From Shinella sp. CPCC 101442 (GTDB lineage: Bacteria; Pseudomonadota; Alphaproteobacteria; Rhizobiales; Rhizobiaceae), in the NCBI RefSeq assembly GCF_024704725.1, contig NZ_JALIQS010000004.1, positions 248,001-312,000 on the forward strand: a stretch of DNA of 64,000 nt. The letters are read 5' to 3'. The notes beneath the pieces are model-generated. The model did not search any database and was not told the origin of the DNA. It was given only the letters and a program-made list of their open reading frames with translations. The translations under genes were made by a program, and so were the position numbers. Every line of letters begins with the position of its first letter. The first letter of the stretch is position 1. Below, in pieces: positions 1 through 64,000 of the stretch.

Positions 1-221
1 ACGGCGCGGAAGAAATCGAACTGACCAATGCCTCGCACAGCGAAAGCCAGCACTTCCGCTTCCAGGATGCGCGTCAGTACAAGCGCGAGGCGGAAGCCTT
101 CACCCGGGCGGCGCGCGGAGAAAACGGCGAGGTCGTATCGCTGGAAAGCTCGGTCAACAACCAGAAGCTCATCGACGCCATCTATCGCGCCAGCGAGAAG
201 GACGGGTGGGAGCCGGTCTGA
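1..221 (+). CDS. Gfo/Idh/MocA-family oxidoreductase, C-terminal end only
   Basis: An open frame enters at the left edge and stops with TGA at 219-221, giving about 72 residues. The end, with the run [14 protein letters not shown], a short helix and a terminal [14 protein letters not shown], resembles the C-terminus of NAD(P)-dependent Gfo/Idh/MocA sugar or inositol dehydrogenase-like proteins. The Rossmann domain lies outside the window, so cofactor motif and substrate cannot be judged. Family assignment rests on resemblance of this tail only. The next gene is on the other strand and ends 17 bp away. Confidence 0.6.
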
Positions 222-237
222 AGACCGGCCCTTCCGG

Positions 238-582
238 TCAGAACAGCGTTTCGTAGATCTCCGGCTTGAAGCCGGCCGTGAGCGCCCCATCGCGATCGAG
301 CATGGGGCGCTTGATCATCGAGGGTTGGGCGAGCATCAGGGCGATCGCCTTCGAAGCGTCGAGGTTTTGCTTGTCGCTATCGGGCAAGGCGCGAAACGTG
401 GTGCCGGCGCGGTTGAGCACGGTCTCCCAACCGAGCGCCTCGACGAAGCGTTTCAGGCTCTTTTCGTCAATGCCTTCCGCCTTGTAGTCGTGGAAGGCGT
501 AGGCGATACCCTTGGCATCGAGCCAGGTGCGCGCCTTCTTCATCGTGTCGCAGTTCTTGATGCCGTAGATCGTGACGGTCAC
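238..582 (-). CDS. ArsC/Spx-family reductase-like protein (YffB type)
   Basis: This 114-residue thioredoxin-fold protein starts with a beta strand and the NCDTMKKA motif, with the candidate active-site Cys at residue 11. A conserved NRAGTTFR stretch follows near 57-64 and IKRP near 90-93, where arsenate reductases carry their anion-binding Arg. The single N-terminal Cys and short length fit the YffB branch, whose substrate is unclear; these proteins are often labelled arsenate reductase without proof. No ars regulator or efflux gene is nearby. It is last in a minus-strand run after the YitT protein (47-bp gap). Confidence 0.85.
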   Translation of the reverse strand: MTVTIYGIKNCDTMKKARTWLDAKGIAYAFHDYKAEGIDEKSLKRFVEALGWETVLNRAGTTFRALPDSDKQNLDASKAIALMLAQPSMIKRPMLDRDGALTAGFKPEIYETLF

Positions 583-629
583 GCGTCTCTCCTTCAGTGC
601 TTTGCCGCCTTCATAAGATCACGAAGCGA

Positions 630-1250
630 TCACGTCACCCCGAGATAGCGTCCGGGGCGGTGATTGATGGCGAGCGTCATGTTGACGACGACGGCGCCGA
701 GGACGGACAGGGCGAGGCGGTCGGGCGGGATGACGAAGACGGCGGCGGCGAGGATGGCGAGATCGACCGCCATCTGGAAATAACCGGCGCGCAGGCCGAA
801 GCGGTCCTGCAGGTAGATCGCCAGCACATTGATGCCGCCAAGCCCCGTGCGATGGCGGAAAAGGATGAGCAGGCCCGTGCCCGACAGCGCACCGCCCATG
901 ACCGCTGCATAGAGGGGATTTAGATGGGAGAAGCTGACGAGATCGGACGTTAGTCGGCTAAAGATCGAGACCAGCGTCACGGCGGCGAAGGTGCGCAGCG
1001 TGAAGGCCCAGCCGAGCTTTTTGACGGCGAGGATGTAGAAGGGCAGGTTGACGGCGAAAAACAGCCACCAGAAGCCGATGCCGGTCGCATATTGCAGCAG
1101 GAGCGCAAGGCCCGCCGTGCTGCCTGCAAGCAGCACGGCCTTGGTATAGATGACCACGCCGAGCGCCACGAACATCGTGCCGATGACGATGGCAATCAGA
1201 TCCTCGTAGGCGGAGTGCCGCTCCGCCTGGCTGTCCGTTTCGGCCGACAT
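630..1250 (-). CDS. YitT-family (DUF161) integral membrane protein
   Basis: This 206-residue protein has a short charged N-terminus followed by about five to six hydrophobic segments, including a first segment around residues 20-45 and the GLGGINVLAIYLQDRFG stretch near 137-153. Length and the loop motifs match single-domain YitT/DUF161 membrane proteins. Their transport role is unproven. It starts 7 bp after the stop of the upstream aminotransferase gene, so the two are probably co-transcribed. Function is inferred only at family level. Confidence 0.82.
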   Translation of the reverse strand: MSAETDSQAERHSAYEDLIAIVIGTMFVALGVVIYTKAVLLAGSTAGLALLLQYATGIGFWWLFFAVNLPFYILAVKKLGWAFTLRTFAAVTLVSIFSRLTSDLVSFSHLNPLYAAVMGGALSGTGLLILFRHRTGLGGINVLAIYLQDRFGLRAGYFQMAVDLAILAAAVFVIPPDRLALSVLGAVVVNMTLAINHRPGRYLGVT

Positions 1251-1257
1251 GGTGTCC

Positions 1258-2427
1258 TCAGAGGCTCAGGAACTTGGCGATGACGTCATCGACCTCAGCC
1301 GTCTTGAGGCCGGCAATGTTGATGCGGCCAGACGTCGGCATGTAGATGGCGTGCTCGGCGCGCAGCTTCAGCACCTGGGCTTCTTCCAGCGGCAAGAGCG
1401 AGAACATGCCTTCCTGCTCGCGGATTGATGTCAGCACCTGCCAGCGACCGGAAAGGCCGGCGGCAAGCCGCTCGCGGATCGCGGTGACACGCAGCCGCAT
1501 GGTCTCGATTTCGGCCATCCAGTCGGCTTTCAACGCCGCGTCGCCGAGGATCGTGCTGACGATGGCCGCACCATGATCCGGCGGCATGGAGTAGCTGGTG
1601 CGGGCGAGTGCCGCGAGATTGGTGCGCACGGAGAGCGCCGTCTCGGCATTGCTGCAGGCGGCATAGATCGCACCGGTGCGCTCGCGGTAGAGGCCGAAGG
1701 ACTTCGAGCAGGACACGGCGACGATCGCTTCCGGCACGGCGGCAAGCAATGTGCGCAGGCCCGCGGCATCCTCGTCGAGGCCGCGGCCATAACCCTGATA
1801 GGCGATATCGACGAGTGGCAGCAGACCCTTTTCGGCGATGAGCGCGGATACGGCGCGCCACTGGTCGGCCGTCAGGTTCGCGCCCGTCGGGTTGTGGCAG
1901 CTGGCATGCAGCAGAACGGCGTCGCCGGGGGCGGCGCCTGCAAGCGCCTCCATCATGCGGTCGAACAGCACTGTCTGCGACGGAATGTCGAAGAAGGGGT
2001 AGGTCACGACCTCGAGGCCGGCGGCCTTGAAGATGCTGGCATGGTTGGGCCAGCTCGGTAGGCCGAGCCAGATGCCCTTGGTGCCCATGCGCGCCAGGAG
2101 GTCGGCGGCAAGGCGCAGCGCGCCGGAACCACCCGGCGTCTGGAGGGCTGCGGTGGCGCGGCCACGGCCGGCCTCGCCCGTCGTCAGGTCCCAGAGGCGA
2201 TCGAGGAAGACGGCGTCGCCTTCCGGACCGACATAGGCCTTGGTCGGCTGCGTCTCGACGAGGCGCTTTTCGGCTTCCTTCACGGCGCGGAAGATCGGTG
2301 TCGCGCCCGTCTCGTCGCGGTAGACGCCGACGCCGAGGTCCACCTTGCCGGCGCGCTCGTCCGCCCGGAAAAGGCCGATCAGGGCAAGCAGGGGATCATC
2401 GGGCTGGCGGGTGAGGGCGTCGAACAT
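1258..2427 (-). CDS. Aromatic/aspartate aminotransferase (class I, PLP)
   Basis: A 389-residue fold-type I aminotransferase that should transfer amino groups between aromatic amino acids or aspartate and 2-oxoglutarate. The start is the ATG giving MFDALTRQPDDPLL; a much longer upstream frame exists, but homology begins here. The PLP Lys is K242 in the SCSKSFGLYRERTGA motif. N179 (CHNPTG), D207 and Y210 (VDIAYQGYG) contact the cofactor, and an Arg in SGRINIAGL near the C-terminus binds the substrate carboxylate. It is divergent from an Lrp/AsnC regulator, which suggests amino-acid-responsive control. Aromatic versus aspartate preference cannot be decided from sequence; rhizobial relatives are usually called TyrB or TatA. 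Confidence 0.93.
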   Translation of the reverse strand: MFDALTRQPDDPLLALIGLFRADERAGKVDLGVGVYRDETGATPIFRAVKEAEKRLVETQPTKAYVGPEGDAVFLDRLWDLTTGEAGRGRATAALQTPGGSGALRLAADLLARMGTKGIWLGLPSWPNHASIFKAAGLEVVTYPFFDIPSQTVLFDRMMEALAGAAPGDAVLLHASCHNPTGANLTADQWRAVSALIAEKGLLPLVDIAYQGYGRGLDEDAAGLRTLLAAVPEAIVAVSCSKSFGLYRERTGAIYAACSNAETALSVRTNLAALARTSYSMPPDHGAAIVSTILGDAALKADWMAEIETMRLRVTAIRERLAAGLSGRWQVLTSIREQEGMFSLLPLEEAQVLKLRAEHAIYMPTSGRINIAGLKTAEVDDVIAKFLSL

Positions 2428-2508
2428 GGCCGGGTTCCTGTCTAGGGTTGGTGTGCAAGCGGTGTAGGCCAAAGTTCCCGCAAAATCGACCGTGATATTG
2501 CGGAGAAA

Positions 2509-2535
2509 GCGCAAGAAGCTTTTGTATTCTTGCGC
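2509..2535. promoter_or_regulatory. 27-bp palindrome between aminotransferase and Lrp/AsnC genes, candidate operator
   Basis: Perfect 9-bp arms GCGCAAGAA (2509-2517) and TTCTTGCGC (2527-2535) flank a 9-bp spacer in the 150-bp divergent intergenic region. A candidate promoter for the regulator gene, TTGTAT (2522-2527), a 16-bp spacer and TAGATT (2544-2549), overlaps the right arm, so binding would fit autoregulation. Lrp/AsnC proteins bind such dyads and usually control a divergent neighbour. The binding itself is inferred. Confidence 0.6.
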
Positions 2536-2577
2536 CCATTCGCTAGATTGATGCAGGTTTTTGCGCGGGAGTGCGGC

Positions 2578-3057
2578 ATGGACAAAAAGGCGGCCGACGA
2601 GGTGGTGCTGGACCACACCGATCGGCGCATCATCCGTTTGCTGGTCGAGGATGCCGGGCTCTCCAACAACCAGCTCGCGGACAAGGTCGGCCTGTCGCCG
2701 GCACCACTGTCGCGCCGGCTGGCGCGACTGGAGGCGAGCGGCGTCATCCGCCACACGGTCATCGTCGATCCGCGCGCCGCGGGCATTGGTTTTCAGGCCT
2801 TTCTGGAGGTGACGCTGGAGCGCACGGCGCCGAAGGTCGGCGAGCGTTTCATCGATCTCGTGCGGCGCATGCCCGAAGTCGTCGAGTGCCACACCGTCGC
2901 CGGTGATTTCGATTTCCTGCTGAAGATCGCGGTGAAGGATGTCGCCGACTACCGGCGGCTCCTGTGGAGCGAGTTCGAGCGCATCGGCGAAATCAAGACG
3001 CTGCGATCGACCATCCTGCTCGATAGCCCGAAGATGCAGGTCAGTCCGTTGCCCTGA
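2578..3057 (+). CDS. Lrp/AsnC-family transcriptional regulator
   Basis: This 159-residue regulator has an N-terminal winged helix-turn-helix (about 11-60, with LSNNQLADKVGLS and PAPLSRRLARLE) and a C-terminal RAM/Lrp ligand domain (about 68-150, with VVECHTVAGDFDFLLKI). I chose the ATG at 2578 because GGGAG sits 7 bp upstream and the protein starts MDKKAADEVVLDHTDRRI, as usual for the family; TTG and ATG codons further upstream are in frame. It is divergent from the aminotransferase and probably regulates it and itself through the palindrome in between. The effector is likely an amino acid but is unknown. Confidence 0.92.
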   Translation: MDKKAADEVVLDHTDRRIIRLLVEDAGLSNNQLADKVGLSPAPLSRRLARLEASGVIRHTVIVDPRAAGIGFQAFLEVTLERTAPKVGERFIDLVRRMPEVVECHTVAGDFDFLLKIAVKDVADYRRLLWSEFERIGEIKTLRSTILLDSPKMQVSPLP

Positions 3058-3123
3058 CGTCCTTTTCCGGAACCTTCTTGCGGTCAGGCGGTTGCCGATG
3101 GGACGGCGGAGCCCATATGATGA

Positions 3124-3993
3124 ATGGAGCGCCACGAGGAAGGACCCTTGGACAGAAACGGCAAAGTCACATCGGCCGCGCTGCTATCGGCCATTCGCAA
3201 CCGTCGCGGCCACCGGCCGCCGGAAAGCAATCGCCCGGGCGATACCGTGATCGCCTCCTACAACGTGCACAAATGCATCGGCGTCGACCGGCGCTTCGAT
3301 CCCGAGCGCACGGCAAGCGTGATCTCCGAGATCGATGCCGACGTCATCGCCATCCAGGAGGCGGACAAGCGCTTTGGCGAGCGTTCCGGCTTGCTCGATC
3401 TGACCGTGCTGGAGCGCGACTGTGGCCTCGTGCCGGTGCCGATCACGGCGCTGTCCTCCACCGGCCATGGCTGGCACGGCAACATGATCATGATCCGCAA
3501 GGGCGCGGTCGGCGGCGTGCGGCAGCTGAAACTGCCGGGTGTCGAGCCGCGCGGCGCGCTCGTCGTGACGCTCGATCTGCCGATGGGCAGGTTGCGTCTG
3601 GTGGCGGCTCATTTCGGGCTTCTGAAACGCTCGCGCGAACAGCAGGCGATGGCGATCCTCGCCTCTGTGGCGGAAGAGGAGCAGATGCCGACCCTGCTCG
3701 TCGGCGATCTCAATGAGTGGCGCGTCGGCCGAAAGTCGTCGCTTGCCCGGCTCCAGCCGACGTTCGATCCCGCCTCCGGCGCGGTGCCGAGTTTTCCCTC
3801 GCGTTTTCCGGTGCTGGCGCTCGACAGGGCGCTTGGCCACCCACACGATCTCGTCACGTCCGTCGAGGTGCATGACAGCCCGCTTGCGCGTGTCGCCTCC
3901 GATCATCTGCCGATCAAGGCGCATATCGACCTGAAGGTCGTCTCCGAGCGGTCTGCCGAGACGACTACAGATAGGGCGAGCCAAGCCATGTGA
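3124..3993 (+). CDS. Endonuclease/exonuclease/phosphatase (EEP) family hydrolase
   Basis: A 289-residue metal-dependent phosphodiesterase-fold protein. Visible catalytic elements of the DNase I/EEP fold are N47 (ASYNVHK), E79 (IQEAD), H163 (AAHFG), D195 and N197 (GDLNEW), and D260-H261 (SDHLPI). The substrate is not predictable; relatives cut DNA, sphingomyelin or inositol phosphates. The ATG at 3124 has a weak ribosome site. A TTG at 3148 preceded by GAGGAAGG is an alternative start that shortens the protein by 8 residues. There is no export signal. Its 3' end overlaps the convergent cardiolipin synthase gene by 29 bp. Confidence 0.85.
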   Translation: MERHEEGPLDRNGKVTSAALLSAIRNRRGHRPPESNRPGDTVIASYNVHKCIGVDRRFDPERTASVISEIDADVIAIQEADKRFGERSGLLDLTVLERDCGLVPVPITALSSTGHGWHGNMIMIRKGAVGGVRQLKLPGVEPRGALVVTLDLPMGRLRLVAAHFGLLKRSREQQAMAILASVAEEEQMPTLLVGDLNEWRVGRKSSLARLQPTFDPASGAVPSFPSRFPVLALDRALGHPHDLVTSVEVHDSPLARVASDHLPIKAHIDLKVVSERSAETTTDRASQAM

Positions 3994-5425
3994 TGCGCTC
4001 GACGAGGCGCTGGGCGAAGGGCCTAGCCCTCAAGGCTTCCAATTTCACTTCTTCGGCTTCGGCAAGCGCGGCGGCCATGCGGGCGCCGATGAGATCGGCA
4101 AAGTCGGGATCGATCACCTCGACATCCACCTCGAAATTCAGCCTGAGCGAGCGTGGGTCGATGTTGGATGAACCGATATAGGACCAGGCGTCGTCGATGA
4201 CCGTGAGTTTGGAATGGTTGAAGGCGCCCGACGCCCGCCAGATGCGGCAGCCGTATTTCAGCATCTGGTCGAACTGTGCGGTCATGGCGAGGTCGACGAG
4301 CTTCAGGTTGTTGGCGGACGGCACGATGATGTCGATCTCCACCCCGCGCCGTGCCGCGGTGACGATGGCGCTGATCAATTCGCGGTCGGGCAGGAAATAG
4401 GGCGACATGATGCGGATGTGTCGCTTGGCGACGGAGACCGCCCCCATCAGCATGCGGTGGTTGGTCTCAAGGCTCTTGTCCGGGCCTGACGGCACGACGC
4501 GCGCGAGCATGCCGCTGTCAGGCGCGTCCGGCGGCGGGGCGATCTGCCAGGCTTCGCCGGAAAGCTCGCCGCCGCCGGAAAAGCGCCAGTCCTCGTAGGC
4601 GATGCGGAAGAGGTCGCTGACGACGGGGCCGGTCAGGCGGAAATGGGTGTCGAGCGCTGCGGCATCGCCGGAAAACTCCGCGCAGAAGCCCGCGCGGATG
4701 TTGAGCCCGCCGGTAAAGGCGACGATGCCGTCGACGATCAGGATCTTTCGGTGGGTGCGCAGGTTCGCATAGGGCAGCCGCAGGCCCATGACGATATTGC
4801 CGTTGAAGACATCGACTGGCACATGGGCCCGCCGCAACTCCGAGACGATGGAGGGGATGGAATAACGCGCGCCGACCGCGTCGATCAGCACGCGAACCTC
4901 GACCCCGCGTGCGACAGCGGCCGAAAGCGCCTCTACGAAGCGTTCGCCAGCCTTGTCGCGATCGAAGATATAGGTTTCGAGCAGGATCGAGCGTTCCGCC
5001 GCATCGATGGCGGCGAGCATGGCGGCATAGGCTTCGTCACCGGTCGAAAGCAGCCTGATGCGGTTGCCGGAGGTGAGTTTGCAGCGACCGACCGTATCGC
5101 CGAGCCGCTGCATGGCGGCGAGCGCGCCACCGAAGGCGATCCGCACATGTTTGTTGGAAACGTCGTATTCCGACCTGTGATGCCAGCCGGCGGCGAGCAG
5201 GCCCTCGCGGCTGAGGTTCAACGTCTTGCGGCGGATGCGGTTCACGCCGCCGATGGCGTAGATGACGGGGCCGACGACCGGCGACAGCACGATGACGCCG
5301 ACCCAGCCGATCGCAGCACGCACCTCTTCCTTGGTCATCGTCGCGTGAATGGCGGCGGGAATGCCCAGGATGATCGACAGGGCGACGAGGATATGCGGCC
5401 AATAGGCGGAGAGCGTCTCAAACAT
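3965..5425 (-). CDS. cls: Cardiolipin synthase (phospholipase D superfamily)
   Basis: This 486-residue membrane enzyme should join two phosphatidylglycerol molecules into cardiolipin. Two N-terminal membrane segments (about 8-27 and 38-60, a PLDc_N-type region) precede two PLD domains. The HKD catalytic motifs are complete: H225-K227-D232 (HRKILIVDG) and H404-K406-D411 (HSKLTVIDD), each followed by a GGLN or GSSNID element. Length matches bacterial ClsA. Other PLD-family transphosphatidylases cannot be excluded, but domain order and length fit Cls. Confidence 0.92.
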   Translation of the reverse strand: MFETLSAYWPHILVALSIILGIPAAIHATMTKEEVRAAIGWVGVIVLSPVVGPVIYAIGGVNRIRRKTLNLSREGLLAAGWHHRSEYDVSNKHVRIAFGGALAAMQRLGDTVGRCKLTSGNRIRLLSTGDEAYAAMLAAIDAAERSILLETYIFDRDKAGERFVEALSAAVARGVEVRVLIDAVGARYSIPSIVSELRRAHVPVDVFNGNIVMGLRLPYANLRTHRKILIVDGIVAFTGGLNIRAGFCAEFSGDAAALDTHFRLTGPVVSDLFRIAYEDWRFSGGGELSGEAWQIAPPPDAPDSGMLARVVPSGPDKSLETNHRMLMGAVSVAKRHIRIMSPYFLPDRELISAIVTAARRGVEIDIIVPSANNLKLVDLAMTAQFDQMLKYGCRIWRASGAFNHSKLTVIDDAWSYIGSSNIDPRSLRLNFEVDVEVIDPDFADLIGARMAAALAEAEEVKLEALRARPFAQRLVERITWLGSPYL

Positions 5426-5499
5426 GATGCGTGCGGATCATCCTCCGGCGGCGTCCCCTGCCGTCACCGTGATCACGGCTTGGCATCCCCTTCTATATA

Positions 5500-5547
5500 T
5501 TGCTCGCAACGATGCGATTGCGAGGGGCGAGCACCCCTCGCGAGCAA
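5500..5547. repeat. Nested inverted repeats downstream of the AstE-like gene
   Basis: Outer arms TTGCTCGC (5500-5507) and GCGAGCAA (5540-5547) enclose a strong inner hairpin GCGAGGGG (5520-5527) / CCCCTCGC (5534-5541). The two structures share bases 5540-5541, so they cannot both form fully. The element lies in the 129-bp gap just after the stop of the minus-strand deacylase gene and before cls. It may end transcription, but there is no clear T-run on the minus strand. Confidence 0.5.
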
Positions 5548-5554
5548 GATTCTC

Positions 5555-6613
5555 TCAATCCTCCAGCGTGCCGGGCTTGCGATCCTTCCGCGTCGCCTCA
5601 TGGCAGGCGATCTTCATCAGGTTGTCGCCGCGGCGGGCATAGCGGGCGGAGGTTTGCGTGGCGACGAGGCCGTCATGGGCGGCCTTCACCTCGATCGTGC
5701 CGTCCGGCGCGCCCGGTTTGGTGATCAGCGTCGCGAGCAGGTCGCCGGCCTTCACGGTGTCACCGATGTCGCGGTGGAAGAGCACGGTGCCCGGTTCCGG
5801 CGCGCGCACCATCTCGATATTGTCGAGCGGGATCGCGGAGCCGGTGAAGGTCCTTGCCGCATGGGCGGGATCGGCAACGACGCCACGACCGGCAAGGAAT
5901 GCCCAAAGACCATCGGCATCGCGCTTTGCCATATCGGGATAGACGTCGCGCCGACCGCGCAATTCGACTGTGACGGCGAGACGGCCGGGTACGCTCTTCA
6001 GCTTGTCGCCGCCCTGGTGCTTGAAGGCATGGCCGACGGCCTCCTCGAAGGCGGTGCTTTCGCCATCGGAGAGGAACACGGCCTGCATGTCGAGGGCGGC
6101 CGCCAGATCGGCCGCCTCCGGCCAGAACGCATCGTCGATATAGGCATATTGCAGGGATTCGTCGTCACAATGCAGGTCGAGCATGAGGTCGTGGCCGAGC
6201 GCGGTATGCAGCAGGGTGCGTTTCAGGCGGTCGGCGGCGCTGCGGCGGGAGAGGTTTTCCAGCAGCGTCTCGCGCTCGGCGAGGGCGATCAACGGGTAGT
6301 CGCGGTTGAAATTGGTGCGTGATCCCAGGTCGAAGCGGCCCTCCATCTCGCCGAAATGGAACTGGGCGAGACCGATCGGATTGGCCTGCGGGATAACGGT
6401 GATATCGCCGCGGATCGCACCCTCGGCATCCGCCTTGCGAAGGCGCTCCAGCAGGAAATGCAGCAGGGCGGTGCCGGGCAGTTCGTTGGCATGCAGCGCC
6501 GCCTGGATGTAGACGGAGGGGGCGGCCGCATCGCTGCCCTTGAAGCGGAAGACCGGCACGCGCCATTCGATGCCCACCGTATCGCCGCCGATGATGATGT
6601 CCGAAGTCTCCAC
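5555..6613 (-). CDS. Succinylglutamate desuccinylase/aspartoacylase-family zinc deacylase
   Basis: A 352-residue M14-type zinc carboxypeptidase-fold protein. Zinc ligands are seen as H41 and E44 (ALHANELPG) and H148 (LDLHCDDE); NPIG (78-81) and NFNRDYP (101-107) match the AstE/AspA substrate site. The C-terminal third (about 270-340) has a lipoyl/biotinyl-like beta fold, as in this branch. The start is a GTG with GAGGG 6 bp upstream; an in-frame region further upstream lacks homology. Substrate is not certain: there are no ast arginine-catabolism genes nearby, so amidohydrolysis of another N-acyl amino acid is equally possible. Confidence 0.88.
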   Translation of the reverse strand: METSDIIIGGDTVGIEWRVPVFRFKGSDAAAPSVYIQAALHANELPGTALLHFLLERLRKADAEGAIRGDITVIPQANPIGLAQFHFGEMEGRFDLGSRTNFNRDYPLIALAERETLLENLSRRSAADRLKRTLLHTALGHDLMLDLHCDDESLQYAYIDDAFWPEAADLAAALDMQAVFLSDGESTAFEEAVGHAFKHQGGDKLKSVPGRLAVTVELRGRRDVYPDMAKRDADGLWAFLAGRGVVADPAHAARTFTGSAIPLDNIEMVRAPEPGTVLFHRDIGDTVKAGDLLATLITKPGAPDGTIEVKAAHDGLVATQTSARYARRGDNLMKIACHEATRKDRKPGTLED

Positions 6614-6767
6614 GTCATGCCCTCGCTGAATCGTTTTGCGAAGGTTTATGCGAATTGGGCGGGGCGGAAGCAAGTCCCCGGCAACAAACCCTTCACCGCG
6701 CAAGAATCGGGTTGAAACGGCGCGGGCAAAGCCCGATCTTGAGACGAAGCGCGAGCAGGAGCCGAAA

Positions 6768-7328
6768 ATGACCGGCAAGACCCAGTATCTGATCTTCGAC
6801 ACGCAGGGCGGCCCCTGCGGCATCGCCTGGACTTCTGCGGGCGTCGTGCGCTTCCAGCTGCCGGGCGAGGACGCGGCCACGACACGCCGCCTGCTGCTGC
6901 GTCATCTGCCCGATGCCGAGGCGGCGGACCCGCCATCTACCGTCCAGAAGGCCGTTGCCGCCGCGCAACGCTATTTCACCGGTGAAGAGGCCGATTTCAC
7001 CGCCGTGCCCCTCGACCTCGCCGGCCAGAGCGATTTCTTCCTGAAGGTCTACGATGCCGCGCGCCGCGTGCACTGGGGCGAGACGACGACCTATGGCACC
7101 ATCGCCCGCGATCTCGGCGCCGGGCCGGAAATGGCACGAGAAGTCGGTCAGGCCATGGCGAAAAACCCTGTCGCTCTCATCATCCCCTGCCACCGCGTGC
7201 TTGCCGCCGGCGGCAAGGTCGGCGGCTTTTCCGCGCCGGGCGGTTCCATCTCCAAGGTGAAGATGCTGGCGCTGGAAGGCGTCTCCTTCACGCCGCCGGA
7301 GCCGCCGCAGCAGTCGTTCGGGTTCTAG
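6768..7328 (+). CDS. ogt: Methylated-DNA-protein cysteine methyltransferase
   Basis: This 186-residue DNA repair protein removes O6-alkyl groups from guanine onto its own Cys. The acceptor is C141 in IIPCHRV, with the helix-turn-helix arginine region (TTTYGTIARDLGAG, about 106-119) and N133 upstream. The ATG at 6768 follows AGGAG. Length and the N-terminal domain fit Ogt rather than an Ada fusion. Its stop shares bases with that of the convergent sigma-factor gene: CTAG at 7325-7328 gives TAG on both strands. Confidence 0.94.
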   Translation: MTGKTQYLIFDTQGGPCGIAWTSAGVVRFQLPGEDAATTRRLLLRHLPDAEAADPPSTVQKAVAAAQRYFTGEEADFTAVPLDLAGQSDFFLKVYDAARRVHWGETTTYGTIARDLGAGPEMAREVGQAMAKNPVALIIPCHRVLAAGGKVGGFSAPGGSISKVKMLALEGVSFTPPEPPQQSFGF

Positions 7329-8188
7329 GACGGCAGCTTTGCGCCGGTCAGCTTGTCCGGGTTGCGGGTGATGTAGATGGCGGCGATGCGGCCCTCCACG
7401 ATTTCCACGGCGGTGGTCTGCAGGTGGCCATCGACGCGGCTCAGGAAACCCGGCAGGCCGTCGATCATGACATGGCCGAGAAACTCCATCCGTGATCCGA
7501 GTTTTCTGGAAAGCCCGAGATAGAGGCGGATAAGGCGGTCCACGCCCTGGATCGCATTGGGGAAAGCCAGCACCTTGCCGCCGCCGTCCGAACACAGCGT
7601 CACGTCCGCTGCCAATATTGAGCCGAGCGCCGCCGCATCGCCGAGCCGACAGGCCTCGAAGAAGGCACGGGTCAGCGCCTCGCCGTCCTCGCGGGCAATT
7701 TCGTAGCGTGGCTGGTCGACCTGCACATGGGCACGGGCGCGTGCCGCCAGTTGTCGGGTGGCGGCCGGGCTGCGCTTGAGCGTCGCCGCCACGTCGTCGA
7801 GCGGCTGGTTGAATACGTCGTGCAGCAGGAAGGCCGCGCGCTCCAGCGGCGACAGCCGCTCCAGCGCCATCATGAGCGTGAGCGTGATGTTGTCGGCGCG
7901 CATCTCCTCGTCGGCCGGTTCGATCAGCGGTTCGGGCAGCCAGGTGCCGGGATAGGTCTCGCGGCGCGCACGGGCGGATTTCATGGCGTCGAGGCACAGG
8001 CGCGAGACGATGCGGGTAAGCCAGGCGGAAGGCTCGCATACCGCTTCTCGGTCGCTGCGATGCCAGCGCAGCCAGGCCTCCTGTACGATGTCCTCCGCCT
8101 CCGACCGCGTACCGAGCATGCGATAGGCGAGCCGCAGCAGCCGGGGCCGCTGCGCTTCGAAGATTTCGGTGGCCGGATCAGGCCGCAT
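7325..8188 (-). CDS. ECF41-group RNA polymerase sigma factor (SigJ-like, SnoaL domain)
   Basis: This 287-residue sigma factor has sigma-70 region 2 (about 8-75, with EDIVQEAWLRW), region 4 (about 103-160) and a C-terminal SnoaL/NTF2-like domain (about 165-285). The two ECF41 hallmarks are present: WLPEP at 83-87 in the linker and DGGGK at 201-205. In ECF41 proteins the C-terminal extension controls activity in place of a separate anti-sigma factor. The gene overlaps its upstream partner, a carboxymuconolactone decarboxylase, by 11 bp, the usual ECF41 arrangement. The ATG at 8188 is chosen because homology begins there; an in-frame extension upstream lies inside the partner gene. Confidence 0.93.
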   Translation of the reverse strand: MRPDPATEIFEAQRPRLLRLAYRMLGTRSEAEDIVQEAWLRWHRSDREAVCEPSAWLTRIVSRLCLDAMKSARARRETYPGTWLPEPLIEPADEEMRADNITLTLMMALERLSPLERAAFLLHDVFNQPLDDVAATLKRSPAATRQLAARARAHVQVDQPRYEIAREDGEALTRAFFEACRLGDAAALGSILAADVTLCSDGGGKVLAFPNAIQGVDRLIRLYLGLSRKLGSRMEFLGHVMIDGLPGFLSRVDGHLQTTAVEIVEGRIAAIYITRNPDKLTGAKLPS

Positions 8189-8639
8189 GGCGCCGGTCGA
8201 CCGGGTGTTCGGCACGAAAGCCGACCTGTACGCGGTTCCAGATATTGATTGCGCCGATGGCAACGGTGAGCCAGGCCTGTTCGTCGGCCGTGAAGGCAGC
8301 TTGGACCGCTGCCCAGTCCGCATCGGGAGCATGGGTTTCGGCGACCAGCGTCAGCGTCTCGGTCCAGGCCAGCGCCGCGCGTTCGCGCTCGGTATAGAAC
8401 GATGAATCGCGCCAGCCGGCGAGGAGATGCAGCCGCATCGGGTCCTCGCCGTCCTTCAGCGCCTCGCCGACATGCATATGGATGCAATAGGCGCAGCCGT
8501 TGATCTGCGAGGCGCGCACTTTTACGAGATGCAGCAGGATGGCATCCAGTGGGCTCGCCTTGAGCGCGGCTTCGAGTGCGAACATCGCCTTGAAGGCGGG
8601 CTCGGCGCGTTTGAAATAGTCGGTCATGCGGGGTGACAT
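8178..8639 (-). CDS. Carboxymuconolactone decarboxylase / AhpD-like protein, ECF41 target
   Basis: This 153-residue all-helical protein carries the AhpD redox motif C49-x2-C52-x3-H56 (GCAYCIHMH), which suggests alkylhydroperoxidase-type thiol chemistry rather than ring decarboxylation. AAGGAG stands upstream of the chosen ATG. It is first in a two-gene operon with the ECF41 sigma factor and is preceded by a sequence matching the ECF41 promoter. The physiological substrate is not known for this class. Confidence 0.92.
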   Translation of the reverse strand: MSPRMTDYFKRAEPAFKAMFALEAALKASPLDAILLHLVKVRASQINGCAYCIHMHVGEALKDGEDPMRLHLLAGWRDSSFYTERERAALAWTETLTLVAETHAPDADWAAVQAAFTADEQAWLTVAIGAINIWNRVQVGFRAEHPVDRRHAA

Positions 8640-8670
8640 TCCAGTCTCCTTTTCAATCCTACACTGCCAT

Positions 8671-8697
8671 GACGAGGCTGGAAGGATGGATGTGACA
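8671..8697 (-). promoter_or_regulatory. ECF41-type promoter (TGTCACA-N16-CGTC)
   Basis: On the minus strand the -35-like TGTCACA (8697-8691) and -10-like CGTC (8674-8671) are separated by 16 bp, and CGTC lies 31 bp before the ATG of the CMD gene. As I recall it, the ECF41 consensus is TGTCACA plus CGTC upstream of the partner gene; here both elements match exactly. It should make the sigma factor drive its own operon. Confidence 0.8.
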
Positions 8698-8730
8698 TGA
8701 CCGCGAAGATTTTCCTGAAAAACATTCCGG

Positions 8731-8765
8731 CAAAACAAAAGCCCCGGCGCAGGCACCGGGGCTTT
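8731..8765 (-). terminator. Rho-independent terminator of guaA
   Basis: Perfect 10-bp stem AAAGCCCCGG (8738-8747) / CCGGGGCTTT (8756-8765) with an 8-base loop. Read on the minus strand it is followed by TTTTGTTTTG. It lies 30 bp past the guaA stop. Confidence 0.9.
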
Positions 8766-8794
8766 GGAATGTCCTTGCAGAAAGGGCGATGCCC

Positions 8795-10357
8795 TTACTC
8801 CCACTCGATCGTTCCCGGCGGCTTGGACGTCACGTCATAAACGACGCGGTTGATGCCGCGGACTTCGTTGATGATGCGGGTGGCGGCGCGGCCGAGGAAG
8901 TTCATGTCGTAGTGGTAGAAATCGGCGGTCATGCCGTCGACGGAGGTGACGGCGCGCAGCGCGCAGACGAATTCGTAGGTGCGCCCGTCGCCCATGACGC
9001 CGACGGTCTGGACGGGGAGCAGCACGGCAAAGGCCTGCCAGATCTTGTCGTAGAGGCCGGCCTTGCGGATCTCGTCGAGATAGATCGCGTCGGCGTCACG
9101 GAGGATTTCCAGCTTGTCGCGGGTGATGCCGCCCGGGCAGCGGATGGCGAGGCCCGGACCCGGGAAGGGATGGCGGCCGATGAAGCTGTCCGGCAGGCCG
9201 AGTTCGCGGCCGAGCACGCGCACTTCGTCCTTGAAGAGTTCGCGCAGCGGCTCGACCAGCTTCATGTTCATGCGCTCGGGCAGACCGCCGACATTGTGGT
9301 GCGACTTGATCGTCACCGACGGGCCGCCGGTGAAGGAGACGCTTTCGATGACGTCGGGATAGAGTGTTCCCTGGGCGAGGAATTCAGCGCCGCCGAGCTT
9401 CTTGGCTTCCTCTTCGAACACCTCGATGAACAGGCGGCCGATGATCTTGCGCTTGGTTTCCGGGTCGGAAACGCCTTCCAGCTCGCCGACGAAACGATCG
9501 ACGGCATCGACATGGATGAGGTGCAGATTGTAGTGCTCGCGGAACATGGCAACGACGTCGGCCGCCTCGTTCTTGCGCATCAGGCCGTGGTCGACGAGGA
9601 TGCAGGTGAGCTGCGCGCCGACAGCCTCATGGATGAGGAGGGCTGCGACCGACGAGTCGACGCCGCCGGACAGCGCGCAGATGACGCGCTTGTCGCCAAC
9701 CTGCTCGCGAATGGCTTCCACGGCGCGGGCGCGGTAGGCCGACATCGACCAGTCGCCCTTGATACCGGCGATCCTGTGCACGAAGTTGGAGATGAGCTTT
9801 GCGCCATCGGGCGTGTGCACCACTTCCGGATGGAACATGGTGGTGTAGTAGCGCTTGGCTTCGTTAACGCAGATGGCGAAGGGGGCGTTTTCGGAGACGC
9901 CGATGATCTCGAAGCCCTCGGGTGCGACGGTGACGCGGTCGCCATGGCTCATCCAGACAGGATACTTGTTGCCAACCTCCCAGAAGCCTTCGAAGAGCGG
10001 ACTTGCCTTCAGGATTTCCACATCGGCGCGGCCGAATTCGCGGGCGTGGCCGCCTTCGACGGTGCCGCCGAGCTGGGTGGCGAGCGTCTGCTGGCCATAG
10101 CAGATGCCGAGGATCGGCAGGCCGGAATCGAACACCACCTGCGGGGCACGGGGGCTACCCTGGTCGAGCACCGAAGCGGGGCCGCCGGAGAAGATGATCG
10201 CCTTCGGCTGCATGCGGTGGAAGGCTTCTTCCGCCGACTGGAAGGGGATGATCTCGCAATAGACGCCTGCTTCGCGCACGCGCCGCCCGATGAGCTGGGT
10301 CACCTGGCTGCCGAAATCGATGATGAGAACGCTGTCGGGATTGGCTGTCTGGGTCAT
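8795..10357 (-). CDS. guaA: GMP synthase (glutamine-hydrolysing)
   Basis: A 520-residue enzyme that converts XMP, ATP and glutamine to GMP in purine synthesis. The N-terminal class I glutaminase domain has the triad C86 (GICYGQQ), H176 and E178 (FHPEVVHT). The ATP pyrophosphatase P-loop SGGVDSS is at 230-236, and the C-terminal dimerisation domain ends in the typical PPGTIEWE. Length equals bacterial GuaA. It lies 53 bp after the mtnN stop on the same strand and ends at a strong terminator. Confidence 0.98.
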
Positions 10358-10410
10358 GGCGAGCCTTTAATGAAAAACCTCGCGCCGCGCAACGGGGGAA
10401 GGCCGGATTT

Positions 10411-11055
10411 TCAGCCTTCGTCTATGACCGTTCCGTCGGCGATGGCCGCCTCCAGCCTGTCGACGGCGGCGGCGAGCTTCTCGTCGATGACATCGAGGTA
10501 TTCCGTCCAGTTGCCGATATGGGTGAGCTCCGCCTTGCCGTCGGAAATGCCGCGCAGGCCGATGAGCGGCACGCCGAATGCCTGACAGGCGCGTAACGCG
10601 CCGAAGGTTTCCATCTCCACCATGTCGGCGTCGATGCCGGCATAGGCCGCGCCGGAGACGATGTTGGCGCCGGTCGACAGCCGTGCGGTCGGAATACCGG
10701 GAATGCGGATCGGCAGCGGCACTTCGACCGGCAGGTCGAGGAAAGGCGTTGCGCCCTTGGTGAAGCCGAGCGGCGAAGCATCCATGTCGCGGTAGGAAAC
10801 GGAGGCCGCCTGATGGATTTCCGTCTGCTCCAGCGTGGCGGAGCCGGCCGACCCGAGCGAGACGACATAGTCGGGCAGGTTGCCGTCCGCCGCCAGGTGG
10901 CAAAGGGTGAGCGTCAGCTGTACCGCGGCCTCGACCGGGCCGACGCCGGTCATGAGCGGTGTGAAACGGGCCTTCAGATGCGGACCGTATTCGGGACTGG
11001 CGGCCATGACATAGAGCACGCGTTTTGTGCCCACCGTCTTGAGGACGAAGCTCAT
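10411..11055 (-). CDS. mtnN: 5'-methylthioadenosine/S-adenosylhomocysteine nucleosidase family protein
   Basis: This 214-residue nucleoside phosphorylase-fold enzyme would hydrolyse adenine from MTA or SAH in methionine salvage. The signature DMVEMETFGAL (substrate-binding Met-Glu) and RGISDGKAEL, with the catalytic Asp, are visible in the C-terminal half; MTGVGPVEAA near the N-terminus is the phosphate/water loop. It is slightly shorter than E. coli MtnN. The start overlaps the stop of the thioesterase gene by 4 bp (ATGA), so the two are translationally coupled. Confidence 0.88.
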   Translation of the reverse strand: MSFVLKTVGTKRVLYVMAASPEYGPHLKARFTPLMTGVGPVEAAVQLTLTLCHLAADGNLPDYVVSLGSAGSATLEQTEIHQAASVSYRDMDASPLGFTKGATPFLDLPVEVPLPIRIPGIPTARLSTGANIVSGAAYAGIDADMVEMETFGALRACQAFGVPLIGLRGISDGKAELTHIGNWTEYLDVIDEKLAAAVDRLEAAIADGTVIDEG

Positions 11056-11501
11056 TCGGCCACATCCTCCCGACCGCGCACCACCATCATGGTACCGGTC
11101 ATGGAGGCGATCAGCTTGGCTGGGCCGTCCGAAATCGCATAACCGCGCCCATCGGCCACGATGATGTTGGAGCCGGGCTTGGTGACCTCGCCGCGGAAGA
11201 GAAACCGCTCGCCCCGTCCCGGCGACATCAGGTTCACCTTGAACTCGATGGTGAGGATCGAGGCATCCGCGTCGATGACGGAGTAGGCGGCATAGCCGCA
11301 GGCCGTGTCGAGCGCGGCAGAAATGACGCCGGCATGGAGAAAACCATGCTGCTGCGTCAGCTTCTCGTCAAAGGGAAGCTCGATTTCCACGGTGCCGTGT
11401 TCGACACGGGTCAGCTCGGCGCCGATCAGCGCCATGGCCGGCTGTCGCCCGAAACTTCTTGTGATGCGGCCGGCGAAATCCGGCGATGGAAAGCCTGTCA
11501 T
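11052..11501 (-). CDS. PaaI-family hotdog thioesterase
   Basis: A 149-residue single hotdog domain. The motif QHGFLHAGVISAALDTACG (50-69 region) carries the family HGG-like turn and the catalytic Asp D65. It probably hydrolyses an acyl- or aryl-CoA; the substrate is unknown. The chosen ATG (MTGFPSPDF) has only a weak GTGGG upstream; an earlier in-frame ATG would add 24 residues without homology. It is coupled to mtnN by a 4-bp overlap. Confidence 0.85.
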   Translation of the reverse strand: MTGFPSPDFAGRITRSFGRQPAMALIGAELTRVEHGTVEIELPFDEKLTQQHGFLHAGVISAALDTACGYAAYSVIDADASILTIEFKVNLMSPGRGERFLFRGEVTKPGSNIIVADGRGYAISDGPAKLIASMTGTMMVVRGREDVAE

Positions 11502-11580
11502 GATACCCACATGGTGCGGGCACGGGGCCCGAAGGAACGGACCGACGTTTGCACGGCCTATGCTGCACTGCAAGCGCCTT

Positions 11581-12036
11581 TCAGTTCAGCGCCACGATTG
11601 CGCCGTTGAGCGCGGTCGCGAAGGCGACCCAGGCGAGATAGGGCAGGAAAAGCAGGGCTGCCACGTGATCCCGCCGCCACGACGCGACGATGAAGCCCGC
11701 GACGGCGACGAGGAGGCCGAGGATGACGATCAGCGCGGCGGCCGGATCCTGAAGCCCGAAGAAGATCGGCGACCAGGCGAAATTGAGCACGAGCTGGGCA
11801 TACCAGAGCCGCATGGCCATGGAGCGGCGAAGCGACAGCCATGTGCGTGCGCCGACGATGGCGATGAGGGCGTAGAGCAGGCTCCAGGCCGGGGCGAAGA
11901 GCCAGTTGGGCGGATTGAACGACGGTTTGGCAAGTGACTGATACCAGTCGCCGGGCACGTTGTGTGCGCCGATCAGGAGGCCGCCGCCGAGGACGAGGAT
12001 GAGGAAGAAGAGATAGACGAGGGGTTTGTTGCTCAT
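11581..12036 (-). CDS. tspO: TspO/MBR-family membrane protein
   Basis: This 151-residue protein has five hydrophobic segments and the TspO signatures WYQSLAKPSFNPPNWLFAPAW (split across residues about 31-51) and the AQLVLNFAWSPIFFG helix (about 80-94). TspO proteins bind porphyrins and cholesterol-like ligands in membranes and modulate tetrapyrrole or stress responses in alphaproteobacteria. It lies 79 bp upstream of the thioesterase gene, on the same strand. Role here is inferred from the family. Confidence 0.93.
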   Translation of the reverse strand: MSNKPLVYLFFLILVLGGGLLIGAHNVPGDWYQSLAKPSFNPPNWLFAPAWSLLYALIAIVGARTWLSLRRSMAMRLWYAQLVLNFAWSPIFFGLQDPAAALIVILGLLVAVAGFIVASWRRDHVAALLFLPYLAWVAFATALNGAIVALN

Positions 12037-12077
12037 GCCTCTGACCTAGCGCGCTTTTTGCCGTCGTCCAGAGGCGG

Positions 12078-13181
12078 TCAGCCGCGTGGTTTCAGGCTTG
12101 TTATGTGCTGGTCCCAGGCGACATCCTCGCGTCGACCGGCAAAGCCGCCGTCATATGAGGAAACGGCAAAACCATGCGATGCCGCGGCGACGCCGGCGGC
12201 GTCCACGACGCTTTCCGTGCGCACGACCTGCCCGCTCTTTGCATCGAGCACCACGAAGCGACCACCGTTCGGCGAGGTGAGGCCGACGAGGCCTTCGCGG
12301 CGGTTGACGGCGATGGCGCCGACATAGTTGGCAAGGCCGATCGTGGTGTCCTCGGGCAGTGACAGGAAGGTCAGGTCTTCTCCCTTGCCGAAATGTCCGA
12401 CGAGCGGCGGCAGGTCGTTGCGCGCGCCCTCATACTGGCAGGCAAACCAGATGCGGCCCTTCTCGTCGAGGTCGATATGGCGGGTCGAAAGCTGGCGCAG
12501 TTTTTCGGGCAGGGCGTGGCGCTCGACCAGCGCGCCGGTCGCCGCATCGATCAGCGCAAGCGAGGGCTCCATATGATCGAGATTGAGCTTGGTTCGGCCG
12601 AAATCCGGATGGGTCTCGATGCCGCCATTGGCGGCGATCAGCAATGTGCCATCGTCGCTGACGGAGAGATCGTGCGTGCCGATACCGTAGGTCTGGTATT
12701 CGCCGATGCGGCGATAGTTTTCCCGCGCATCGTAAAGGCCGATGACCCCACGCTTGGCGTCGAAATCGTTCTCGCTGGCATAGAGGAGCCGGCCATCGGG
12801 CGAAAAGCAGCCATGCCCGAAGAAATGCCGATCCTCGGCGGCGGCGATGGTGACGGGTTGTTTTCGGCCGCTGCGGTCGATCACAAGGGCGAAGGTGCCG
12901 GGTCGGCGGGCAAAGGCGACGAGATGGTTCGTGACAGGCGAAAAGGCCATGCCATGGCTGCGGGCCGGCAGCGGCGTGCGCGCGATTATGCTGCCGTCTT
13001 CGGCCAACACCGCGATGCCGAAGCTGCCGCCTGGGTCCTTGTAACCGGAGGCGAAGACGGCGTCGGTGCGCGACAGCGCGAAGGCGCCACGCGGGGCGAG
13101 CGTCGCAGCCCAGGCCGCGCCCGCCATGCGCAGGAAGGCGCGCCGGTCGAGGAGCGTGCTTTGGCCGCCCAGGCGTCGCAT
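12078..13181 (-). CDS. DUF1513 beta-propeller-like protein of an imelysin operon
   Basis: A 367-residue protein with a Tat-like signal: DRRAFLRM at about 12-19 followed by a hydrophobic run, with cleavage likely near residues 35-37. The rest shows repeated strands of the kind seen in WD/YVTN propellers (HGMAFSP, HGCFSPDG, GTHDLSVSDDGT, GLTSPNGGRFV). It matches the DUF1513 family, typically found with imelysin and di-haem proteins. It is last in the four-gene operon; its ATG overlaps the stop of the preceding imelysin gene. Export by Tat suggests folding or cofactor loading before secretion. Biochemical role unknown. Confidence 0.85.
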   Translation of the reverse strand: MRRLGGQSTLLDRRAFLRMAGAAWAATLAPRGAFALSRTDAVFASGYKDPGGSFGIAVLAEDGSIIARTPLPARSHGMAFSPVTNHLVAFARRPGTFALVIDRSGRKQPVTIAAAEDRHFFGHGCFSPDGRLLYASENDFDAKRGVIGLYDARENYRRIGEYQTYGIGTHDLSVSDDGTLLIAANGGIETHPDFGRTKLNLDHMEPSLALIDAATGALVERHALPEKLRQLSTRHIDLDEKGRIWFACQYEGARNDLPPLVGHFGKGEDLTFLSLPEDTTIGLANYVGAIAVNRREGLVGLTSPNGGRFVVLDAKSGQVVRTESVVDAAGVAAASHGFAVSSYDGGFAGRREDVAWDQHITSLKPRG

Positions 13182-14308
13182 CAGTCGCCGTCCGAGAAGG
13201 AGAAGCCGGAGCCGAGCCCGATGGCGCCGCCATAACCGCCGTCGAAGGCGAGGATCAGTTCGCGTGTGTTGACGAGCAGGAAGTTGATCTTCTGCTGTTC
13301 CTGCGGCGTGGAGACTGCCTTCTGCATGTCTTTGTCGATCGTCGGGGTAATCCGGCGCAGCGATTTCAGGATGAAGTCGATATTGCCGTAGACCGAGGCG
13401 ATGCTGGGATCGATCAGCTCTTCCATACCGGATTTGTCGAACAGCGTCTGCAGGCCTTCGAGATTGGCGTCGATCGACGTCCAGGTGTTCCCCGACCGCC
13501 AGAACACCGCCGATTTGGGCCGTGCGATGCCGCCGTTGCGGTAGAAGGTCTCGATACGCTGGTCGCGCACCGCCTCCGTGCCATGCACGAGAATGCCGAG
13601 CAGCGCCGTCATCGCCTCCTTGCCGGTGCGGAAGACGGGATTGTCGGGGCCGGGGTGCTTCCAGTCCTTCTGGACGCCATCGGGTGCATCCCAGGCGGCG
13701 GCGAGCTCTCCGGCTGTCGTCCGGATATGGGCGGCGACGGCGGCGGCATAGCGGCAGCGGAACGCGTTCGGCTTGCTCGCTACCGCTTCCGAGCCTGTGC
13801 CGTAAAGGGCGAATTCGATGGCGCCGAAACCCTGGATCGCCACGCTCTTGCTGCCCATGGTCGCGGCATTCGCATCCGCTTCGTCCGCTTTCTGCAGCAG
13901 CGCCTGCACCTGTTTCAGGCCGGTGCCCTTGCGGTCGGGATAAAAGAGAATGCGCTCGAAACGATTGTCGTCGATCACAGGACCGATGCGCAGGATTTCG
14001 ATGCGACCCCAGTCGGTGACGGCCTGGCGGAAGGCTGCGTCGACGGCCTTTCGACCTTCGTCCGAAGGAGCCTTACAATAGGCTTCCGTCATTTCGGCGA
14101 GTGCGCCGGCGGAGGCCTCGAAGGTGCGGTAGCCGGGGCGGATCACCTCGTCGACGGCGCGCGTCATGATGCCGGTGACGATCTCCCCCGTCAGCTCCGG
14201 TGTCGCCGGCGCACTGCCTTCCTGTGCGAAGGCCGGCAGTCCCGCCGCAAAAAACAGGGACGCGGCAAGCAGGGAGCCGAACCGGAGGAAGGGCGGGCGC
14301 TGGATCAT
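13181..14308 (-). CDS. Imelysin-family periplasmic protein (second copy)
   Basis: A 375-residue exported protein with a Sec signal (FLRFGSLLAASLFFAAGLPAFA, ending near residue 28). Helical imelysin repeats follow, with an internal GFGAIEFALYG motif where the classical imelysin GxHxxE would be; here the His position is Gly. It is the COG3489-like partner usually found with a di-haem oxidase. Its start overlaps the upstream stop by 1 bp (TGATG) and its end overlaps the DUF1513 start. It is presumed to act in periplasmic iron uptake; the loss of the His argues that its metal site, if any, differs from that of the first copy. Confidence 0.87.
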   Translation of the reverse strand: MIQRPPFLRFGSLLAASLFFAAGLPAFAQEGSAPATPELTGEIVTGIMTRAVDEVIRPGYRTFEASAGALAEMTEAYCKAPSDEGRKAVDAAFRQAVTDWGRIEILRIGPVIDDNRFERILFYPDRKGTGLKQVQALLQKADEADANAATMGSKSVAIQGFGAIEFALYGTGSEAVASKPNAFRCRYAAAVAAHIRTTAGELAAAWDAPDGVQKDWKHPGPDNPVFRTGKEAMTALLGILVHGTEAVRDQRIETFYRNGGIARPKSAVFWRSGNTWTSIDANLEGLQTLFDKSGMEELIDPSIASVYGNIDFILKSLRRITPTIDKDMQKAVSTPQEQQKINFLLVNTRELILAFDGGYGGAIGLGSGFSFSDGD

Positions 14309-15843
14309 CAGAGGCTCTCCAGAAAGGTCAGAAGGGCGTCGCGGTCGTGTTTTTCCAGCGCGGCGAAGCGGTCGCGTGCCTGTTGCCCCTCGCCGCCGTG
14401 CCAGAGAATGGCCTCGGTGAGGGAGCGCGCGCGCCCGTCATGCAGGAAGAACGTATGGCCGTTGACGGTTTTTGTAAGGCCGATACCCCAGAGTGGCGGT
14501 GTGCGCCACTCCTGTCCGCTCGCCACCCCCACCTGCTGCCCGTCGGCAAGGCCTTCGCCCATGTCGTGCAGCAGGAAATCGGAATAGGGCCAGATGAGCT
14601 GGAAGGCTTGGGCCTTGTTGGCGGCATCGCGCCGGGTCACGAATTTCGGGTGGTGACAGGAGACGCAGCCCGTCTCGTAGAACAGGCGCTTCCCCTCGAG
14701 CGTCCCGGAGAAGCTCGCCTTGCGCCGCGCCGGTACGGCGAGATTTTCGGCATAGAAGGTTACGAGGTCCATGACGGGCGGGGGCGCTTCCGCATCGCCA
14801 AGCCGCTTCTGCACGCCATCGGGGCGTTCGATGCAGGCCGTTTGCGCCGGCATGCAGTCGCCCTGGTGCAGCGGCACTTCCGGCGTGGATATGCCGATAT
14901 CGAAGGCGAAGGCGTCGGCGCTCTGCTGGCGCACGCTGGCGGATTGCGCCTTCCAGCCGAAGCGGCCAAGCGCCTCCTTGCCGGTCGTCGGATCGATGGC
15001 GATCGCTGCCTTGCCGCTGATGCCGTCTCCGTCGGCGTCGTTGGGGTCGGCCAATGCAAGGATATCCGCTTCATGGATGGCCTCGACCAGGCCGAGGCCG
15101 AGCATGGGCTGGGTGACGCGCGGCGAGAGCGTCGTCGTCGCGTCGAGATCGCCATAGGCGAGATCGGCGACGGCGTAGGTCGGGCGGCGGAGATGAACGA
15201 CCTCGCCACCGGCCAGCGTCACCGGTTCCTCTGTATAGGCGATGACCATGCGGCCTTCGGCCTTGAGGCCGGGAATGGCCTGGTCCTGCAACTGCCTGCC
15301 ATAGATCGGATCCGGCAGGCTCATCGCGTGAAAGCTCTTCAGCGCCGCCTCTTCCTCGGGCGTTGCCGCCGGGCGGGCGAGGCGCAGGAACATCGAGGTC
15401 GCGTCCGCCGTGTCCTCGGGCGGATGGCCGCGGCCGTCCCTGATGTGACAGGACTGGCAGGAGCGGGCGTTGTAGAGCGGCCCGAGACCATCGGAGGCCT
15501 GCGTGGAAGACGGCGAGGATACCCAGAGTTTTTGGAACAGCGCATTGCCGAGCTTGAAGGTTTCGCGCTCTTCGAAGCTGATGTTTTCGGAAAAATGGGA
15601 GAAGCTGTTGAGATCGATTTTTGCAAGCGAGGTCGCCGCACCCCCGGACATCGCTTCGTATTGCTCGGCCTTGGAGAAGTCGGTGGTCAGGGTTGTGACG
15701 GCCTGAACGCGCTTGAGGTCTTTTTCGGAGAGATCGTCGCGCTCGCGGTTTTGCGAATGCGCGCTCCCCAGAACCAAAACGCCTGCCGCGACGGTGAACG
15801 CGGCTGAAACCGCGAGCAGGCGACGGGCAGGGCGTTCTGTCAT
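14308..15843 (-). CDS. Di-haem cytochrome c, thiol-oxidoreductase-like (COG3488)
   Basis: This 511-residue exported protein has an N-terminal hydrophobic signal (about 8-28) and two c-type haem sites: C129-x2-C132-H133 (CQSCH) and C393-x2-C396-H397 (CVSCH). A DPNDADGDGISG loop (about 266-277) looks like an EF-hand-type calcium site. The C-terminal WGIGLTK and FLHDGRARSLTEAILWHGGE stretches are typical of the family, distantly related to MauG/cytochrome c peroxidases. It sits between two imelysin genes with 1-bp overlap on one side and a 47-bp gap on the other. It probably changes iron redox state or oxidises a partner protein in the periplasm; this is inferred from context. Confidence 0.9.
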   Translation of the reverse strand: MTERPARRLLAVSAAFTVAAGVLVLGSAHSQNRERDDLSEKDLKRVQAVTTLTTDFSKAEQYEAMSGGAATSLAKIDLNSFSHFSENISFEERETFKLGNALFQKLWVSSPSSTQASDGLGPLYNARSCQSCHIRDGRGHPPEDTADATSMFLRLARPAATPEEEAALKSFHAMSLPDPIYGRQLQDQAIPGLKAEGRMVIAYTEEPVTLAGGEVVHLRRPTYAVADLAYGDLDATTTLSPRVTQPMLGLGLVEAIHEADILALADPNDADGDGISGKAAIAIDPTTGKEALGRFGWKAQSASVRQQSADAFAFDIGISTPEVPLHQGDCMPAQTACIERPDGVQKRLGDAEAPPPVMDLVTFYAENLAVPARRKASFSGTLEGKRLFYETGCVSCHHPKFVTRRDAANKAQAFQLIWPYSDFLLHDMGEGLADGQQVGVASGQEWRTPPLWGIGLTKTVNGHTFFLHDGRARSLTEAILWHGGEGQQARDRFAALEKHDRDALLTFLESL

Positions 15844-15890
15844 GCAGGAAATCGGGCCGCACGCTTAAGGGCAGCGGCCCGCCTTCTTTC

Positions 15891-17168
15891 TTATTGGAAG
15901 ACAGCGTTAGGATTATCCAGGCTGTCAGAGCCTTCAAGCTCGATCTTGCCGAGGTCCAGCGACCCGATGACGCGTTCGATCGTCTTGGTCTGGTCGATCA
16001 GGCTGTCGATGGCGGTCTGGACGACCTTGTTGCCTTCCTCGTTGCCTTCGCCGATCATCTGGTCATAGGCTTCGCCACCTTCCGCGCGGTCCACCAGCGC
16101 CTTGAAGGCGGCATGGCTGGCGTCGAGCTTGGCCTTCATCTCCGTGTCGAGCGCGGCGTCCTTTTCCGCGACGAGTTCGGAGAGCGACGGGCCGGTCAGC
16201 TTCGAGCCGTCGGGACGGGTATATTCGCCCGTATAGACGGTCTGGATGCCGGCGACGTCGTAGTAGTGCGAGTTGTGCGTGTTGTCGGAGAAGCAATCAT
16301 GCTCTTCTTCCGGATCATGCAGCAACAGGCCGAGCTTCATGCGTTCGCCGGCAAGTTCGCCGTAGGAGAGCGAGCCCATGCCGGTCAGCATCGCGGTGAT
16401 GCCGGCCTTCGGATCGGCCGTGACGTTCTTCGTGGCGTCGCCATCGGCGGCCCAGGCCTTCACCATCTCTTCGAGATCGGTGACGAGCAGCGAGGATGCG
16501 GCCTTCAGATAGGCGGCGCGGCGGTCGCAATTGCCGTTGGTGCACTTGTCCTTGTCATAGTCGGAAGCCTGGCGGTTGCCGGCACCCTTGCCGGTACCGT
16601 TCAGGTCCTGACCCCAGAGCAGGAATTCGATGGCGTGATAGCCGGTGGCGACGTTCGCCTCGACTTCGCCGGCCTCATGCAGCTCCTGCAGCACTGCCGG
16701 CGTGATCGTGGTGGCGTCGATCGTCTTGCCGGCGATCTCCAGCTTCGGATTGGCGATGACATTGCCGACGAACAGCGCGTTCTCGTCGCTTTCCGTGCCG
16801 TAGCCCGGATCGACATAGTCGATCAGACCTTCGTCCAGCGGCCAGGCGTTCACCTTGCCTTCCCAATCGTCGACGATCGGGTTGCCGAAGCGATAGGCTT
16901 CCGTCTGCTGGTAGGGCACACGCGACTTCAGCCACGCCTCGCGCGCCGCCTTCAGCGTTTCGTCGCTCGGCTTGGCGATGAGGGCGTCGACCGCCGCGTC
17001 GAGGGCCTTGGCCGCATCGAGCGAGTCGGAGAACTTGGCATGGGCGATTTCGGCGTAGTGCTTGACGATCGCAGCCGGATCGGCCGCCGCATGGGCAGAG
17101 CCGATGGCAAGGCTGGACGCCGCGGCAGCAAGCGCAAAGGCGGCCGCGCGAAGGAAGGAAGTGGTCAT
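15891..17168 (-). CDS. Imelysin-family iron-regulated protein (IrpA-like)
   Basis: A 425-residue periplasmic protein with a Sec signal ending at AHA (about residue 28). The imelysin motif GYHAIE is intact at 176-181 (G-x-H-x-x-E), followed by FLLWGQDLNG. The C-terminal part has a Cys-containing HDCFSDNTHNSHYYD segment typical of IrpA/ICMP proteins. Imelysins are linked to iron uptake and often iron-repressed, though their exact chemistry is unsettled. It is first in the operon imelysin-dihaem-imelysin-DUF1513, with a 150-bp leader containing an Irr-like inverted repeat. Confidence 0.92.
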   Translation of the reverse strand: MTTSFLRAAAFALAAAASSLAIGSAHAAADPAAIVKHYAEIAHAKFSDSLDAAKALDAAVDALIAKPSDETLKAAREAWLKSRVPYQQTEAYRFGNPIVDDWEGKVNAWPLDEGLIDYVDPGYGTESDENALFVGNVIANPKLEIAGKTIDATTITPAVLQELHEAGEVEANVATGYHAIEFLLWGQDLNGTGKGAGNRQASDYDKDKCTNGNCDRRAAYLKAASSLLVTDLEEMVKAWAADGDATKNVTADPKAGITAMLTGMGSLSYGELAGERMKLGLLLHDPEEEHDCFSDNTHNSHYYDVAGIQTVYTGEYTRPDGSKLTGPSLSELVAEKDAALDTEMKAKLDASHAAFKALVDRAEGGEAYDQMIGEGNEEGNKVVQTAIDSLIDQTKTIERVIGSLDLGKIELEGSDSLDNPNAVFQ

Positions 17169-17319
17169 GACGTCTCCTGGTGTCCTGTTTTGGCGTGTCC
17201 CCCGACACCGGACGTCGCGACCAATGGCGACCGCCCGGATGGACCAGCGCGAAGCCGGGCCGGGTTTATTCAGGCCTAGATGTCATGGACCAAATAAAAA
17301 CTGGTGTCAAAGTGTATAG

Positions 17320-17336
17320 TTTAGAACGGTTTCAAG
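17320..17336. promoter_or_regulatory. Candidate Irr/iron-control-type inverted repeat upstream of the imelysin operon
   Basis: TTTAGAA-CGG-TTTCAAG: the left half equals the first half of the rhizobial iron control element as I recall it (TTTAGAA-N3-TTCTAAA), and the right half matches at 4 of 7 positions. It lies about 150 bp before the first imelysin ATG in an otherwise gene-free, AT-richer gap. The match is partial, so regulation by Irr is a hypothesis. Confidence 0.4.
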
Positions 17337-17367
17337 GTATTTCTTGTGTTTGACAGAAGACAAGGCA

Positions 17368-18654
17368 TCACGCCTTGCGGCCCATCGCGCAGAAGAAGAA
17401 GCCGTCGGTATCGGTCGAGGCCGGCGTCAGCGTCATGGTCTTGCCGTCGCGTGAGCGTGGCTGCGGCTTGCCGCCGAAAAGGGTCTGCCAGGTATCCGAT
17501 GCCGAGAGGATCTCGAATTCCGGATTGGCCTCGCAAAAGCCATGGACCTGCTCCTCGTTTTCCTGCGGCAGGATCGAACAGGTGACATAGAGCAGGAAGC
17601 CGCCGGGCCGCACGAAGACGCTGGCATTGGCAAGCGCTTCCTGCTGCTGGGTGATGCGTTCTTCCAGGTTCTTTTCGGTGAGACGCCACTTGGTGTCCGG
17701 GCGACGGCGCCAGGTGCCGGTGCCGGTGCAGGGCGCATCGACCAGCACCCGGTCGAAACGGGCCGTCATCGGGGCAAGGCTCGAAAGCGTCTCATGGACC
17801 TGCACATTGCGGGTTCCGGCGCGCTTCAGGCGCTCAATGATCGGGGCGAGGCGCTTGCGGTCGGTGTCGTAGGCATGCACCTGGCCCCGATTGTTCATCG
17901 CGGCCGCCATGGCGAGCGTCTTGCCGCCACCGCCCGCGCAGAAATCGAGCACCTGCTCACCCTCCTGCGGGAAGACGAGATCGGCAACGATCTGCGATCC
18001 CTCGTCCTGTACCTCGAACCAGCCCTTCTGGAAGGCAAGGTCGGCGGTGACGTTGGGCAGGCGGGAAGGGCCTTCGCCGGCGGGAATGCGGATGCCCTGG
18101 CGGGCGATCGTGGAGGCGACGGCGCCGTTGCGCTCCAGCGCTTTCAGCACCTTGTCCCGACCTGCCTTGAGCGTGTTGGCGCGCAGATCCAGCGTTGGCC
18201 GGCCGGCGAGCGCCTTGGCTTCCGCCAGCCAGTCCTCGGAAAAATTCGCCTCGAAGGCAGGCTGGATCCATTCGGGAATGTCGCCCTGCACATGCGGGGC
18301 TGCGTCTTCGAGATTGCGGGCGCGGAAGGCGGTAAGTTTGTCTTCGGTCAGGGCATCCGGCGCAAAGCGGTCGCCGTCGAATTCGGCGTTCAGCGCCGCG
18401 GGCTCGAGGCCCCACTGGCGCAGCAGCACGGCGTAGCCGAGAGCGGTCGGACTGTCGTCGTCCATGAGATAGGCGTGCGACAGTTTCATGCGCAGCGCGT
18501 CATAGACGATATTGCCGATCGCGGCGCGGTCGCCGGAGCCGGCGAACCGATGGGACAGGCCCCAGTCCTTGAGCGCATCGGCGACCGGGCGCCGCCGCGT
18601 CTCGATATCCGAGAGAACCTCGATGGCTCCCGCGAGCCGCCCACCCAATCGCAT
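17368..18654 (-). CDS. RsmB/NOP2-family RNA (cytosine-5)-methyltransferase
   Basis: A 428-residue SAM-dependent enzyme. It has an N-terminal NusB-like helical region (about 1-130), SAM-binding VLDFCAGGGGKTLAMA (motif I, about 235-250), the DAPCTGTGTWRRRPD motif IV with one catalytic Cys, and the TCSILPQENEEQ motif VI with the second Cys. It should make m5C in rRNA or tRNA. The target base is not decided by sequence: E. coli RsmB modifies 16S C967, but rhizobia carry several paralogues. Confidence 0.92.
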   Translation of the reverse strand: MRLGGRLAGAIEVLSDIETRRRPVADALKDWGLSHRFAGSGDRAAIGNIVYDALRMKLSHAYLMDDDSPTALGYAVLLRQWGLEPAALNAEFDGDRFAPDALTEDKLTAFRARNLEDAAPHVQGDIPEWIQPAFEANFSEDWLAEAKALAGRPTLDLRANTLKAGRDKVLKALERNGAVASTIARQGIRIPAGEGPSRLPNVTADLAFQKGWFEVQDEGSQIVADLVFPQEGEQVLDFCAGGGGKTLAMAAAMNNRGQVHAYDTDRKRLAPIIERLKRAGTRNVQVHETLSSLAPMTARFDRVLVDAPCTGTGTWRRRPDTKWRLTEKNLEERITQQQEALANASVFVRPGGFLLYVTCSILPQENEEQVHGFCEANPEFEILSASDTWQTLFGGKPQPRSRDGKTMTLTPASTDTDGFFFCAMGRKA

Positions 18655-18731
18655 CCGTTTACTCCGTTTTGCGTCGTGGTAGCGGCGGAATGCGCCGAGA
18701 GCAAGCCGGCGCCGTCAGAATAGCGGCTGGA

Positions 18732-19094
18732 TCAGCCGATGACCTCGTAACAGATCTTGGCGTGGCCGGAGCGGATCATGCCGATGTTGGAGGCGGCAGC
18801 CTTGGAGAGATCGAGCACGCGGCCGCGGATGAACGGGCCGCGATCGTTGACGCGAACGACGACGCTCTTGCCGTTGTTGGCATTGGTGACCTTCAGCTTG
18901 GTGCCGAAGCGCAGGCTGCGATGGGCGGCCGTCATGAGGTTGGGGTTCATGCGCTCGCCGGATGCGGTGCGCGAATGCAGCGCATACCAGGAGGCGCGGC
19001 CACAGCCGGCGGCCTGGGCATCGGAGAAGGCAACGAAAGACGAGGAGGCGACGACGAGAGACGTCAGAGCGAGGCTGGAGAGCTTGGACAGCAT
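18732..19094 (-). CDS. RlpA-like double-psi beta-barrel exported protein
   Basis: This 120-residue protein has a Sec signal ending near AQA (about residue 28), then a single RlpA/DPBB domain: [18 protein letters not shown] at the start, [18 protein letters not shown], and [21 protein letters not shown] with the key Asp residues. RlpA proteins cleave denuded peptidoglycan glycan strands at septa. This copy lacks a lipobox and SPOR domain, so it may be a soluble periplasmic version. AAGGG stands upstream of the chosen ATG. Confidence 0.88.
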
Positions 19095-19457
19095 GTATCG
19101 TGTGACCCTTGCGGCGAGTTGCGGAAATCCCCTGTGATTGATCGCCCTATGAGGAAGCAAAAGTGGCAGAAACGTGCCTCAACCGGCCACACTTGCTGTC
19201 GAAGTGCTGCCGGATATACAGTCCATCGCCCGCGATGGATTTTTAATCTTCGTTAACAAGGCGGGAAAGAGTCTTACGAATCAGTCACTAAACTCATTCG
19301 ACTTGTCGCGTGGAATGGTCTTGCAACATTTCCGCAAATTTTCGGAAAAAACTTTCAACATTAGCTGTTGCTGCGCATGAATTCGGCGGCAAAAATGGGG
19401 CAGATAAATTTATGGTTGTGCGAAATCGCAAAAGCCATCCCCGCCGGCCGCACCCCG
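19095..19457. other. 363-bp gene-free leader upstream of the RlpA-like gene
   Basis: No convincing reading frame. The stretch is AT-richer than its surroundings and holds an inverted repeat TTTCCG (19329-19334) / CGGAAA (19343-19348) with no T-run. A TTAA-N6-TTAA pair at 19243-19256 has the wrong spacing for CtrA. It must contain the promoter of the RlpA-like gene, not identifiable by eye. Confidence 0.5.
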
Positions 19458-20333
19458 CTAACCCCGCCAGCGCCCGGAAGCCTTGAGTTCGGCGAGCGAT
19501 TGACGGTAGTTCGGGAAGCGGAATTCGAAGCCGGCAGCATGCAGCTTGGCGTTCGAGACGCGCTTGTTCTCTCCATAGAAAGACCGTGCCATGGGAGAAA
19601 GTTCCGCCGTTTCGAAAGCAATGTCGGGTGGGCTGGGCAGCCCCATCAGGCGGGCCGCCTCGGCCACCACGTCCTGCGGCGGGCCCGGTTCGTCGTCGGT
19701 GATGTTCCAGATCCCGCCAAGCTGCTTCCGTGAAAGGAAGAGCGCAGAGCCGCCGATGTCCTCGACGCGGATGCGGTTGAACACCTGATCCTTCTTGATG
19801 AGGCGGCGGGCGGTGCCGTCTTCCATGTTGCGCAAGGCATTGCGGCCCGGCCCATAAATGCCGGCAAGGCGCAGCACGGCGACGGGAATGTCGGAGGCCG
19901 CGCCGAAAGCCAGCCAATGGTTCTCGGCCTCCACGCGCTCGACCGAGCGGGCAGAAACCGGGTTCAGCGCCGTCTCCTCGTCGACCCAGGCGCCCTTGTG
20001 GTCGCCATAGACGCCGACGGTCGAGAGATAGCCGGCCCATTCGAGCTTCGGCATCAGGGAGGAAACGGCCGGGCCGCCGGGGCGAAACAGCGGATCGCCA
20101 TCCTTGCCGGGCGCGATCGACTGTACCAGATGCGTGGCCTGCGCCATGTCGGCAGCAAGTTCCCCGGAAATAGCGTTGCCGTCATAGACGATGGGTGTGA
20201 TGCCGAGCGCATGGAGGGCATCGGCCTTTTCCGCGGAGCGCGTTGTGCCGGAGACGGTAAAGCCCGCTTCCTTGAAGGTTTCGCCGATGGCCTTGCCGGA
20301 GAAACCGGCGCCGAGGATCAGGAGGTGGGTCAT
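19458..20333 (-). CDS. SDR/NAD(P)-dependent epimerase-like protein (YeeZ type)
   Basis: This 291-residue Rossmann protein opens with [14 protein letters not shown] (nucleotide loop at about 8-15) and [11 protein letters not shown] after beta-2, in the extended SDR manner. A YxxxK-type active site is not clear: [11 protein letters not shown] supplies a Tyr without the canonical Lys, as in YeeZ-like atypical SDRs. Substrate is unknown. The start overlaps the stop of queG by 4 bp (ATGA), giving a likely queG-SDR-coupled operon. Confidence 0.85.
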
Positions 20334-21475
20334 CGTCCGTCTGCCTTCGCTCTCTTATATTCCGCGCGCACGTCCTCGTCCGCGTCATCCGCTCTTCCTG
20401 CCGCAAAATGCGCGAATTCGGAAGCATCCATCAGCCGGGAAAGCGCCCATGCGGCCATGCCACGCACCACCGGCGCCGCATCGTCGGCGAGGGTGGTGCA
20501 TTGTCCAATCAGGCTGCGGTCCCCGGAATTGCCGGCGGCGATTAGCACGTTGCGCACGAAGCGGTCGCGGCCGATACGCTTGACCGGCGAACCGGAGAAA
20601 TGGGTGCGGAAGCCGGGATCGTCGAGGGTCAGCAGATCGGACAGAGCCGGAGCCTTCAGCTCGTCGCGGGCGACGAGCTTCATTTCCGATGCACTGGCGG
20701 CGAACTTGTTCCAGGGACAGGCGGCCAGGCAATCGTCGCAGCCATAGATGCGGTTGCCGATCTTTTCGCGGATATCGGGGTCGATCGGCCCCTTGTGCTC
20801 GATGGTCAGGTAGGAAATGCAGCGACGCGCATCGAGCTTGTAGGGTGCCGGAAAGGCATCCGTCGGACAGGCGTCGAGGCAGGCGCGGCAGGAGCCGCAA
20901 TGATCGCGCTCCGGCTCGTCTCTATAAAGGTCGGCGGTGGTGAAGAGGCTGCCGAGGAAGAGCCAGGAGCCGTGCGTGCGGCTGACGAGGTTCGTATGTT
21001 TGCCCTGCCAGCCGAGGCCGGCGGCGGCGGCAAGCGGCTTTTCCATGACGGGCGCGGTGTCGACGAAAACCTTGACATCCGCCCCGCCGCGCGCGGCAAA
21101 GCGGGTCGCGACTTCCTTCAGCCGGCCCTTGATGATGTCGTGATAGTCACGGTTCTGTGCATAGACGGAGATCGCCGCGCGCTCCGGCATGTCGAGGACG
21201 GCACGCGGGTCGTGCTCCGGGCCGTAGTTCATCGCAAAGACGACGATGGAGCGGACCTCGCTCCACAGCACCCGCGGATCGGCCCGGCGTGCCTGCGTCT
21301 CGGCCATCCAGTCCATCGTGCCGTGGTAGCCTGCGGAAAGAAAATCGGCGAGCCGGGCCGGTGCCTGCGGAATCGAGTCGGGGCCGGTGATGCGACAAAG
21401 ATCAAAACCCTTGTCGGCTGCCTCCGCCTTGATGAAATCGGTCAGGCGGCGGCGGATCTTTTCGTCGCCCGGCAT
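20330..21475 (-). CDS. queG: Epoxyqueuosine reductase
   Basis: This 381-residue cobalamin-dependent iron-sulfur enzyme performs the last step of queuosine synthesis on tRNA. Two [4Fe-4S] clusters are supplied by [16 protein letters not shown] and [14 protein letters not shown]. The N-terminal reductive-dehalogenase-like domain includes HGTMDWM and the VFAMNYGP region. The C-terminal HEAT-like tail follows. I chose MPGDEKIRR at 21475 (AGGA upstream); an earlier ATG at 21505 would overlap the preceding GST gene. The GST gene ends 10 bp before this start on the same strand. Confidence 0.95.
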
Positions 21476-21485
21476 GGTCGCATCC

Positions 21486-22178
21486 TCAGAAGTCGAGGTC
21501 CGCATAGTGTGAAACGGGCGTGACGCCGCGCACGCGCTCGGCCAGCAGCGGGCGGAAGGAGGGGCGGGACTTCAGCCGCTGATACCAGTCCTTGGCCTGC
21601 GGCGCGTCCGCCCAGTTGATCTCGCCCATGTAATCGAGCACCGAAAGACAGGCCGCCGCGGCAAGGTCGGCATAGGAGAGCCGATCGCCGGCAAGATAGG
21701 TGCGCGAACCGGCAAGCCAGGAAAGATACTTCATGTGCTGGCGGATGTTGGCGCGGGAATTGCGCAGGATCTTGCTATCCGGCGGGCCGCCGCCCTGGTC
21801 GGACGTCATCTGTAGTTTGAAGATACGCTCGCGCACCAGTGGCCGCGTCACATCCTGCTCCATCTTCTGCAGGAACCATTCGGTCAGGCGGCGGATCTCG
21901 GCGCGCTGGAAAGGGTCTTCCGCCAGCAAGCGGCGGTCACGCTTCAGCACACCATGCGTCTCGTCGAGATATTCCGAGATGATGCTGGCGCCACAGAGCG
22001 CACGCATGCTGTCATCGACATAGACCGGCAGCGTTCCAGCCGGGTTCAGCGCCAGGAAATCGCGCCGGTTCTCCCAGGGCTGCTCCTCCGCAAGCTCCGT
22101 CTGGAAGCCGTATTCCGACAGGATGAGCCGGACGAAGCGGGAGGCTGCGGACATCGGATGGTGGTAAAGTGTGGGCAT
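21486..22178 (-). CDS. Glutathione S-transferase family protein
   Basis: A 230-residue protein with a thioredoxin-fold N-domain ([29 protein letters not shown] with the cis-Pro for glutathione binding) and an all-helical C-domain with the [19 protein letters not shown]-capping motif. The N-terminal active-site region reads HHPMSAASR, so Ser rather than Tyr or Cys may activate glutathione. Substrate cannot be assigned. It leads the GST-queG-SDR run. Confidence 0.92.
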
Positions 22179-22366
22179 TCGGGCTGCTTTACTGGTCTTG
22201 CGGAAAGGAGCTTTGCCGGGCCTGCCGCTTCATGCGGAACGGATTTGGTCGCGGCTGATTTGACGAACCTATAGAAATTTGGTGGTACAAACACAAGCGA
22301 ATCGGGCTTTTTGCCGTATGCACGGTTCGTTTCATGCCTTCCTTTCCCTTTTCCCAAGGAACATTC

Positions 22367-23173
22367 ATGGCAGACCAGTCCATCGTCAGCGCCCTCATTC
22401 TCGGTCTTATCGAGGGCCTGACAGAATTCATCCCGGTGTCTTCCACCGGTCATATCCTGCTCGCCGGGCACTTTCTCGGCTTCAAATCCCCGGGCAACAG
22501 CTTTGCCGTCCTGATCCAGCTCGGCGCGATCCTGGCGATCCTCTCCGTCTATGCCGCAAAGCTGCTGCGCATCGCCTTTGCGCTGCCATCCAGCCCCGAA
22601 GCGCGACGTTTCGTGATCAGCGTGCTCATCGCCTTCCTGCCGGCCGCCGTTATCGGCGCTCTGGCGCATGATTTCATCAAGACGGTGCTGTTCGAAACGC
22701 CCATGCTGATCTGCATCGTGCTCATCATAGGGGGTGTCATCCTCTATGTCATCGACCGCCTGCCGCTGACGCCGCGTTACACAGATGCGATGAAATACCC
22801 GCCGTCGCTCGCCTTCAAGATCGGCCTTTGCCAGTGCCTCGCCATGATCCCCGGCACCTCGCGGTCCGGCGCGACGATCGCCGGCGCACTTCTGATGGGC
22901 ACGGACAAACGCTCGGCGGCGGAGTTCTCGTTCTTCCTGGCGATGCCCACCATGGTCGGGGCCTTCACGCTCGACCTCTACAAGAATCGCGATGCGCTTT
23001 CTTCCGACGACCTCTTGGTCATCGGCGTCGGCTTCATCGCGGCCTTCGTGGCGGGCCTCTTCGTCGTGCGCTCGCTGCTCGACTTCGTGTCGCGCCGCGG
23101 CTTCACGCTGTTCGCCATCTGGCGCATCATCGTGGGCACGCTGGGCCTGATCGCCCTTCTGATCTGGGGTTGA
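22367..23173 (+). CDS. uppP: Undecaprenyl-diphosphate phosphatase
   Basis: This 268-residue inner-membrane enzyme recycles C55-PP to C55-P for peptidoglycan synthesis and confers bacitracin resistance. It has eight or so membrane segments and both catalytic motifs: E16-x3-E20 followed by FIPVSSTGH, and [10 protein letters not shown] in the second half. AAGGA sits 6 bp before the ATG at 22367. It is followed by a short UUCG-type hairpin. Confidence 0.97.
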
Positions 23174-23175
23174 AA

Positions 23176-23193
23176 GACCGGCTTCGGCCGGTC
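23176..23193. terminator. C(UUCG)G tetraloop hairpin after uppP
   Basis: A 7-bp perfect stem GACCGGC (23176-23182) / GCCGGTC (23187-23193) closes a UUCG loop, 3 bp after the uppP stop and 20 bp from the convergent small gene. No T-run follows, so it may be a processing or stability hairpin instead of an intrinsic terminator. Confidence 0.55.
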
Positions 23194-23212
23194 GTTCCAG
23201 ACGGGCCGAAGC

Positions 23213-23362
23213 TTACTTGACCGAAGCGGTCGTGCAAGGATCGACGCCGTAAGCCGGCGAGCAGCCGTGCTTGCTGGCGGACACCGTCGAGGGCGCGGCA
23301 AAGGATCCGGCCACGATGATCAGAGCCGAAAATCCGAAGAAGATTGCAATTGCCTTGCCCAT
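23213..23362 (-). CDS. Small exported protein, unknown function
   Basis: This 49-residue product starts MGKAIAIFFGFSALIIVAGSF. The hydrophobic segment (about 4-22) is a probable signal or anchor, and the remaining 27 residues include two Cys (KHGCSPAYGVDPCTTASVK). No family is recognised. Codon use matches the surrounding genes. GAGAGG lies somewhat far (about 12 bp) upstream of the ATG; a longer in-frame start exists but would place extra residues before the signal. Expression is uncertain. Confidence 0.55.
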   Translation of the reverse strand: MGKAIAIFFGFSALIIVAGSFAAPSTVSASKHGCSPAYGVDPCTTASVK

Positions 23363-23550
23363 GGGCGGATAAGCCTCTCGAAGTCCTGAAAAACGCCGCT
23401 CTCTGCCTCTCCAGCAAGACGCGACGGGGGCGGTGTTTATTCGCTGGCCCGGAGACAATCAATATCGCGACATGTTGAATCGCACGTAAATGCCGCAACG
23501 GATTTTTTAACCGCTGCATAAGTGCAACAGCTGCCTCAAAGCGCTTTCAG

Positions 23551-23594
23551 AAAACGAAACGGCCGCCGCAGGAAAAACCCTGCGGCGGCCGTTT
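23551..23594 (-). terminator. Strong Rho-independent terminator of the NDUFA9-like gene
   Basis: Perfect 16-bp stem AAACGGCCGCCGCAGG (23557-23572) / complement at 23579-23594 with a 6-base loop. It sits 18 bp beyond the stop of the minus-strand gene and is followed on that strand by CGTTTTC. Confidence 0.85.
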
Positions 23595-23611
23595 CCGTAT
23601 CCGGAAATGGC

Positions 23612-24592
23612 TCAGGCCGTCTTGTCGATCCGCGTGAACTGGCCCTGCTGGCGGTAGCGCACGAGGTAGCTCGGCAGGATCGCTTCGGCGAGGATCGGCT
23701 CGATGCCGATGGCTTCGAGCGTGCGGCCTTCAGCCTTGGCGGCGTCGGAGACCACGTTGTCAGAGCGCAGCAGCGTGACCTGGTCGGAGGTCAGCGGCGG
23801 CGCGACGAAGGGCACGAGCGAGGCGATGGAGCCGATCAGCGAGGCGATGCCGAAGGGCAGCGAGACGAGCGGCTTCTTGCGATCGACCACGCGCAGCATC
23901 AGCTCGAGACACTGGCGGAAGGTCAGAACTTCCGGGCCGCCGAGTTCGTAGGTCCGGCCGCGTTCGATCGTACCGTCCACCGAACGCGCGACAGCTTCCG
24001 CGACGTCGGCGACATAGACCGGCTGGAATTTCGTGTGGCCGCCGCCGATCAGCGGCAGGGCGGGCGCATAGCGCGCCATGGTGGCGAACTTGTTGAAGAA
24101 GCCGTCTTCCGGCCCGAACACGATGGAGGGGCGCAGGATGACGGCATCCGGCACGGTGCGCCGCACTGCGGCCTCGCCGTGCGCCTTGGTGCGGGCGTAG
24201 CTGGAGCCGGAATTTTCATCCGCACCGATGGCGGAGATGTGGGTGAGCTTCGCACCGACGGCGCGGGCTGCCTCGGCCACCGCACGGGCGCCAAAATCCT
24301 GCACGGCGTCGAAGGTATTGCGGCCGCTCTCGAAGAGCACGCCGACACAGTTGATGACGTGATCGGAGCCCTCGACGGCGCGGTCGACCGACTGGCGGTA
24401 GCGCAGGTTCGCCTGGACGAAGGAGATCTGGCCGACGCCGCCGATCGGCTGCAGGAAGCCGGCGAGGTCGGGACGGCGCACGGCGACGCGGATGCGGTAG
24501 CCGCGGCGCGCCAGCGCGCGCACCACATGACGCCCGACGAAGCCCGAGCCGCCGAAGACGGTGACGAGCGGCGGAAGGTTAGACAAGGTCAT
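23612..24592 (-). CDS. Complex I NDUFA9-like NAD(P)-binding protein
   Basis: A 326-residue atypical extended SDR. The NAD(P) loop is VTVFGGSGFVGRHVVRAL (about 10-27), and RVAVRRP follows after beta-2. The family is the bacterial counterpart of the NDUFA9 accessory subunit of respiratory complex I, though no nuo genes are close by. The ATG at 24592 is preceded by AGGAG. An inverted repeat GTAGG/CCTAC lies 27-41 bp upstream. Confidence 0.88.
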   Translation of the reverse strand: MTLSNLPPLVTVFGGSGFVGRHVVRALARRGYRIRVAVRRPDLAGFLQPIGGVGQISFVQANLRYRQSVDRAVEGSDHVINCVGVLFESGRNTFDAVQDFGARAVAEAARAVGAKLTHISAIGADENSGSSYARTKAHGEAAVRRTVPDAVILRPSIVFGPEDGFFNKFATMARYAPALPLIGGGHTKFQPVYVADVAEAVARSVDGTIERGRTYELGGPEVLTFRQCLELMLRVVDRKKPLVSLPFGIASLIGSIASLVPFVAPPLTSDQVTLLRSDNVVSDAAKAEGRTLEAIGIEPILAEAILPSYLVRYRQQGQFTRIDKTA

Positions 24593-24710
24593 GAGGCTGC
24601 TCCTGAAGAACATTATAGGTAGGTAGCGCCTACATAGCCCAAACAACCGGCAAGGTGAAGCGCGGCGAAGCGTCTCTTTTACCGGTTTTGCAAGCCTTCA
24701 GCGCGCGGGT

Positions 24711-24998
24711 TCAGAGCCCTTCGACGACCACCATTTCCGCGTCCGCCACTTCCTGGCGAATGGCGGCGGCGATCTGGTATTCCGGCGAGTTGTAACAGTC
24801 GACTGCGGCCTGCAGCGAGGGAAACTCGATGATCACGTTGCGGGCGCGCACGCGGCCTTCCAGCTGCGTATATTCGCCACCGCGGGCGACGAAATTCGCG
24901 CCGTATTTCTCGAAGGCCGGCCTGGCGGCGGCGACATAGTCCTTGTAACGCTCGGGGTCACGCACATCGACCTGTGCAATCCAGTAGCCCTTGGGCAT
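24711..24998 (-). CDS. DUF1330 family protein
   Basis: This 95-residue ferredoxin-like (dimeric alpha-beta barrel) protein has PKGYWIAQVDVRDPERYKDY at the start, then RGGEYTQLEGR and RNVIIEFPSLQAAVDCYNSPEY, the DUF1330 signatures. The biochemical role is not established. It is 16 bp after the downstream end of pyrF's neighbour on the same strand, which makes a loose minus-strand cluster pmtA-phosphatase-pyrF but reading order places this gene upstream of pyrF's stop region only by position, not obviously as part of one operon: its stop is 118 bp before the NDUFA9-like start. Confidence 0.9.
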   Translation of the reverse strand: MPKGYWIAQVDVRDPERYKDYVAAARPAFEKYGANFVARGGEYTQLEGRVRARNVIIEFPSLQAAVDCYNSPEYQIAAAIRQEVADAEMVVVEGL

Positions 24999-25014
24999 GT
25001 CTCTCTCCCTCTGA

Positions 25015-25713
25015 TTATGCGGTGAGCGCGCCGTCCATCTCGGCGAGGATCGCCTTGGCGGCGGCGAGCGGGTCGTCGGCCTTGACGATGGGGCGGGCGA
25101 CGACGAGGTGGCTCGAGCCGGCCTTCAGCGCATCGGCCGGGGTCATGACGCGCTTCTGGTCGCCAAGCTCCGCGCCGGCCGGCCGGATGCCGGGGGTGAC
25201 GATCGCCATATCGGGGCCGACGATTTTCCGCACGGCCTTGGCTTCCTCGGCGGAACAGACGACGCCGCCCATGCCGGCGATGCGCGCCTGTTCGGCGCGG
25301 CGCAGCACCAGCGTGTGCGGGTCATATTCGTAGCCGGCGTCGATGACGTCCTTGGCATCCATGGAGGTGAGCACGGTCACGCCGAGCAGACAGAGGTCGG
25401 ACCCCTTGGCGGCGCTGACGGCGGCGGCCATCGCCTTCGGATAGGCGTGCAGGGTCAGCATCGACATGCCCATCTTGACGATGTTTTCCACGCCCTTCGC
25501 CACCGTGTTGTCGATGTCGAGCAGCTTCATGTCGAGAAAGACCTTCTTGCCGTCCTTGGCGAGATCGCGGGCGAATTCCAGGCCGCCGGCAAAGACCAAC
25601 TGGTAGCCGATCTTGTAGAAGAGGGCGGTGCTGCCGAGTGTCCGGACCACCTTTTCCGCCTCCGCGATGGTCGGTACATCGAGGCCAACGATCAGGCGGT
25701 CGCGCGCGGACAT
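25015..25713 (-). CDS. pyrF: Orotidine-5'-phosphate decarboxylase
   Basis: This 232-residue TIM barrel makes UMP from OMP in pyrimidine synthesis. The catalytic D-x-K-x-x-D tetrad region is D61-K63-D66 ([12 protein letters not shown]). The phosphate-binding TPGIRP and VVARPI loops are present. Homology begins at [14 protein letters not shown]; a longer in-frame start lies in the upstream gene. Only 2 bp separate it from the preceding histidine phosphatase-like gene, so the two are co-transcribed. The DUF1330 gene follows 16 bp downstream. Confidence 0.97.
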
Positions 25714-25715
25714 GG

Positions 25716-26297
25716 TCAAAACCCTTTCCAAGATTCCATTGGCGTCCAGTCGCATGTGACAGCGCGGTCCGCAAGCCGGAATGCAAAAAGATTGCCGCCA
25801 CCGGCCGGCTGGTCGCCGTCGCGGGCAATCGGTTTTCCCATGAGATGACACTTCAGCAGCGTACCGACGCCGCCGTGACCGATGAAGGCGATGGGACGTC
25901 CGGGATCATGGCCGGCCAGCACGCCCGCGACAGCGGCAACGATGCGCGCCTGCGCATCCACCGCGCGCTCCCAGCCTTTGAAGCTTTCCTCAGGATGCGC
26001 GAAAAACCAGTTGGCGGCATCCTCGAAGGCATCGGGCGGTAGGAAGCCGGTGGCGGAACGGTCGTTCTCGCCCATGGCATGGTCGGTCTCGACCGGAAGC
26101 CGCCCGGCGGACAGGATTTGCGCCGTCTCGATCGCCTTGCGTTCGGTGCTTGCGGCGAAGCGGCTGATTTCTTTCGCCCAGTTCGAGGATGCGGCAAGCT
26201 CTGCCCGTTCGCGGCCGCGGTCTGAAAGACCCCAGTCGGGCACCGGCACGGCCGGGTCGATCCGGACCTGCGGATGCGTGATGTAGAGGGCATACAT
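25716..26297 (-). CDS. Histidine phosphatase-superfamily protein with altered RHG motif
   Basis: A 193-residue phosphoglycerate-mutase-like fold. The usual catalytic RHG is replaced by ITHPQV: the His is kept but the first Arg is Thr and the Gly is Pro. Other elements remain: [10 protein letters not shown] after beta-1, [13 protein letters not shown] with the second Arg, and [11 protein letters not shown] with the second His. Activity could be weak or shifted. It sits between pmtA (9-bp gap) and pyrF (2-bp gap) on one strand. Confidence 0.82.
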
Positions 26298-26306
26298 GGC
26301 CGCACC

Positions 26307-26909
26307 TCAATGGGTGCGGCGGTAGGTCCACAGCTGTGCGGGCGGGATGTTGCGCACGACGAAGTCGAGATGGGTGATCTGGTAGCGATCCGGCATCGCG
26401 ACGACGGGCGAGAGCGGGCCGTAGGAGATCTGCACCACGGGGCGACCGGCGGGGATACGCGACAGCAAATCCTCGATCATCGAGACGCGCATATGCATCG
26501 GGAAGTTCAGGAGCGGCACGGCGGAGACGACGCTGTCGAAGGTCGTGTCGCGCAGTTCGCCAAGCGTCTTGTCGAGATCGAAGGCGTCGCCATTGATGAA
26601 ATTGACGCCGTCGAAGCGGGCGACGAGATGGTTGTAGAAATCCGTCGAGAATTCGATGGAGGTCAGCTTTTCCGGGGCAAGACCGGTTTCCAGGATCGCC
26701 TTGGTGATGACCCCGGTGCCGGGGCCAAGTTCCAGAACCGGAAGGCCGGACTTGGGATCGATGACGCTCGCCATGCGGCGCGCGGTGATGGAGGAGGTGG
26801 GGATGATCGAGCCGACGGCTCGCGTATTGTTCATCCAGCCCTTGAAGAAACGGATTTCGTCGCCGAATTTCTTGCCGAGCCGTTCCTTGACCTTCACGCG
26901 CAACGTCAT
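26307..26909 (-). CDS. pmtA: Phosphatidylethanolamine N-methyltransferase (PmtA, rhizobial type)
   Basis: This 200-residue SAM-dependent enzyme methylates phosphatidylethanolamine stepwise to phosphatidylcholine. SAM motif I is VLELGPGTGVITK (58-70). The N-terminal basic FFKGWMNNTRAVGSIIPTSS, before the Rossmann core, matches the Sinorhizobium/Agrobacterium-type enzymes that bind anionic membranes. The ATG at 26909 has AGGGGGA 5 bp upstream, better than an ATG 15 bp earlier. It leads the operon pmtA-phosphatase-pyrF. A TGACG/CGTCA dyad (26989-27005) lies upstream. Confidence 0.9.
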   Translation of the reverse strand: MTLRVKVKERLGKKFGDEIRFFKGWMNNTRAVGSIIPTSSITARRMASVIDPKSGLPVLELGPGTGVITKAILETGLAPEKLTSIEFSTDFYNHLVARFDGVNFINGDAFDLDKTLGELRDTTFDSVVSAVPLLNFPMHMRVSMIEDLLSRIPAGRPVVQISYGPLSPVVAMPDRYQITHLDFVVRNIPPAQLWTYRRTH

Positions 26910-27064
26910 GCCATCCCCCTTCATGGTGCATTTTCTGGCCGGCAGCGGGATTCATTCCCATCCGCGTCGTCCGGCCATGGCGAATATGTGACGCGGTTTA
27001 CGTCAAAAACAAGTCTGATTGCGCCGTCGCCTTCAAGTTTCCCCGACATGCGAAAGCGTCTGCT

Positions 27065-27096
27065 TAAAAAAGAACCCGCCGGCGGCCGGCGGGTTC
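27065..27096 (-). terminator. Rho-independent terminator of dnaN
   Basis: Stem GAACCCGCCGG (27072-27082) / CCGGCGGGTTC (27086-27096), followed on the minus strand by TTTTTTAAG. It lies 33 bp beyond the dnaN stop. Confidence 0.9.
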
Positions 27097-27128
27097 GAGA
27101 ACGGTTTCCCAATGCCGCGCGGACGGTC

Positions 27129-28247
27129 CTAGACGCGCATCGGCATGAGTACGTAGAGCGCGTCGTCGCCGGCGAGATCGCGAACCAGCGTCGGCGAGCC
27201 CGGATCGGCGAGCATGAAGACGGCTTCGGAGCCCGAAAGCTGCGCGGTGATGTCGAGCAGGTATTTCGCGTTGAAGCCGATTTCGAGCGGGTCGTTGTCG
27301 TAGCCGACGGCCAGTTCTTCCGTGGCGCTGCCCGAATCCGGATTGTTGACCGTCAGTGTCAGCTGGCCCTCGACGAGCGCCAGTTTCACGGCGCGGCCGC
27401 GCTCGGAGGAAATGGTGGAGACGCGGTCGACGGCCTGCGCGAAGGACTGGCAGTCGATCTTCAGTTCCTTGTCGTTGTTGGCGGGGATCACGCGCTGGTA
27501 ATCCGGGAACGTGCCGTCGATCAGCTTGGATGTCAGCACGATCGAGCCGATGGTGAAGCGGATTTTTGCATCGGACACTTCGACCGTGACGATCAATTCC
27601 GGATTGTCGACCAGCTTCTGCAACTCGCCGACCGTCTTGCGCGGGATGATGATGCCGGGCATGCCCTCGGAGCCCGAGGGTGCTTCGACATCGGCGCGGG
27701 CGAGGCGGTGGCCGTCGGTGGCGACGGCGCGCAGCTTCAGCTGGCCGGCGCTTTCGATCGTGTGAATGAAGATGCCGTTGAGATAGTAACGGGTCTCTTC
27801 CGTCGAGATCGCAAACTGCGTGCGATCGATCAGCATCTTGAGGTCCGTCGCCTTGAGGCGGAACGTGTGCGAAAAGCTGCCGGCTGTAAGGTCGGGGAAA
27901 TCCGACTGCGGCAGGCACTGCAGCGAGAATTTCGAGCGGCCCGAGGTGACCGTCATGGAGGCGCCGTCGGCACTGGTGGCGAGCAGCACTTCCGAACCGT
28001 CCGAAAGCTTGCGCACGATATCGTAGAGCAGATGGGCGGGAACGGTCGTGGCACCCGCCTGCTCGACCTGGGCGGGGGTCGCCTCGGTGATTTCGAGGTC
28101 GAGGTCGGTCGCCTTCATATCGAGGCTCGCGCCGTCGGCGCGCAGCAGCACGTTCGAGAGGATCGGGATCGTGTTGCGCCGCTCGACCACGCGGTGAACG
28201 TGGTTCAACGACTTCAGAAGATTGGACCGCTCGAGAGTAATGCGCAT
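27129..28247 (-). CDS. dnaN: DNA polymerase III beta subunit (sliding clamp)
   Basis: A 372-residue clamp with three repeated beta-clamp domains (about 1-120, 127-250, 251-372). It opens MRITLERSNLLKSLNHV and ends VLMPMRV, as is universal for DnaN. ATDGHRLA in domain 2 and the C-terminal hydrophobic-pocket residues are present. The length is standard. It is divergent from rsmI across 231 bp. It is about 35 kb from dnaA, as in other Rhizobiales, where dnaA and dnaN are not adjacent. Confidence 0.98.
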   Translation of the reverse strand: MRITLERSNLLKSLNHVHRVVERRNTIPILSNVLLRADGASLDMKATDLDLEITEATPAQVEQAGATTVPAHLLYDIVRKLSDGSEVLLATSADGASMTVTSGRSKFSLQCLPQSDFPDLTAGSFSHTFRLKATDLKMLIDRTQFAISTEETRYYLNGIFIHTIESAGQLKLRAVATDGHRLARADVEAPSGSEGMPGIIIPRKTVGELQKLVDNPELIVTVEVSDAKIRFTIGSIVLTSKLIDGTFPDYQRVIPANNDKELKIDCQSFAQAVDRVSTISSERGRAVKLALVEGQLTLTVNNPDSGSATEELAVGYDNDPLEIGFNAKYLLDITAQLSGSEAVFMLADPGSPTLVRDLAGDDALYVLMPMRV

Positions 28248-28478
28248 GAACTGTACCGCTTTCGACCGCTGGCACGCCGGAACCCGGCGCGGCATTGCCT
28301 TGAAACTCCGGCTGGGCCGGAAAGATGGGACCGGCAAAATGGCAGAATTTCCCGCCCGATTGCAAGTGCTAACGGCGCGGCACACACGATAGTCAACGGT
28401 CCGGCCTTGCGGGGGCATCGGTGCTCGCCCATAAGGAGTGAAAACTGCGGCCGTCCACCGGCCGGAAAGGCGACGGCA

Positions 28479-29405
28479 ATGCGGGACGAGACGGCGGCGG
28501 GCGGCACGGGCGAAAGCGGCAAGACATTCCGCCTGCACAATGCCGTCATCCCCGCCCGGCCGCTGGAGCCGGCGCTCTATCTCGTCGCAACCCCCATCGG
28601 CAATCTCTCCGACATTACGCTGCGCGCGTTGGAAACACTTGCTGGAGCCGACGTGCTCGCCTGCGAGGACACCCGCGTCACCCGCGTGCTGCTCGACCGC
28701 TACGGCATCGTCAACCGGCCCTACGCCTATCACGAGCATAATGCGGATGAAGCAGGCCCGCGCCTCATCGCGGCGCTGGACGCCGGCAAATCCGTGGCGC
28801 TCGTTTCCGATGCCGGCACGCCGCTCGTTTCCGATCCCGGCTATCGCCTCGCGCTGCTGGCCATCGCGGCCGGCCACCGCGTCGTGCCCATTCCCGGCGC
28901 TTCCGCGCCGCTTGCCGCGCTCGTCGGCTCGGGCCTGCCGAACGACGCCTTCTTCTTCGCCGGCTTCCTTCCGACCAAGGACAAGGCAAAGCGCGACCGT
29001 CTCGCCGAATTGGCGAGTGTGCCCGCGACGCTGCTGTTCTTCGAATCACCGCACCGCATCGCCGCGACCGTTGCCGCCGCCGCCGACGTGCTGGGCGAGG
29101 GGCGGGCAGCCTGCGTCAGCCGCGAACTGACCAAGACCTTCGAAGAATTCCGACGCGGCACGCTCGGCGAACTCGCGGCCCACTATGGCGACGGCCACAC
29201 CGTCAAGGGCGAGATCGTTTTCGTCATCGGTCCGCCCGGCGAGGCGGCCGCCCCCGAGGCAGAGGATGTCGACAGGCTTCTGACGGCTTTGGTGAAGGAC
29301 ATGTCGGCCGGCAAGGCGGCGACGGAAGCGGCACGCCAGACGGGCCTGCCGCGCCGCGACCTCTATCAACGCCTCATCGATCTCAAGGGTGGCGATGCGG
29401 GATAG
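28479..29405 (+). CDS. rsmI: 16S rRNA (cytidine(1402)-2'-O)-methyltransferase
   Basis: A 308-residue tetrapyrrole-methylase-fold enzyme that modifies C1402 in the ribosomal decoding centre. [15 protein letters not shown] (about 33-47), [19 protein letters not shown] and the FFESPHRI stretch are all RsmI signatures. The ATG at 28479 has GGAAAGG upstream; the frame is open far upstream but with no homology. It overlaps yraN by 11 bp, a common pairing. Confidence 0.96.
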
Positions 29406-29763
29406 AGCGGCGGACCCCAACCGGCTCAAGGCTTTTCGCCGGGGTCACGTCTCCGAATATCTCGCCGCGCTCTATCTTCTCGCCAAAGGCTACCGCATCC
29501 GCGCGATCCGCTACCGCACGAAGCTCGGCGAGATCGACATCATCGCGCGTCGCGGCGATCTTGTCGTCTGCGTCGAGGTGAAGGCGCGTCGCGATGTGGG
29601 CAGCGCCGTCTTCGCCGTCACCGGCACCGCGCAGCACCGCATCCGCGCGGCCAGCGACATCTGGCTGTCCCGCCAGCCGGACGCCCATCGCCTCTCGTTA
29701 CGGTATGATATCGTTGCGGTCTTGCCGTGGCGGCTTCCAAAACACTTCGTGGATGCGTTTTGA
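29395..29763 (+). CDS. YraN family (UPF0102) endonuclease-like protein
   Basis: A 122-residue protein with a restriction-endonuclease-like fold. The core [21 protein letters not shown] holds the Glu, Asp and ExK catalytic-type residues, and the N-terminal [19 protein letters not shown] helix is typical. The start is either ATG 29395 or GTG 29389; the former keeps AAGGG at good distance. Function is unproven; suggestions include DNA or chromosome processing. It overlaps rsmI by 11 bp. Confidence 0.92.
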
Positions 29764-29785
29764 GCAAAAGGAAAATGTAGCGAAA

Positions 29786-29828
29786 CTGACATGAAAGCGT
29801 AACGCGCCTGTCACGGTCGCTGCTTAGT
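29786..29828 (+). promoter_or_regulatory. Pho box and promoter of the ugp operon
   Basis: Three 7-mers spaced at exactly 11 bp: CTGACAT (29786-29792), GCGTAAC (29797-29803) and CTGTCAC (29808-29814). Outer ones match the PhoB half-site CTGTCAT at 6 of 7 positions each, and the middle one is degenerate. A -10-like CTTAGT (29823-29828) follows. The position just before ugpB fits phosphate-starvation control by PhoB. Confidence 0.75.
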
Positions 29829-29865
29829 GCACGCCTCACACCAAGTCCGGTGAAGAGGAGCTCCC

Positions 29866-31164
29866 ATGTTCAAGCCGCTTTCCCTCGCAGGTTTCGCACT
29901 CGCCATGTCCGCTACGGCATCGATGGCCGCCACCAACATCACCTGGTGGCACGGCATGGCCGGCCGCAACGGCGAAGTCATCAACGAAGTCGCCAAGAAG
30001 TTCAACGACGCCCAGACGGCCTGCGCCATCACCCCGGTTTCCAAGGGCACCTATGAGGAGGCGCTCGCTTCCGGCATCGCGGCCTTCCGCGCCGGCGAAC
30101 AGCCGAACATCCTGCAGGTTTTTGATGCCGGCGCAGCGACGATCATCAACGCTCCAGGCGCCGTCATTCCGGCCGAAGACCTGATCACCCAGGCCGGCTA
30201 CACCTTCGACCGGGAAGCCTTCATCGAGGGCGTGCGCTACTTCTACGCTGCTCCGGATGGTAAGTTCGTCGGCATGCCGTTCAACTCCTCGGCGCCGATC
30301 ATGTATGTCAACACCGAAGCCCTGGAAAAGGTCGGCGTCGAAGCGCCGAAGACCTGGGAAGAGTTCGAGGCGATCGCACCGAAGCTGAAGGAAGCCGGCT
30401 ACCTGCCGCTCGTCCAGTCGCAGCTGACCTGGCAGTTCACGGAAAACTTCTTCTCGCGCCACAACATCCAGTTCGCGACGAACAACAACGGTTACGACTC
30501 GGTCGTCGACACCAAGATCAACATGACGGACCCGAACCTCGTCATGATGTTCACCAAGCTCAAGGCCTGGGCTGACGAAGGCTATTTCGGCTACTACGGC
30601 GCCGGCTGGAACGACAACCAGAAGCTCTTCGAAGACGGCAAGGCCGCCTTCTGGATCGGTTCCTCGGGTTCGTTCGGCGGCCTCCAGAAGACCGCGCAGA
30701 AGCCGTTCTCGGCAACCTTCCTGCCCTACTGGAACAGCATCCAGGGTGCCGGCACCAACACCTTCATCGGCGGCGCTGCTCTCTTCGCCATGTCCGGCAA
30801 GCCGGAAGCCGAAAACAAGTGCACGGCCGACTTCTTCCAGTTCCTGACCTCGCCGGAAGTGCAGAAGTTCTACCACGAGGCCACCGGCTACGTCGCCATC
30901 ACCAAGGCAGCCTATGAACTCGCGAAGTCCGAAGGCTATTACAAGGAAAAGCCGGCTGCCGAAGTCGGCATCCAGCAGTTGATGCTCAAGTCCGGCGACT
31001 GGTCGAAGGGCTACCGCCTCGGCTTCTACCCGCAGATCCGTGAAATCATGGAACGCGAATACGGCCGCATCTTCGCTGGCGAAACCTCCGTCGAAGACGC
31101 CCTGAAGACGATCGAGACCGAAGCGAACGACCTGCTCGCCCGCTTCGCCAAGACCGCCGGCTGA
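29866..31164 (+). CDS. ugpB: sn-Glycerol-3-phosphate ABC transporter, periplasmic binding protein
   Basis: This 432-residue solute-binding protein (cluster B/UgpB) has a Sec signal ending at SMA-A (about residue 21). The mature start TNITWWHGMAGRNGEVINE and later GYFGYYGAGWNDNQKLF (SBP_bac_8 type) are UgpB signatures. It captures sn-glycerol-3-phosphate, and glycerophosphodiesters, as a phosphorus source. GAGGAG sits before the ATG. It is first in ugpBAEC and preceded by a Pho box. Confidence 0.95.
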   Translation: MFKPLSLAGFALAMSATASMAATNITWWHGMAGRNGEVINEVAKKFNDAQTACAITPVSKGTYEEALASGIAAFRAGEQPNILQVFDAGAATIINAPGAVIPAEDLITQAGYTFDREAFIEGVRYFYAAPDGKFVGMPFNSSAPIMYVNTEALEKVGVEAPKTWEEFEAIAPKLKEAGYLPLVQSQLTWQFTENFFSRHNIQFATNNNGYDSVVDTKINMTDPNLVMMFTKLKAWADEGYFGYYGAGWNDNQKLFEDGKAAFWIGSSGSFGGLQKTAQKPFSATFLPYWNSIQGAGTNTFIGGAALFAMSGKPEAENKCTADFFQFLTSPEVQKFYHEATGYVAITKAAYELAKSEGYYKEKPAAEVGIQQLMLKSGDWSKGYRLGFYPQIREIMEREYGRIFAGETSVEDALKTIETEANDLLARFAKTAG

Positions 31165-31231
31165 TCCGTCGCTCGCCTGAAATCCGTGCCGGGGGCTGAA
31201 GCTCCCGGCACGCCGCTATGAAGGTGGCCCC

Positions 31232-32113
31232 ATGAAGCGCGTGCAGTTTTCCTCGCCCTATCTGCCCTATCTCTTTATCGCACCGCAGATGGCGATCATC
31301 TTCGTGTTCTTCTACTGGCCGTCCGTACAGGCGATCCAGTCGTCCTTCTATCTCGAAGACCCGTTCGGTTTCGGCTCGACCTTCGTCGGCCTGTCCAACT
31401 ATGTCGATGCGCTGGGCTCTGCGCAGTACCAGTCGATTGCCCGCTTCACGGTGGTCTTCACCGCGCTGGTGACCTTCCTCTCGCTCGGGTTCGGCATGCT
31501 GCTCGCCGTCAAGGCCGATGCGGTGCTGAAGGGCAGCTCGACCTACAAGACGCTGCTCATCTGGGTCTACGCCATCGCCCCGCCCGTCGCCGGCCTGATG
31601 GGCATGATGTTCTTCGACCAGCATATCGGCCCGCTGGTGAAGTTCGCCGCCCTTTTCGGCTGGGACATGAAGGTCGGTCTCAATTACAATGACACCGCCT
31701 TCGCAATGATCGCCGTCTCGGTCTGGAAGCAGATCCCGTACAATTTCATCTTCATTCTCTCGGGCCTCCAGAGCATTCCCGTTTCGGTGCGCGAAGCTGC
31801 CGCCATCGATTGCCGCTCGGGCGTGCGCCGCTTCTGGACGATGACGCTGCCGCTGCTGGCGCCCACCGCCTTCTTCCTGCTCATCATCAACATGACCTAT
31901 GCGCTGTTCGACACGTTCGGCGTCATCGACGTGATGGTGAAGGACAAGGCCGCCAACAACCCGATCACGCTGGTTTACAAGGTCTATATGGACGGGTTCC
32001 GCGGCAACGATCTCGGCGGTTCCTCGGCCCAGTCCGTCATCCTGATGATCGTCGTCTTCGTGCTGACTGTCTTCCAGTTCCGCTTCATCGAGCGGCGCGT
32101 GCACTACAATTGA
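31232..32113 (+). CDS. ugpA: sn-Glycerol-3-phosphate ABC transporter permease
   Basis: This 293-residue permease of the MalF/UgpA type has six membrane segments and the cytoplasmic EAA loop REAAAIDCRSGVRRFWTMTLP near residues 187-207, which docks the ATPase. It pairs with UgpE. The start is 67 bp after ugpB, with GAAGGTGG upstream of the ATG. Confidence 0.95.
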   Translation: MKRVQFSSPYLPYLFIAPQMAIIFVFFYWPSVQAIQSSFYLEDPFGFGSTFVGLSNYVDALGSAQYQSIARFTVVFTALVTFLSLGFGMLLAVKADAVLKGSSTYKTLLIWVYAIAPPVAGLMGMMFFDQHIGPLVKFAALFGWDMKVGLNYNDTAFAMIAVSVWKQIPYNFIFILSGLQSIPVSVREAAAIDCRSGVRRFWTMTLPLLAPTAFFLLIINMTYALFDTFGVIDVMVKDKAANNPITLVYKVYMDGFRGNDLGGSSAQSVILMIVVFVLTVFQFRFIERRVHYN

Positions 32114-32126
32114 GAGGGCGAGCCCC

Positions 32127-32969
32127 ATGAACCGCATCCGCCTTTTCGATCATCTGGTGCTCATGTTCGGCGTCTTCATCATGGTGGCGCCCGTCGTGGT
32201 CGCCTTCATGACCTCGACGCACGAGGCCGCCGACATTCACCGCAACGGCCTTTCGCTGACCTGGGGCGACCATTTCGCGGAAACCTACGACAAAGTCCTG
32301 ACGCGCAAGGGCGGTTTCACCGGCGAGATCACCGGCGCCCGCATGATCTGGAACTCCATGATCCTCGGCGTGGGCTTTGCGGCCGGCAAGATCGTCCTGT
32401 CGATGCTCGCCGCCTATGCCATCGTCTATTTCCGCTTCAGGCTCGGCACGCTGTTCTTCTGGATGATTTTCACGACGCTGCTGCTGCCGCTCGAAGTGCG
32501 CATCGTCCCCTCCTACGAGGTGATGAACAAGCTGGCGCTCACCAACACCTATACCGGCCTCATCGTGCCGCTCCTGGCGTCGGCCACCGGCACCTTCTTC
32601 TTCCGCCAGTTCTTCAAGTCCGTGCCCGAAGAGCTGCTGGAGGCCGCGCGCATCGACGGGGCGGGGCCGTTCAAGTTCTTCATCGACGTGCTGGTGCCGC
32701 TCTCGCGCACCATGATCGCGGCGATCTTCATCATCATGTTCGTCTATGGCTGGAACCAGTATCTCTGGCCGACGCTGATGACGACCGACGAGCGCTTCTT
32801 CACGCTGGTGCGCGGCATCAAGCAGATCCTGCTCGTGTGGGTCGGCTCCAACATTCCCGATTACAACGAGGCCTTTGCGCTGGCGATCCTCGCCATGCTG
32901 CCGCCGGTCATGATCGTGCTGATCTTCCAGCGGTGGTTCATCAAGGGCCTCACCGAAAGCGACAAGTAA
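32127..32969 (+). CDS. ugpE: sn-Glycerol-3-phosphate ABC transporter permease
   Basis: A 280-residue permease of the MalG/UgpE type. The EAA motif ELLEAARIDGAGPFKFFIDV (about 172-191) and six hydrophobic segments are visible. It starts 13 bp after the ugpA stop and ends with the IKGLTESDK tail typical of UgpE. It forms the channel with UgpA. Confidence 0.95.
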   Translation: MNRIRLFDHLVLMFGVFIMVAPVVVAFMTSTHEAADIHRNGLSLTWGDHFAETYDKVLTRKGGFTGEITGARMIWNSMILGVGFAAGKIVLSMLAAYAIVYFRFRLGTLFFWMIFTTLLLPLEVRIVPSYEVMNKLALTNTYTGLIVPLLASATGTFFFRQFFKSVPEELLEAARIDGAGPFKFFIDVLVPLSRTMIAAIFIIMFVYGWNQYLWPTLMTTDERFFTLVRGIKQILLVWVGSNIPDYNEAFALAILAMLPPVMIVLIFQRWFIKGLTESDK

Positions 32970-32981
32970 GGAGACAGTCCG

Positions 32982-34091
32982 ATGGCATCGATCGGCATTC
33001 GCGACGTATCCAAGATCTATAATGGCGGCGTGACCGCGGTCAGCGCCGTCAATATCGACATCGCCGACGGCGAATTCATCGTGCTCGTCGGCCCCTCGGG
33101 CTGCGGAAAATCGACGCTTTTGCGCATGGTCGCGGGACTGGAGACGATCAGCCAGGGCGAGGTGACGATCGGCGGGCGCACCGTCAACGATATCGACCCG
33201 GCCGATCGGGACATCGCCATGGTGTTCCAGAACTATGCGCTCTATCCGCACATGACCGTTTACGAAAATCTCGCCTACGGCCTAAAGAACCGCCGCACGC
33301 CGAAAGCGGAGATCGAAGCGCGCGTGGCGGAAGCCGCCCGCATGCTCGAACTCCAGCCCTATCTGGAGCGCAAGCCGCGCGCGCTTTCGGGCGGCCAGCG
33401 CCAGCGTGTCGCCATGGGACGCGCCATCGTGCGCAAACCCTCGGCCTTCCTGTTCGACGAACCGCTGTCGAACCTCGACGCGAAGTTGCGCGTCTCCATG
33501 CGCGGCGAGATCAAGCGCCTGCAGCGCCGCGTCGGCACGACCTCGATCTACGTCACCCATGACCAGCTCGAAGCGATGACGCTCGCCGACCGGCTCGTCG
33601 TTCTCTCGGGCGGCAGGATCGAGCAGATCGGCCGTCCGCTCGATGTCTATCACCGCCCGGCAACGACCTTTGTCGCAAGCTTCATCGGCTCGCCAGCCAT
33701 GAATCTCGTCAACGGCGAAGTGCATGGCAGCAAGCTCGCGCTCGGTCCGGCGCTGATCGATCTCGGCGCCGCCGTGCCGACTCAGGGTGCCGTCACCGTC
33801 GGCCTGCGTGCCGAAGACCTGCGCCTCCATGACGATGGGCAGGGCGGCCTGCCGTTCCGCATCGACTATGTCGAGGAACTCGGCGCCCAGCGCCTCGTCC
33901 ATGGCATGGTCGGCGACCAGCCGCTTGTCGCGGCCCTCTCTTCGGAAATCCCGTTGCCCGAAACGGCATCGCTTTCCATCGCACCGTCGCGGCTGCATTT
34001 CTTCGATACGGCAAGCGGCCGGCGCATCGACTGGTCGGCCGAGGCGGCCGGGCCGGTCGCGGCTGCCGTCGTCTCGGAGGTCGTGGCATGA
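32982..34091 (+). CDS. ugpC: sn-Glycerol-3-phosphate ABC transporter ATPase
   Basis: A 369-residue ATPase with Walker [10 protein letters not shown] (37-45), signature LSGGQ (135-139), Walker B FLFDE (156-160) and the H-loop THDQ, followed by a C-terminal TOBE/regulatory domain (about 240-350). Relatives include MalK-type ATPases, and context fixes the substrate. Its stop overlaps the next start (ATGATG, 4 bp), so translation is coupled to the EEP hydrolase. Confidence 0.95.
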
Positions 34092-35083
34092 TGATCCGCA
34101 CCACCGTAGACCGGCTCGCCGCCCCGAGCGAAGATGACCGCAAGGCGATTGCCACGCTGGAAAAATCCATTGCCGCCCATGATGGCCGCATGGCGGAGCT
34201 TGCCTGCATGAATGCGGTGGAGGCGGGTGGAAGCGCCGAACGCGCCGAGCCGCTGCCGTTCCCCCTCACCGTCGCCGCCTGGAACCTGGAGCGCTGCCTC
34301 TTTCCGAAGCAGAGTGCCGACCATCTTGGCGTCACCGGCGCCGAGGTCGTGCTGCTCTCCGAAATGGATGACGGCATGGCGCGCACGCGGCAGGCCCATA
34401 CGACGGCTGAACTCGCTGACGAACTTGGCATGGCCTATCTGTACGGCGTGGAGTTCATCGAACTCGGTCTCGGCTCCGATACGGAGCTGGAATTCTGCAA
34501 GGATAATTTCAACAGCCGTGGCCTGCACGGCAACGGCCTGCTTTCCACCGTGCCGCTGCATCAACCTTTCCTGCACCGCTTGGCAGGCGAGCGCCTGTGG
34601 TTCATGGGCGAGGTCGATCAGCCGCGGCTGGGCGAGCGCATGGCGATCGGCGCCGTCATCAACACCGAATCCGGTCCGCTCGTGCTCGTCTCCACCCATC
34701 TGGAGAGCGCCACGACGGCCACCTGGCGCGAACGGCAGGTCGTCGACCTGATGGACGCAGTTGATGCCGCTTTCCCTGGCCTACCCGTTCTCATCGGCGG
34801 CGATCTCAACACCGGCAACCATGCCGGCGGCGATTTCGAGGCGGAGGGTCTTTTCACCCGCTCGGCCGAGCGTGGCTTTACCCGCCATGGCGGCCCGCTC
34901 GATGGGATGACGACGCGCCCGAGCCTCATCACCCGCTGGCCGGAACGCGCCATGAAGCTCGACTGGTTCCTGTCGCGCGGCCTTGCTGTCTCTGAGACGG
35001 CAATCGTCTCGTCGCTCTCTCCCTCCGGCCGGCCGCTGTCCGATCATGACCTCATCACCTGCCGGATCGATGGCTTCGCCTGA
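34088..35083 (+). CDS. EEP-family hydrolase coupled to the ugp operon
   Basis: This 331-residue endonuclease/exonuclease/phosphatase-fold protein carries [14 protein letters not shown] (metal Glu), [15 protein letters not shown] and SDHDLIT, the full set of EEP metal and catalytic residues. No signal peptide. It overlaps ugpC by 4 bp, so it is made with the importer. The likely job is to release phosphate or glycerol-3-phosphate from an imported phosphodiester, filling the place of UgpQ, which is absent here. This is inference from coupling and fold; the true substrate is unknown. Confidence 0.85.
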
Positions 35084-35174
35084 AATATGACGGATATTTA
35101 AAATTCGATCGATTGCTTGAACGGCGCTGTTACCCGCTTCGGCTAGTCTTTCCCCGGATTGTAAGGGGGATAAG

Positions 35175-35678
35175 ATGGTCTTCAAGCTGATGTTCGTTGC
35201 GATGGTCGGTGCCGCCATGCGCTCGCGTTCGACCGAGGAGAAAACGCCTCGGCCGTTGGTCGCGGCTTCGCTCGATGACTTGGAAATGGCGCCGAGCCCG
35301 ATCGAACCGTCATGGATACTGGAAGGAAACCCCGAGGCGCGGCTTTCGCTGCATTCGCGGGCCTATGACGAGCAGGCGACGACAGCGATCTGGGATTGCA
35401 CGGCCGGCACCTTCCGCTGGTACTTCGGCTGGGACGAGACGGTGATGATCCTCGAGGGTGAAGTTCACATCACCGCCGAGGATGGCAGCCAGCGCACGCT
35501 GAAGGCCGGCGATATCGCCTATTTCCCCGGCAAGAGCTGGGCGACCTGGCGCATCGACACCTACGTCCGCAAGATCGCCTTCTGCCGCAAGGAGTTTCCC
35601 GCGCCCGTCAACCTGGCGCTGAAATTGCGCGACCGCCTGCGCGGCGGCAGTCCACCTTCCGGCGGTCTCGCCGCCTGA
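35175..35678 (+). CDS. Cupin domain protein (DUF861/EutQ-like)
   Basis: A 167-residue protein with one cupin barrel (about 75-145). FRWYFGWDETVMILEGEV is cupin motif 1 and LKAGDIAYFPGKSWATWRI motif 2, of the cupin_3 type found in ureidoglycine aminohydrolase-like proteins. The His residues usual for metal binding are largely absent from motif 1, so a metal-free binding role is possible. AAGGGGG precedes the ATG. It stands alone 91 bp after the ugp block. Confidence 0.82.
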   Translation: MVFKLMFVAMVGAAMRSRSTEEKTPRPLVAASLDDLEMAPSPIEPSWILEGNPEARLSLHSRAYDEQATTAIWDCTAGTFRWYFGWDETVMILEGEVHITAEDGSQRTLKAGDIAYFPGKSWATWRIDTYVRKIAFCRKEFPAPVNLALKLRDRLRGGSPPSGGLAA

Positions 35679-35764
35679 CATTTTCAATACTGCATCAAAA
35701 ATCCGGTATTGTATGTTGCCGGATGTGCTGTAAGCCATATTCACTCAACCCCGGAGGGTGTGCG

Positions 35765-36571
35765 GTGGTGGCTATATGGTTTGTCAGGCTGGCAATTCTT
35801 CTGCCTTTTTGCATGGGTCTTTCCGCCCGGGCCGATGATTTCGATCCGGCCCGCATCGCCTCAGACAGCGAATGGCGCATCATCGTCAGTCCCTATATTT
35901 GGGCGGCGTCGCTGAAGGGGGATGCCAAGCTTGCCGGCCGAACCACGGGCGTCGATGTGCCCTTCAGCGATGTCCTCGGCCATCTCGATTTCGCCGCGAT
36001 GGGCAATATCGAGGCGACCAACGGCCAGTGGGGCGTCTATTTTGACGGCCAGCATGTCGTCACCAGCCAGGATGAGGAGGTATTCCACCACCAGCTTGGC
36101 CTCGATATCCAGACGACAGTTCTTTCGGCCGGAGCCTTCTACAAGGTCTACGAGGAGCAGCTTGGCGGCGTTACCGTGTTCGGCCAGCCGCGCCGCTTCT
36201 CCGTCGAGCCGACCGTCGGCGTGCGGTGGACCCGCCTCAGGGCGACGGTCGATGCCGGTTTCCTTGAAACGACGAAGCGGGCCGATTGGACTGATCCGTT
36301 CGTCGGCTTCCGCGTAAATGCCGATCTCAACGACCGCTGGACCCTCAACGCCGAGGCCGATGTCGGCGGTTTCGGCATTGGCTCGAAGCATAGCGTGAAC
36401 GCCCAGGCCTATCTCGGCTATCGTACCCACATGGGAAGCCTGCCGACCATTCTTCGCGTCGGCTACCGCATGCTCTCGCAGGACTACGAAGGTGACGATT
36501 TCACCGGCAACACCTTCAAATGGAACGTGACCCAGCACGGGCCGGTTGTCGGCCTGTCCATCCGCTTCTGA
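35765..36571 (+). CDS. Outer-membrane beta-barrel protein, unknown function
   Basis: This 268-residue protein has a signal (IWFVRLAILLPFCMGLSARA, about residues 4-24) and about ten amphipathic strands ending in the typical terminal Phe (VVGLSIRF). I chose GTG at 35765 because GGAGGG lies 6 bp upstream; an ATG 42 bp earlier has no ribosome site and puts extra residues ahead of the signal. The SDVLGHLDFAAMGNIEA stretch recurs in alphaproteobacterial outer-membrane proteins of undefined role. It is 15 bp before the exported amidohydrolase gene, so the two are probably one transcript. Confidence 0.8.
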   Translation: MVAIWFVRLAILLPFCMGLSARADDFDPARIASDSEWRIIVSPYIWAASLKGDAKLAGRTTGVDVPFSDVLGHLDFAAMGNIEATNGQWGVYFDGQHVVTSQDEEVFHHQLGLDIQTTVLSAGAFYKVYEEQLGGVTVFGQPRRFSVEPTVGVRWTRLRATVDAGFLETTKRADWTDPFVGFRVNADLNDRWTLNAEADVGGFGIGSKHSVNAQAYLGYRTHMGSLPTILRVGYRMLSQDYEGDDFTGNTFKWNVTQHGPVVGLSIRF

Positions 36572-36586
36572 CGCAGGGAGAAAACC

Positions 36587-37660
36587 ATGCGACGTACGAT
36601 TCTCCTTAGAGCCAAGACGGTCTTCCTGGCGCTGGCCGCGTCTTGCATGGCGCTTGCGCCGGTTGCAGAGGCCTGCACACGCTTCGTCTATCATGGTTCC
36701 AATGATAACGTCATCACCGCCCGCTCGATGGACTGGAAGCTCGACGTCGCCACCAACCTCTGGGCCTTTCCGCGCGGCATGGAACGTAACGGCGAGGTGG
36801 GACCGAACTCGCTGAAATGGACCTCGAAATACGGCAGCGTCATTGCAACCGGCTATGACGTATCTACGACGGACGGCATGAACGAGCGTGGCCTCGTGGC
36901 CAATGTGCTGTGGCTGGTGGAATCGGACTATCCGAAAATCGATGGAAACAAGCCAGGCCTCACGATTGCGGCCTGGGCGCAATATGTGCTCGACAATTTC
37001 GCGACGGTCGACGAAGCCGTATCCGAGCTCGAGAAAGAGCCTTTCACAATCGTGTCGGACAGCGTGCCCGGCGAGGAGCGACTGACGACGCTGCATCTGT
37101 CCATTTCGGATTCGACCGGCGACAGTGCGATCATTGAATATATCGACGGCAAGCAGGTCATCCACCACGATCGCGCTTACCAGGTGATGACCAATTCGCC
37201 GGTCTTCAACCAGCAGCTGGCGCTTAACAGCTATTGGAAGCAGATTGGCGGGACGGTCATGTTGCCGGGTACCAATCGCGCTTCCGACCGTTTTGCGCGT
37301 GCATCTTTCTATGTGAATGCCATCCCAAAGGCCGAGGACCCGAACCGCGCGCTAGCCAGCGTCTTCAGCGTCATCCGCAACGTATCCGTGCCCTTCGGCA
37401 TCACGACACCGGACGAGCCGAACATTTCCTCGACGCGCTGGCGCACCGTCGCCGATCACAAGCGTGGCCTCTACTTCTTCGAATCCGCCCTGACGCCGAA
37501 CACCTTCTGGGTCGATCTGAAGAAGATCGATTTCACGCCGGAGACCGGCAAGGTGCTGAAGCTCGATCTCGGCAAGGATCAGGATCACACCTATTCCGGC
37601 GATGCCACGACGGATTTCGTGCCCACCGAGCCCTTCCACTTCCTCGGCCTGCAGCTCTGA
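36587..37660 (+). CDS. Exported linear-amide C-N hydrolase (choloylglycine hydrolase/penicillin acylase family)
   Basis: A 357-residue Ntn hydrolase precursor. The signal peptide ends VAEA and the next residue is C30, followed by TRFVYHG. Removal of the signal would thus free the catalytic N-terminal Cys. SMDW (D49), MNERGLVANVLWL and VMTNSPVFNQQL supply the other active-site residues of the family. Substrates in Gram-negative relatives include penicillin V and N-acyl homoserine lactones; bile salts are unlikely here. It follows the outer-membrane gene by 15 bp. A hairpin stands after its stop. Confidence 0.9.
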   Translation: MRRTILLRAKTVFLALAASCMALAPVAEACTRFVYHGSNDNVITARSMDWKLDVATNLWAFPRGMERNGEVGPNSLKWTSKYGSVIATGYDVSTTDGMNERGLVANVLWLVESDYPKIDGNKPGLTIAAWAQYVLDNFATVDEAVSELEKEPFTIVSDSVPGEERLTTLHLSISDSTGDSAIIEYIDGKQVIHHDRAYQVMTNSPVFNQQLALNSYWKQIGGTVMLPGTNRASDRFARASFYVNAIPKAEDPNRALASVFSVIRNVSVPFGITTPDEPNISSTRWRTVADHKRGLYFFESALTPNTFWVDLKKIDFTPETGKVLKLDLGKDQDHTYSGDATTDFVPTEPFHFLGLQL

Positions 37661-37674
37661 TCCTTTTGCAGGAC

Positions 37675-37712
37675 CGCCGGAGATGCGCCGATTTCGCCGC
37701 TCCGGCGTTGTC
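37675..37712 (+). terminator. Candidate terminator after the amide hydrolase gene
   Basis: Stem CGCCGGAG (37675-37682) / CTCCGGCG (37700-37707) with a 17-base loop that can pair further, followed by TTGTCTTC. It is 14 bp past the stop. The T-run is weak. Confidence 0.5.
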
Positions 37713-37762
37713 TTCGCGCCTGCGACATCCTAAATGTGTCGGGCATTGCTGAGGGGACTTTC

Positions 37763-38707
37763 ATGGCTAAGATCAAGAACGTCGCGGTCCAGATGGACCA
37801 CGTGTCAACCATCAATATCGCGGGCGATTCCACCTTCGCCATGAGCCTCGAGGCGCAAAGCCGCGGCTACAAGCTCTTCCATTATACGCCCGATCGCCTG
37901 AGCCTGCGCGACGGCACGGTTTACGCGATCGTCGAGCCGATGGAGCTGCGCGACATCAAGGGCGATCACTATACGCTGGGCACGCCCGAACGGGTCGATC
38001 TGTCCACGATGGATGTGGTGCTGCTGCGCCAGGATCCGCCCTTCGACATGTCCTACATCACCTCGACGCACCTTCTGGAGCGCATCCATCCGAAGACCCT
38101 CGTCGTCAACGACCCGGCCTGGGTGCGCAATTCGCCGGAGAAGATCTTCGTCACCGAATTCGCCGACCTGATGCCGAAGACGCTGATCACCCGCGATCCC
38201 GCCGAAATCCGCCGCTTCCGCGACGAGATGGGCGACATGATCCTGAAGCCGCTCTATGGCAATGGCGGCGCCGGTGTCTTCCATTCCACCAAGGACGACC
38301 GCAACCTCTCCTCGCTGCTCGAAATGTTCGGCCAGATGTTCCGTGAGCCCTTCATCGCGCAGCAGTATCTGCCGGATGTGCGCAAGGGCGACAAGCGCAT
38401 CCTGCTCGTCGATGGCGACCCGGTCGGCGCGATCAACCGGGTGCCGGCGGAACACGACGCCCGCTCGAATATGCATGCCGGCGGCCGCCCCGAGCCGACC
38501 GAACTGACAGCGCGCGAAAAGGAAATCTGCGCCCGCATCGGGCCCTCCCTGCGCGAGCGCGGCTTTCTGCTCGTCGGCATCGACGTCATCGGCGACTACA
38601 TGACCGAGATCAACGTGACCTCGCCGACCGGCCTGCGCGAAGTGAAGAAGTTCGGTGGCGCCGATATCGCCGCCCTCCTCTGGGACGCGATCGAACGCAA
38701 GCGCTGA
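37763..38707 (+). CDS. gshB: Glutathione synthase
   Basis: A 314-residue ATP-grasp enzyme that joins glycine to gamma-glutamylcysteine. [12 protein letters not shown] at the start, [29 protein letters not shown] (the ATP-lid glycine loop) and [13 protein letters not shown] are GshB hallmarks. The ATG at 37763 has GAGGGGA upstream. In many alphaproteobacteria gshB follows rsmI-yraN directly; here 8 kb of other genes lie between. Confidence 0.97.
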
Positions 38708-38970
38708 GCCGCGTTCCACGCGCCAAAACGTTTTTCCGGGGCGCTCCGTTCGCGAACGTCCCGGCTTCGTTCCGCAAATACAACCGGCCACAACCGTCGC
38801 GCGGAAAATTGCTCGGCAAGTTCTATAATTGTTCTTGTTTCATTCCAGCTTTCATGCCAGATTTCCAACTGCAACCCAGAGGCGGGTGGGCGGGCTGTTT
38901 TCGGCATAAAAGTGTTGCGGCGGTCCCGCGCCATGATGGCGCGCCGCGCTGCAGGACGGGCGGGGCGATC

Positions 38971-40500
38971 ATGGTGGCACGGGTCGGTACGATTGCGTTT
39001 CAGGGCATCGAGGGCGTGCCTGTCGATGTGCAGGTCATGGTGGCGCCCGGAAAGATGGGCATGCAGATCGTCGGCCTGCCGGACAAGGCGGTCGCCGAAA
39101 GCCGCGAGCGGGTGCAGGCCGCTCTCCACGCCTCCGGCCTCTCGCTGCCGCCCAAGCGCGTGACGGTCAATCTCGCGCCGGCGGACCTGCCCAAGGAGGG
39201 CAGTCACTACGATCTGGCCATCGCGCTCGGCCTCATGGTCGCGCTCGGCGCCGTGCCGGCGGACGCGCTGGAGGATTTTCTCGTCATCGGCGAGCTCAAT
39301 CTCGACGGTACGATCGCAGCCGTCGCAGGCGCTCTTCCAGCCGCCATGGGTGCCAATGCGCTCGGCAGGGGGCTCATCTGTCCGGCGGAGAATGGCGCGG
39401 AGGCGGCCTGGGCGGGCGGCGGGCTCGATATCCTCGCGCCGCGCAGCCTGATTGCGCTCGCCAATCATTTCAAGGGAACGCAGGTTCTTGGTCGTCCGAC
39501 GCCGGCGATCCGCGCCGCGCCGGGAGACCTGCCCGATCTCTCGGACATTCGCGGGCAGGAAAGCGCCAAGCGCGCGCTGGAGGTGGCGGCCGCCGGCAGC
39601 CACAATCTCCTGATGGTCGGTCCGCCCGGTTCGGGAAAGTCGATGCTCGCGGCGCGGCTCGCCGCCATCCTGCCGCCGCTCGCTCCGGCCGAGCTGCTCG
39701 AAGTGTCGATGATCCATTCCATCGCCGGCCAGCTCTCGGGCGGGCGGCTGTCGGATCGCCGTCCCTTCCGCACGCCGCACCATTCCGCCACCATGGCGGC
39801 GCTGGTCGGCGGCGGCCCGCGGGCGCGGCCGGGCGAAGTCTCGCTCGCCCATAACGGCGTGCTCTTCCTCGACGAGCTGCCGGAGTTCACGCCGCAGGCG
39901 CTCGATGCGCTACGCCAGCCGCTCGAAACCGGCGAATGCATCATCGCGCGCGCCAACCACCGTGTCAGCTATCCCGCCGCCGTCCAGCTCGTCGCGGCGA
40001 TGAACCCCTGCCGGTGCGGCATGGCGGGTGAGCCCGGCCGCTCTTGCGCCCGCGGCCCACGCTGCATGAGCGACTACCAGGCTCGCGTTTCCGGTCCGCT
40101 GATGGATCGCATCGATATCCGCATCGACGTGCCCGCCGTCTCGGCATCGGACCTTATCCGGCCGATGACCGGGGAATCGAGTGCGGTGGTGGCAAAGCGT
40201 GTCGCCCAGGCCCGCGCCCTGCAGGCCGATCGCTTCGCCCGCCTCGGCATGGCTTCGGTGACGAGCAATGCGCGCGCCTCGACCGCCCTCGTGGAGAGGG
40301 TCGCGGAACCCGATCCCGGCGGTCTCCAGCTGTTGCGCGACGCGGCGGAGAAGATGCGGTTTTCCGCCCGCGGCTATCACCGCGTCCTCAAGGTCGCCCG
40401 CACCCTTGCCGATCTCGACCAAGCCGCGATCGTCGGTCGTATCCATCTGGCAGAGGCGATTTCCTATCGCATCGCAGGCGAACGGCTCGTTTCGGCCTGA
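38971..40500 (+). CDS. comM: YifB/ComM-family magnesium-chelatase-like AAA+ ATPase
   Basis: A 509-residue hexameric helicase-like protein of the ComM family, which promotes branch migration during uptake of DNA in naturally competent bacteria. It has an N-terminal Lon-like fold (about 1-170), a Walker A GPPGSGKS (217-224), a Walker B GVLFLDELPEF, a CRCG...C zinc region, and a C-terminal MCM-like lid (MRFSARGYHRVLKVARTLADL). I chose ATG 38971, where homology begins. A TATAAT hexamer at 38824-38829 lies in the 263-bp gap upstream, which has no other gene. Confidence 0.94.
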   Translation: MVARVGTIAFQGIEGVPVDVQVMVAPGKMGMQIVGLPDKAVAESRERVQAALHASGLSLPPKRVTVNLAPADLPKEGSHYDLAIALGLMVALGAVPADALEDFLVIGELNLDGTIAAVAGALPAAMGANALGRGLICPAENGAEAAWAGGGLDILAPRSLIALANHFKGTQVLGRPTPAIRAAPGDLPDLSDIRGQESAKRALEVAAAGSHNLLMVGPPGSGKSMLAARLAAILPPLAPAELLEVSMIHSIAGQLSGGRLSDRRPFRTPHHSATMAALVGGGPRARPGEVSLAHNGVLFLDELPEFTPQALDALRQPLETGECIIARANHRVSYPAAVQLVAAMNPCRCGMAGEPGRSCARGPRCMSDYQARVSGPLMDRIDIRIDVPAVSASDLIRPMTGESSAVVAKRVAQARALQADRFARLGMASVTSNARASTALVERVAEPDPGGLQLLRDAAEKMRFSARGYHRVLKVARTLADLDQAAIVGRIHLAEAISYRIAGERLVSA

Positions 40501-40662
40501 CGATCTGTGGGATCGGCGCAAGGCAAACACCAAACGGTGTGATGTGTCGTTTGCGAGGTGCTGGCGGTGTCCTTGCATGTGTCCGGCACGGCGGCGCGCT
40601 GTTCTGGTCGGTTGTGGCGGATTGCATATTGGCCGGCAAAGGCGGAGCCGGCGGCATCACCG

Positions 40663-41061
40663 TCATGCCGGCCCTTTGAAAACCGATTCGATATGGTGCC
40701 CGTCCGGATCGACGATGAAGGCGGCATAATAGGTGGGGCCGTAGTGCGGGCGCAGGCCGGGCGGGCCGTTGTCGCAGCCTCCGGCGGCGATTGCTGCGGC
40801 ATGGAAGGCATCGACGGCGGCGCGGCTTGGTGCGGTAAAGGCGGCGTGAAAACCGGGGCCGGGTGCGCGGGCTGCATCGTCATGGGCCTTGAGGGTCAGC
40901 TTGTCACCACCGTCAGGTGGCCCGTAGCCGGCGGCCTGGCCGGTTTCGCCACGCCGGAGGTCGGACCACACGCGGACATAGCCGAGCGGCGCCAGCGCCG
41001 CGTCGTAGAAGGCGACTGCGCGGTCGATATCGCGAACGCCGAGGGAGAGGTGATGAAGCAT
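40663..41061 (-). CDS. VOC-superfamily (glyoxalase/dioxygenase fold) protein
   Basis: This 132-residue single-domain protein starts MLHHLSLGVRDIDRAVAFYDAAL, with the first metal-type His, and ends YAAFIVDPDGHHIESVF, with His and Glu ligands. Substrate is unknown; the family includes glyoxalase I, fosfomycin resistance proteins and ring-cleavage dioxygenases. It is alone on its strand. Confidence 0.88.
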   Translation of the reverse strand: MLHHLSLGVRDIDRAVAFYDAALAPLGYVRVWSDLRRGETGQAAGYGPPDGGDKLTLKAHDDAARAPGPGFHAAFTAPSRAAVDAFHAAAIAAGGCDNGPPGLRPHYGPTYYAAFIVDPDGHHIESVFKGPA

Positions 41062-41127
41062 GGTCGACGGCCGGTTTGGTCTGGCGGGGACCGCCGCATG
41101 GCGAGCCAGGCGGCAGTTCTGTCCGAA

Positions 41128-41230
41128 CTAGCGCATTTCCAGCAAAAGCGCGAAGCGGTTCTGTTGGAAATGCGCCAGGACAAGACGTCAGGGTCTTTTC
41201 GCTGCTCGGAGAAAAGCGGAAATGCTCTAG
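41128..41230. repeat. CTAG-ended dispersed element, copy A
   Basis: A 103-bp sequence with imperfect terminal inverted repeats CTAGCGCATTTCC (41128-41140) and GGAAATGCTCTAG (41218-41230), differing at one position. The core CATTTCCAGCAAAAGCG then GAAGCGG recurs at 47860 and 48646. The right-hand CTAG supplies the TAG stop of cysK (41229-41227, minus strand). It looks like a small non-coding dispersed element of the sort common between rhizobial genes. Confidence 0.7.
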
Positions 41231-42195
41231 CTGGCGAGCCCTTCGAAGAGCGCGGTCGAGAGATAGCGTTCGGCGAAGGAGGGGATGATGACCACGATGG
41301 TTTTTCCGGCATTTTCCGGGCGGCTGCCGACCTTGGCGGCGGCGGCGAGTGCGGCGCCTGAGGAAATGCCGACGGGCACGCCTTCGAGTCTTGCGACAAG
41401 ACGGGCATTGGCGAAGGCTTCGTCATTGCTGACGGTCACGACCTCGTCATAGACGTCCTTGTCGAGGATGGCGGGCGCAAAACCCGCGCCGATCCCCTGG
41501 ATCTTGTGCGGGCCGGGGTTGCCGCCCGAGAGCACCGGGCTGTCGGCGGGCTCGACCGCCACGACCTTGAAACCGGGTTTTCTGGCCTTCAGAACCTGAC
41601 CGACGCCGGTGATGGTGCCGCCCGTGCCGATGCCGGAGACGAGAATATCGACAGCGCCGTCGGTATCGTTCCAGATTTCCTCCGCCGTCGTCTTGCGGTG
41701 GATTTCCGGGTTGGCGGGGTTTTCGAATTGTTGGGGAATGACAGCGCCGGGGATGGTGCTTGCCAGCTCCTCGGCCATGGCGATCGCGCCCTTCATGCCC
41801 TTCGGTCCCTCGGTCAACACCAGTTCGGCGCCGAGCAGGGCCAGCATCTTGCGCCGCTCGATCGACATGGTCTCGGGCATGGTGAGGATGAGGCGGTATC
41901 CTTTCGCGGCGGCGGCGAAGGCGAGCGCAATACCCGTATTGCCGGAGGTCGGCTCGACCAGCGTCGATTTGCCGGGCGTGATCTTGCCCTGCGCTTCCAG
42001 CGATTCGATCATCGCGACGCCGATGCGGTCCTTCACCGAGGCGATCGGGTTGAAGAATTCGAGTTTGGCGAGAAGGGTGGCGACGACGCCCTTTTCCTTG
42101 GCAAACTTGTCGAGCCGCACGATCGGCGTGTCGCCGATGGTCTCGGTGATGGAGGCGTAAATCCGGCCCCGGCCGGGTTTGCGTGTGTCGCTCAT
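41227..42195 (-). CDS. cysK: Cysteine synthase A (O-acetylserine sulfhydrylase)
   Basis: A 322-residue fold-type II PLP enzyme that makes cysteine from O-acetylserine and sulfide. The PLP Lys is K55 ([11 protein letters not shown]), the phosphate loop TSGNTG is at 83-88, and [10 protein letters not shown] lies near 185. The C-terminal [12 protein letters not shown] is family-typical, and its TAG stop lies in repeat copy A. The ATG at 42195 has GGGAGAA upstream. Confidence 0.96.
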
Positions 42196-42324
42196 CGGGT
42201 TCTCCCTCGTTTCTCGTTGGAGGAAGATAGGAGGGAATGGCGCGCGAGACGAGTCCGGAATTCGCGACAAAAACGCTTCATGCGAAATAATCGATTCACG
42301 TACCGACAAAAGCCGGAAAAACCG

Positions 42325-42942
42325 TCACGCCGCGCGGGTGGCGATATAGGCCGCAGTGCCTGCGAGAATGCCGGCGGCGACGCGGTTCAGCCGCTGCAGC
42401 GCCTTCGGCTGCTTGAGCAGGACCCGGGCGCGTGAGGCGAGCGCGATATAGGGCACGACCACGATGAGCAGCACGACGAAGGTCGCGGCAAGCAGCACAC
42501 CATAGTCCGTGAGGCCGATTGCGCCGAGATCGACCAGCGTCGGAACGAGCGCGACATAGAACAGCATCGTTTTCGGATTGCCGAGCGTCACGAAAAGGCC
42601 GGACAGGAAAGACATGCTCACGCTGGTCGAGCGCTGCTCCTCGATATTTTGCGGCAACAGGCTGCCCGTCCAGAGCTTCCAGGCAATGTAGGCGAGATAG
42701 AGCGCGCCGGCGATCTTGATCACCATGAAGGCGGTCGTAAAGGTCTGGGCGATGAAGGCAAGGCCAAGAATGACCGCCGTCAGATAGACCATGTCGCCGA
42801 GGATGAGGCCGAGCCCCATGAAGAAGGTCGGCCGGAAACCGGAGCCGAGCGCGCGGGCGACAATCGCGGTAATACCGGGGCCGGGAATGATGGCGGCGAT
42901 GAACAGCGCACCGCTATAGGCGAGCAGGACGGCGAGGGTCAT
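42325..42942 (-). CDS. LysE/RhtB-family amino-acid exporter (1)
   Basis: A 205-residue membrane exporter with six hydrophobic segments. The N-terminal IPGPGITAIVARALGSGFR and the central LGNPKTMLFYVALVPTLV loop are LysE/RhtB signatures. AAGGAG precedes the ATG. Substrate is probably an amino acid such as threonine, homoserine or a cysteine derivative; next to cysK, cysteine-pathway export is a guess only. Confidence 0.9.
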   Translation of the reverse strand: MTLAVLLAYSGALFIAAIIPGPGITAIVARALGSGFRPTFFMGLGLILGDMVYLTAVILGLAFIAQTFTTAFMVIKIAGALYLAYIAWKLWTGSLLPQNIEEQRSTSVSMSFLSGLFVTLGNPKTMLFYVALVPTLVDLGAIGLTDYGVLLAATFVVLLIVVVPYIALASRARVLLKQPKALQRLNRVAAGILAGTAAYIATRAA

Positions 42943-43167
42943 GGGAAACTCCTTGGGCGCGCTCCTTCTACGCCTGAAGGCGTTTTTCGACAATGGCCGC
43001 ATGGCCGGGTGGGTGCCGCATCTGTCGCCTTTTTAGGAGTACGTGGCCGGGTCCGACAAATCCGGTCCTGCGGCGGGAGGGAAATCTTGTCACGGGGACG
43101 GGCGCGCGGCTTGTGGCGGCGGGGGGCGATGGATAATCCTTTCCTATCCACCAGGGGAGCCGCATCC

Positions 43168-43800
43168 GTGCCCGAACTGACCAGCCTTGTCGCCTTCGCC
43201 CTCATCGCGCTCGGCATGGTGCTGACGCCGGGTCCGAACATGATCTACCTCGTCTCCCGCTCGATCTGCCAGGGACCGGCGGCGGGCCTCGTCTCGCTCG
43301 GCGGCGTGGCACTCGGTTTTGTCTTCTACGTGCTGTCCGCGGCGCTCGGCATCACGGCGCTCCTGATGGCGGTGCCCTATGCCTATGACGTGCTGCGTCT
43401 CGCCGGCGCGTTTTATCTGGCCTGGCTCGCCTGGCAGGCGCTGCGCCCCGGCGGCCGCTCGGCCTTCGAGGTGAAGGCGCTGCCGCGTGACAGCAACAGA
43501 AAACTTTTTCTGATGGGGCTGCTGACCAATCTCCTGAACCCCAAGATTGCCGTGCTCTATCTTTCGCTGCTGCCGCAGTTCATCGATCCGGCAAAGGGCA
43601 GCGTCTTTCTGCAGGCGCTGCTGCTCGGTGGCATTCAGGTCGTCGTCAGCATCAGCGTCAATGCACTGATCGCCGTTTCCGCCGGCTCGATCGCATCCCT
43701 GCTGGCCACCCGCCCGCGCTGGGTTCTGGTGCAGCGCTGGCTGATGGGAACGGTGCTGGCGGGATTGGCCTTGCGCATGGCGACGGAAGCGCGTCGCTGA
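43168..43800 (+). CDS. LysE/RhtB-family amino-acid exporter (2)
   Basis: This 210-residue exporter has the signatures LTPGPNMIYLVSRSICQG and LLNPKIAVLYLSLLPQFI. I chose GTG at 43168 because AGGGGAG lies 8 bp upstream; an in-frame ATG at 43129 would add 13 residues. It is divergent from exporter 1 across 225 bp. Its TGA stop abuts the stop of the convergent GNAT gene with no gap (TGA then TCA at 43798-43803). Confidence 0.88.
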   Translation: MPELTSLVAFALIALGMVLTPGPNMIYLVSRSICQGPAAGLVSLGGVALGFVFYVLSAALGITALLMAVPYAYDVLRLAGAFYLAWLAWQALRPGGRSAFEVKALPRDSNRKLFLMGLLTNLLNPKIAVLYLSLLPQFIDPAKGSVFLQALLLGGIQVVVSISVNALIAVSAGSIASLLATRPRWVLVQRWLMGTVLAGLALRMATEARR

Positions 43801-44688
43801 TCAGAATTCTGCCATGGGCGGTAGGGCGAAAGGTCGTTCCGGTCGCAGGTTTTCCGCCCCGCGCAGCATGAGCACCATATCGCCGGCATCGGCGAGGGCC
43901 TCGCCCTCCCAGTCCAGATGATCGGGCGCGAAATGCACGAGTGCATTGGATGGTGAGATGCGCAGGCTCGCAAGGATGTCGGCAAGCGTGGGGACAGATG
44001 CCCCGGCCACGTCGAAAAGCGCGAACACGCCATCCGGCCCGCTCTGCCAGGCGATCACCGTATTCTCGTTCTCCAGCAGGCTTAGCCGAAGGTCCGGCAT
44101 CAGGGCCGCGTTGAACAGGAACATTTCGGCCTGTCGCAGCGGCGCAAAGCGGTCGGAGACGGGGCGGCGAGCGTTCAGTAGCCGGCGAAGCAACGTCACG
44201 TCGGCGTCTCGGGCGATATCGAGGTGCCGCATTGCGCCCACGCGCCCGCCCGTCGGCGCAGGGCCGGCAAAGCGATGTTGCGGCAGCGTTCGAAAACCGT
44301 AGTTCTCATAGAGCGTGGGCTTGTCGGTCAAAAGCGCGACGGCTTCGAAGCCTTCGCTGTCGCAATGATCGAGTGCCGCCTCCATAACGGAGCGAAAGAG
44401 CCCCTGGCCGCGATAGTCCGGCCGCACCGCGCCGGATTGCAGCCCGGCGGCGCGCACGAAGGTGCCGTCTATGACGAGCGGCATGGAGAAGGCGCTGATA
44501 TTGGCGATGCATCTGCCCGAAGCGTCGAACCATGCGAAGGGCGCGCTGGTCGGATCGGGGCCGCCGAGCCGGTCCAGCATCGTCACGTCGATGCCGAAGA
44601 TATCCTCGAGCATGGCTGCGAGCGCTCGCCAGGCGGCCGCATCGCCAAAATAGTCCGTGCGAAAGACAAGACCCTTGCGGTCCGGCAT
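43801..44688 (-). CDS. GNAT-family N-acetyltransferase
   Basis: A 295-residue protein with one canonical GNAT core in the N-terminal half: acetyl-CoA loop RPDYRGQGLFRSVM (Q/R-x-x-G-x-G/A) near residue 88-101, then LLTDKPTLYENYGFRTL. The C-terminal half (about 160-295) looks like a second, degenerate domain, as in Eis-like two-domain acetyltransferases. Substrate unknown. It follows dut by 4 bp on the same strand. Confidence 0.88.
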   Translation of the reverse strand: MPDRKGLVFRTDYFGDAAAWRALAAMLEDIFGIDVTMLDRLGGPDPTSAPFAWFDASGRCIANISAFSMPLVIDGTFVRAAGLQSGAVRPDYRGQGLFRSVMEAALDHCDSEGFEAVALLTDKPTLYENYGFRTLPQHRFAGPAPTGGRVGAMRHLDIARDADVTLLRRLLNARRPVSDRFAPLRQAEMFLFNAALMPDLRLSLLENENTVIAWQSGPDGVFALFDVAGASVPTLADILASLRISPSNALVHFAPDHLDWEGEALADAGDMVLMLRGAENLRPERPFALPPMAEF

Positions 44689-44692
44689 GGTC

Positions 44693-45166
44693 TCAGCGAA
44701 CGCCGGTGGAGCCGAAGCCGCCGGTGCCGCGGGTGGTCTCGCTGGCTTGCGTCGTCTCGCGCACGGCGACCTGCGTGACGGGCGCGATCACCATCTGGGC
44801 GATGCGCATGCCACGTTCGATCACGAAGGGTTCGTCGCCGAGATTGATGAGCAGGACCTTCACCTCGCCGCGATAGTCGCTGTCGATGGTGCCGGGCGCG
44901 TTGAGGCAGGTGATGCCGTTCTTGAAAGCGAGGCCGGAGCGCGGGCGGATCTGCGCCTCGTAGCCGAAGGGGATTTCGAAGACGAAGCCTGTCGGCACCA
45001 GCGCGCGCCTGCCCGGCGAAAGCGTCAGCGGCGCGTCGGTTTCCACGGCGGCGCGCAGGTCCATGCCGGCAGCCCCCGGCGTCTCGTAGGCGGGAAGATC
45101 GATGCCCTCGCCATGCGGCAGGCGGAGGAGGGCGAGGGACGGTTGTGCGGGGGCGTGCGCGTTCAT
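44693..45166 (-). CDS. dut: Deoxyuridine 5'-triphosphate nucleotidohydrolase
   Basis: This 157-residue trimeric dUTPase carries all five motifs: [25 protein letters not shown] (catalytic Asp), [10 protein letters not shown], and the P-loop-like [10 protein letters not shown] at the end. It cleaves dUTP to dUMP and keeps uracil out of DNA. The ATG at 45166 is preferred; one 9 bp earlier is possible. It leads the dut-GNAT pair. Confidence 0.97.
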
Positions 45167-45261
45167 GCGGCCCATAAGCCGGCCAGGGCGCCACCCCGTC
45201 AATTGCATCTTCCGGGCGGAGCCTGTAAAGACGCCGGCAACTCACAGGATATTGCAGAAAA

Positions 45262-46842
45262 ATGGCTGAAACCCTTGCCGAGGCGGTCTCCCGCCGCCGC
45301 ACTTTCGCGATCATCGCACACCCGGACGCCGGTAAAACCACACTCACCGAAAAGCTGCTGCTGTTCGGCGGCGCCATCCAGCTCGCCGGCGAAGTCAAGG
45401 CGAAGAAGGACCGCATCCAGACCCGTTCGGACTGGATGAAGATCGAGCGCGAGCGCGGCATCTCGGTCGTCACCTCGGTCATGACCTTCGAATATGACGG
45501 CAAGGTCTTCAACATCCTCGATACGCCCGGCCATGAAGACTTCGCCGACGACACCTATCGTACGCTGACGGCCGTCGATGCGGCCGTCATGGTCATCGAC
45601 GCCGCCAAGGGTATCGAGCCGCGCACGCTAAAACTCTTCGAAGTCTGCCGCCTGCGCGATATCCCCATCATCACCTTCGTCAACAAGATGGACCGCGAAA
45701 GCCGCGACCCGTTCGAAATTCTCGACGAGGTGGAAGAGAAGCTGGCCCTCGACACGGCTCCGGTGACGTGGCCTGTCGGCCGCTCCAAGACGTTCTGCGG
45801 CTCCTATCACCTCGCCGACCGCACCTTCCGCGGCTCGGATACGCAGGTGCAGCCGGTGAAGATGGAAGACGTGGCGGATGTCGCCAAACATCTGCCGGAA
45901 AACGAGCGGGACGTCTTCTCCGAGGAACTGGAACTCGCCCGCGAAGCCTGCCGCCCGTTCGATCGGGAAGCCTTCCTCGAAGGCCACCTGACCCCGGTCT
46001 TCTTCGGTTCGGCGCTCCGGAATTTCGGCGTACGCGATCTCATCAACGCGCTTGGCGATTTCGCACCGCCGCCGCGTGACCAGGTGGCGGATATCCGCAA
46101 GGTCCATGCCGCCGAGGACAAGATGACGGCCTTCGTCTTCAAGATCCAGGCCAATATGGACCCGAATCACCGCGACCGCATCGCCTTTGCCCGCGTCTGC
46201 TCCGGTATGCTGGAGCGCGGCATGAAGGTGCGCCTTGCCCGCACGGGCAAGCAGATCGGCCTGTCCGCGCCGCAGTTCTTCTTTGCCTCCCAGCGCCAGC
46301 TCGCCGATACGGCCTATGCCGGCGACGTGGTGGGCATCCCCAACCACGGCACGCTGCGCATCGGCGATACGCTGACGGAAGGCGAACCGTTGGTCTTCGA
46401 AGGCGTGCCGAACTTCGCGCCGGAAATTCTTCGCCGTGTGCGGCTGGAAGACGCGATGAAGGCCAAGAAGCTCAAGGAAGCCTTGCAGCAGATGGCGGAA
46501 GAGGGCGTCGTGCAGCTCTTTTCGCCGGAAGACGGCTCGCCCGCCATCGTCGGCGTCGTCGGCGCACTACAGCTCGACGTTCTGAAGGAACGGCTTCAGG
46601 GGGAATACGGCCTGCCGGTCTCCTTCGAAATGTCGCGCTTCTCCGTCTGCCGCTGGATTTCCTCCGACAGCCCGGCGGAACTGGACAAATTCGTCACCCA
46701 GCGCCGCGGCGATATCGCACGCGACCTCGACGGCGATCCGGTGTTCCTGGCGCAGGACAGCTTCTCGCTGCGCTACGAGGCGGAGCGCTATCCCGCGATC
46801 AAGATGGTTGCCATCAAGGAATACCACGTCACCAAGGCGTAA
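45262..46842 (+). CDS. prfC: Peptide chain release factor 3
   Basis: A 526-residue translational GTPase that recycles RF1/RF2 after termination. The G1 loop AHPDAGKTT is at 19-27, with the G2 region RGISVVTSVM, G3 DTPGHEDF and G4 NKMD. The class-specific C-terminal domain ends KMVAIKEYHVTKA. Length is standard for RF3. It ends at a strong hairpin. Confidence 0.97.
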   Translation: MAETLAEAVSRRRTFAIIAHPDAGKTTLTEKLLLFGGAIQLAGEVKAKKDRIQTRSDWMKIERERGISVVTSVMTFEYDGKVFNILDTPGHEDFADDTYRTLTAVDAAVMVIDAAKGIEPRTLKLFEVCRLRDIPIITFVNKMDRESRDPFEILDEVEEKLALDTAPVTWPVGRSKTFCGSYHLADRTFRGSDTQVQPVKMEDVADVAKHLPENERDVFSEELELAREACRPFDREAFLEGHLTPVFFGSALRNFGVRDLINALGDFAPPPRDQVADIRKVHAAEDKMTAFVFKIQANMDPNHRDRIAFARVCSGMLERGMKVRLARTGKQIGLSAPQFFFASQRQLADTAYAGDVVGIPNHGTLRIGDTLTEGEPLVFEGVPNFAPEILRRVRLEDAMKAKKLKEALQQMAEEGVVQLFSPEDGSPAIVGVVGALQLDVLKERLQGEYGLPVSFEMSRFSVCRWISSDSPAELDKFVTQRRGDIARDLDGDPVFLAQDSFSLRYEAERYPAIKMVAIKEYHVTKA

Positions 46843-46859
46843 CGGATTGATGCCACTTT

Positions 46860-46899
46860 GCCGCCTGTCACTTTCGGGGTGACAGGCGGCTCTTCATTT
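46860..46899 (+). terminator. Terminator of prfC
   Basis: Perfect 12-bp stem GCCGCCTGTCAC (46860-46871) / GTGACAGGCGGC (46879-46890), 7-base loop, followed by TCTTCATTT. It separates prfC from the riboswitch-thiD unit. Confidence 0.85.
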
Positions 46900-46913
46900 G
46901 CGAAAAGCATTGC

Positions 46914-47046
46914 CGAGACAGGGGCGTCCGCCGGAAGGCGGGCTGAGAAGCACCCTTTGAACCTGAACCGGATCATGCCGGCGGAGGGAGTCGAACGGGC
47001 GCCGCATCGCTGCGCGCCTCAAGGCCGCCTCCGTCCCAAGGAGGCG
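46914..47046 (+). promoter_or_regulatory. TPP riboswitch (THI element) with ribosome-site-sequestering platform
   Basis: The aptamer (46914-46992) contains the conserved GCTGAGA (46942-46948), ACCCTTTGAACCTGAACCGG and the GCCGGCGGAGGGA end of the thiamine-pyrophosphate aptamer, closed by GAC/GTC ends. In the platform, CGCCTCC (47026-47032) can pair perfectly with GGAGGCG (47040-47046), burying the AAGGAGG ribosome site of thiD. CCTCCGTC (47028-47035) can instead pair with GGCGGAGG (46980-46987) of the aptamer, with one G-U pair. Thus TPP binding should lock thiD translation off. Confidence 0.93.
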
Positions 47047-47048
47047 TT

Positions 47049-47921
47049 ATGGCCGATACGATCGCAAACATCCTCTCCATCGCGGGCTCGGACCCGTCTG
47101 GCGGTGCCGGCATTCAGGCCGACCTCAAGACGTTTGCCGCACGCGGCACCTACGGCATGGCGGTGCTGACGGCGCTGACGGCGCAGAACACGCAAGGGGT
47201 TTCCGGCGTGCATCTCGTGCCGCCGGCTTTCGTCGCGGCGCAGATCAGGGACGTCTTTGCCGATGTGCAGGTTCACGCGGTGAAGATCGGCATGATCGCA
47301 TCGGCCGAGATCGCGGAAGCGATCGCCGGTGCGCTCGCGCGCCATCGCGGCGCGCCGCTGGTGCTCGATCCTGTCATGGTCGCCAAGGGGGGCGCGTCGC
47401 TTCTGGCGCGCGAGGCCGTCGAGGCGCTCACGCGCCATCTGCTGCCGCTTGCCACCGTGCTGACGCCGAACCTGCCGGAGGCGGCTGCTTTGCTCGGCGA
47501 GGCGGAGGCAGCCGACCGGGAAACCATGGCGGGCCAGGCTAACCGGCTGCTCGCGCTCGGCCCCAAGGCGGTGCTTCTGAAGGGCGGGCACTTGCCGGGC
47601 AACCAGTGCCCGGACGTGCTGGCGACGCGAGATAGGCTGCGCTGGTTCGAGGGCGTGCGCGTGCTGACGCGCAACACCCACGGCACCGGCTGCTCGCTGT
47701 CGAGCGCGATTGCCGCCGAGCTCGGCAAGGGAAAGACCCTCCCCGATGCGGTGGCGGCGGCAAAAAGCTTTGTCGCCGGCGCCGTGCGCGGGTCGGATGC
47801 GCTGGCCGTCGGCTCCGGCCACGGCCCGCTGCATCATTTCCACGCTCTCTGGAATGAGAGCATTTCCAGCCGAAGCGGCATCGCTTCGGCATCGGATAAT
47901 TCGGCTAAAACAAACCCATAG
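47049..47921 (+). CDS. thiD: Hydroxymethylpyrimidine/phosphomethylpyrimidine kinase
   Basis: This 290-residue ribokinase-fold enzyme phosphorylates HMP and HMP-P in thiamine synthesis. GSDPSGGAGIQADLK is near 13-27, and the catalytic loop NTHGTGCSLSSAIAAEL lies near 225-241, with its Cys. The kinase core ends around residue 268; the last 22 residues (NESISS...KTNP) are translated from repeat copy B and look like an accidental extension. Start follows AAGGAGG by 4 bp. It is controlled by the TPP riboswitch directly upstream. Confidence 0.96.
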   Translation: MADTIANILSIAGSDPSGGAGIQADLKTFAARGTYGMAVLTALTAQNTQGVSGVHLVPPAFVAAQIRDVFADVQVHAVKIGMIASAEIAEAIAGALARHRGAPLVLDPVMVAKGGASLLAREAVEALTRHLLPLATVLTPNLPEAAALLGEAEAADRETMAGQANRLLALGPKAVLLKGGHLPGNQCPDVLATRDRLRWFEGVRVLTRNTHGTGCSLSSAIAAELGKGKTLPDAVAAAKSFVAGAVRGSDALAVGSGHGPLHHFHALWNESISSRSGIASASDNSAKTNP

Positions 47922-47960
47922 AATGTTTCCGGTGAAACGGATGTCACCGGAAACATTCTA
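47858..47960. repeat. CTAG-ended dispersed element, copy B, with 17-bp perfect hairpin
   Basis: The left part (AGAGCATTTCCAGCCGAAGCGG, from 47858) matches the core of copies A and C. The right part is a perfect 17-bp inverted repeat (47919-47935 and 47944-47960) whose arms begin TAGAATGTTTCC and end GGAAACATTCTA. TAG in the left arm is the thiD stop; the complement of CTA in the right arm is the stop of the convergent LysE-like gene. There is no T-run, but the stem could end transcription from both sides. Confidence 0.72.
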
Positions 47961-48569
47961 GCGGTCCGCAAGCGCGAGCCGCAGGCCCATCAGGCCGAGG
48001 GCGGCGGCAAAGCTTCGCTGCATCCAGATCATGATCCCGGGACGGCTCAGGACCTGCCGGCGCAGGCCTGCTGCGAGCGCGGCATAGAGCGCGAAGACGA
48101 CGAAGGTCATGAACATGAAGACGCCGCCGAGGACGAGCATCCGGGCGGTTACATCAGGCGCGTCCGCCGGCACGAACTGCGGTAGGAAGGCGAGGAAGAA
48201 CAACGAGAGTTTCGGGTTGAAGATATTGGTCAGAATGCCCTTTCGCACGATGCGAGGCGCGCGTTCCGCCGGCTGGTCCGGCCCGAAATCGAGCGTGTTG
48301 CTGTTCTTCAAAAGGCTCCACGCGATGAAGATGAGGTAGGCGACGCCGATGTAGCGCAGCACTTCGAAGGCCAGCGCACTGGCATGCAGCACGGCGGCAA
48401 GGCCGACGACGCTGGCGAGAATATGGGGAATGATGCCGAGCGTGCAGCCGAAGGCGGCCAGAACGCCGGCGCGAAAGCCGCCGCTGATGCCGAGCGCCAG
48501 CGTGTAGATGACGCCCGTACCCGGCAGCAGGATGACGACGAGCGAGGTGATGAGGAATTCGGTGGTCAT
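47958..48569 (-). CDS. LysE/RhtB-family amino-acid exporter (3)
   Basis: A 203-residue membrane exporter with signatures LLPGTGVIYTLALGISGG and IFNPKLSLFFLAFLPQFV. The usual PGPN is PGTG here, a substitution in the first signature. It lies 128 bp downstream of an AraC-type gene on the same strand, a common regulator-exporter pairing. Its stop comes from repeat copy B. Confidence 0.89.
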   Translation of the reverse strand: MTTEFLITSLVVILLPGTGVIYTLALGISGGFRAGVLAAFGCTLGIIPHILASVVGLAAVLHASALAFEVLRYIGVAYLIFIAWSLLKNSNTLDFGPDQPAERAPRIVRKGILTNIFNPKLSLFFLAFLPQFVPADAPDVTARMLVLGGVFMFMTFVVFALYAALAAGLRRQVLSRPGIMIWMQRSFAAALGLMGLRLALADR

Positions 48570-48645
48570 GTGGTGTTCCCATGCTGAGGAGCGGGCAGGA
48601 AACACCGGAGCGACCATCGCGGTCTTGAACGAAATTGCAGGACAA

Positions 48646-48701
48646 GCAATTCCAGCAAAAGCGTGAAGCGGTTTGCGTCCGGAGTTGCGAAAGGTCCCTA
48701 G
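48646..48701. repeat. CTAG-ended dispersed element, copy C (short)
   Basis: A 56-bp sequence whose start GCAATTCCAGCAAAAGCG, with GAAGCGG after it, matches copies A and B, continuing GTCCGGAGTTGCG and ending CCCTAG. The terminal CTAG gives the TAG stop of the AraC-family gene (48700-48698 on the minus strand). Confidence 0.65.
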
Positions 48702-49498
48702 GTGCGGGCGGCGAGCCAGGCACCCGGCGTATAACCGTAGCGGCGGGTAAAGTTGCGCGTCATATGGCTCTGGTCGGCAAAGCCCGCCTCCGACGCCGCT
48801 GCGGCGAGCGGCGTTCCCGTGGCAATCAGCCGGCGGGCGAGTTCGGTGCGGCGCTGGAGCAGATAGGCGTGCGGCGTCAACCCTGTCATGCGGGCGAAAT
48901 CGCGCACCAGCCGGAAGCGGCCGATGCCGCTTTCCTCGGCGAGTTCTTCGAGGGTGATCGCTGTGGCCGGTGCGCTGTCGAGCCGGTCGCGGGCGCGGCC
49001 GATGCTCGAGGTAGCGATGCCGGCGCGCCTTGGCGGGCGTTCGTGCAGCACGGCCGCCAGCAGCAGGAGAAGACGCTCTTCGTGGGCGAGCGGTGCTGCG
49101 ATGCCGTCCAGCAAGGCGGCGAGGGCTGCTGAGGCCAGGGCGGCCACGCGCCGATCCTCCAGCACCGGTGCATGAAATTCCTCGCGCGGCGGGCCTTCAA
49201 AGATGTCATCCGCCGCGGCCGCGACGATCTCCGGTCGGAGATAAAGCATCCGCCAGGCACGCGGCGTGTCGCCGATCGGGACGCCGTCATGGACCTCGCC
49301 GGGATTGACGGTGATCGTATTGCCGGCCTCCGCCATCACGCGGCCCCGCCCACTTGCGGATGTCTGAGCGCCGCGTTCGATCATCCCGATGCCGTAGGTG
49401 TCGTGGCTGTGGCGCGCGAAGGTGTGGCTGCTGTCAGCGACGACGGCCTCGACGCCGTCGATATCGGTCCGGAAGATCTGGAAGTGCCCGATGGACAT
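48698..49498 (-). CDS. AraC-family transcriptional regulator
   Basis: This 266-residue regulator has an N-terminal cupin-like ligand domain (about 10-95, with HSHDTYGIGMI and VNPGEVHDG) and a C-terminal AraC DNA-binding domain (about 165-262). Its two helix-turn-helix units read TLEELAEESGIGRFRLVRDF and ASEAGFADQSHMTRNFTRRYG. It starts 3 bp after the GFA gene stop and precedes a LysE exporter, which it probably controls in response to an amino acid. Confidence 0.92.
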   Translation of the reverse strand: MSIGHFQIFRTDIDGVEAVVADSSHTFARHSHDTYGIGMIERGAQTSASGRGRVMAEAGNTITVNPGEVHDGVPIGDTPRAWRMLYLRPEIVAAAADDIFEGPPREEFHAPVLEDRRVAALASAALAALLDGIAAPLAHEERLLLLLAAVLHERPPRRAGIATSSIGRARDRLDSAPATAITLEELAEESGIGRFRLVRDFARMTGLTPHAYLLQRRTELARRLIATGTPLAAAASEAGFADQSHMTRNFTRRYGYTPGAWLAART

Positions 49499-49501
49499 GC
49501 C

Positions 49502-49906
49502 TCACTCCCGGGGTGTGCCGGCAAGGGCGGTCGTTTCGCCAAACCAGTCGGTGGCGGAGGAGCACCAGATCTGGCGCGCCGGTTTCAGGCTAGCGCGCTG
49601 GTTGATGCTCCCCCAGCGGATGCCCCAGGTTTCGGCATCCTCGCCCGTTCCCGTCGAAAAGAGCGGCGTGCCGCATTCGGGGCAGAAGGACAGCAGGCGC
49701 GCACGGCCGCTTTCGGCGATCTTGGTGTAGATTTTTGGCGGGTTGGCGGTGAGGCGCACAGCCGCGCGTGGCGCACGGACGGTCACACGATAGGGCGAAC
49801 CGGTCAGCCGCTGGCAGTCCGTGCAATGGCAGATCAGCACGGCGCCGGGGTCGATCTCGGCCTCGTAGGTGACGAAGCCGCAATGGCATTGCCCGTCAAT
49901 GTGCAT
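49502..49906 (-). CDS. GFA-family (glutathione-dependent formaldehyde-activating-like) protein
   Basis: A 134-residue zinc protein with the CHCG, CHCTDCQ and CPECGTPL cysteine clusters of the GFA/Mss4-like fold. The name GFA comes from one formaldehyde-glutathione enzyme; most members are uncharacterised. No formaldehyde genes are nearby. It is separated from the downstream AraC gene by only 3 bp. Confidence 0.9.
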   Translation of the reverse strand: MHIDGQCHCGFVTYEAEIDPGAVLICHCTDCQRLTGSPYRVTVRAPRAAVRLTANPPKIYTKIAESGRARLLSFCPECGTPLFSTGTGEDAETWGIRWGSINQRASLKPARQIWCSSATDWFGETTALAGTPRE

Positions 49907-49961
49907 GAGAAATCCTTCCGCCGCAGCGATGGACGGAAGGATAGGGGCTTGGCGCGTGGCG

Positions 49962-50873
49962 TCAATGCGCCGGCTTGATGAAGGTGCCGTTGCGAAGCTC
50001 GCGCATCGCCTGCTCCAGCTCGGCCTGCGTGTTCATCACGATCGGGCCGTGCCAGGCGACCGGCTCCTGGATCGGCTTGCCGGAGACGAGCAGAAAGCGG
50101 ATGCCTTTCTCGCCGGCCTGCACCGTTACCTCGTCGCCGGTGTCGAAGACGACGAGCGTGCGGTTGCCGGAGAGGTCGCGGATGTTCAGCTCCTCGCCCT
50201 GGAACTCCTTCTCCACCTTCACGCCGAACGGCTTGGACGCGTCCCGGAACGTGCCGGAACCCGCGAAGATATAGGCGAAGGCCGAGCGGTAGGTGTCGAC
50301 CGGCAGCCGCTTCGTCTGGCCCGGCGGCACGGAGATGTCGAGATAGACGGGCTCGGCGGCGATACCGTCGACCGGGCCGGTCTTGCCCCAGAAGCTGCCG
50401 GCGATCACACGGGCCACGGTGCCGTCGTCATCGACGACGACGGGGATATCGCCGGACTTTATGTCCTGGTAGCGCGGCGCGGTCATTTTGAGCGACGAGG
50501 GCAGGTTGGCCCAGAGCTGGAAGCCGTGCATCTTGCCGGCGAAATCGCCGCGCGGCATTTCCTGGTGCAGGATGCCGCTGCCGGCGGTCATCCACTGCAC
50601 GTCGCCCGCGCCCATCACACCGTGATTGCCGAGGCTGTCGCCGTGTTCGACGGAGCCGGCCAGAACGTATGTAATGGTTTCGATACCGCGATGCGGATGC
50701 CAGGGAAAGCCGCGGATATAGTCCTGCGGATCGTCGTTGCGGAAATCATCCATCATCAGGAAGGGATCGGTCATCGACGGATCGCCGAAACCGAAGACGC
50801 GGTGCAGTTTCACGCCCGCGCCTTCCATGGCGGGGCGGGCAATGCTTTCATGTTTGACGGGGCGTATGGACAT
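49962..50873 (-). CDS. Pirin-family bicupin protein
   Basis: A 303-residue two-cupin protein. The N-terminal cupin has the metal ligands in GFPWHPHRGIETITYV, and the preceding DPFLMMDDF is typical of pirins. A second cupin occupies about 160-290. Some bacterial pirins act as quercetin 2,3-dioxygenases and others regulate metabolism; sequence does not decide. It is divergent from the amidotransferase gene across a 273-bp gene-free gap with no recognised element. Confidence 0.92.
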   Translation of the reverse strand: MSIRPVKHESIARPAMEGAGVKLHRVFGFGDPSMTDPFLMMDDFRNDDPQDYIRGFPWHPHRGIETITYVLAGSVEHGDSLGNHGVMGAGDVQWMTAGSGILHQEMPRGDFAGKMHGFQLWANLPSSLKMTAPRYQDIKSGDIPVVVDDDGTVARVIAGSFWGKTGPVDGIAAEPVYLDISVPPGQTKRLPVDTYRSAFAYIFAGSGTFRDASKPFGVKVEKEFQGEELNIRDLSGNRTLVVFDTGDEVTVQAGEKGIRFLLVSGKPIQEPVAWHGPIVMNTQAELEQAMRELRNGTFIKPAH

Positions 50874-51146
50874 GGGAAAGTCCTTTCGTTCGGGGTGTTG
50901 AAGCCCTTATACGCCGCAGCCATCGTTCACGAAATCTGGCGCGTGCAGAACGGACTGTTCACAAAATCCTGTTCCGCCGGAAACTGCCGCCGGAGACCAT
51001 CGTCATCACAATGACACGCATGGTTTCGCCCTGTTTACTTTCGTTAACGCATTTTTACCCATTTGCGTTGAAAATCCGGGCAGTGCCATGGTTAATGCGT
51101 CGGGTCGAGCACCGGTTCGCGCCGGTCCAAACAAGCGGGAAGTGTC

Positions 51147-51968
51147 ATGTGCCGTTGGGCAGCCTATCGCGGAGAGCCGCTTTTCCTCGAGGAACTTGTA
51201 TCCTCGCCCGCGCACTCGCTGATCGAACAATCCCATTGCGCCACCCGCGCCAAGACGGCGACCAATGGCGACGGCTTCGGCATCGCCTGGTATGGCGAAC
51301 GTCCAGAGCCCGGCCGTTACCGCGATATCCTGCCGGCGTGGTCGGACTGCAACCTGCGCAGCATCGCGCGCCAGGTCCGCTCGCCGCTCTTCCTCGCCCA
51401 TGTGCGGGCAGCCACCGGCGGCGGCACGCGGCGCGACAATTGCCATCCCTTCGTGCAGGGCATCTGGTCCTTTATGCACAATGGCCAGATCGCCGATTTC
51501 GAGCATCTGCGCCGCCCGCTCGAAACGATGCTGGACAACGACCTCTACCACGCCCGCACCGGCTCGACGGATTCGGAGCTTCTCTTCCTGCTGGCGCTGC
51601 AGTTCGGCCTTGCCCGCGATCCGCTGGGCGCCATGGCCGAGACGATCGCCTTCGTGGAGCGCCTCGCCGCGCATCTGGAACGCCATGTGCTCGTACGCTT
51701 CACCGCCGCCTTCACGGATGGTCAGCAGCTTTATGCGGTGCGCTACGCCACGGACTACAAGGCCCCGACACTCTATGCCGCGCCGATGGGCGAGACGGGC
51801 GGGTACTGCCTCGTTTCCGAGCCGTTGAACGACGATACGGAAGCCTGGGTGGAAATTCCCGATGGCAGCGCCGTGGTGCTCGGCGAAAACGGCGTCGACG
51901 TGCGCATCTTCTCACCCGCCGGCCGGCCGGCAAGCGCCATGGACGCAAAGCTCAGCCTCGTCAGGTAA
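51147..51968 (+). CDS. Class II glutamine amidotransferase (YafJ/EgtC-like)
   Basis: A 273-residue Ntn-type glutaminase with catalytic Cys at residue 2 (MCRWAAYRGEP), exposed when Met is removed. NGDGFGIAWYG, HVRAATGG and HPFVQGIWSFMHNGQI are the glutamine-site motifs. EgtC in ergothioneine synthesis is a close fold relative, but no egt genes flank it, so the acceptor is unknown. It ends with an 8-bp overlap on the convergent coaBC gene. Confidence 0.9.
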   Translation: MCRWAAYRGEPLFLEELVSSPAHSLIEQSHCATRAKTATNGDGFGIAWYGERPEPGRYRDILPAWSDCNLRSIARQVRSPLFLAHVRAATGGGTRRDNCHPFVQGIWSFMHNGQIADFEHLRRPLETMLDNDLYHARTGSTDSELLFLLALQFGLARDPLGAMAETIAFVERLAAHLERHVLVRFTAAFTDGQQLYAVRYATDYKAPTLYAAPMGETGGYCLVSEPLNDDTEAWVEIPDGSAVVLGENGVDVRIFSPAGRPASAMDAKLSLVR

Positions 51969-53166
51969 GTCTTGCCGCGATCCAGTCGGCGAGACGACCC
52001 GCGACGTCGTCCTTGGCAAGCTCCGGCCATGCCTCGATGCCATCGGCCGTGATCAGCTTCACGCTGTTGCGCGTGCCGCCCATGATGCCGGTTTCCGGTG
52101 AGACGTCGTTGGCGACGATCAGGTCGGCGCCCTTCTTCTGAAGTTTGATCCGGCCGTTGCTTTCGACATCCTGCGTTTCGGCGGCAAAACCGACGACGAC
52201 TTTCGGACGCTTCTCGTGGTGTCCGACGGTCTTCAGAATGTCGGGGTTTTCCGCCAGCATCAGCGGCGGCGGGCCTTCGCCCGGCTGCTTCTTGATCTTT
52301 TCCATGTTCGGCGTTGCCACGCGCCAGTCCGCGACGGCCGCGACCATGACGGCGATATCCGCCGGCAGCGCGGACAACACGGCGTCCAGCATTTCCGAGG
52401 CGCGCTCGACATGGATGACCTCGACGCCCGGCGGATCGGCAAGCGTCACGGGGCCGGAGACGAGTGTCACGTCGGCACCGAGCCGGGCAAGGGCCGCCGC
52501 GATGGCGTGGCCCTGCCGGCCGGAGGAGCGGTTGGCGATGTAACGCACCGGGTCGATCGGCTCATGCGTCGGACCCGATGTGACCACGGCCTTGCGGCCG
52601 GAAAGCGGTTTGGCGCCATCCTCGAGCAGGCGCTCGGCTTCAGCGACGATCTCCAGCGGCTCGGCCATGCGGCCAAGCCCGGCTTCGCCGCTTTCCGCCA
52701 TCTCGCCGGCATTGGGGCCGATGAAGGTGAGGCCATCCTTGCGCAGCGTCTCGACATTGCGTCGCGTGGCCGGATGTACCCACATCTTCGGGTTCATGGC
52801 GGGCGCCACCAGAACCGGCCGGTCGGTGGCGAGCAGGATGGTGGAGGCGAGATCGTCGGCAAGGCCGTTGGCCATCTTCGCCATCAGGTCGGCCGTGGCG
52901 GGTGCGACGACGATGAGGTCGCAGTCGCGCGCCAGCCGGATATGCCCGACATCCTGCTCGTCCTCGCGCGAAAACAGCTCCGTATAGACATGACCCGACG
53001 ATAGCGCGCCGACGGCGAGCGGCGTCACGAACTGCTGCGCACCCGCCGTCATGACCGGCCGAACCTCCGCACCGCGCTCGCGAAAACGGCGGATGAGGTC
53101 AAGGCTCTTGTAGGCGGCGATGCCGCCGGAGATGACGAGGAGGAGGCGTTTTCCTGCAAGCGGCAT
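51961..53166 (-). CDS. coaBC: Bifunctional phosphopantothenoylcysteine decarboxylase/phosphopantothenate-cysteine ligase
   Basis: A 401-residue two-domain enzyme for two steps of coenzyme A synthesis. The N-terminal flavoprotein domain (about 1-180) has GGIAAYKSLDLIRR and PAMNPKMW, the decarboxylase signatures. The C-terminal ligase domain (about 190-400) shows TSGPTHEPIDPVRYIANRSSG and AAVADWR. I chose MPLAGKRLLLVI at 53166; earlier in-frame ATGs add only a few residues. Length is standard. Confidence 0.97.
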   Translation of the reverse strand: MPLAGKRLLLVISGGIAAYKSLDLIRRFRERGAEVRPVMTAGAQQFVTPLAVGALSSGHVYTELFSREDEQDVGHIRLARDCDLIVVAPATADLMAKMANGLADDLASTILLATDRPVLVAPAMNPKMWVHPATRRNVETLRKDGLTFIGPNAGEMAESGEAGLGRMAEPLEIVAEAERLLEDGAKPLSGRKAVVTSGPTHEPIDPVRYIANRSSGRQGHAIAAALARLGADVTLVSGPVTLADPPGVEVIHVERASEMLDAVLSALPADIAVMVAAVADWRVATPNMEKIKKQPGEGPPPLMLAENPDILKTVGHHEKRPKVVVGFAAETQDVESNGRIKLQKKGADLIVANDVSPETGIMGGTRNSVKLITADGIEAWPELAKDDVAGRLADWIAARLT

Positions 53167-53272
53167 GACGGATCCCGGGCTCATGAGGCACAAGACCGTC
53201 CCCAGACAGGACGGTCATCCCGTCCTACCCCGTTGCCGCGGCATTTCCAAGTCTCGGCCGGCGACGGACGTC

Positions 53273-53500
53273 TCAGTGGCAGACCTTCACCTTCTTGATG
53301 ACGAGGTTGCCGTAATAGTCGTATTTCTTGATTTTCTTCCAGAAACATTTCGGCTTGTGGCCGTAGTAATGGGTGACGTGTTCGACGCCGCCCGACATGC
53401 GCAGACCGGAGACATCCGGCATCACGCCCGCAGATACGGACACGGAAAAGAAGCTGAAGGACAAGGCGGCAATCGTGGAAACAAGCATGATCCTGCGCAT
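53273..53500 (-). CDS. Small secreted basic protein, unknown function
   Basis: A 75-residue product with a clean Sec signal (LVSTIAALSFSFFSVSVSAG, cleavage near residue 24). The mature 50 residues are Tyr- and Lys-rich (HYYGHKPKCFWKKIKKYDYYG), with two Cys that could form one disulfide and a terminal VKVCH. GGGGAG lies 7 bp before the ATG. No family recognised. It stands alone between coaBC and the channel gene. Confidence 0.72.
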   Translation of the reverse strand: MRRIMLVSTIAALSFSFFSVSVSAGVMPDVSGLRMSGGVEHVTHYYGHKPKCFWKKIKKYDYYGNLVIKKVKVCH

Positions 53501-53635
53501 GGGACGGCTCCCCTTTGGCCCTTGGAGAATACGGTCTTGCACTGCAATTCGCCGGTCGATCCGGCTTTGCTAAAGTAACACCTTCGCGCATTGCCGCAAG
53601 CGGTCGGCGCGGGCCAACACGGGGTGGTTTTGCAC

Positions 53636-54439
53636 TCAGGCCCCTTCGTCGGGAATATTGAGCACATGGCCGCAGGCCTTGCAGTGCACGGCATCGGCAT
53701 CATGGCGCGAAAGACCGCATTCAGGACAGGGGAATGTCACCTTGTAGGGTCGGACGATCGCTTGCGCGAGGCGCACGAAAAGCGAAATACCGACGATCAT
53801 CGTGACGATGGAGGTGAGTTTTCCGAGCGTGCCGGGCAGCGTGATGTCGCCGAAGCCCGTCGTCGTGACCGTCGCGACGGAGAAATAGAGCGCATCGACA
53901 AAACCCGCGAACCCTTCGGCGCCGTAGAAGAAGTTGGCGTAGACGAAGCCGGTGACGAGGAAGAGAAAGACGAGAAAGTTCACGCAGGCCTGGATGACGT
54001 CTTCCAGATAGCCATAGCCGAAGCGGCGCAAAAGCAATGTCACGAGCTTGCTCTGGCTGATCGACCAGATGCGCAGGACACGCAGGAAGGCGAAATTGTG
54101 CAACTGGTTCGGAAAGAGCAGCGTGCCGAGAATGACGATGTCCACCCAGGTCATCGGCCTGAGCGCCCAGTACCGCAGGTTCGGCGCAATCAGCGCCCTT
54201 GCGCCAAGCTCGAAGGCGATGACCGCCGCAATGGCATAGTCGAGGATGACATAGGCCGAGCCGGTGCGCAGATACGGCCCGGCGATGAAGAAAATCAACA
54301 CCACGATGTCGATGAACAGCATAGCAAGCTGAAACCGCACTGCCTCCCGGTCACGCCCGAAATAGAGCCCGCGCAACTGGCGGCGCGTCCGTTCGAGAAA
54401 GGATGGCGGTTCGGTTGCGATTAGCGGTTTGTCGATCAT
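53636..54439 (-). CDS. Potassium-channel-like ion transporter with C-terminal zinc ribbon
   Basis: A 267-residue protein with about six membrane segments, including an S4-like FAFLRVLRIW helix with spaced Arg. A pore loop with VATVTTTGFGDITLPG follows: the selectivity filter reads TTGFGD where potassium channels have T-x-G-Y/F-G-D. The C-terminus carries CPECG and CKACG, a four-Cys zinc ribbon after the last helix. Potassium selectivity is likely. The ribbon is unusual for this family and may sense metal or redox state. Confidence 0.85.
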   Translation of the reverse strand: MIDKPLIATEPPSFLERTRRQLRGLYFGRDREAVRFQLAMLFIDIVVLIFFIAGPYLRTGSAYVILDYAIAAVIAFELGARALIAPNLRYWALRPMTWVDIVILGTLLFPNQLHNFAFLRVLRIWSISQSKLVTLLLRRFGYGYLEDVIQACVNFLVFLFLVTGFVYANFFYGAEGFAGFVDALYFSVATVTTTGFGDITLPGTLGKLTSIVTMIVGISLFVRLAQAIVRPYKVTFPCPECGLSRHDADAVHCKACGHVLNIPDEGA

Positions 54440-54482
54440 GCCGAAAAGACTAGCGCCGGGCGGGTGCCGGTCAAGCGGCGTA

Positions 54483-57400
54483 TCAGAAGTTCGCTTTCAG
54501 CGTCGCAAGGAAGCTGCGGCGGGGGCCGGGAACGTCGAAGGCCATGTCGACATGGTTGTCGAAGATGTTGAGCAGCGTCAGGCCGAGTTCGAGATGCCCG
54601 GTTTGGGATTTCCAGGTCAGCGCCGCATCGGTCGTCGTATAGCTGTCGATATCGATGACGAAGGGGCCTGAGTCGAGATCGTAGCCCTGCACGCCCGTAC
54701 GCTCGCCGACAAAGGTCTGGGCGAGACTGAAGGTGATGCGCGACGGGTGCACATAAGTGAAGCCGACCTGCCCGACATAGTCGGGCACGAGAGGAACGGG
54801 GAGGTCCCCGCCGGTCAGGAAGGTCGTATCCTTGCTGTCGTACCAGGTGAAGGAGCCGAACAGCCCGAGCCCTTCGCCCACCCAGTAGTTGGCGCTGACA
54901 TTCACGCGATCGATTTCGCCGGTCGCTGTCTCGAACGCGCTTGCGAAGCCCGGAGCGCCGATGCTGGAGCCATCGAACGTGACATGCTGGTAGTCGAGCG
55001 AGGTGAAGAAGCGATCGCTCCACTCCGCGTCCCAGCGCACCATCGTCGTGTCTTTTTCACCCTGGATGAAGAGCGGAATACTCAGCGGCACAAGGCCGAC
55101 CGTGGAGACGGGCGAGAGCGTCTGGGTAACGGGATATTGCGTATCGCGGCGATAGGCGGCGCGCAGCCAGTGGTTTTCGACCGGCGTCCAGGCAATGCCG
55201 AAGCGCGGATCGACTTCTTCCAGCGTTCCGCTCTTCGAATCGAACCAGGAATAGTAGGCGCCAGCCTGAAGCTTCAAGTCGTTGGACACATCGAGTGTCG
55301 CATCGGCGTAGAGCCGCGCGGCGCGCCAGTCGGACGGGTAGCCGTATTCCGAGATAAGGTCGTCCGCCGGCCGGTTGAAATAGCGCGCGACGTTCCATGA
55401 GGTGCTGTCATACAGTTCCGCGCCGTAGCGCATCGTGAACGGGCCCACGCCAAAAAGGTGGCTTACGCCGCCACTCAGGCTTTTGGCCTCCGATGTCTGT
55501 TCGAACGTATACCCGCCGTCGCCTTCGGGATTGATATCCCAGTCGAAGCCTTCGTAGTGTTCGAGCGACGTGCTGTGTTCGTACATGGCGAAGGCCTGGA
55601 CGACGTTCTTTTCGGAAATCGTGTGGCTCCATCCGCCGCCGATCGTGTCGCCCTTGCTGGTCAAGGCATCGTTTGGCGTCGGGTAGAACAATTGCCCGGG
55701 ATAGCCGATGCGTGCCCGGTTGAGATGACCGAAGAGATAGACATTGTCCGCAAGCGTCGGGCGCAGGCCGAGCTCGAACGCCCCGCCTTCGAAATCGTTT
55801 CTGTCGTTCTCGCGCACGCTTTCCGGCCGGGAGATCTGGCCCATGAAATTGTAGCTGAGCGGGACGACGTCGTAATTGGTGCCGTGGAAGCTGACGTCGC
55901 CGTTCCAGCCGGTGACCCCGGGCTGGGCGGAAAAGCCGCCGATCACCGAGGTCTCGAAGAACGCCCGGCTTTCAATGGAGTTGGCGCGCTGCTGCGAGGC
56001 GACGCCGAGCGGATCGAGCAGGAAGTTCTGGATGTTGGTCGGCAGGAAGATCGAGCCCGAACCGTAGCGATAAAGGCCGCTCGGCGGCGTGACGACGAAC
56101 GGGCTGAGCTGGCCGGCGGACTGTTCGTCATCATAGCTGGCGGCCAGGAACGGATCGTAGGCGCGCGCCTTGTGGTACTTGCCCCATTCGTCCAGGCCGA
56201 GATTTTCCAGCGCGTCGCCGAGTACCGAGGAGGCCTGCCGGTGTACGTCATAGCCGGAATAGAAGCCGCCGCGTGCCTGGCGCCGGCGCAACCCCTCGCG
56301 CGCGTCGCGGATCGCATCGTCGGCGCGGAACTGGTCGATGGCGACACCCGCACGGATCATGGCGATCGAGGGATTGTCCTTGTCGAAGCGGTCGGCATTG
56401 TCGAGCGCCTGTTCGGTCTCCTGGACCGCGCCGCTCTGGTAGCTGGCAATGGCAAGGCCGATCAGCGCGCCGCCATAGGTCGGGTTGATGGCGGCGGCCT
56501 CGAGAAGAACCTTCTTGCCCTCCTCCGTCTTGCCCATGCGCAGGAGATAGCGCCCCTTGGCGGCGAGCACGGCATAGGTGTTGGGGTCCAGCGCCTCCGC
56601 CGCGTCCAGTTCGCGCTTCGCGTCCGCCATCTGTTCGTGGCCCATCAGGAAGAGCGCGTAGTTGGTGCGCACGGCGATGTTTTCGGGATTGAGCGCGACG
56701 GCGCGGCGGTGCGCCGCATCCGCCTCCATCGTGGCATCACGGTCGCTCTGGACGCCGGCGAGGTCGTCCCAGGCCGCGTCGTCGCCGGGGGCGATCTCGA
56801 TTGCGCGTTTCAGGTCGGCGAGCGCCCCGTCGATATCGCTCGAAATGACGGAGCGGTAGCGGGCGTTCGTTGTCAGATAGCCGACATCGTCAGGGTCGAT
56901 CGAGCGGGCACGGTCCAATGCCGCGCGGGCCTCGTCGCGCCGGTCGAGTTCGAGGGCAAGGCTCGCGCGCATCGCCGGCAGGCCGGCATCGTCCGGGAAC
57001 CGTTTCTCGGCCTGTGCCAGAAGGGCGATCGCGGCGGCCTGTCCCTGCAGATGCGCGACGACCGAAGCCTGCACGGAGGCTTCGCCGGGTGTGGCGGGCG
57101 TGCGGGTGAGATAGGCCGGCACCTTCTTCTTGTCGGGATAGGCGAGCGACGACGCGATCCATTCGCCATAGTCGGCCATCACGCGCCGCTCGCCGGAAAG
57201 CCGGGGCCGAGCCTCGCGGAAGAGGCGGATCGCATCGCCATAGCGCAGCGCATTGCCGGCGATCATGGCTTCTACCAGGACGGCGCGGGCCTCCAGCGCC
57301 GCGGGAAGGGGGCGCGGCAGATGCGAAAGCGCGTCTTCCGCCACCTGGCGGCCGTCGGCGGGCAGCGCCAGCTCGGCGAGCTTCAGCCAGTCCTCCCGGC

Positions 57401-58106
57401 TGCGCGAAGCCTCCGGCTTGTCGAGAAGCCGCCGCCTGTCGCCCCGCGCATCGATCGTATTCTCGCCCGAGATCGGCAACGTGATGAACATGCCGCGGAT
57501 CTCGCCATAGAGCAGTATCTGCTCGCGCTCTTCGAGATTGACGAGCACATATTTGCGGGGGGCCTCGCCAAGGGTCGCCACGGCGCCTTCGCCCTGGTTG
57601 ACGGTGACGCTGCCATGGGCGTTGCTGAGTTCGACCGTACCTTCGAGCACGGTGAGCGTGGTGCGGGTGCCGTTCGTGTTGAGTGCCCAGTCGGTGCCAC
57701 GAATGGCGGCTGCCGCGGCAGGGGTGTCGATCACGATACCACTGCCGCCGCGTTGGGCGCGGCCCCAGATCGTGCCGCCCTCGAGGTTCAGCAGGCTGTC
57801 GGAGGTGCCGTCGATCTTGCGCACGCGCAATACCGTCTCGCGCGCCATGCGCACCAGCGTGTTATCGGCAAAGCGGATGGCGAGGCTACCCAATGCATTG
57901 GTGCGCAGCGTGTCGCCGGCCAGCAGGTCCTGGTTGACTTCGACGCCCTGCCAGTCCTTGGCCTCGACGAACTGGACTTCTTCGCCGCTTTTGCGCTCGA
58001 CGACGGCACCATCCGCGGTGGAGGCGCGCGGGAGCACATCGGCAAAAGCCGGCACGACACCCCCAACGAACGCCAAGGTGGCAACGCCCAGTCTCAAAGC
58101 ACGCAT
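54483..58106 (-). CDS. FecR-TPR-beta-barrel outer-membrane protein
   Basis: A 1207-residue exported protein with a Sec signal (about 1-22) and three regions. Residues about 50-185 form a FecR domain (LLAGDTLRTNALGSLAIRF, IDTPAAAAAIRGTDWAL, TVLEGTVEL). Residues about 240-640 carry several TPR units (for example AHRRAVALNPENIAVRTNYALF). Residues about 690-1207 show alternating strands of a large beta-barrel, ending RSFLATLKANF like TonB-dependent receptors, and no plug domain is seen. No ECF sigma, FecI or TonB gene is near, so the FecR part is not an anti-sigma signalling partner here. TPR plus barrel recalls export porins such as BcsC or PgaA. Substrate unknown. Confidence 0.8.
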   Translation of the reverse strand: MRALRLGVATLAFVGGVVPAFADVLPRASTADGAVVERKSGEEVQFVEAKDWQGVEVNQDLLAGDTLRTNALGSLAIRFADNTLVRMARETVLRVRKIDGTSDSLLNLEGGTIWGRAQRGGSGIVIDTPAAAAAIRGTDWALNTNGTRTTLTVLEGTVELSNAHGSVTVNQGEGAVATLGEAPRKYVLVNLEEREQILLYGEIRGMFITLPISGENTIDARGDRRRLLDKPEASRSREDWLKLAELALPADGRQVAEDALSHLPRPLPAALEARAVLVEAMIAGNALRYGDAIRLFREARPRLSGERRVMADYGEWIASSLAYPDKKKVPAYLTRTPATPGEASVQASVVAHLQGQAAAIALLAQAEKRFPDDAGLPAMRASLALELDRRDEARAALDRARSIDPDDVGYLTTNARYRSVISSDIDGALADLKRAIEIAPGDDAAWDDLAGVQSDRDATMEADAAHRRAVALNPENIAVRTNYALFLMGHEQMADAKRELDAAEALDPNTYAVLAAKGRYLLRMGKTEEGKKVLLEAAAINPTYGGALIGLAIASYQSGAVQETEQALDNADRFDKDNPSIAMIRAGVAIDQFRADDAIRDAREGLRRRQARGGFYSGYDVHRQASSVLGDALENLGLDEWGKYHKARAYDPFLAASYDDEQSAGQLSPFVVTPPSGLYRYGSGSIFLPTNIQNFLLDPLGVASQQRANSIESRAFFETSVIGGFSAQPGVTGWNGDVSFHGTNYDVVPLSYNFMGQISRPESVRENDRNDFEGGAFELGLRPTLADNVYLFGHLNRARIGYPGQLFYPTPNDALTSKGDTIGGGWSHTISEKNVVQAFAMYEHSTSLEHYEGFDWDINPEGDGGYTFEQTSEAKSLSGGVSHLFGVGPFTMRYGAELYDSTSWNVARYFNRPADDLISEYGYPSDWRAARLYADATLDVSNDLKLQAGAYYSWFDSKSGTLEEVDPRFGIAWTPVENHWLRAAYRRDTQYPVTQTLSPVSTVGLVPLSIPLFIQGEKDTTMVRWDAEWSDRFFTSLDYQHVTFDGSSIGAPGFASAFETATGEIDRVNVSANYWVGEGLGLFGSFTWYDSKDTTFLTGGDLPVPLVPDYVGQVGFTYVHPSRITFSLAQTFVGERTGVQGYDLDSGPFVIDIDSYTTTDAALTWKSQTGHLELGLTLLNIFDNHVDMAFDVPGPRRSFLATLKANF

Positions 58107-58139
58107 GAAATAGTTGATCGTTCACCCTCGAAGGCGACG

Positions 58140-58182
58140 ATATGGGTGCAATTGTTTGGCGTTGTCAACGATGGGCGACAAC
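58140..58182 (-). promoter_or_regulatory. Promoter with overlapping inverted repeat before the FecR-TPR-barrel gene
   Basis: On the minus strand, TTGACA (58168-58163), a 17-bp spacer and CCATAT (58145-58140) form a promoter with a perfect -35 and a weak -10. GTTGTC (58161-58166) and GACAAC (58177-58182) form an inverted repeat that overlaps the -35, a plausible operator. The element lies about 34-76 bp before the ATG. Confidence 0.55.
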
Positions 58183-58186
58183 CGCG

Positions 58187-59761
58187 TCAGCCGAGTTTCC
58201 AGGCGATGTAGACGAGTGTTGCAGCAATGACCCAAAGCGCGATGCGCCCCGATCTGCCATGGCGGGCCTCCGAACGGCCGATGGCCTCGGCGGTATCCGC
58301 ATCGAAACGCAGCCCTTTTTCGGCCATCGATGTCAGGTCCTGCGAGAATTTCTCGGCCTTGGCGGCGATTTCGGGGGCGGCTTCCGCAAGGCGCAACGCG
58401 GCATGCGCACCGTCGCGCAGGTCGGTCAACAGGCGCTTCGGTCCCAGATTGTCCCGGATCCAGTCGCCGACGACCCCTTCGGAAGCTTTCCACATGTTGA
58501 AGCGGGGGTTCAGCGTGCGCGACACGCCTTCCACCACGACCATGGTCTTCTGCAGCATGACGAGTTCGGTGCGGGTTTCCATGTCGAAAAGCTCCGTCAC
58601 CTCGAAGAGTAGCGTCAAGAGCTTGGCCATGGAGATCGTCTCGGCCGGCTGGCCGTGGATCGGCTCGCCGATGGCGCGGATCGCCTGGGCGAAGCTCGCG
58701 GTATTGTGGTGGGAGGGCACGTAACCCGCCTCGAAATGCACATTGGCGACGCGCTGGTAGTCTCGCGTGATGAAGCCGTAGAGGATTTCCGCGAGGAAGC
58801 GGCGTTCTTTCTTGCCCAGTCTCCCGACGATGCCCATGTCGACCGCGACGACGACGCCCTCAGGGTCGACGAAGAGGTTGCCCTGGTGCATGTCGGCATG
58901 GAAGAAGCCGTCGCGCAGCGTGTGGCGCAGGAAGGACTGGATCAGCGTGTCGGCGAGCTTGTCCAGATCATGGCCGGCGGCGCGCAGGCCCTCGACATCC
59001 GACATCTTGATGCCGTCGATCCATTCCATCGTGACGACGTCGCGGCCGGTGCGCTCCCAATCGACTTTCGGAACACGGAATCCGGGGTCGCCGCTGGTGT
59101 TTTCGCCGAGTTCGGAAAGGGCAGCGGCCTCCAGCCGGAGATCCATCTCGACCTTGGTCGTCTGCTCCAGCGTGCGCGTCACCTCGACGGGCTTCAAGCG
59201 GCGCGTGTTGGGCAGGATCTTCTCCTGCAGATGTGCGGCGGCATACATCGCCTCGAGGTCATGGGCGAAGCGCTGACGCACGCCGGGACGGATGACCTTG
59301 ACCGCCACCTTGCGCTCGCCAGTGGCATCGCGCACCGTCGCGGGATGGACCTGGGCGATGGAAGCGGCCGCGACCGGATCGCCAAAATCCGCATAGAGAT
59401 CGTCGAGCGTCCGGCCGAGCGACCCTTCGACCGTCGCCACCGCCGCCGCGCGCGGAAATGTCGCCATGCGGTCCTGAAGGGCGGAAAGCTCGACGGCGAT
59501 CTCGGCGCCGACGACGTCGGGGCGCGTCGCCAGAAACTGGCCCATCTTCACATAGGAGGGGCCGAGGCGCTCGATGGCGCGGGCAAGCCGGTCGCCCCGG
59601 TCTTCACGCGACGCCTTGCGACGCTCGAGGAGGCCGGCGAATGCGTGCGCCGTGCGGGCGAGCGGCGGCATGCCCTCGGTCGGCAGCGCCGAGACGACGC
59701 CCTCGCGCACGAGAACCCAGCCCACGCGGGCGAGGCGAAGATAGGCGCCGATGACACTCAT
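58187..59761 (-). CDS. ubiB: UbiB-type ABC1 kinase-like protein of ubiquinone synthesis
   Basis: A 524-residue atypical kinase required for ubiquinone synthesis. The UbiB hallmarks are GPSYVKMGQFLATRPD (KxGQ), the Ala-rich loop AAASIAQVHPA, FFHADMHQGNLFVD (catalytic loop) and VDMGIVGRL (metal-binding). A C-terminal membrane segment (IALWVIAATLVYIAWKLG) follows. The start MSVIGAYLRL lies 37 bp after ubiE. The two form an operon. Confidence 0.96.
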   Translation of the reverse strand: MSVIGAYLRLARVGWVLVREGVVSALPTEGMPPLARTAHAFAGLLERRKASREDRGDRLARAIERLGPSYVKMGQFLATRPDVVGAEIAVELSALQDRMATFPRAAAVATVEGSLGRTLDDLYADFGDPVAAASIAQVHPATVRDATGERKVAVKVIRPGVRQRFAHDLEAMYAAAHLQEKILPNTRRLKPVEVTRTLEQTTKVEMDLRLEAAALSELGENTSGDPGFRVPKVDWERTGRDVVTMEWIDGIKMSDVEGLRAAGHDLDKLADTLIQSFLRHTLRDGFFHADMHQGNLFVDPEGVVVAVDMGIVGRLGKKERRFLAEILYGFITRDYQRVANVHFEAGYVPSHHNTASFAQAIRAIGEPIHGQPAETISMAKLLTLLFEVTELFDMETRTELVMLQKTMVVVEGVSRTLNPRFNMWKASEGVVGDWIRDNLGPKRLLTDLRDGAHAALRLAEAAPEIAAKAEKFSQDLTSMAEKGLRFDADTAEAIGRSEARHGRSGRIALWVIAATLVYIAWKLG

Positions 59762-59798
59762 GCGAAAAGGCACTGCTTGGGGAGGGGACGAACCATGT

Positions 59799-60575
59799 TC
59801 AGAGCTTCCAGCCCGAATGCAGCGCGGCGATGCCACCCGTGTAATTGGTGTAGCTCACGCGCGAAAACCCGGCGGCGCGGATCATCGCGGCGAAGTCTTC
59901 CTGATTGGGGAACTTGCGGATCGATTCCACGAGATACTGATAGGGCTCGGCATCGCCCGTGATCATCTTGCCGAACTGTGGGATCGCGTTGAACGACCAG
60001 GCGTCATAGACCTTGTCGAGCAGCGGCATTTCCACCTCGGAGAATTCCAGCACCAGGAGGCGGCCGCCGCGCTTCAGCACGCGATAGGCTTCCGACAGCG
60101 CGACATCGATGCGCGGCACGTTGCGGATACCGAAGGCGATCGTATAGGCGTCGAAACTGTTCGCCTCGAAGGGCAGGTCTTCGGCATTAGCCTCGACGAA
60201 GTCGAGATTGGCGGAAAGGCCCTTCTTGGCGGCGCGGTCGGCGCCCACGCCGAGCATCGAGCCGTTGATATCGAGCACGGTGGAATGGGCCAGGCGGTCG
60301 GAGGCCTCGATGATGCGGAAGGCGATGTCGCCCGTGCCGCCGGCAACATCGAGCGTCCGGTAGGACGCATCCTTGCGCGGGTTGAGGCTTGCGATCATCG
60401 CGTCCTTCCAGACCCGGTGCAGGCCGGCGGACATGACGTCGTTCATGATGTCGTAGCGCTTGGCGACCTTGTGGAAGACGTCGTTGACGAGCGCCTGCTT
60501 TTCGCCCTCGCGAACCTCGCGAAAACCGTAGGAGGTTGCCATGCCGCCGTCTGCGGATGTGCGCTGTTCCGTCAT
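59799..60575 (-). CDS. ubiE: Ubiquinone/menaquinone methyltransferase
   Basis: A 258-residue SAM-dependent C-methyltransferase in ubiquinone synthesis. [15 protein letters not shown] is SAM motif [33 protein letters not shown] is the UbiE signature; the end reads [12 protein letters not shown]. Several in-frame Met codons exist; I chose [11 protein letters not shown] at 60575, as those further upstream extend past the usual N-terminus. It leads ubiE-ubiB and is divergent from mutM. Confidence 0.95.
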
Positions 60576-60750
60576 CGTCGTCTCCATGGGCCGGTCTGTC
60601 GCAGCCATATTGCCGCAAAGACCATAGCGAATTGGCTTTGGCCGCGCTATCTGAACGCTTCGCCGGGTATATAGGACATAGATTGCCGAGAGGGAAATGC
60701 CGGAGCGCGGCAAATGCGCTCAAGGTTAAATCCCGTTCAAGGAGACGAAC

Positions 60751-61641
60751 ATGCCGGAACTGCCGGAAGTGGAAACGGTCAAGCGCGGGCTGGCCCCCGT
60801 CATGGAGGGATCGCGGATCCGCCGGGCGGAGCTGCGCCGTCCGGATTTGCGTTTTCCCTTTCCTCCGGCCTTTTCCGAAAAGCTGGAAGGCCGACGCGTC
60901 ACCTCGCTTGGCCGGCGGGCCAAATACCTGCTGATCGATATCGAGGGCGGCGATGTCGTCATCGCCCATCTCGGCATGTCCGGCTCCTTCCGGGTGGAGG
61001 GGGCGGAGGTTGCCGAGACGCCCGGCGAATTCCACATGCCGCGCAGCAAGGACACGCGCCACGATCACGTCGTCTTCCATCTGGAGACGCCCGAAGGCGA
61101 GCGCCGGGTCGTCTACAACGACCCGCGCCGCTTCGGCTTCATGGATCTCGCCAAACGCGAGGACCTTGCCGGCCACGCCTTCTTCCGCGATCTCGGCGCG
61201 GAGCCGACGGGCAACACGCTCGATGCCGATTATATCGCTGCAAAATTCCGCGGCCGGCAGACGCCGTTGAAGTCGGCCCTGCTCGACCAGAAGAACATAG
61301 CAGGCCTCGGCAACATCTATGTCTGCGAGGCGCTCTGGCGGTCGCATCTGTCGCCCGAGCGGCTGGCCGGAACGCTGGTGACGGCGGCGGGCAAGCCGAA
61401 GAAGGAGCTTCTCGCCCTGACCGAGGCGATCCGGCAGGTCATCGCCGATGCGATCGAGGCGGGCGGCTCCACGCTGCGCGACCATATTCGCGCCGATGGC
61501 TCGCTCGGCTATTTCCAGCACTCCTTTGCCGCCTATGACCGCGCGGGAGAGCCTTGCCGAACGCCCGGTTGCACGGGCACGATCGGCCGCATCGTGCAGA
61601 GCGGGCGATCGACATTCCACTGCGCCGCCTGTCAGAAATAG
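60751..61641 (+). CDS. mutM: Formamidopyrimidine-DNA glycosylase
   Basis: A 296-residue base-excision repair enzyme. The catalytic N-terminal Pro-Glu is in [14 protein letters not shown], followed by the H2TH helix bundle region ([16 protein letters not shown]) and a C-terminal zinc finger ([10 protein letters not shown] and CAACQK). It excises 8-oxoguanine. The start is fixed by the requirement for P2. An enoyl-CoA hydratase gene follows after 32 bp. Confidence 0.98.
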
Positions 61642-61673
61642 ACCGGCCGAAGCAATCAAGAGGAGAGAGACAC

Positions 61674-62447
61674 ATGGCCTATGAAACCCTGCTGGTGGAG
61701 ACGCGCGGACGCGTCGGCCTCATCACGCTCAACCGGCCGCAGGCGCTGAATGCGCTGAACCGCAAGCTGCTCGAGGAGCTGAAGAGCGTGCTTTCCGGCT
61801 TCGAGGCGGATGCAGGCATCGGCGCCATCGTCCTCACCGGCTCGGAAAAGGCTTTTGCCGCCGGTGCCGACATCAAGGAAATGCAGCCCTACGGCTTTGC
61901 CGATGCCATGATGGACGATCTCGCCGCCGGCTGGGACGAGGTCGCGGCCTGCCGCAAGCCGATGATCGCGGCCGTCAGCGGCTTTGCGCTCGGCGGCGGC
62001 TGCGAGGTCGCGATGATGTGCGATTTCATCATCTCCTCGGAGACGGCGAAGTTCGGCCAGCCGGAGATCACGCTCGGCATCATTCCGGGCATGGGCGGCA
62101 CGCAGCGCCTGACGCGCGCGCTCGGCAAGTCGAAGGCGATGGATCTCATCCTGACCGGCCGCCTGATGGATGCGGCCGAGGCCGAGCGCTGCGGCCTCGT
62201 CGCCCGGGTGGTCGCGCCGGAAAAGCTCCTCGACGAGGCGCTGGCGGCGGCGGAAAAGATCGCGGGCTACTCGCTGCCCTCGACCATGATGGCCAAGGAG
62301 GCGGTAAGCCGCGCCCATGAGACGGTGCTGTCGGAGGGCATGCGCGCCGAGCGGCGGCTGTTCCATGCGCTCTTCGCCACCGAGGACCAGAAAGAGGGCA
62401 TGACGGCCTTCATCGAGAAGCGCAAGCCGGTCTTCAAGAACCGTTGA
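61674..62447 (+). CDS. Enoyl-CoA hydratase (crotonase family)
   Basis: A 257-residue crotonase-fold enzyme for fatty-acid beta-oxidation. [12 protein letters not shown] is the oxyanion-hole region; [15 protein letters not shown] and [18 protein letters not shown] hold the two catalytic Glu residues of true hydratases. Length equals FadB-independent EchA/PaaF types. AGGAGAG precedes the ATG at 61674. Its place between mutM and rpsT matches rhizobial chromosomes as I know them. Confidence 0.95.
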
Positions 62448-62481
62448 ACCTGTCGGGACGGCGTTTCTTGCAGAATCCGCG

Positions 62482-62510
62482 TTGACGACCCCGCCGTTTC
62501 CAGCTATACG
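62482..62510 (+). promoter_or_regulatory. Candidate sigma-70 promoter of rpsT
   Basis: TTGACG (62482-62487), a 17-bp spacer and TATACG (62505-62510) form a good housekeeping promoter 130 bp before the rpsT ATG, leaving a long leader. Confidence 0.65.
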
Positions 62511-62639
62511 CCGCCCACAGTTTGGAAAGCCGAATTCTGAGGTTTTCCGATATTGCTCCCGAATTGCTTGGATGACAGGTCGCAGTGACCCGGCACGGCG
62601 AGGGTGGAGTTCGTGTCAGATTTCTGAAGAGAGGCATAC

Positions 62640-62906
62640 ATGGCCAATACAACCTCGGCAAAGAAGGCGACCCGCAAGATCGCCGCGCGCACCGCAGTCA
62701 ACAAGTCGCGCCGTTCGCGCGTCCGCAACTTCATCCGCAAGGTCGAAGAAGCCATCGCTTCCGGCGACCAGGTTTCGGCCGCTGCCGCTCTCAAGGCTGC
62801 CCAGCCGGAGCTGATGCGCGCTGCGACGAAGGGCGTGCTTCATTCCAACACAGCGTCCCGCAAGGTTTCGCGTCTCGCGAACCGCGTCAAGACGATGACG
62901 GCCTGA
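62640..62906 (+). CDS. rpsT: 30S ribosomal protein S20
   Basis: An 88-residue highly basic helical protein: [31 protein letters not shown] is the universal S20 start (shown here only in part: [17 protein letters not shown]), ending NRVKTMTA. It binds 16S rRNA in the small subunit. AGAGAGG stands before the ATG. It is followed by a strong terminator. Expression is often autoregulated in other bacteria; no leader element is evident here beyond the long untranslated region. Confidence 0.98.
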
Positions 62907-62938
62907 TCAGCTCACAACCAGAGCTATGCAATATTAGC

Positions 62939-62977
62939 AAAAGCCCGGCGCCTGCGCCGGGCTTTTTGTTTTGTTTT
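62939..62977 (+). terminator. Rho-independent terminator of rpsT
   Basis: Stem AAAAGCCCGGCG (62939-62950) / CGCCGGGCTTTT (62955-62966) with a CCTG loop, followed by TGTTTTGTTTTTC. It closely resembles the guaA terminator in sequence. Confidence 0.95.
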
Positions 62978-63785
62978 TCGGCCTCGCTATGGTTAACGTG
63001 CACGGCTCGATCGTGTCAAAAGGGTGACGAAGAAAACTCTTTAAATTCAGTTACTTGCGAGAGGTTATCCCGTCCTGTGGTCCCTTTCGTAGCGGGAGTT
63101 TGACAGCAATTTGAGTCAAGCGAATTTTTATTTTTTTCGTTTTTGGAGTGCTGCGAAACCCACCCGAAAACAAAGCCATTGATTCCTAACGGATTCTATT
63201 GGGAGAGAGGCTTTCCGAGTCAAAAACGCTTCTCCGAGTCAACGCCCGCCCCTTAATTTTGCGTAAAATTCGTGATTGATCTTGGGGCATGATCCTGCCT
63301 AAATGCTTTCCACAGGGGGCGCGGACAAAGCCTAAAAATGATCGCCGGAAAGACTGTCTCACAAGGCAGCGGTGGTTGTTTTGCCCCCTGGAACGGAGCG
63401 GCCCACGCTTCGTAAAATCATCCAACCGGCAAAGCTTGCCCCAGGTGCCCTGGCACTCTGGAAGAGGCTTTTTGTGACTTTGGTTGCGCCGGATGAAAGC
63501 CGCGAGGACGGCCGGATGAACGCGGGCATGCCGGCCGGACGCTCAACGAGGGAGCGGATGGCATGGCTCACAAACGGACCGACAAGGATCGGGCATGATG
63601 CCGGATCTTTCGAGGGCCGACTTGTGTTTGGGAACAAGGGGCAGTGCCGAAGGTAGGGGGTCGGCGCAGCCCGGGACACCGGAACTCGTCCGTGCGATTG
63701 GCTCGACACGGAAGGGGGATGGCAAACATGGAAGGCGTCGGCAGGACTGCCGGCGTGGCGAAGAAGCATGAAAGAAGGCGGCAAG
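62978..63785 (+). other. Long gene-free leader of dnaA with clustered GANTC sites
   Basis: About 800 bp without a credible gene. An AT-rich tract (63117-63150) follows TTGACA at 63100-63105, a possible -35 with no good -10. Five GANTC sites, the recognition site of the cell-cycle methylase CcrM, lie within 128 bp: 63113, 63181, 63192, 63217 and 63236. The last two sit in a direct repeat CCGAGTCAA. A CTTTCCACA at 63305-63313 differs from a DnaA box at two positions. This is a dnaA control region; it is not shown to be oriC. Confidence 0.6.
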
Positions 63786-64000
63786 ATGCAGATGAATACG
63801 GCCAGGACGACTGGTGCATTCGCGAACGGGGAAAATGCACTCAAGGCGCTTCCGAAAGAAGAAGTGCAGGCGGCGGGGGCCTCATCCGATATGAAGCAGG
63901 ACGCGATTTTCGAACGGGTCAGCACGCGCCTCAAGGCGCAGGTCGGGCCGGACGTCTTCGCAAGCTGGTTCGGTCGGCTGAAGATCCATTCCGTCTCCAA
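63786..64000 (+). CDS. dnaA: Chromosomal replication initiator DnaA, N-terminal part
   Basis: The first 71 residues of DnaA run off the right edge. Domain I is clear from about residue 37: DAIFERVSTRLKAQVGPDVF then ASWFGRLKIHSVS, the helicase-loading domain. In-frame ATGs at 63768, 63786 and 63792 precede an extra low-complexity stretch of about 35 residues. I chose 63786 (MQMNTARTTGAF), which resembles rhizobial DnaA starts; an ATG at 63891 just before domain I is another possibility. Confidence 0.9.
   Translation, partial: MQMNTARTTGAFANGENALKALPKEEVQAAGASSDMKQDAIFERVSTRLKAQVGPDVFASWFGRLKIHSVS

What the first reader, a model, noticed from the sequence alone, without database searches (positions are those of the whole stretch)
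54483..58182. FecR-TPR-beta-barrel protein of 1207 residues without a FecI/TonB context
Seen: one frame joins an exported FecR domain, a long TPR array and a large C-terminal beta-barrel with a terminal aromatic residue, preceded by its own promoter. Known: FecR proteins normally relay signals between a TonB receptor and an ECF sigma factor, while TPR plus barrel proteins such as BcsC and PgaA export polysaccharide. Inference: here the FecR fold may be a periplasmic ligand or cell-wall sensor fused to an export or uptake barrel. It sits between ubiB and coaBC, which from memory are neighbours in many rhizobia, so it may be an insertion in this lineage.
Basis: partly seen in the sequence, partly recalled or inferred. 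Interest (0 to 1): 0.65.

Follow-up and report, generated by a model that had tools for sequence, protein, structure and literature searches.

The report
Orphan NsrA-type outer-membrane signal receptor
This large gene encodes a relative of NsrA, an outer-membrane sensor that lets root-nodule bacteria perceive outside signals and make cyclic AMP; here it sits apart from its usual partner enzyme, yet the two occur in the same genomes of the genus.

Summary
The 1207-residue frame is real and intact (minus strand, 54483-58106): signal peptide, FecR domain, TPRs, and a barrel related to TonB receptors but without a plug, ending in Phe. The architecture is not new: it is a full-length homologue (about 38% identity) of Sinorhizobium meliloti NsrA, the reported outer-membrane receptor that works with the CHASE2 adenylate cyclase CyaK. 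In 19 of 19 full-length members found outside Shinella in an order-wide sample, a CyaK-like cyclase follows directly. The window's copy belongs to a Shinella/Sinorhizobium clade without that linkage. It fills the site between ubiB and a channel gene in 7 of 21 Shinella genomes; 14 sites are empty. Yet a CyaK orthologue, always on another contig, occurs in exactly the 10 of 21 genomes that carry a window-type or NsrA-type gene. Best reading: an orphan NsrA-type receptor that signals through TPR/FecR to CyaK and cAMP. Ligand and coupling are untested; structure prediction failed on FecR and barrel. New member of a known kind, with a split-but-co-inherited twist. A PycTM gene beside 15 of those 19 receptor-cyclase pairs is the boldest loose end.

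The parts
54483..58106 (-). gene for the 1207-aa NsrA-family protein (P0001)
   Evidence: homologues
58041..58106 (-). signal peptide, residues about 1-22
   Evidence: read by eye (Arg in the n-region, hydrophobic core, Ala-Phe-Ala); no signal-peptide program was run
57630..57914 (-). FecR domain, residues 65-159
   Evidence: Pfam PF04773, E 1.5e-14
56307..57452 (-). TPR solenoid, about residues 219-600
   Evidence: Pfam TPR matches 357-600; helices from about residue 219 in the model, pLDDT mostly 54-82 up to about residue 465, lower beyond
54486..56039 (-). linker end and C-terminal barrel of TonB-receptor type without plug, about residues 690-1207
   Evidence: PF00593 at 786-1180; family profile against the PDB; closure not shown
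58140..58168 (-). promoter-like TTGACA-N17-CCATAT
   Evidence: present in 7 of 7 Shinella copies at this site; not called by the sigma-70 scan
58187..59836 (-). ubiB, left border of the insertion site
   Evidence: ABC1 kinase-like, E 9.5e-69; in 21 of 21 Shinella genomes
53636..54439 (-). ion-channel gene, right border of the insertion site
   Evidence: Ion_trans_2, E 1.4e-12; follows ubiB directly in 14 of 21 Shinella genomes
51961..53193 (-). coaBC (context)
   Evidence: DFP and Flavoprotein domains

Best explanation
An NsrA-family signal receptor that has left its cyclase operon. Shown here: homology to NsrA over the whole length, the same domain order, a barrel related to TonB receptors with no plug match, a gene that sits as a single insertion, a place in the tree next to cyclase-linked relatives, and co-occurrence in Shinella with a CyaK orthologue on another contig. 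Inferred: the barrel shows fast-changing loops that bind an outside ligand; binding is passed through the TPR solenoid and the periplasmic FecR domain to the CHASE2 domain of the inner-membrane cyclase CyaK (perhaps also to the CyaD1-like cyclase encoded beside a Crp-type regulator); cAMP then acts through a Clr-like regulator. In this strain it would stand in for the nsrA gene that is missing beside cyaK.
For: Full-length match to S. meliloti pSymB copies at 37-39%, one annotated nsrA with cyaK next to it; NsrA has FecR then TPRs in the same places. 19 of 19 full-length members outside Shinella have a CyaK-like cyclase (51-64% identical to CyaK) at once downstream on the same strand (CHASE2 plus cyclase domains checked by Pfam in two). 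The window clade (12 rows) is sister to a cyclase-linked clade, support 100/100. Shinella: receptor gene and CyaK orthologue both present in 10, both absent in 11 of 21 genomes; both traits need 3 changes on a rough species tree. Conservation falls from FecR to barrel: 58, 41, 29% against NsrA and 92, 78, 49% against the S. curvata orthologue. Reported role of NsrA with CyaK and CyaD1/D2: PMC7529298 (abstract and passages), PMC13001267 (passages).
Against: No direct evidence of coupling in Shinella. P0001-type genes alone do not match cyaK exactly (9 of the 10 cyaK genomes; 4 changes on the tree against 3); the exact match needs the NsrA-type gene of G010 to be counted. The Fisher value is not corrected for kinship, and the species tree has weak nodes (47, 53, 69) and is built on genes beside the insertion site. 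P0001 is not the NsrA orthologue: Shinella G005, G010 and G011 hold closer NsrA relatives (53-54%), so ligand and partner may differ. The barrel and FecR folds were not modelled.
Confidence: 0.68

Rival explanations
1. It is an NsrA-type receptor, but its partner is not CyaK: for instance the 614-aa CyaD1-like CHASE2 cyclase, or an unknown periplasmic protein.
For: No cyclase beside the gene. The 614-aa class, with a Crp-type regulator and a FecR gene beside it in the own genome, is present in 19 of 21 Shinella genomes. NsrA itself is reported to serve CyaD1/D2 as well (PMC7529298).
Against: The 614-aa class does not follow the receptor's distribution, the CyaK class does. All 19 linked cyclases outside Shinella are CyaK-like.
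Confidence: 0.15
2. It is mainly a channel or transporter: a TonB-receptor-like barrel with TPRs used for uptake or export, the FecR domain only anchoring or gating it.
For: Barrel profile matches TonB receptors; TPR-barrel exporters such as BcsC and PgaA exist (recalled); the own-genome paralogue lies in an iron-siderophore uptake locus.
Against: No plug (0 of 21 members at E 0.001); PgaA model reached only over a TPR stretch, 25.6 bits against a cut-off of 366.65; linked genes in the family encode signalling enzymes.
Confidence: 0.1
3. It is a sigma-factor regulator of the FecR kind.
For: FecR domain; the own-genome paralogue is close to an ECF sigma factor, and in G001 its counterpart is next to one.
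Against: P0001 is exported and has no DUF4880 part; the iron locus of the paralogue already has its own DUF4880-FecR protein; no sigma factor among the neighbours of P0001 scanned.
Confidence: 0.03

Closest known systems
NsrA of Sinorhizobium meliloti, receptor partner of CyaK
   Same: Length, signal peptide, FecR at 65-160, TPRs, acidic C-terminal barrel ending in Phe, alignable from end to end at about 38%.
   Different: No cyclase or PycTM gene beside it; a separate clade; barrel only 29% identical; ligand unknown; not from a tested nodule symbiont here.
FecR-domain outer-membrane protein plus TPR protein plus CHASE2 cyclase clusters of Campylobacterota (PMC9239204, passages)
   Same: FecR, TPR, outer membrane and CHASE2 cyclase as parts of one proposed pathway.
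   Different: There FecR and TPR lie in separate genes, with a phosphodiesterase; here they are one protein and the cyclase is unlinked. Sequences were not compared.
TonB-dependent receptors (FhuA, FecA)
   Same: Barrel strands of the C-terminal part match by profile.
   Different: No plug, no STN match, FecR and TPRs in front.
BcsC and PgaA-type TPR-barrel exporters
   Same: TPR array followed by an outer-membrane barrel (recalled for these proteins).
   Different: No family match beyond TPRs; FecR domain; signalling neighbours in the family.

Membership tests
NsrA family | End-to-end sequence homology to NsrA | tested here: met
   37-39% over 98-100% of the protein; alignment
NsrA family | Signal peptide, FecR, TPRs, C-terminal barrel in this order | tested here: met
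   FecR in 21 of 21 members scanned; barrel by profile only
NsrA family | CHASE2 cyclase gene directly downstream | tested here: not met
   ion-channel gene downstream; cyclase on another contig. I treat this as usual context, not as a defining feature
NsrA family | Presence of a CyaK orthologue in the genome | tested here: met
   L089, 64% identical to CyaK
NsrA family | Perceives a signal and activates cAMP synthesis | not testable with these tools
   needs a bench test
NsrA family | Orthologue rather than paralogue of NsrA | tested here: not met
   separate clade; closer NsrA relatives exist in Shinella G005, G010, G011
FecR anti-sigma regulators | Cytoplasmic DUF4880 part and one membrane helix before FecR | tested here: not met
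   no DUF4880 match and an N-terminal signal peptide
TonB-dependent receptors | Plug domain inside the barrel | tested here: not met
   no Plug in P0001 nor in any of 21 members at E 0.001
TonB-dependent receptors | Related barrel | tested here: met
   PF00593 E 1e-11; PDB profile matches
BcsC/PgaA exporters | Family match at the curated cut-off | tested here: not met
   PGA_TPR_OMP 25.6 bits against 366.65; no BcsC-type barrel model listed

The most novel reading that the evidence does not exclude
NsrA-type receptors, CyaK-type cyclases and PycTM proteins form a three-part envelope alarm: a fast-evolving outer-membrane receptor senses a protein ligand or a phage at the surface, the CHASE2 cyclase makes a cyclic nucleotide, and a PycTM (Pycsar-effector-like) protein acts on the membrane. 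A PycTM gene lies beside the receptor-cyclase pair in 15 of 19 loci outside Shinella and beside cyaK in 6 of 10 Shinella genomes. The window's gene would be an interchangeable sensor that moves as a single gene and serves in place of the missing local nsrA.
Probability: 0.1. Interest if true: 0.75.

Novelty: new member of a known kind. Interest (0 to 1): 0.38.

Why it matters
It puts a striking three-domain protein into a family with a reported role, and shows that such a receptor can leave its cyclase operon and still occur in the same genomes as the cyclase. That makes the receptor-cyclase link testable outside the nodule symbiosis and offers receptors with different loops for finding what NsrA-type proteins sense. 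The fall in conservation from FecR to barrel suggests FecR as the partner-facing part, a testable role for FecR domains away from sigma factors.

Tried and rejected
A crude count of amphipathic segments on the family alignment gave 29, too loose to fix a strand number. The idea of a FecI-coupled paralogue (L056/L060) weakened when the own-genome locus proved to hold its own DUF4880-FecR. The sigma-70 scan gave no promoter; conservation did, but a pattern search did not find the same element before the copies in G011, G005 and three Sinorhizobium plasmids, nor before S. meliloti nsrA. PADLOC gave no match for P0001; its PycC matches for the cyclases lie in the shared cyclase domain only. Barrel acidity like NsrA's (64 acidic to 33 basic residues; NsrA 80 to 40) says little, since most of the 21 members are acidic there (pI 4.3-5.7). 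Class-wide search: 2 of 385 genomes, own included, with a match at E 1e-60. Literature: no paper in the open-licence library for 'FecR domain' with tetratricopeptide, outer membrane and Rhizobium, for DUF5706 with adenylate cyclase, for Pycsar with CHASE2 or for Shinella with NsrA. The original NsrA paper (Garnerone 2018) is not held; I know it by recall and through papers that cite it.
Full report
WHAT IS THERE. It opens with a signal peptide (by eye), then FecR (65-159), TPRs (Pfam stretches 357-600; predicted helices from about residue 219) and a C-terminal barrel (PF00593 at 786-1180) with terminal Phe. No Plug, STN or DUF4880 match was listed. The profile of 21 family barrels matches 19 distinct PDB sequences at E up to 1: FhuA forms (best 5.2e-5), a TonB-dependent receptor, YncD, a PQQ transporter, OprC and FecA, over the C-terminal strands. 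Taken one by one, only 2 of 21 members reach E 0.001 for PF00593, while FecR is found in 21 of 21 and Plug in none. Both AlphaFold jobs failed on barrel and FecR, so closure and strand number are not shown.

WHAT IT IS. A tblastn search of plasmids found 88 records, 84 of them matching over at least 80% of the protein; 67 are Sinorhizobium. S. meliloti pSymB copies align from end to end at 37-39%. One is annotated nsrA, with cyaK directly after it and a DUF5706 protein divergently before it; I equate DUF5706 with PycTM because the matching proteins of other loci hit Pfam PycTM. NsrA has the same Pfam order as P0001. Published work (PMC7529298, abstract and passages) calls NsrA an outer-membrane receptor needed with CyaK for perception of signal 1, with a ribosomal uL2 protein as candidate, and with CyaD1/D2 for signal 1'; PMC13001267 (passages) repeats this.

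THE FAMILY. In an order-wide sample of 397 genomes, 20, own included, hold a full-length member (570 bits or more; only two candidates per genome were scored, so this is a lower bound; the many weaker matches are mostly TPR stretches). In 19 of 19 outside Shinella a CyaK-like cyclase follows at once on the same strand. In 15 of 19 a PycTM homologue lies within about 220 bases upstream, 5 on the same strand and 10 divergent; none was found in the other 4. CHASE2 plus cyclase domains were checked by Pfam in two, PycTM in two. In a class-wide sample 2 of 385 genomes, own included, match at E 1e-60. The tree of 37 members puts the window's protein in a clade of 12 without adjacent cyclase, 9 from Shinella and 3 from Sinorhizobium megaplasmids (support 100/100), sister to a cyclase-linked clade; the label needs 3 changes in all. 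Loss of linkage is the simpler reading, but the root is a midpoint. Three further Shinella copies (G005, G010, G011) are closer to NsrA (53-54%) and also unlinked. The own-genome paralogue (L056) and its G001 counterpart (L060) are on long branches whose place is unsure.

THE SITE. All 21 Shinella genomes have ubiB. In 14 the ion-channel gene follows it directly; in 7 the receptor gene stands between them, its ATG 81-84 bases after the last sense codon of ubiB (the empty-site distances run from 25 to 100, the value for G014 being off because its match starts at residue 5). TTGACA-N17 (N18 in G007)-CCATAT precedes all 7, and a GCTTGACC...GCTAGTCT-like stretch before the channel gene is kept in filled and nearly all empty sites. 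This is a clean single-gene insertion or, less likely, repeated loss. G005 and G011, which hold the nearest relatives (82-83%), have the gene elsewhere and an empty ubiB site; those two copies resemble each other only over the gene and about 200 bases around it. The gene therefore seems to move alone.

THE PARTNER. The own genome has two CHASE2 proteins: L089, 64% identical to CyaK, and L090, a 614-aa cyclase beside a Crp-type regulator and a FecR gene, the same neighbours as reported for S. meliloti clr-cyaD1-SMc02177 (PMC5498481, passages, with gene numbers). Across the genus 19 of 21 genomes have a CHASE2 protein. The CyaK class (63-66% identical to CyaK) is in exactly 10: those with a P0001-type gene (9) or an NsrA-type gene (3, two of them shared). 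One search counts 11 of 21 genomes with a match; I dropped G020, whose only match is a weak TPR stretch. G008 has another CHASE2 protein (43% over about half of CyaK), not counted. The table is 10, 0, 0, 11 (Fisher one-sided 2.8e-6), not corrected for kinship. On a four-gene tree with some weak nodes both traits need 3 changes; P0001-type alone needs 4 and matches 9 of the 10. Receptor and cyaK are on different contigs in all 10. PycTM beside cyaK is complete in 6 of 10, cut short in the own genome, and not seen in the short flank of 3; a genus-wide Pfam search finds the same 6 of 21. In Sinorhizobium, 8 of 8 records with a P0001-type gene (53-57% identity) also carry cyaK, but cyaK is common there, and the 4 loci I fetched have an intact PycTM-nsrA-cyaK order, so there P0001-type is a second receptor.

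HOW IT PROBABLY WORKS. Conservation falls from FecR over TPR to barrel: 58, 41, 29% against NsrA; 92, 78, 49% against the S. curvata orthologue; 58, 43, 34% mean pairwise over 21 members. That fits a conserved periplasmic output face and a fast-changing outer surface. The inferred chain is ligand, barrel, TPR, FecR, CHASE2 cyclase, cAMP, Clr-type regulator. Everything after family membership is inference.

VERDICT. New member of a known kind. Unusual are the split but co-occurring receptor and cyclase and the moving single gene. A comparable set of parts around CHASE2 cyclases in Campylobacterota is in print (PMC9239204, passages). For the PycTM linkage I found no paper in two searches of the open-licence library, which does not prove that none exists.

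Noticed in passing
L061-L063, L065-L067, L069, L070, L072, L073, L075-L079; L092; L172-L175: A PycTM (DUF5706, Pycsar-effector-like) gene lies beside nsrA-cyaK pairs: 15 of 19 loci outside Shinella, S. meliloti, and 4 of 4 further Sinorhizobium loci fetched. Its part in the pathway is unexplained.
   Followed up: partly
L089 980-1483 (own genome, beside cyaK): The own genome keeps only a cut-short PycTM stretch (matching about residues 3-73) next to its cyaK gene; 6 of 10 Shinella cyaK loci have a complete one.
   Followed up: partly
L160 1130-12989 (own genome, other contig): A second FecR-TPR-barrel paralogue (33% identical to P0001) stands before an STN-type TonB receptor, a siderophore-type ABC importer, an ECF sigma factor and a classical DUF4880-FecR.
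   Followed up: partly
L088 6704-8134: Shinella G011 has a 476-aa barrel-only homologue of the C-terminal part (32% identity; TonB-receptor barrel E 2.7e-14), near a contig end.
   Followed up: no
window 55458-58211, + strand: A 917-aa open frame runs antisense to the receptor gene; probably a by-product of high GC, but unusually long.
   Followed up: no
window 54000-58000: GC is about 61% over the barrel part and 67-68% over the TPR-FecR part of the same gene.
   Followed up: no
L080/L162 and L081: In Shinella G011 and G005 the 82-83% orthologue lies at other sites, alike only over the gene and about 200 bases around it; what moved it is unknown.
   Followed up: no
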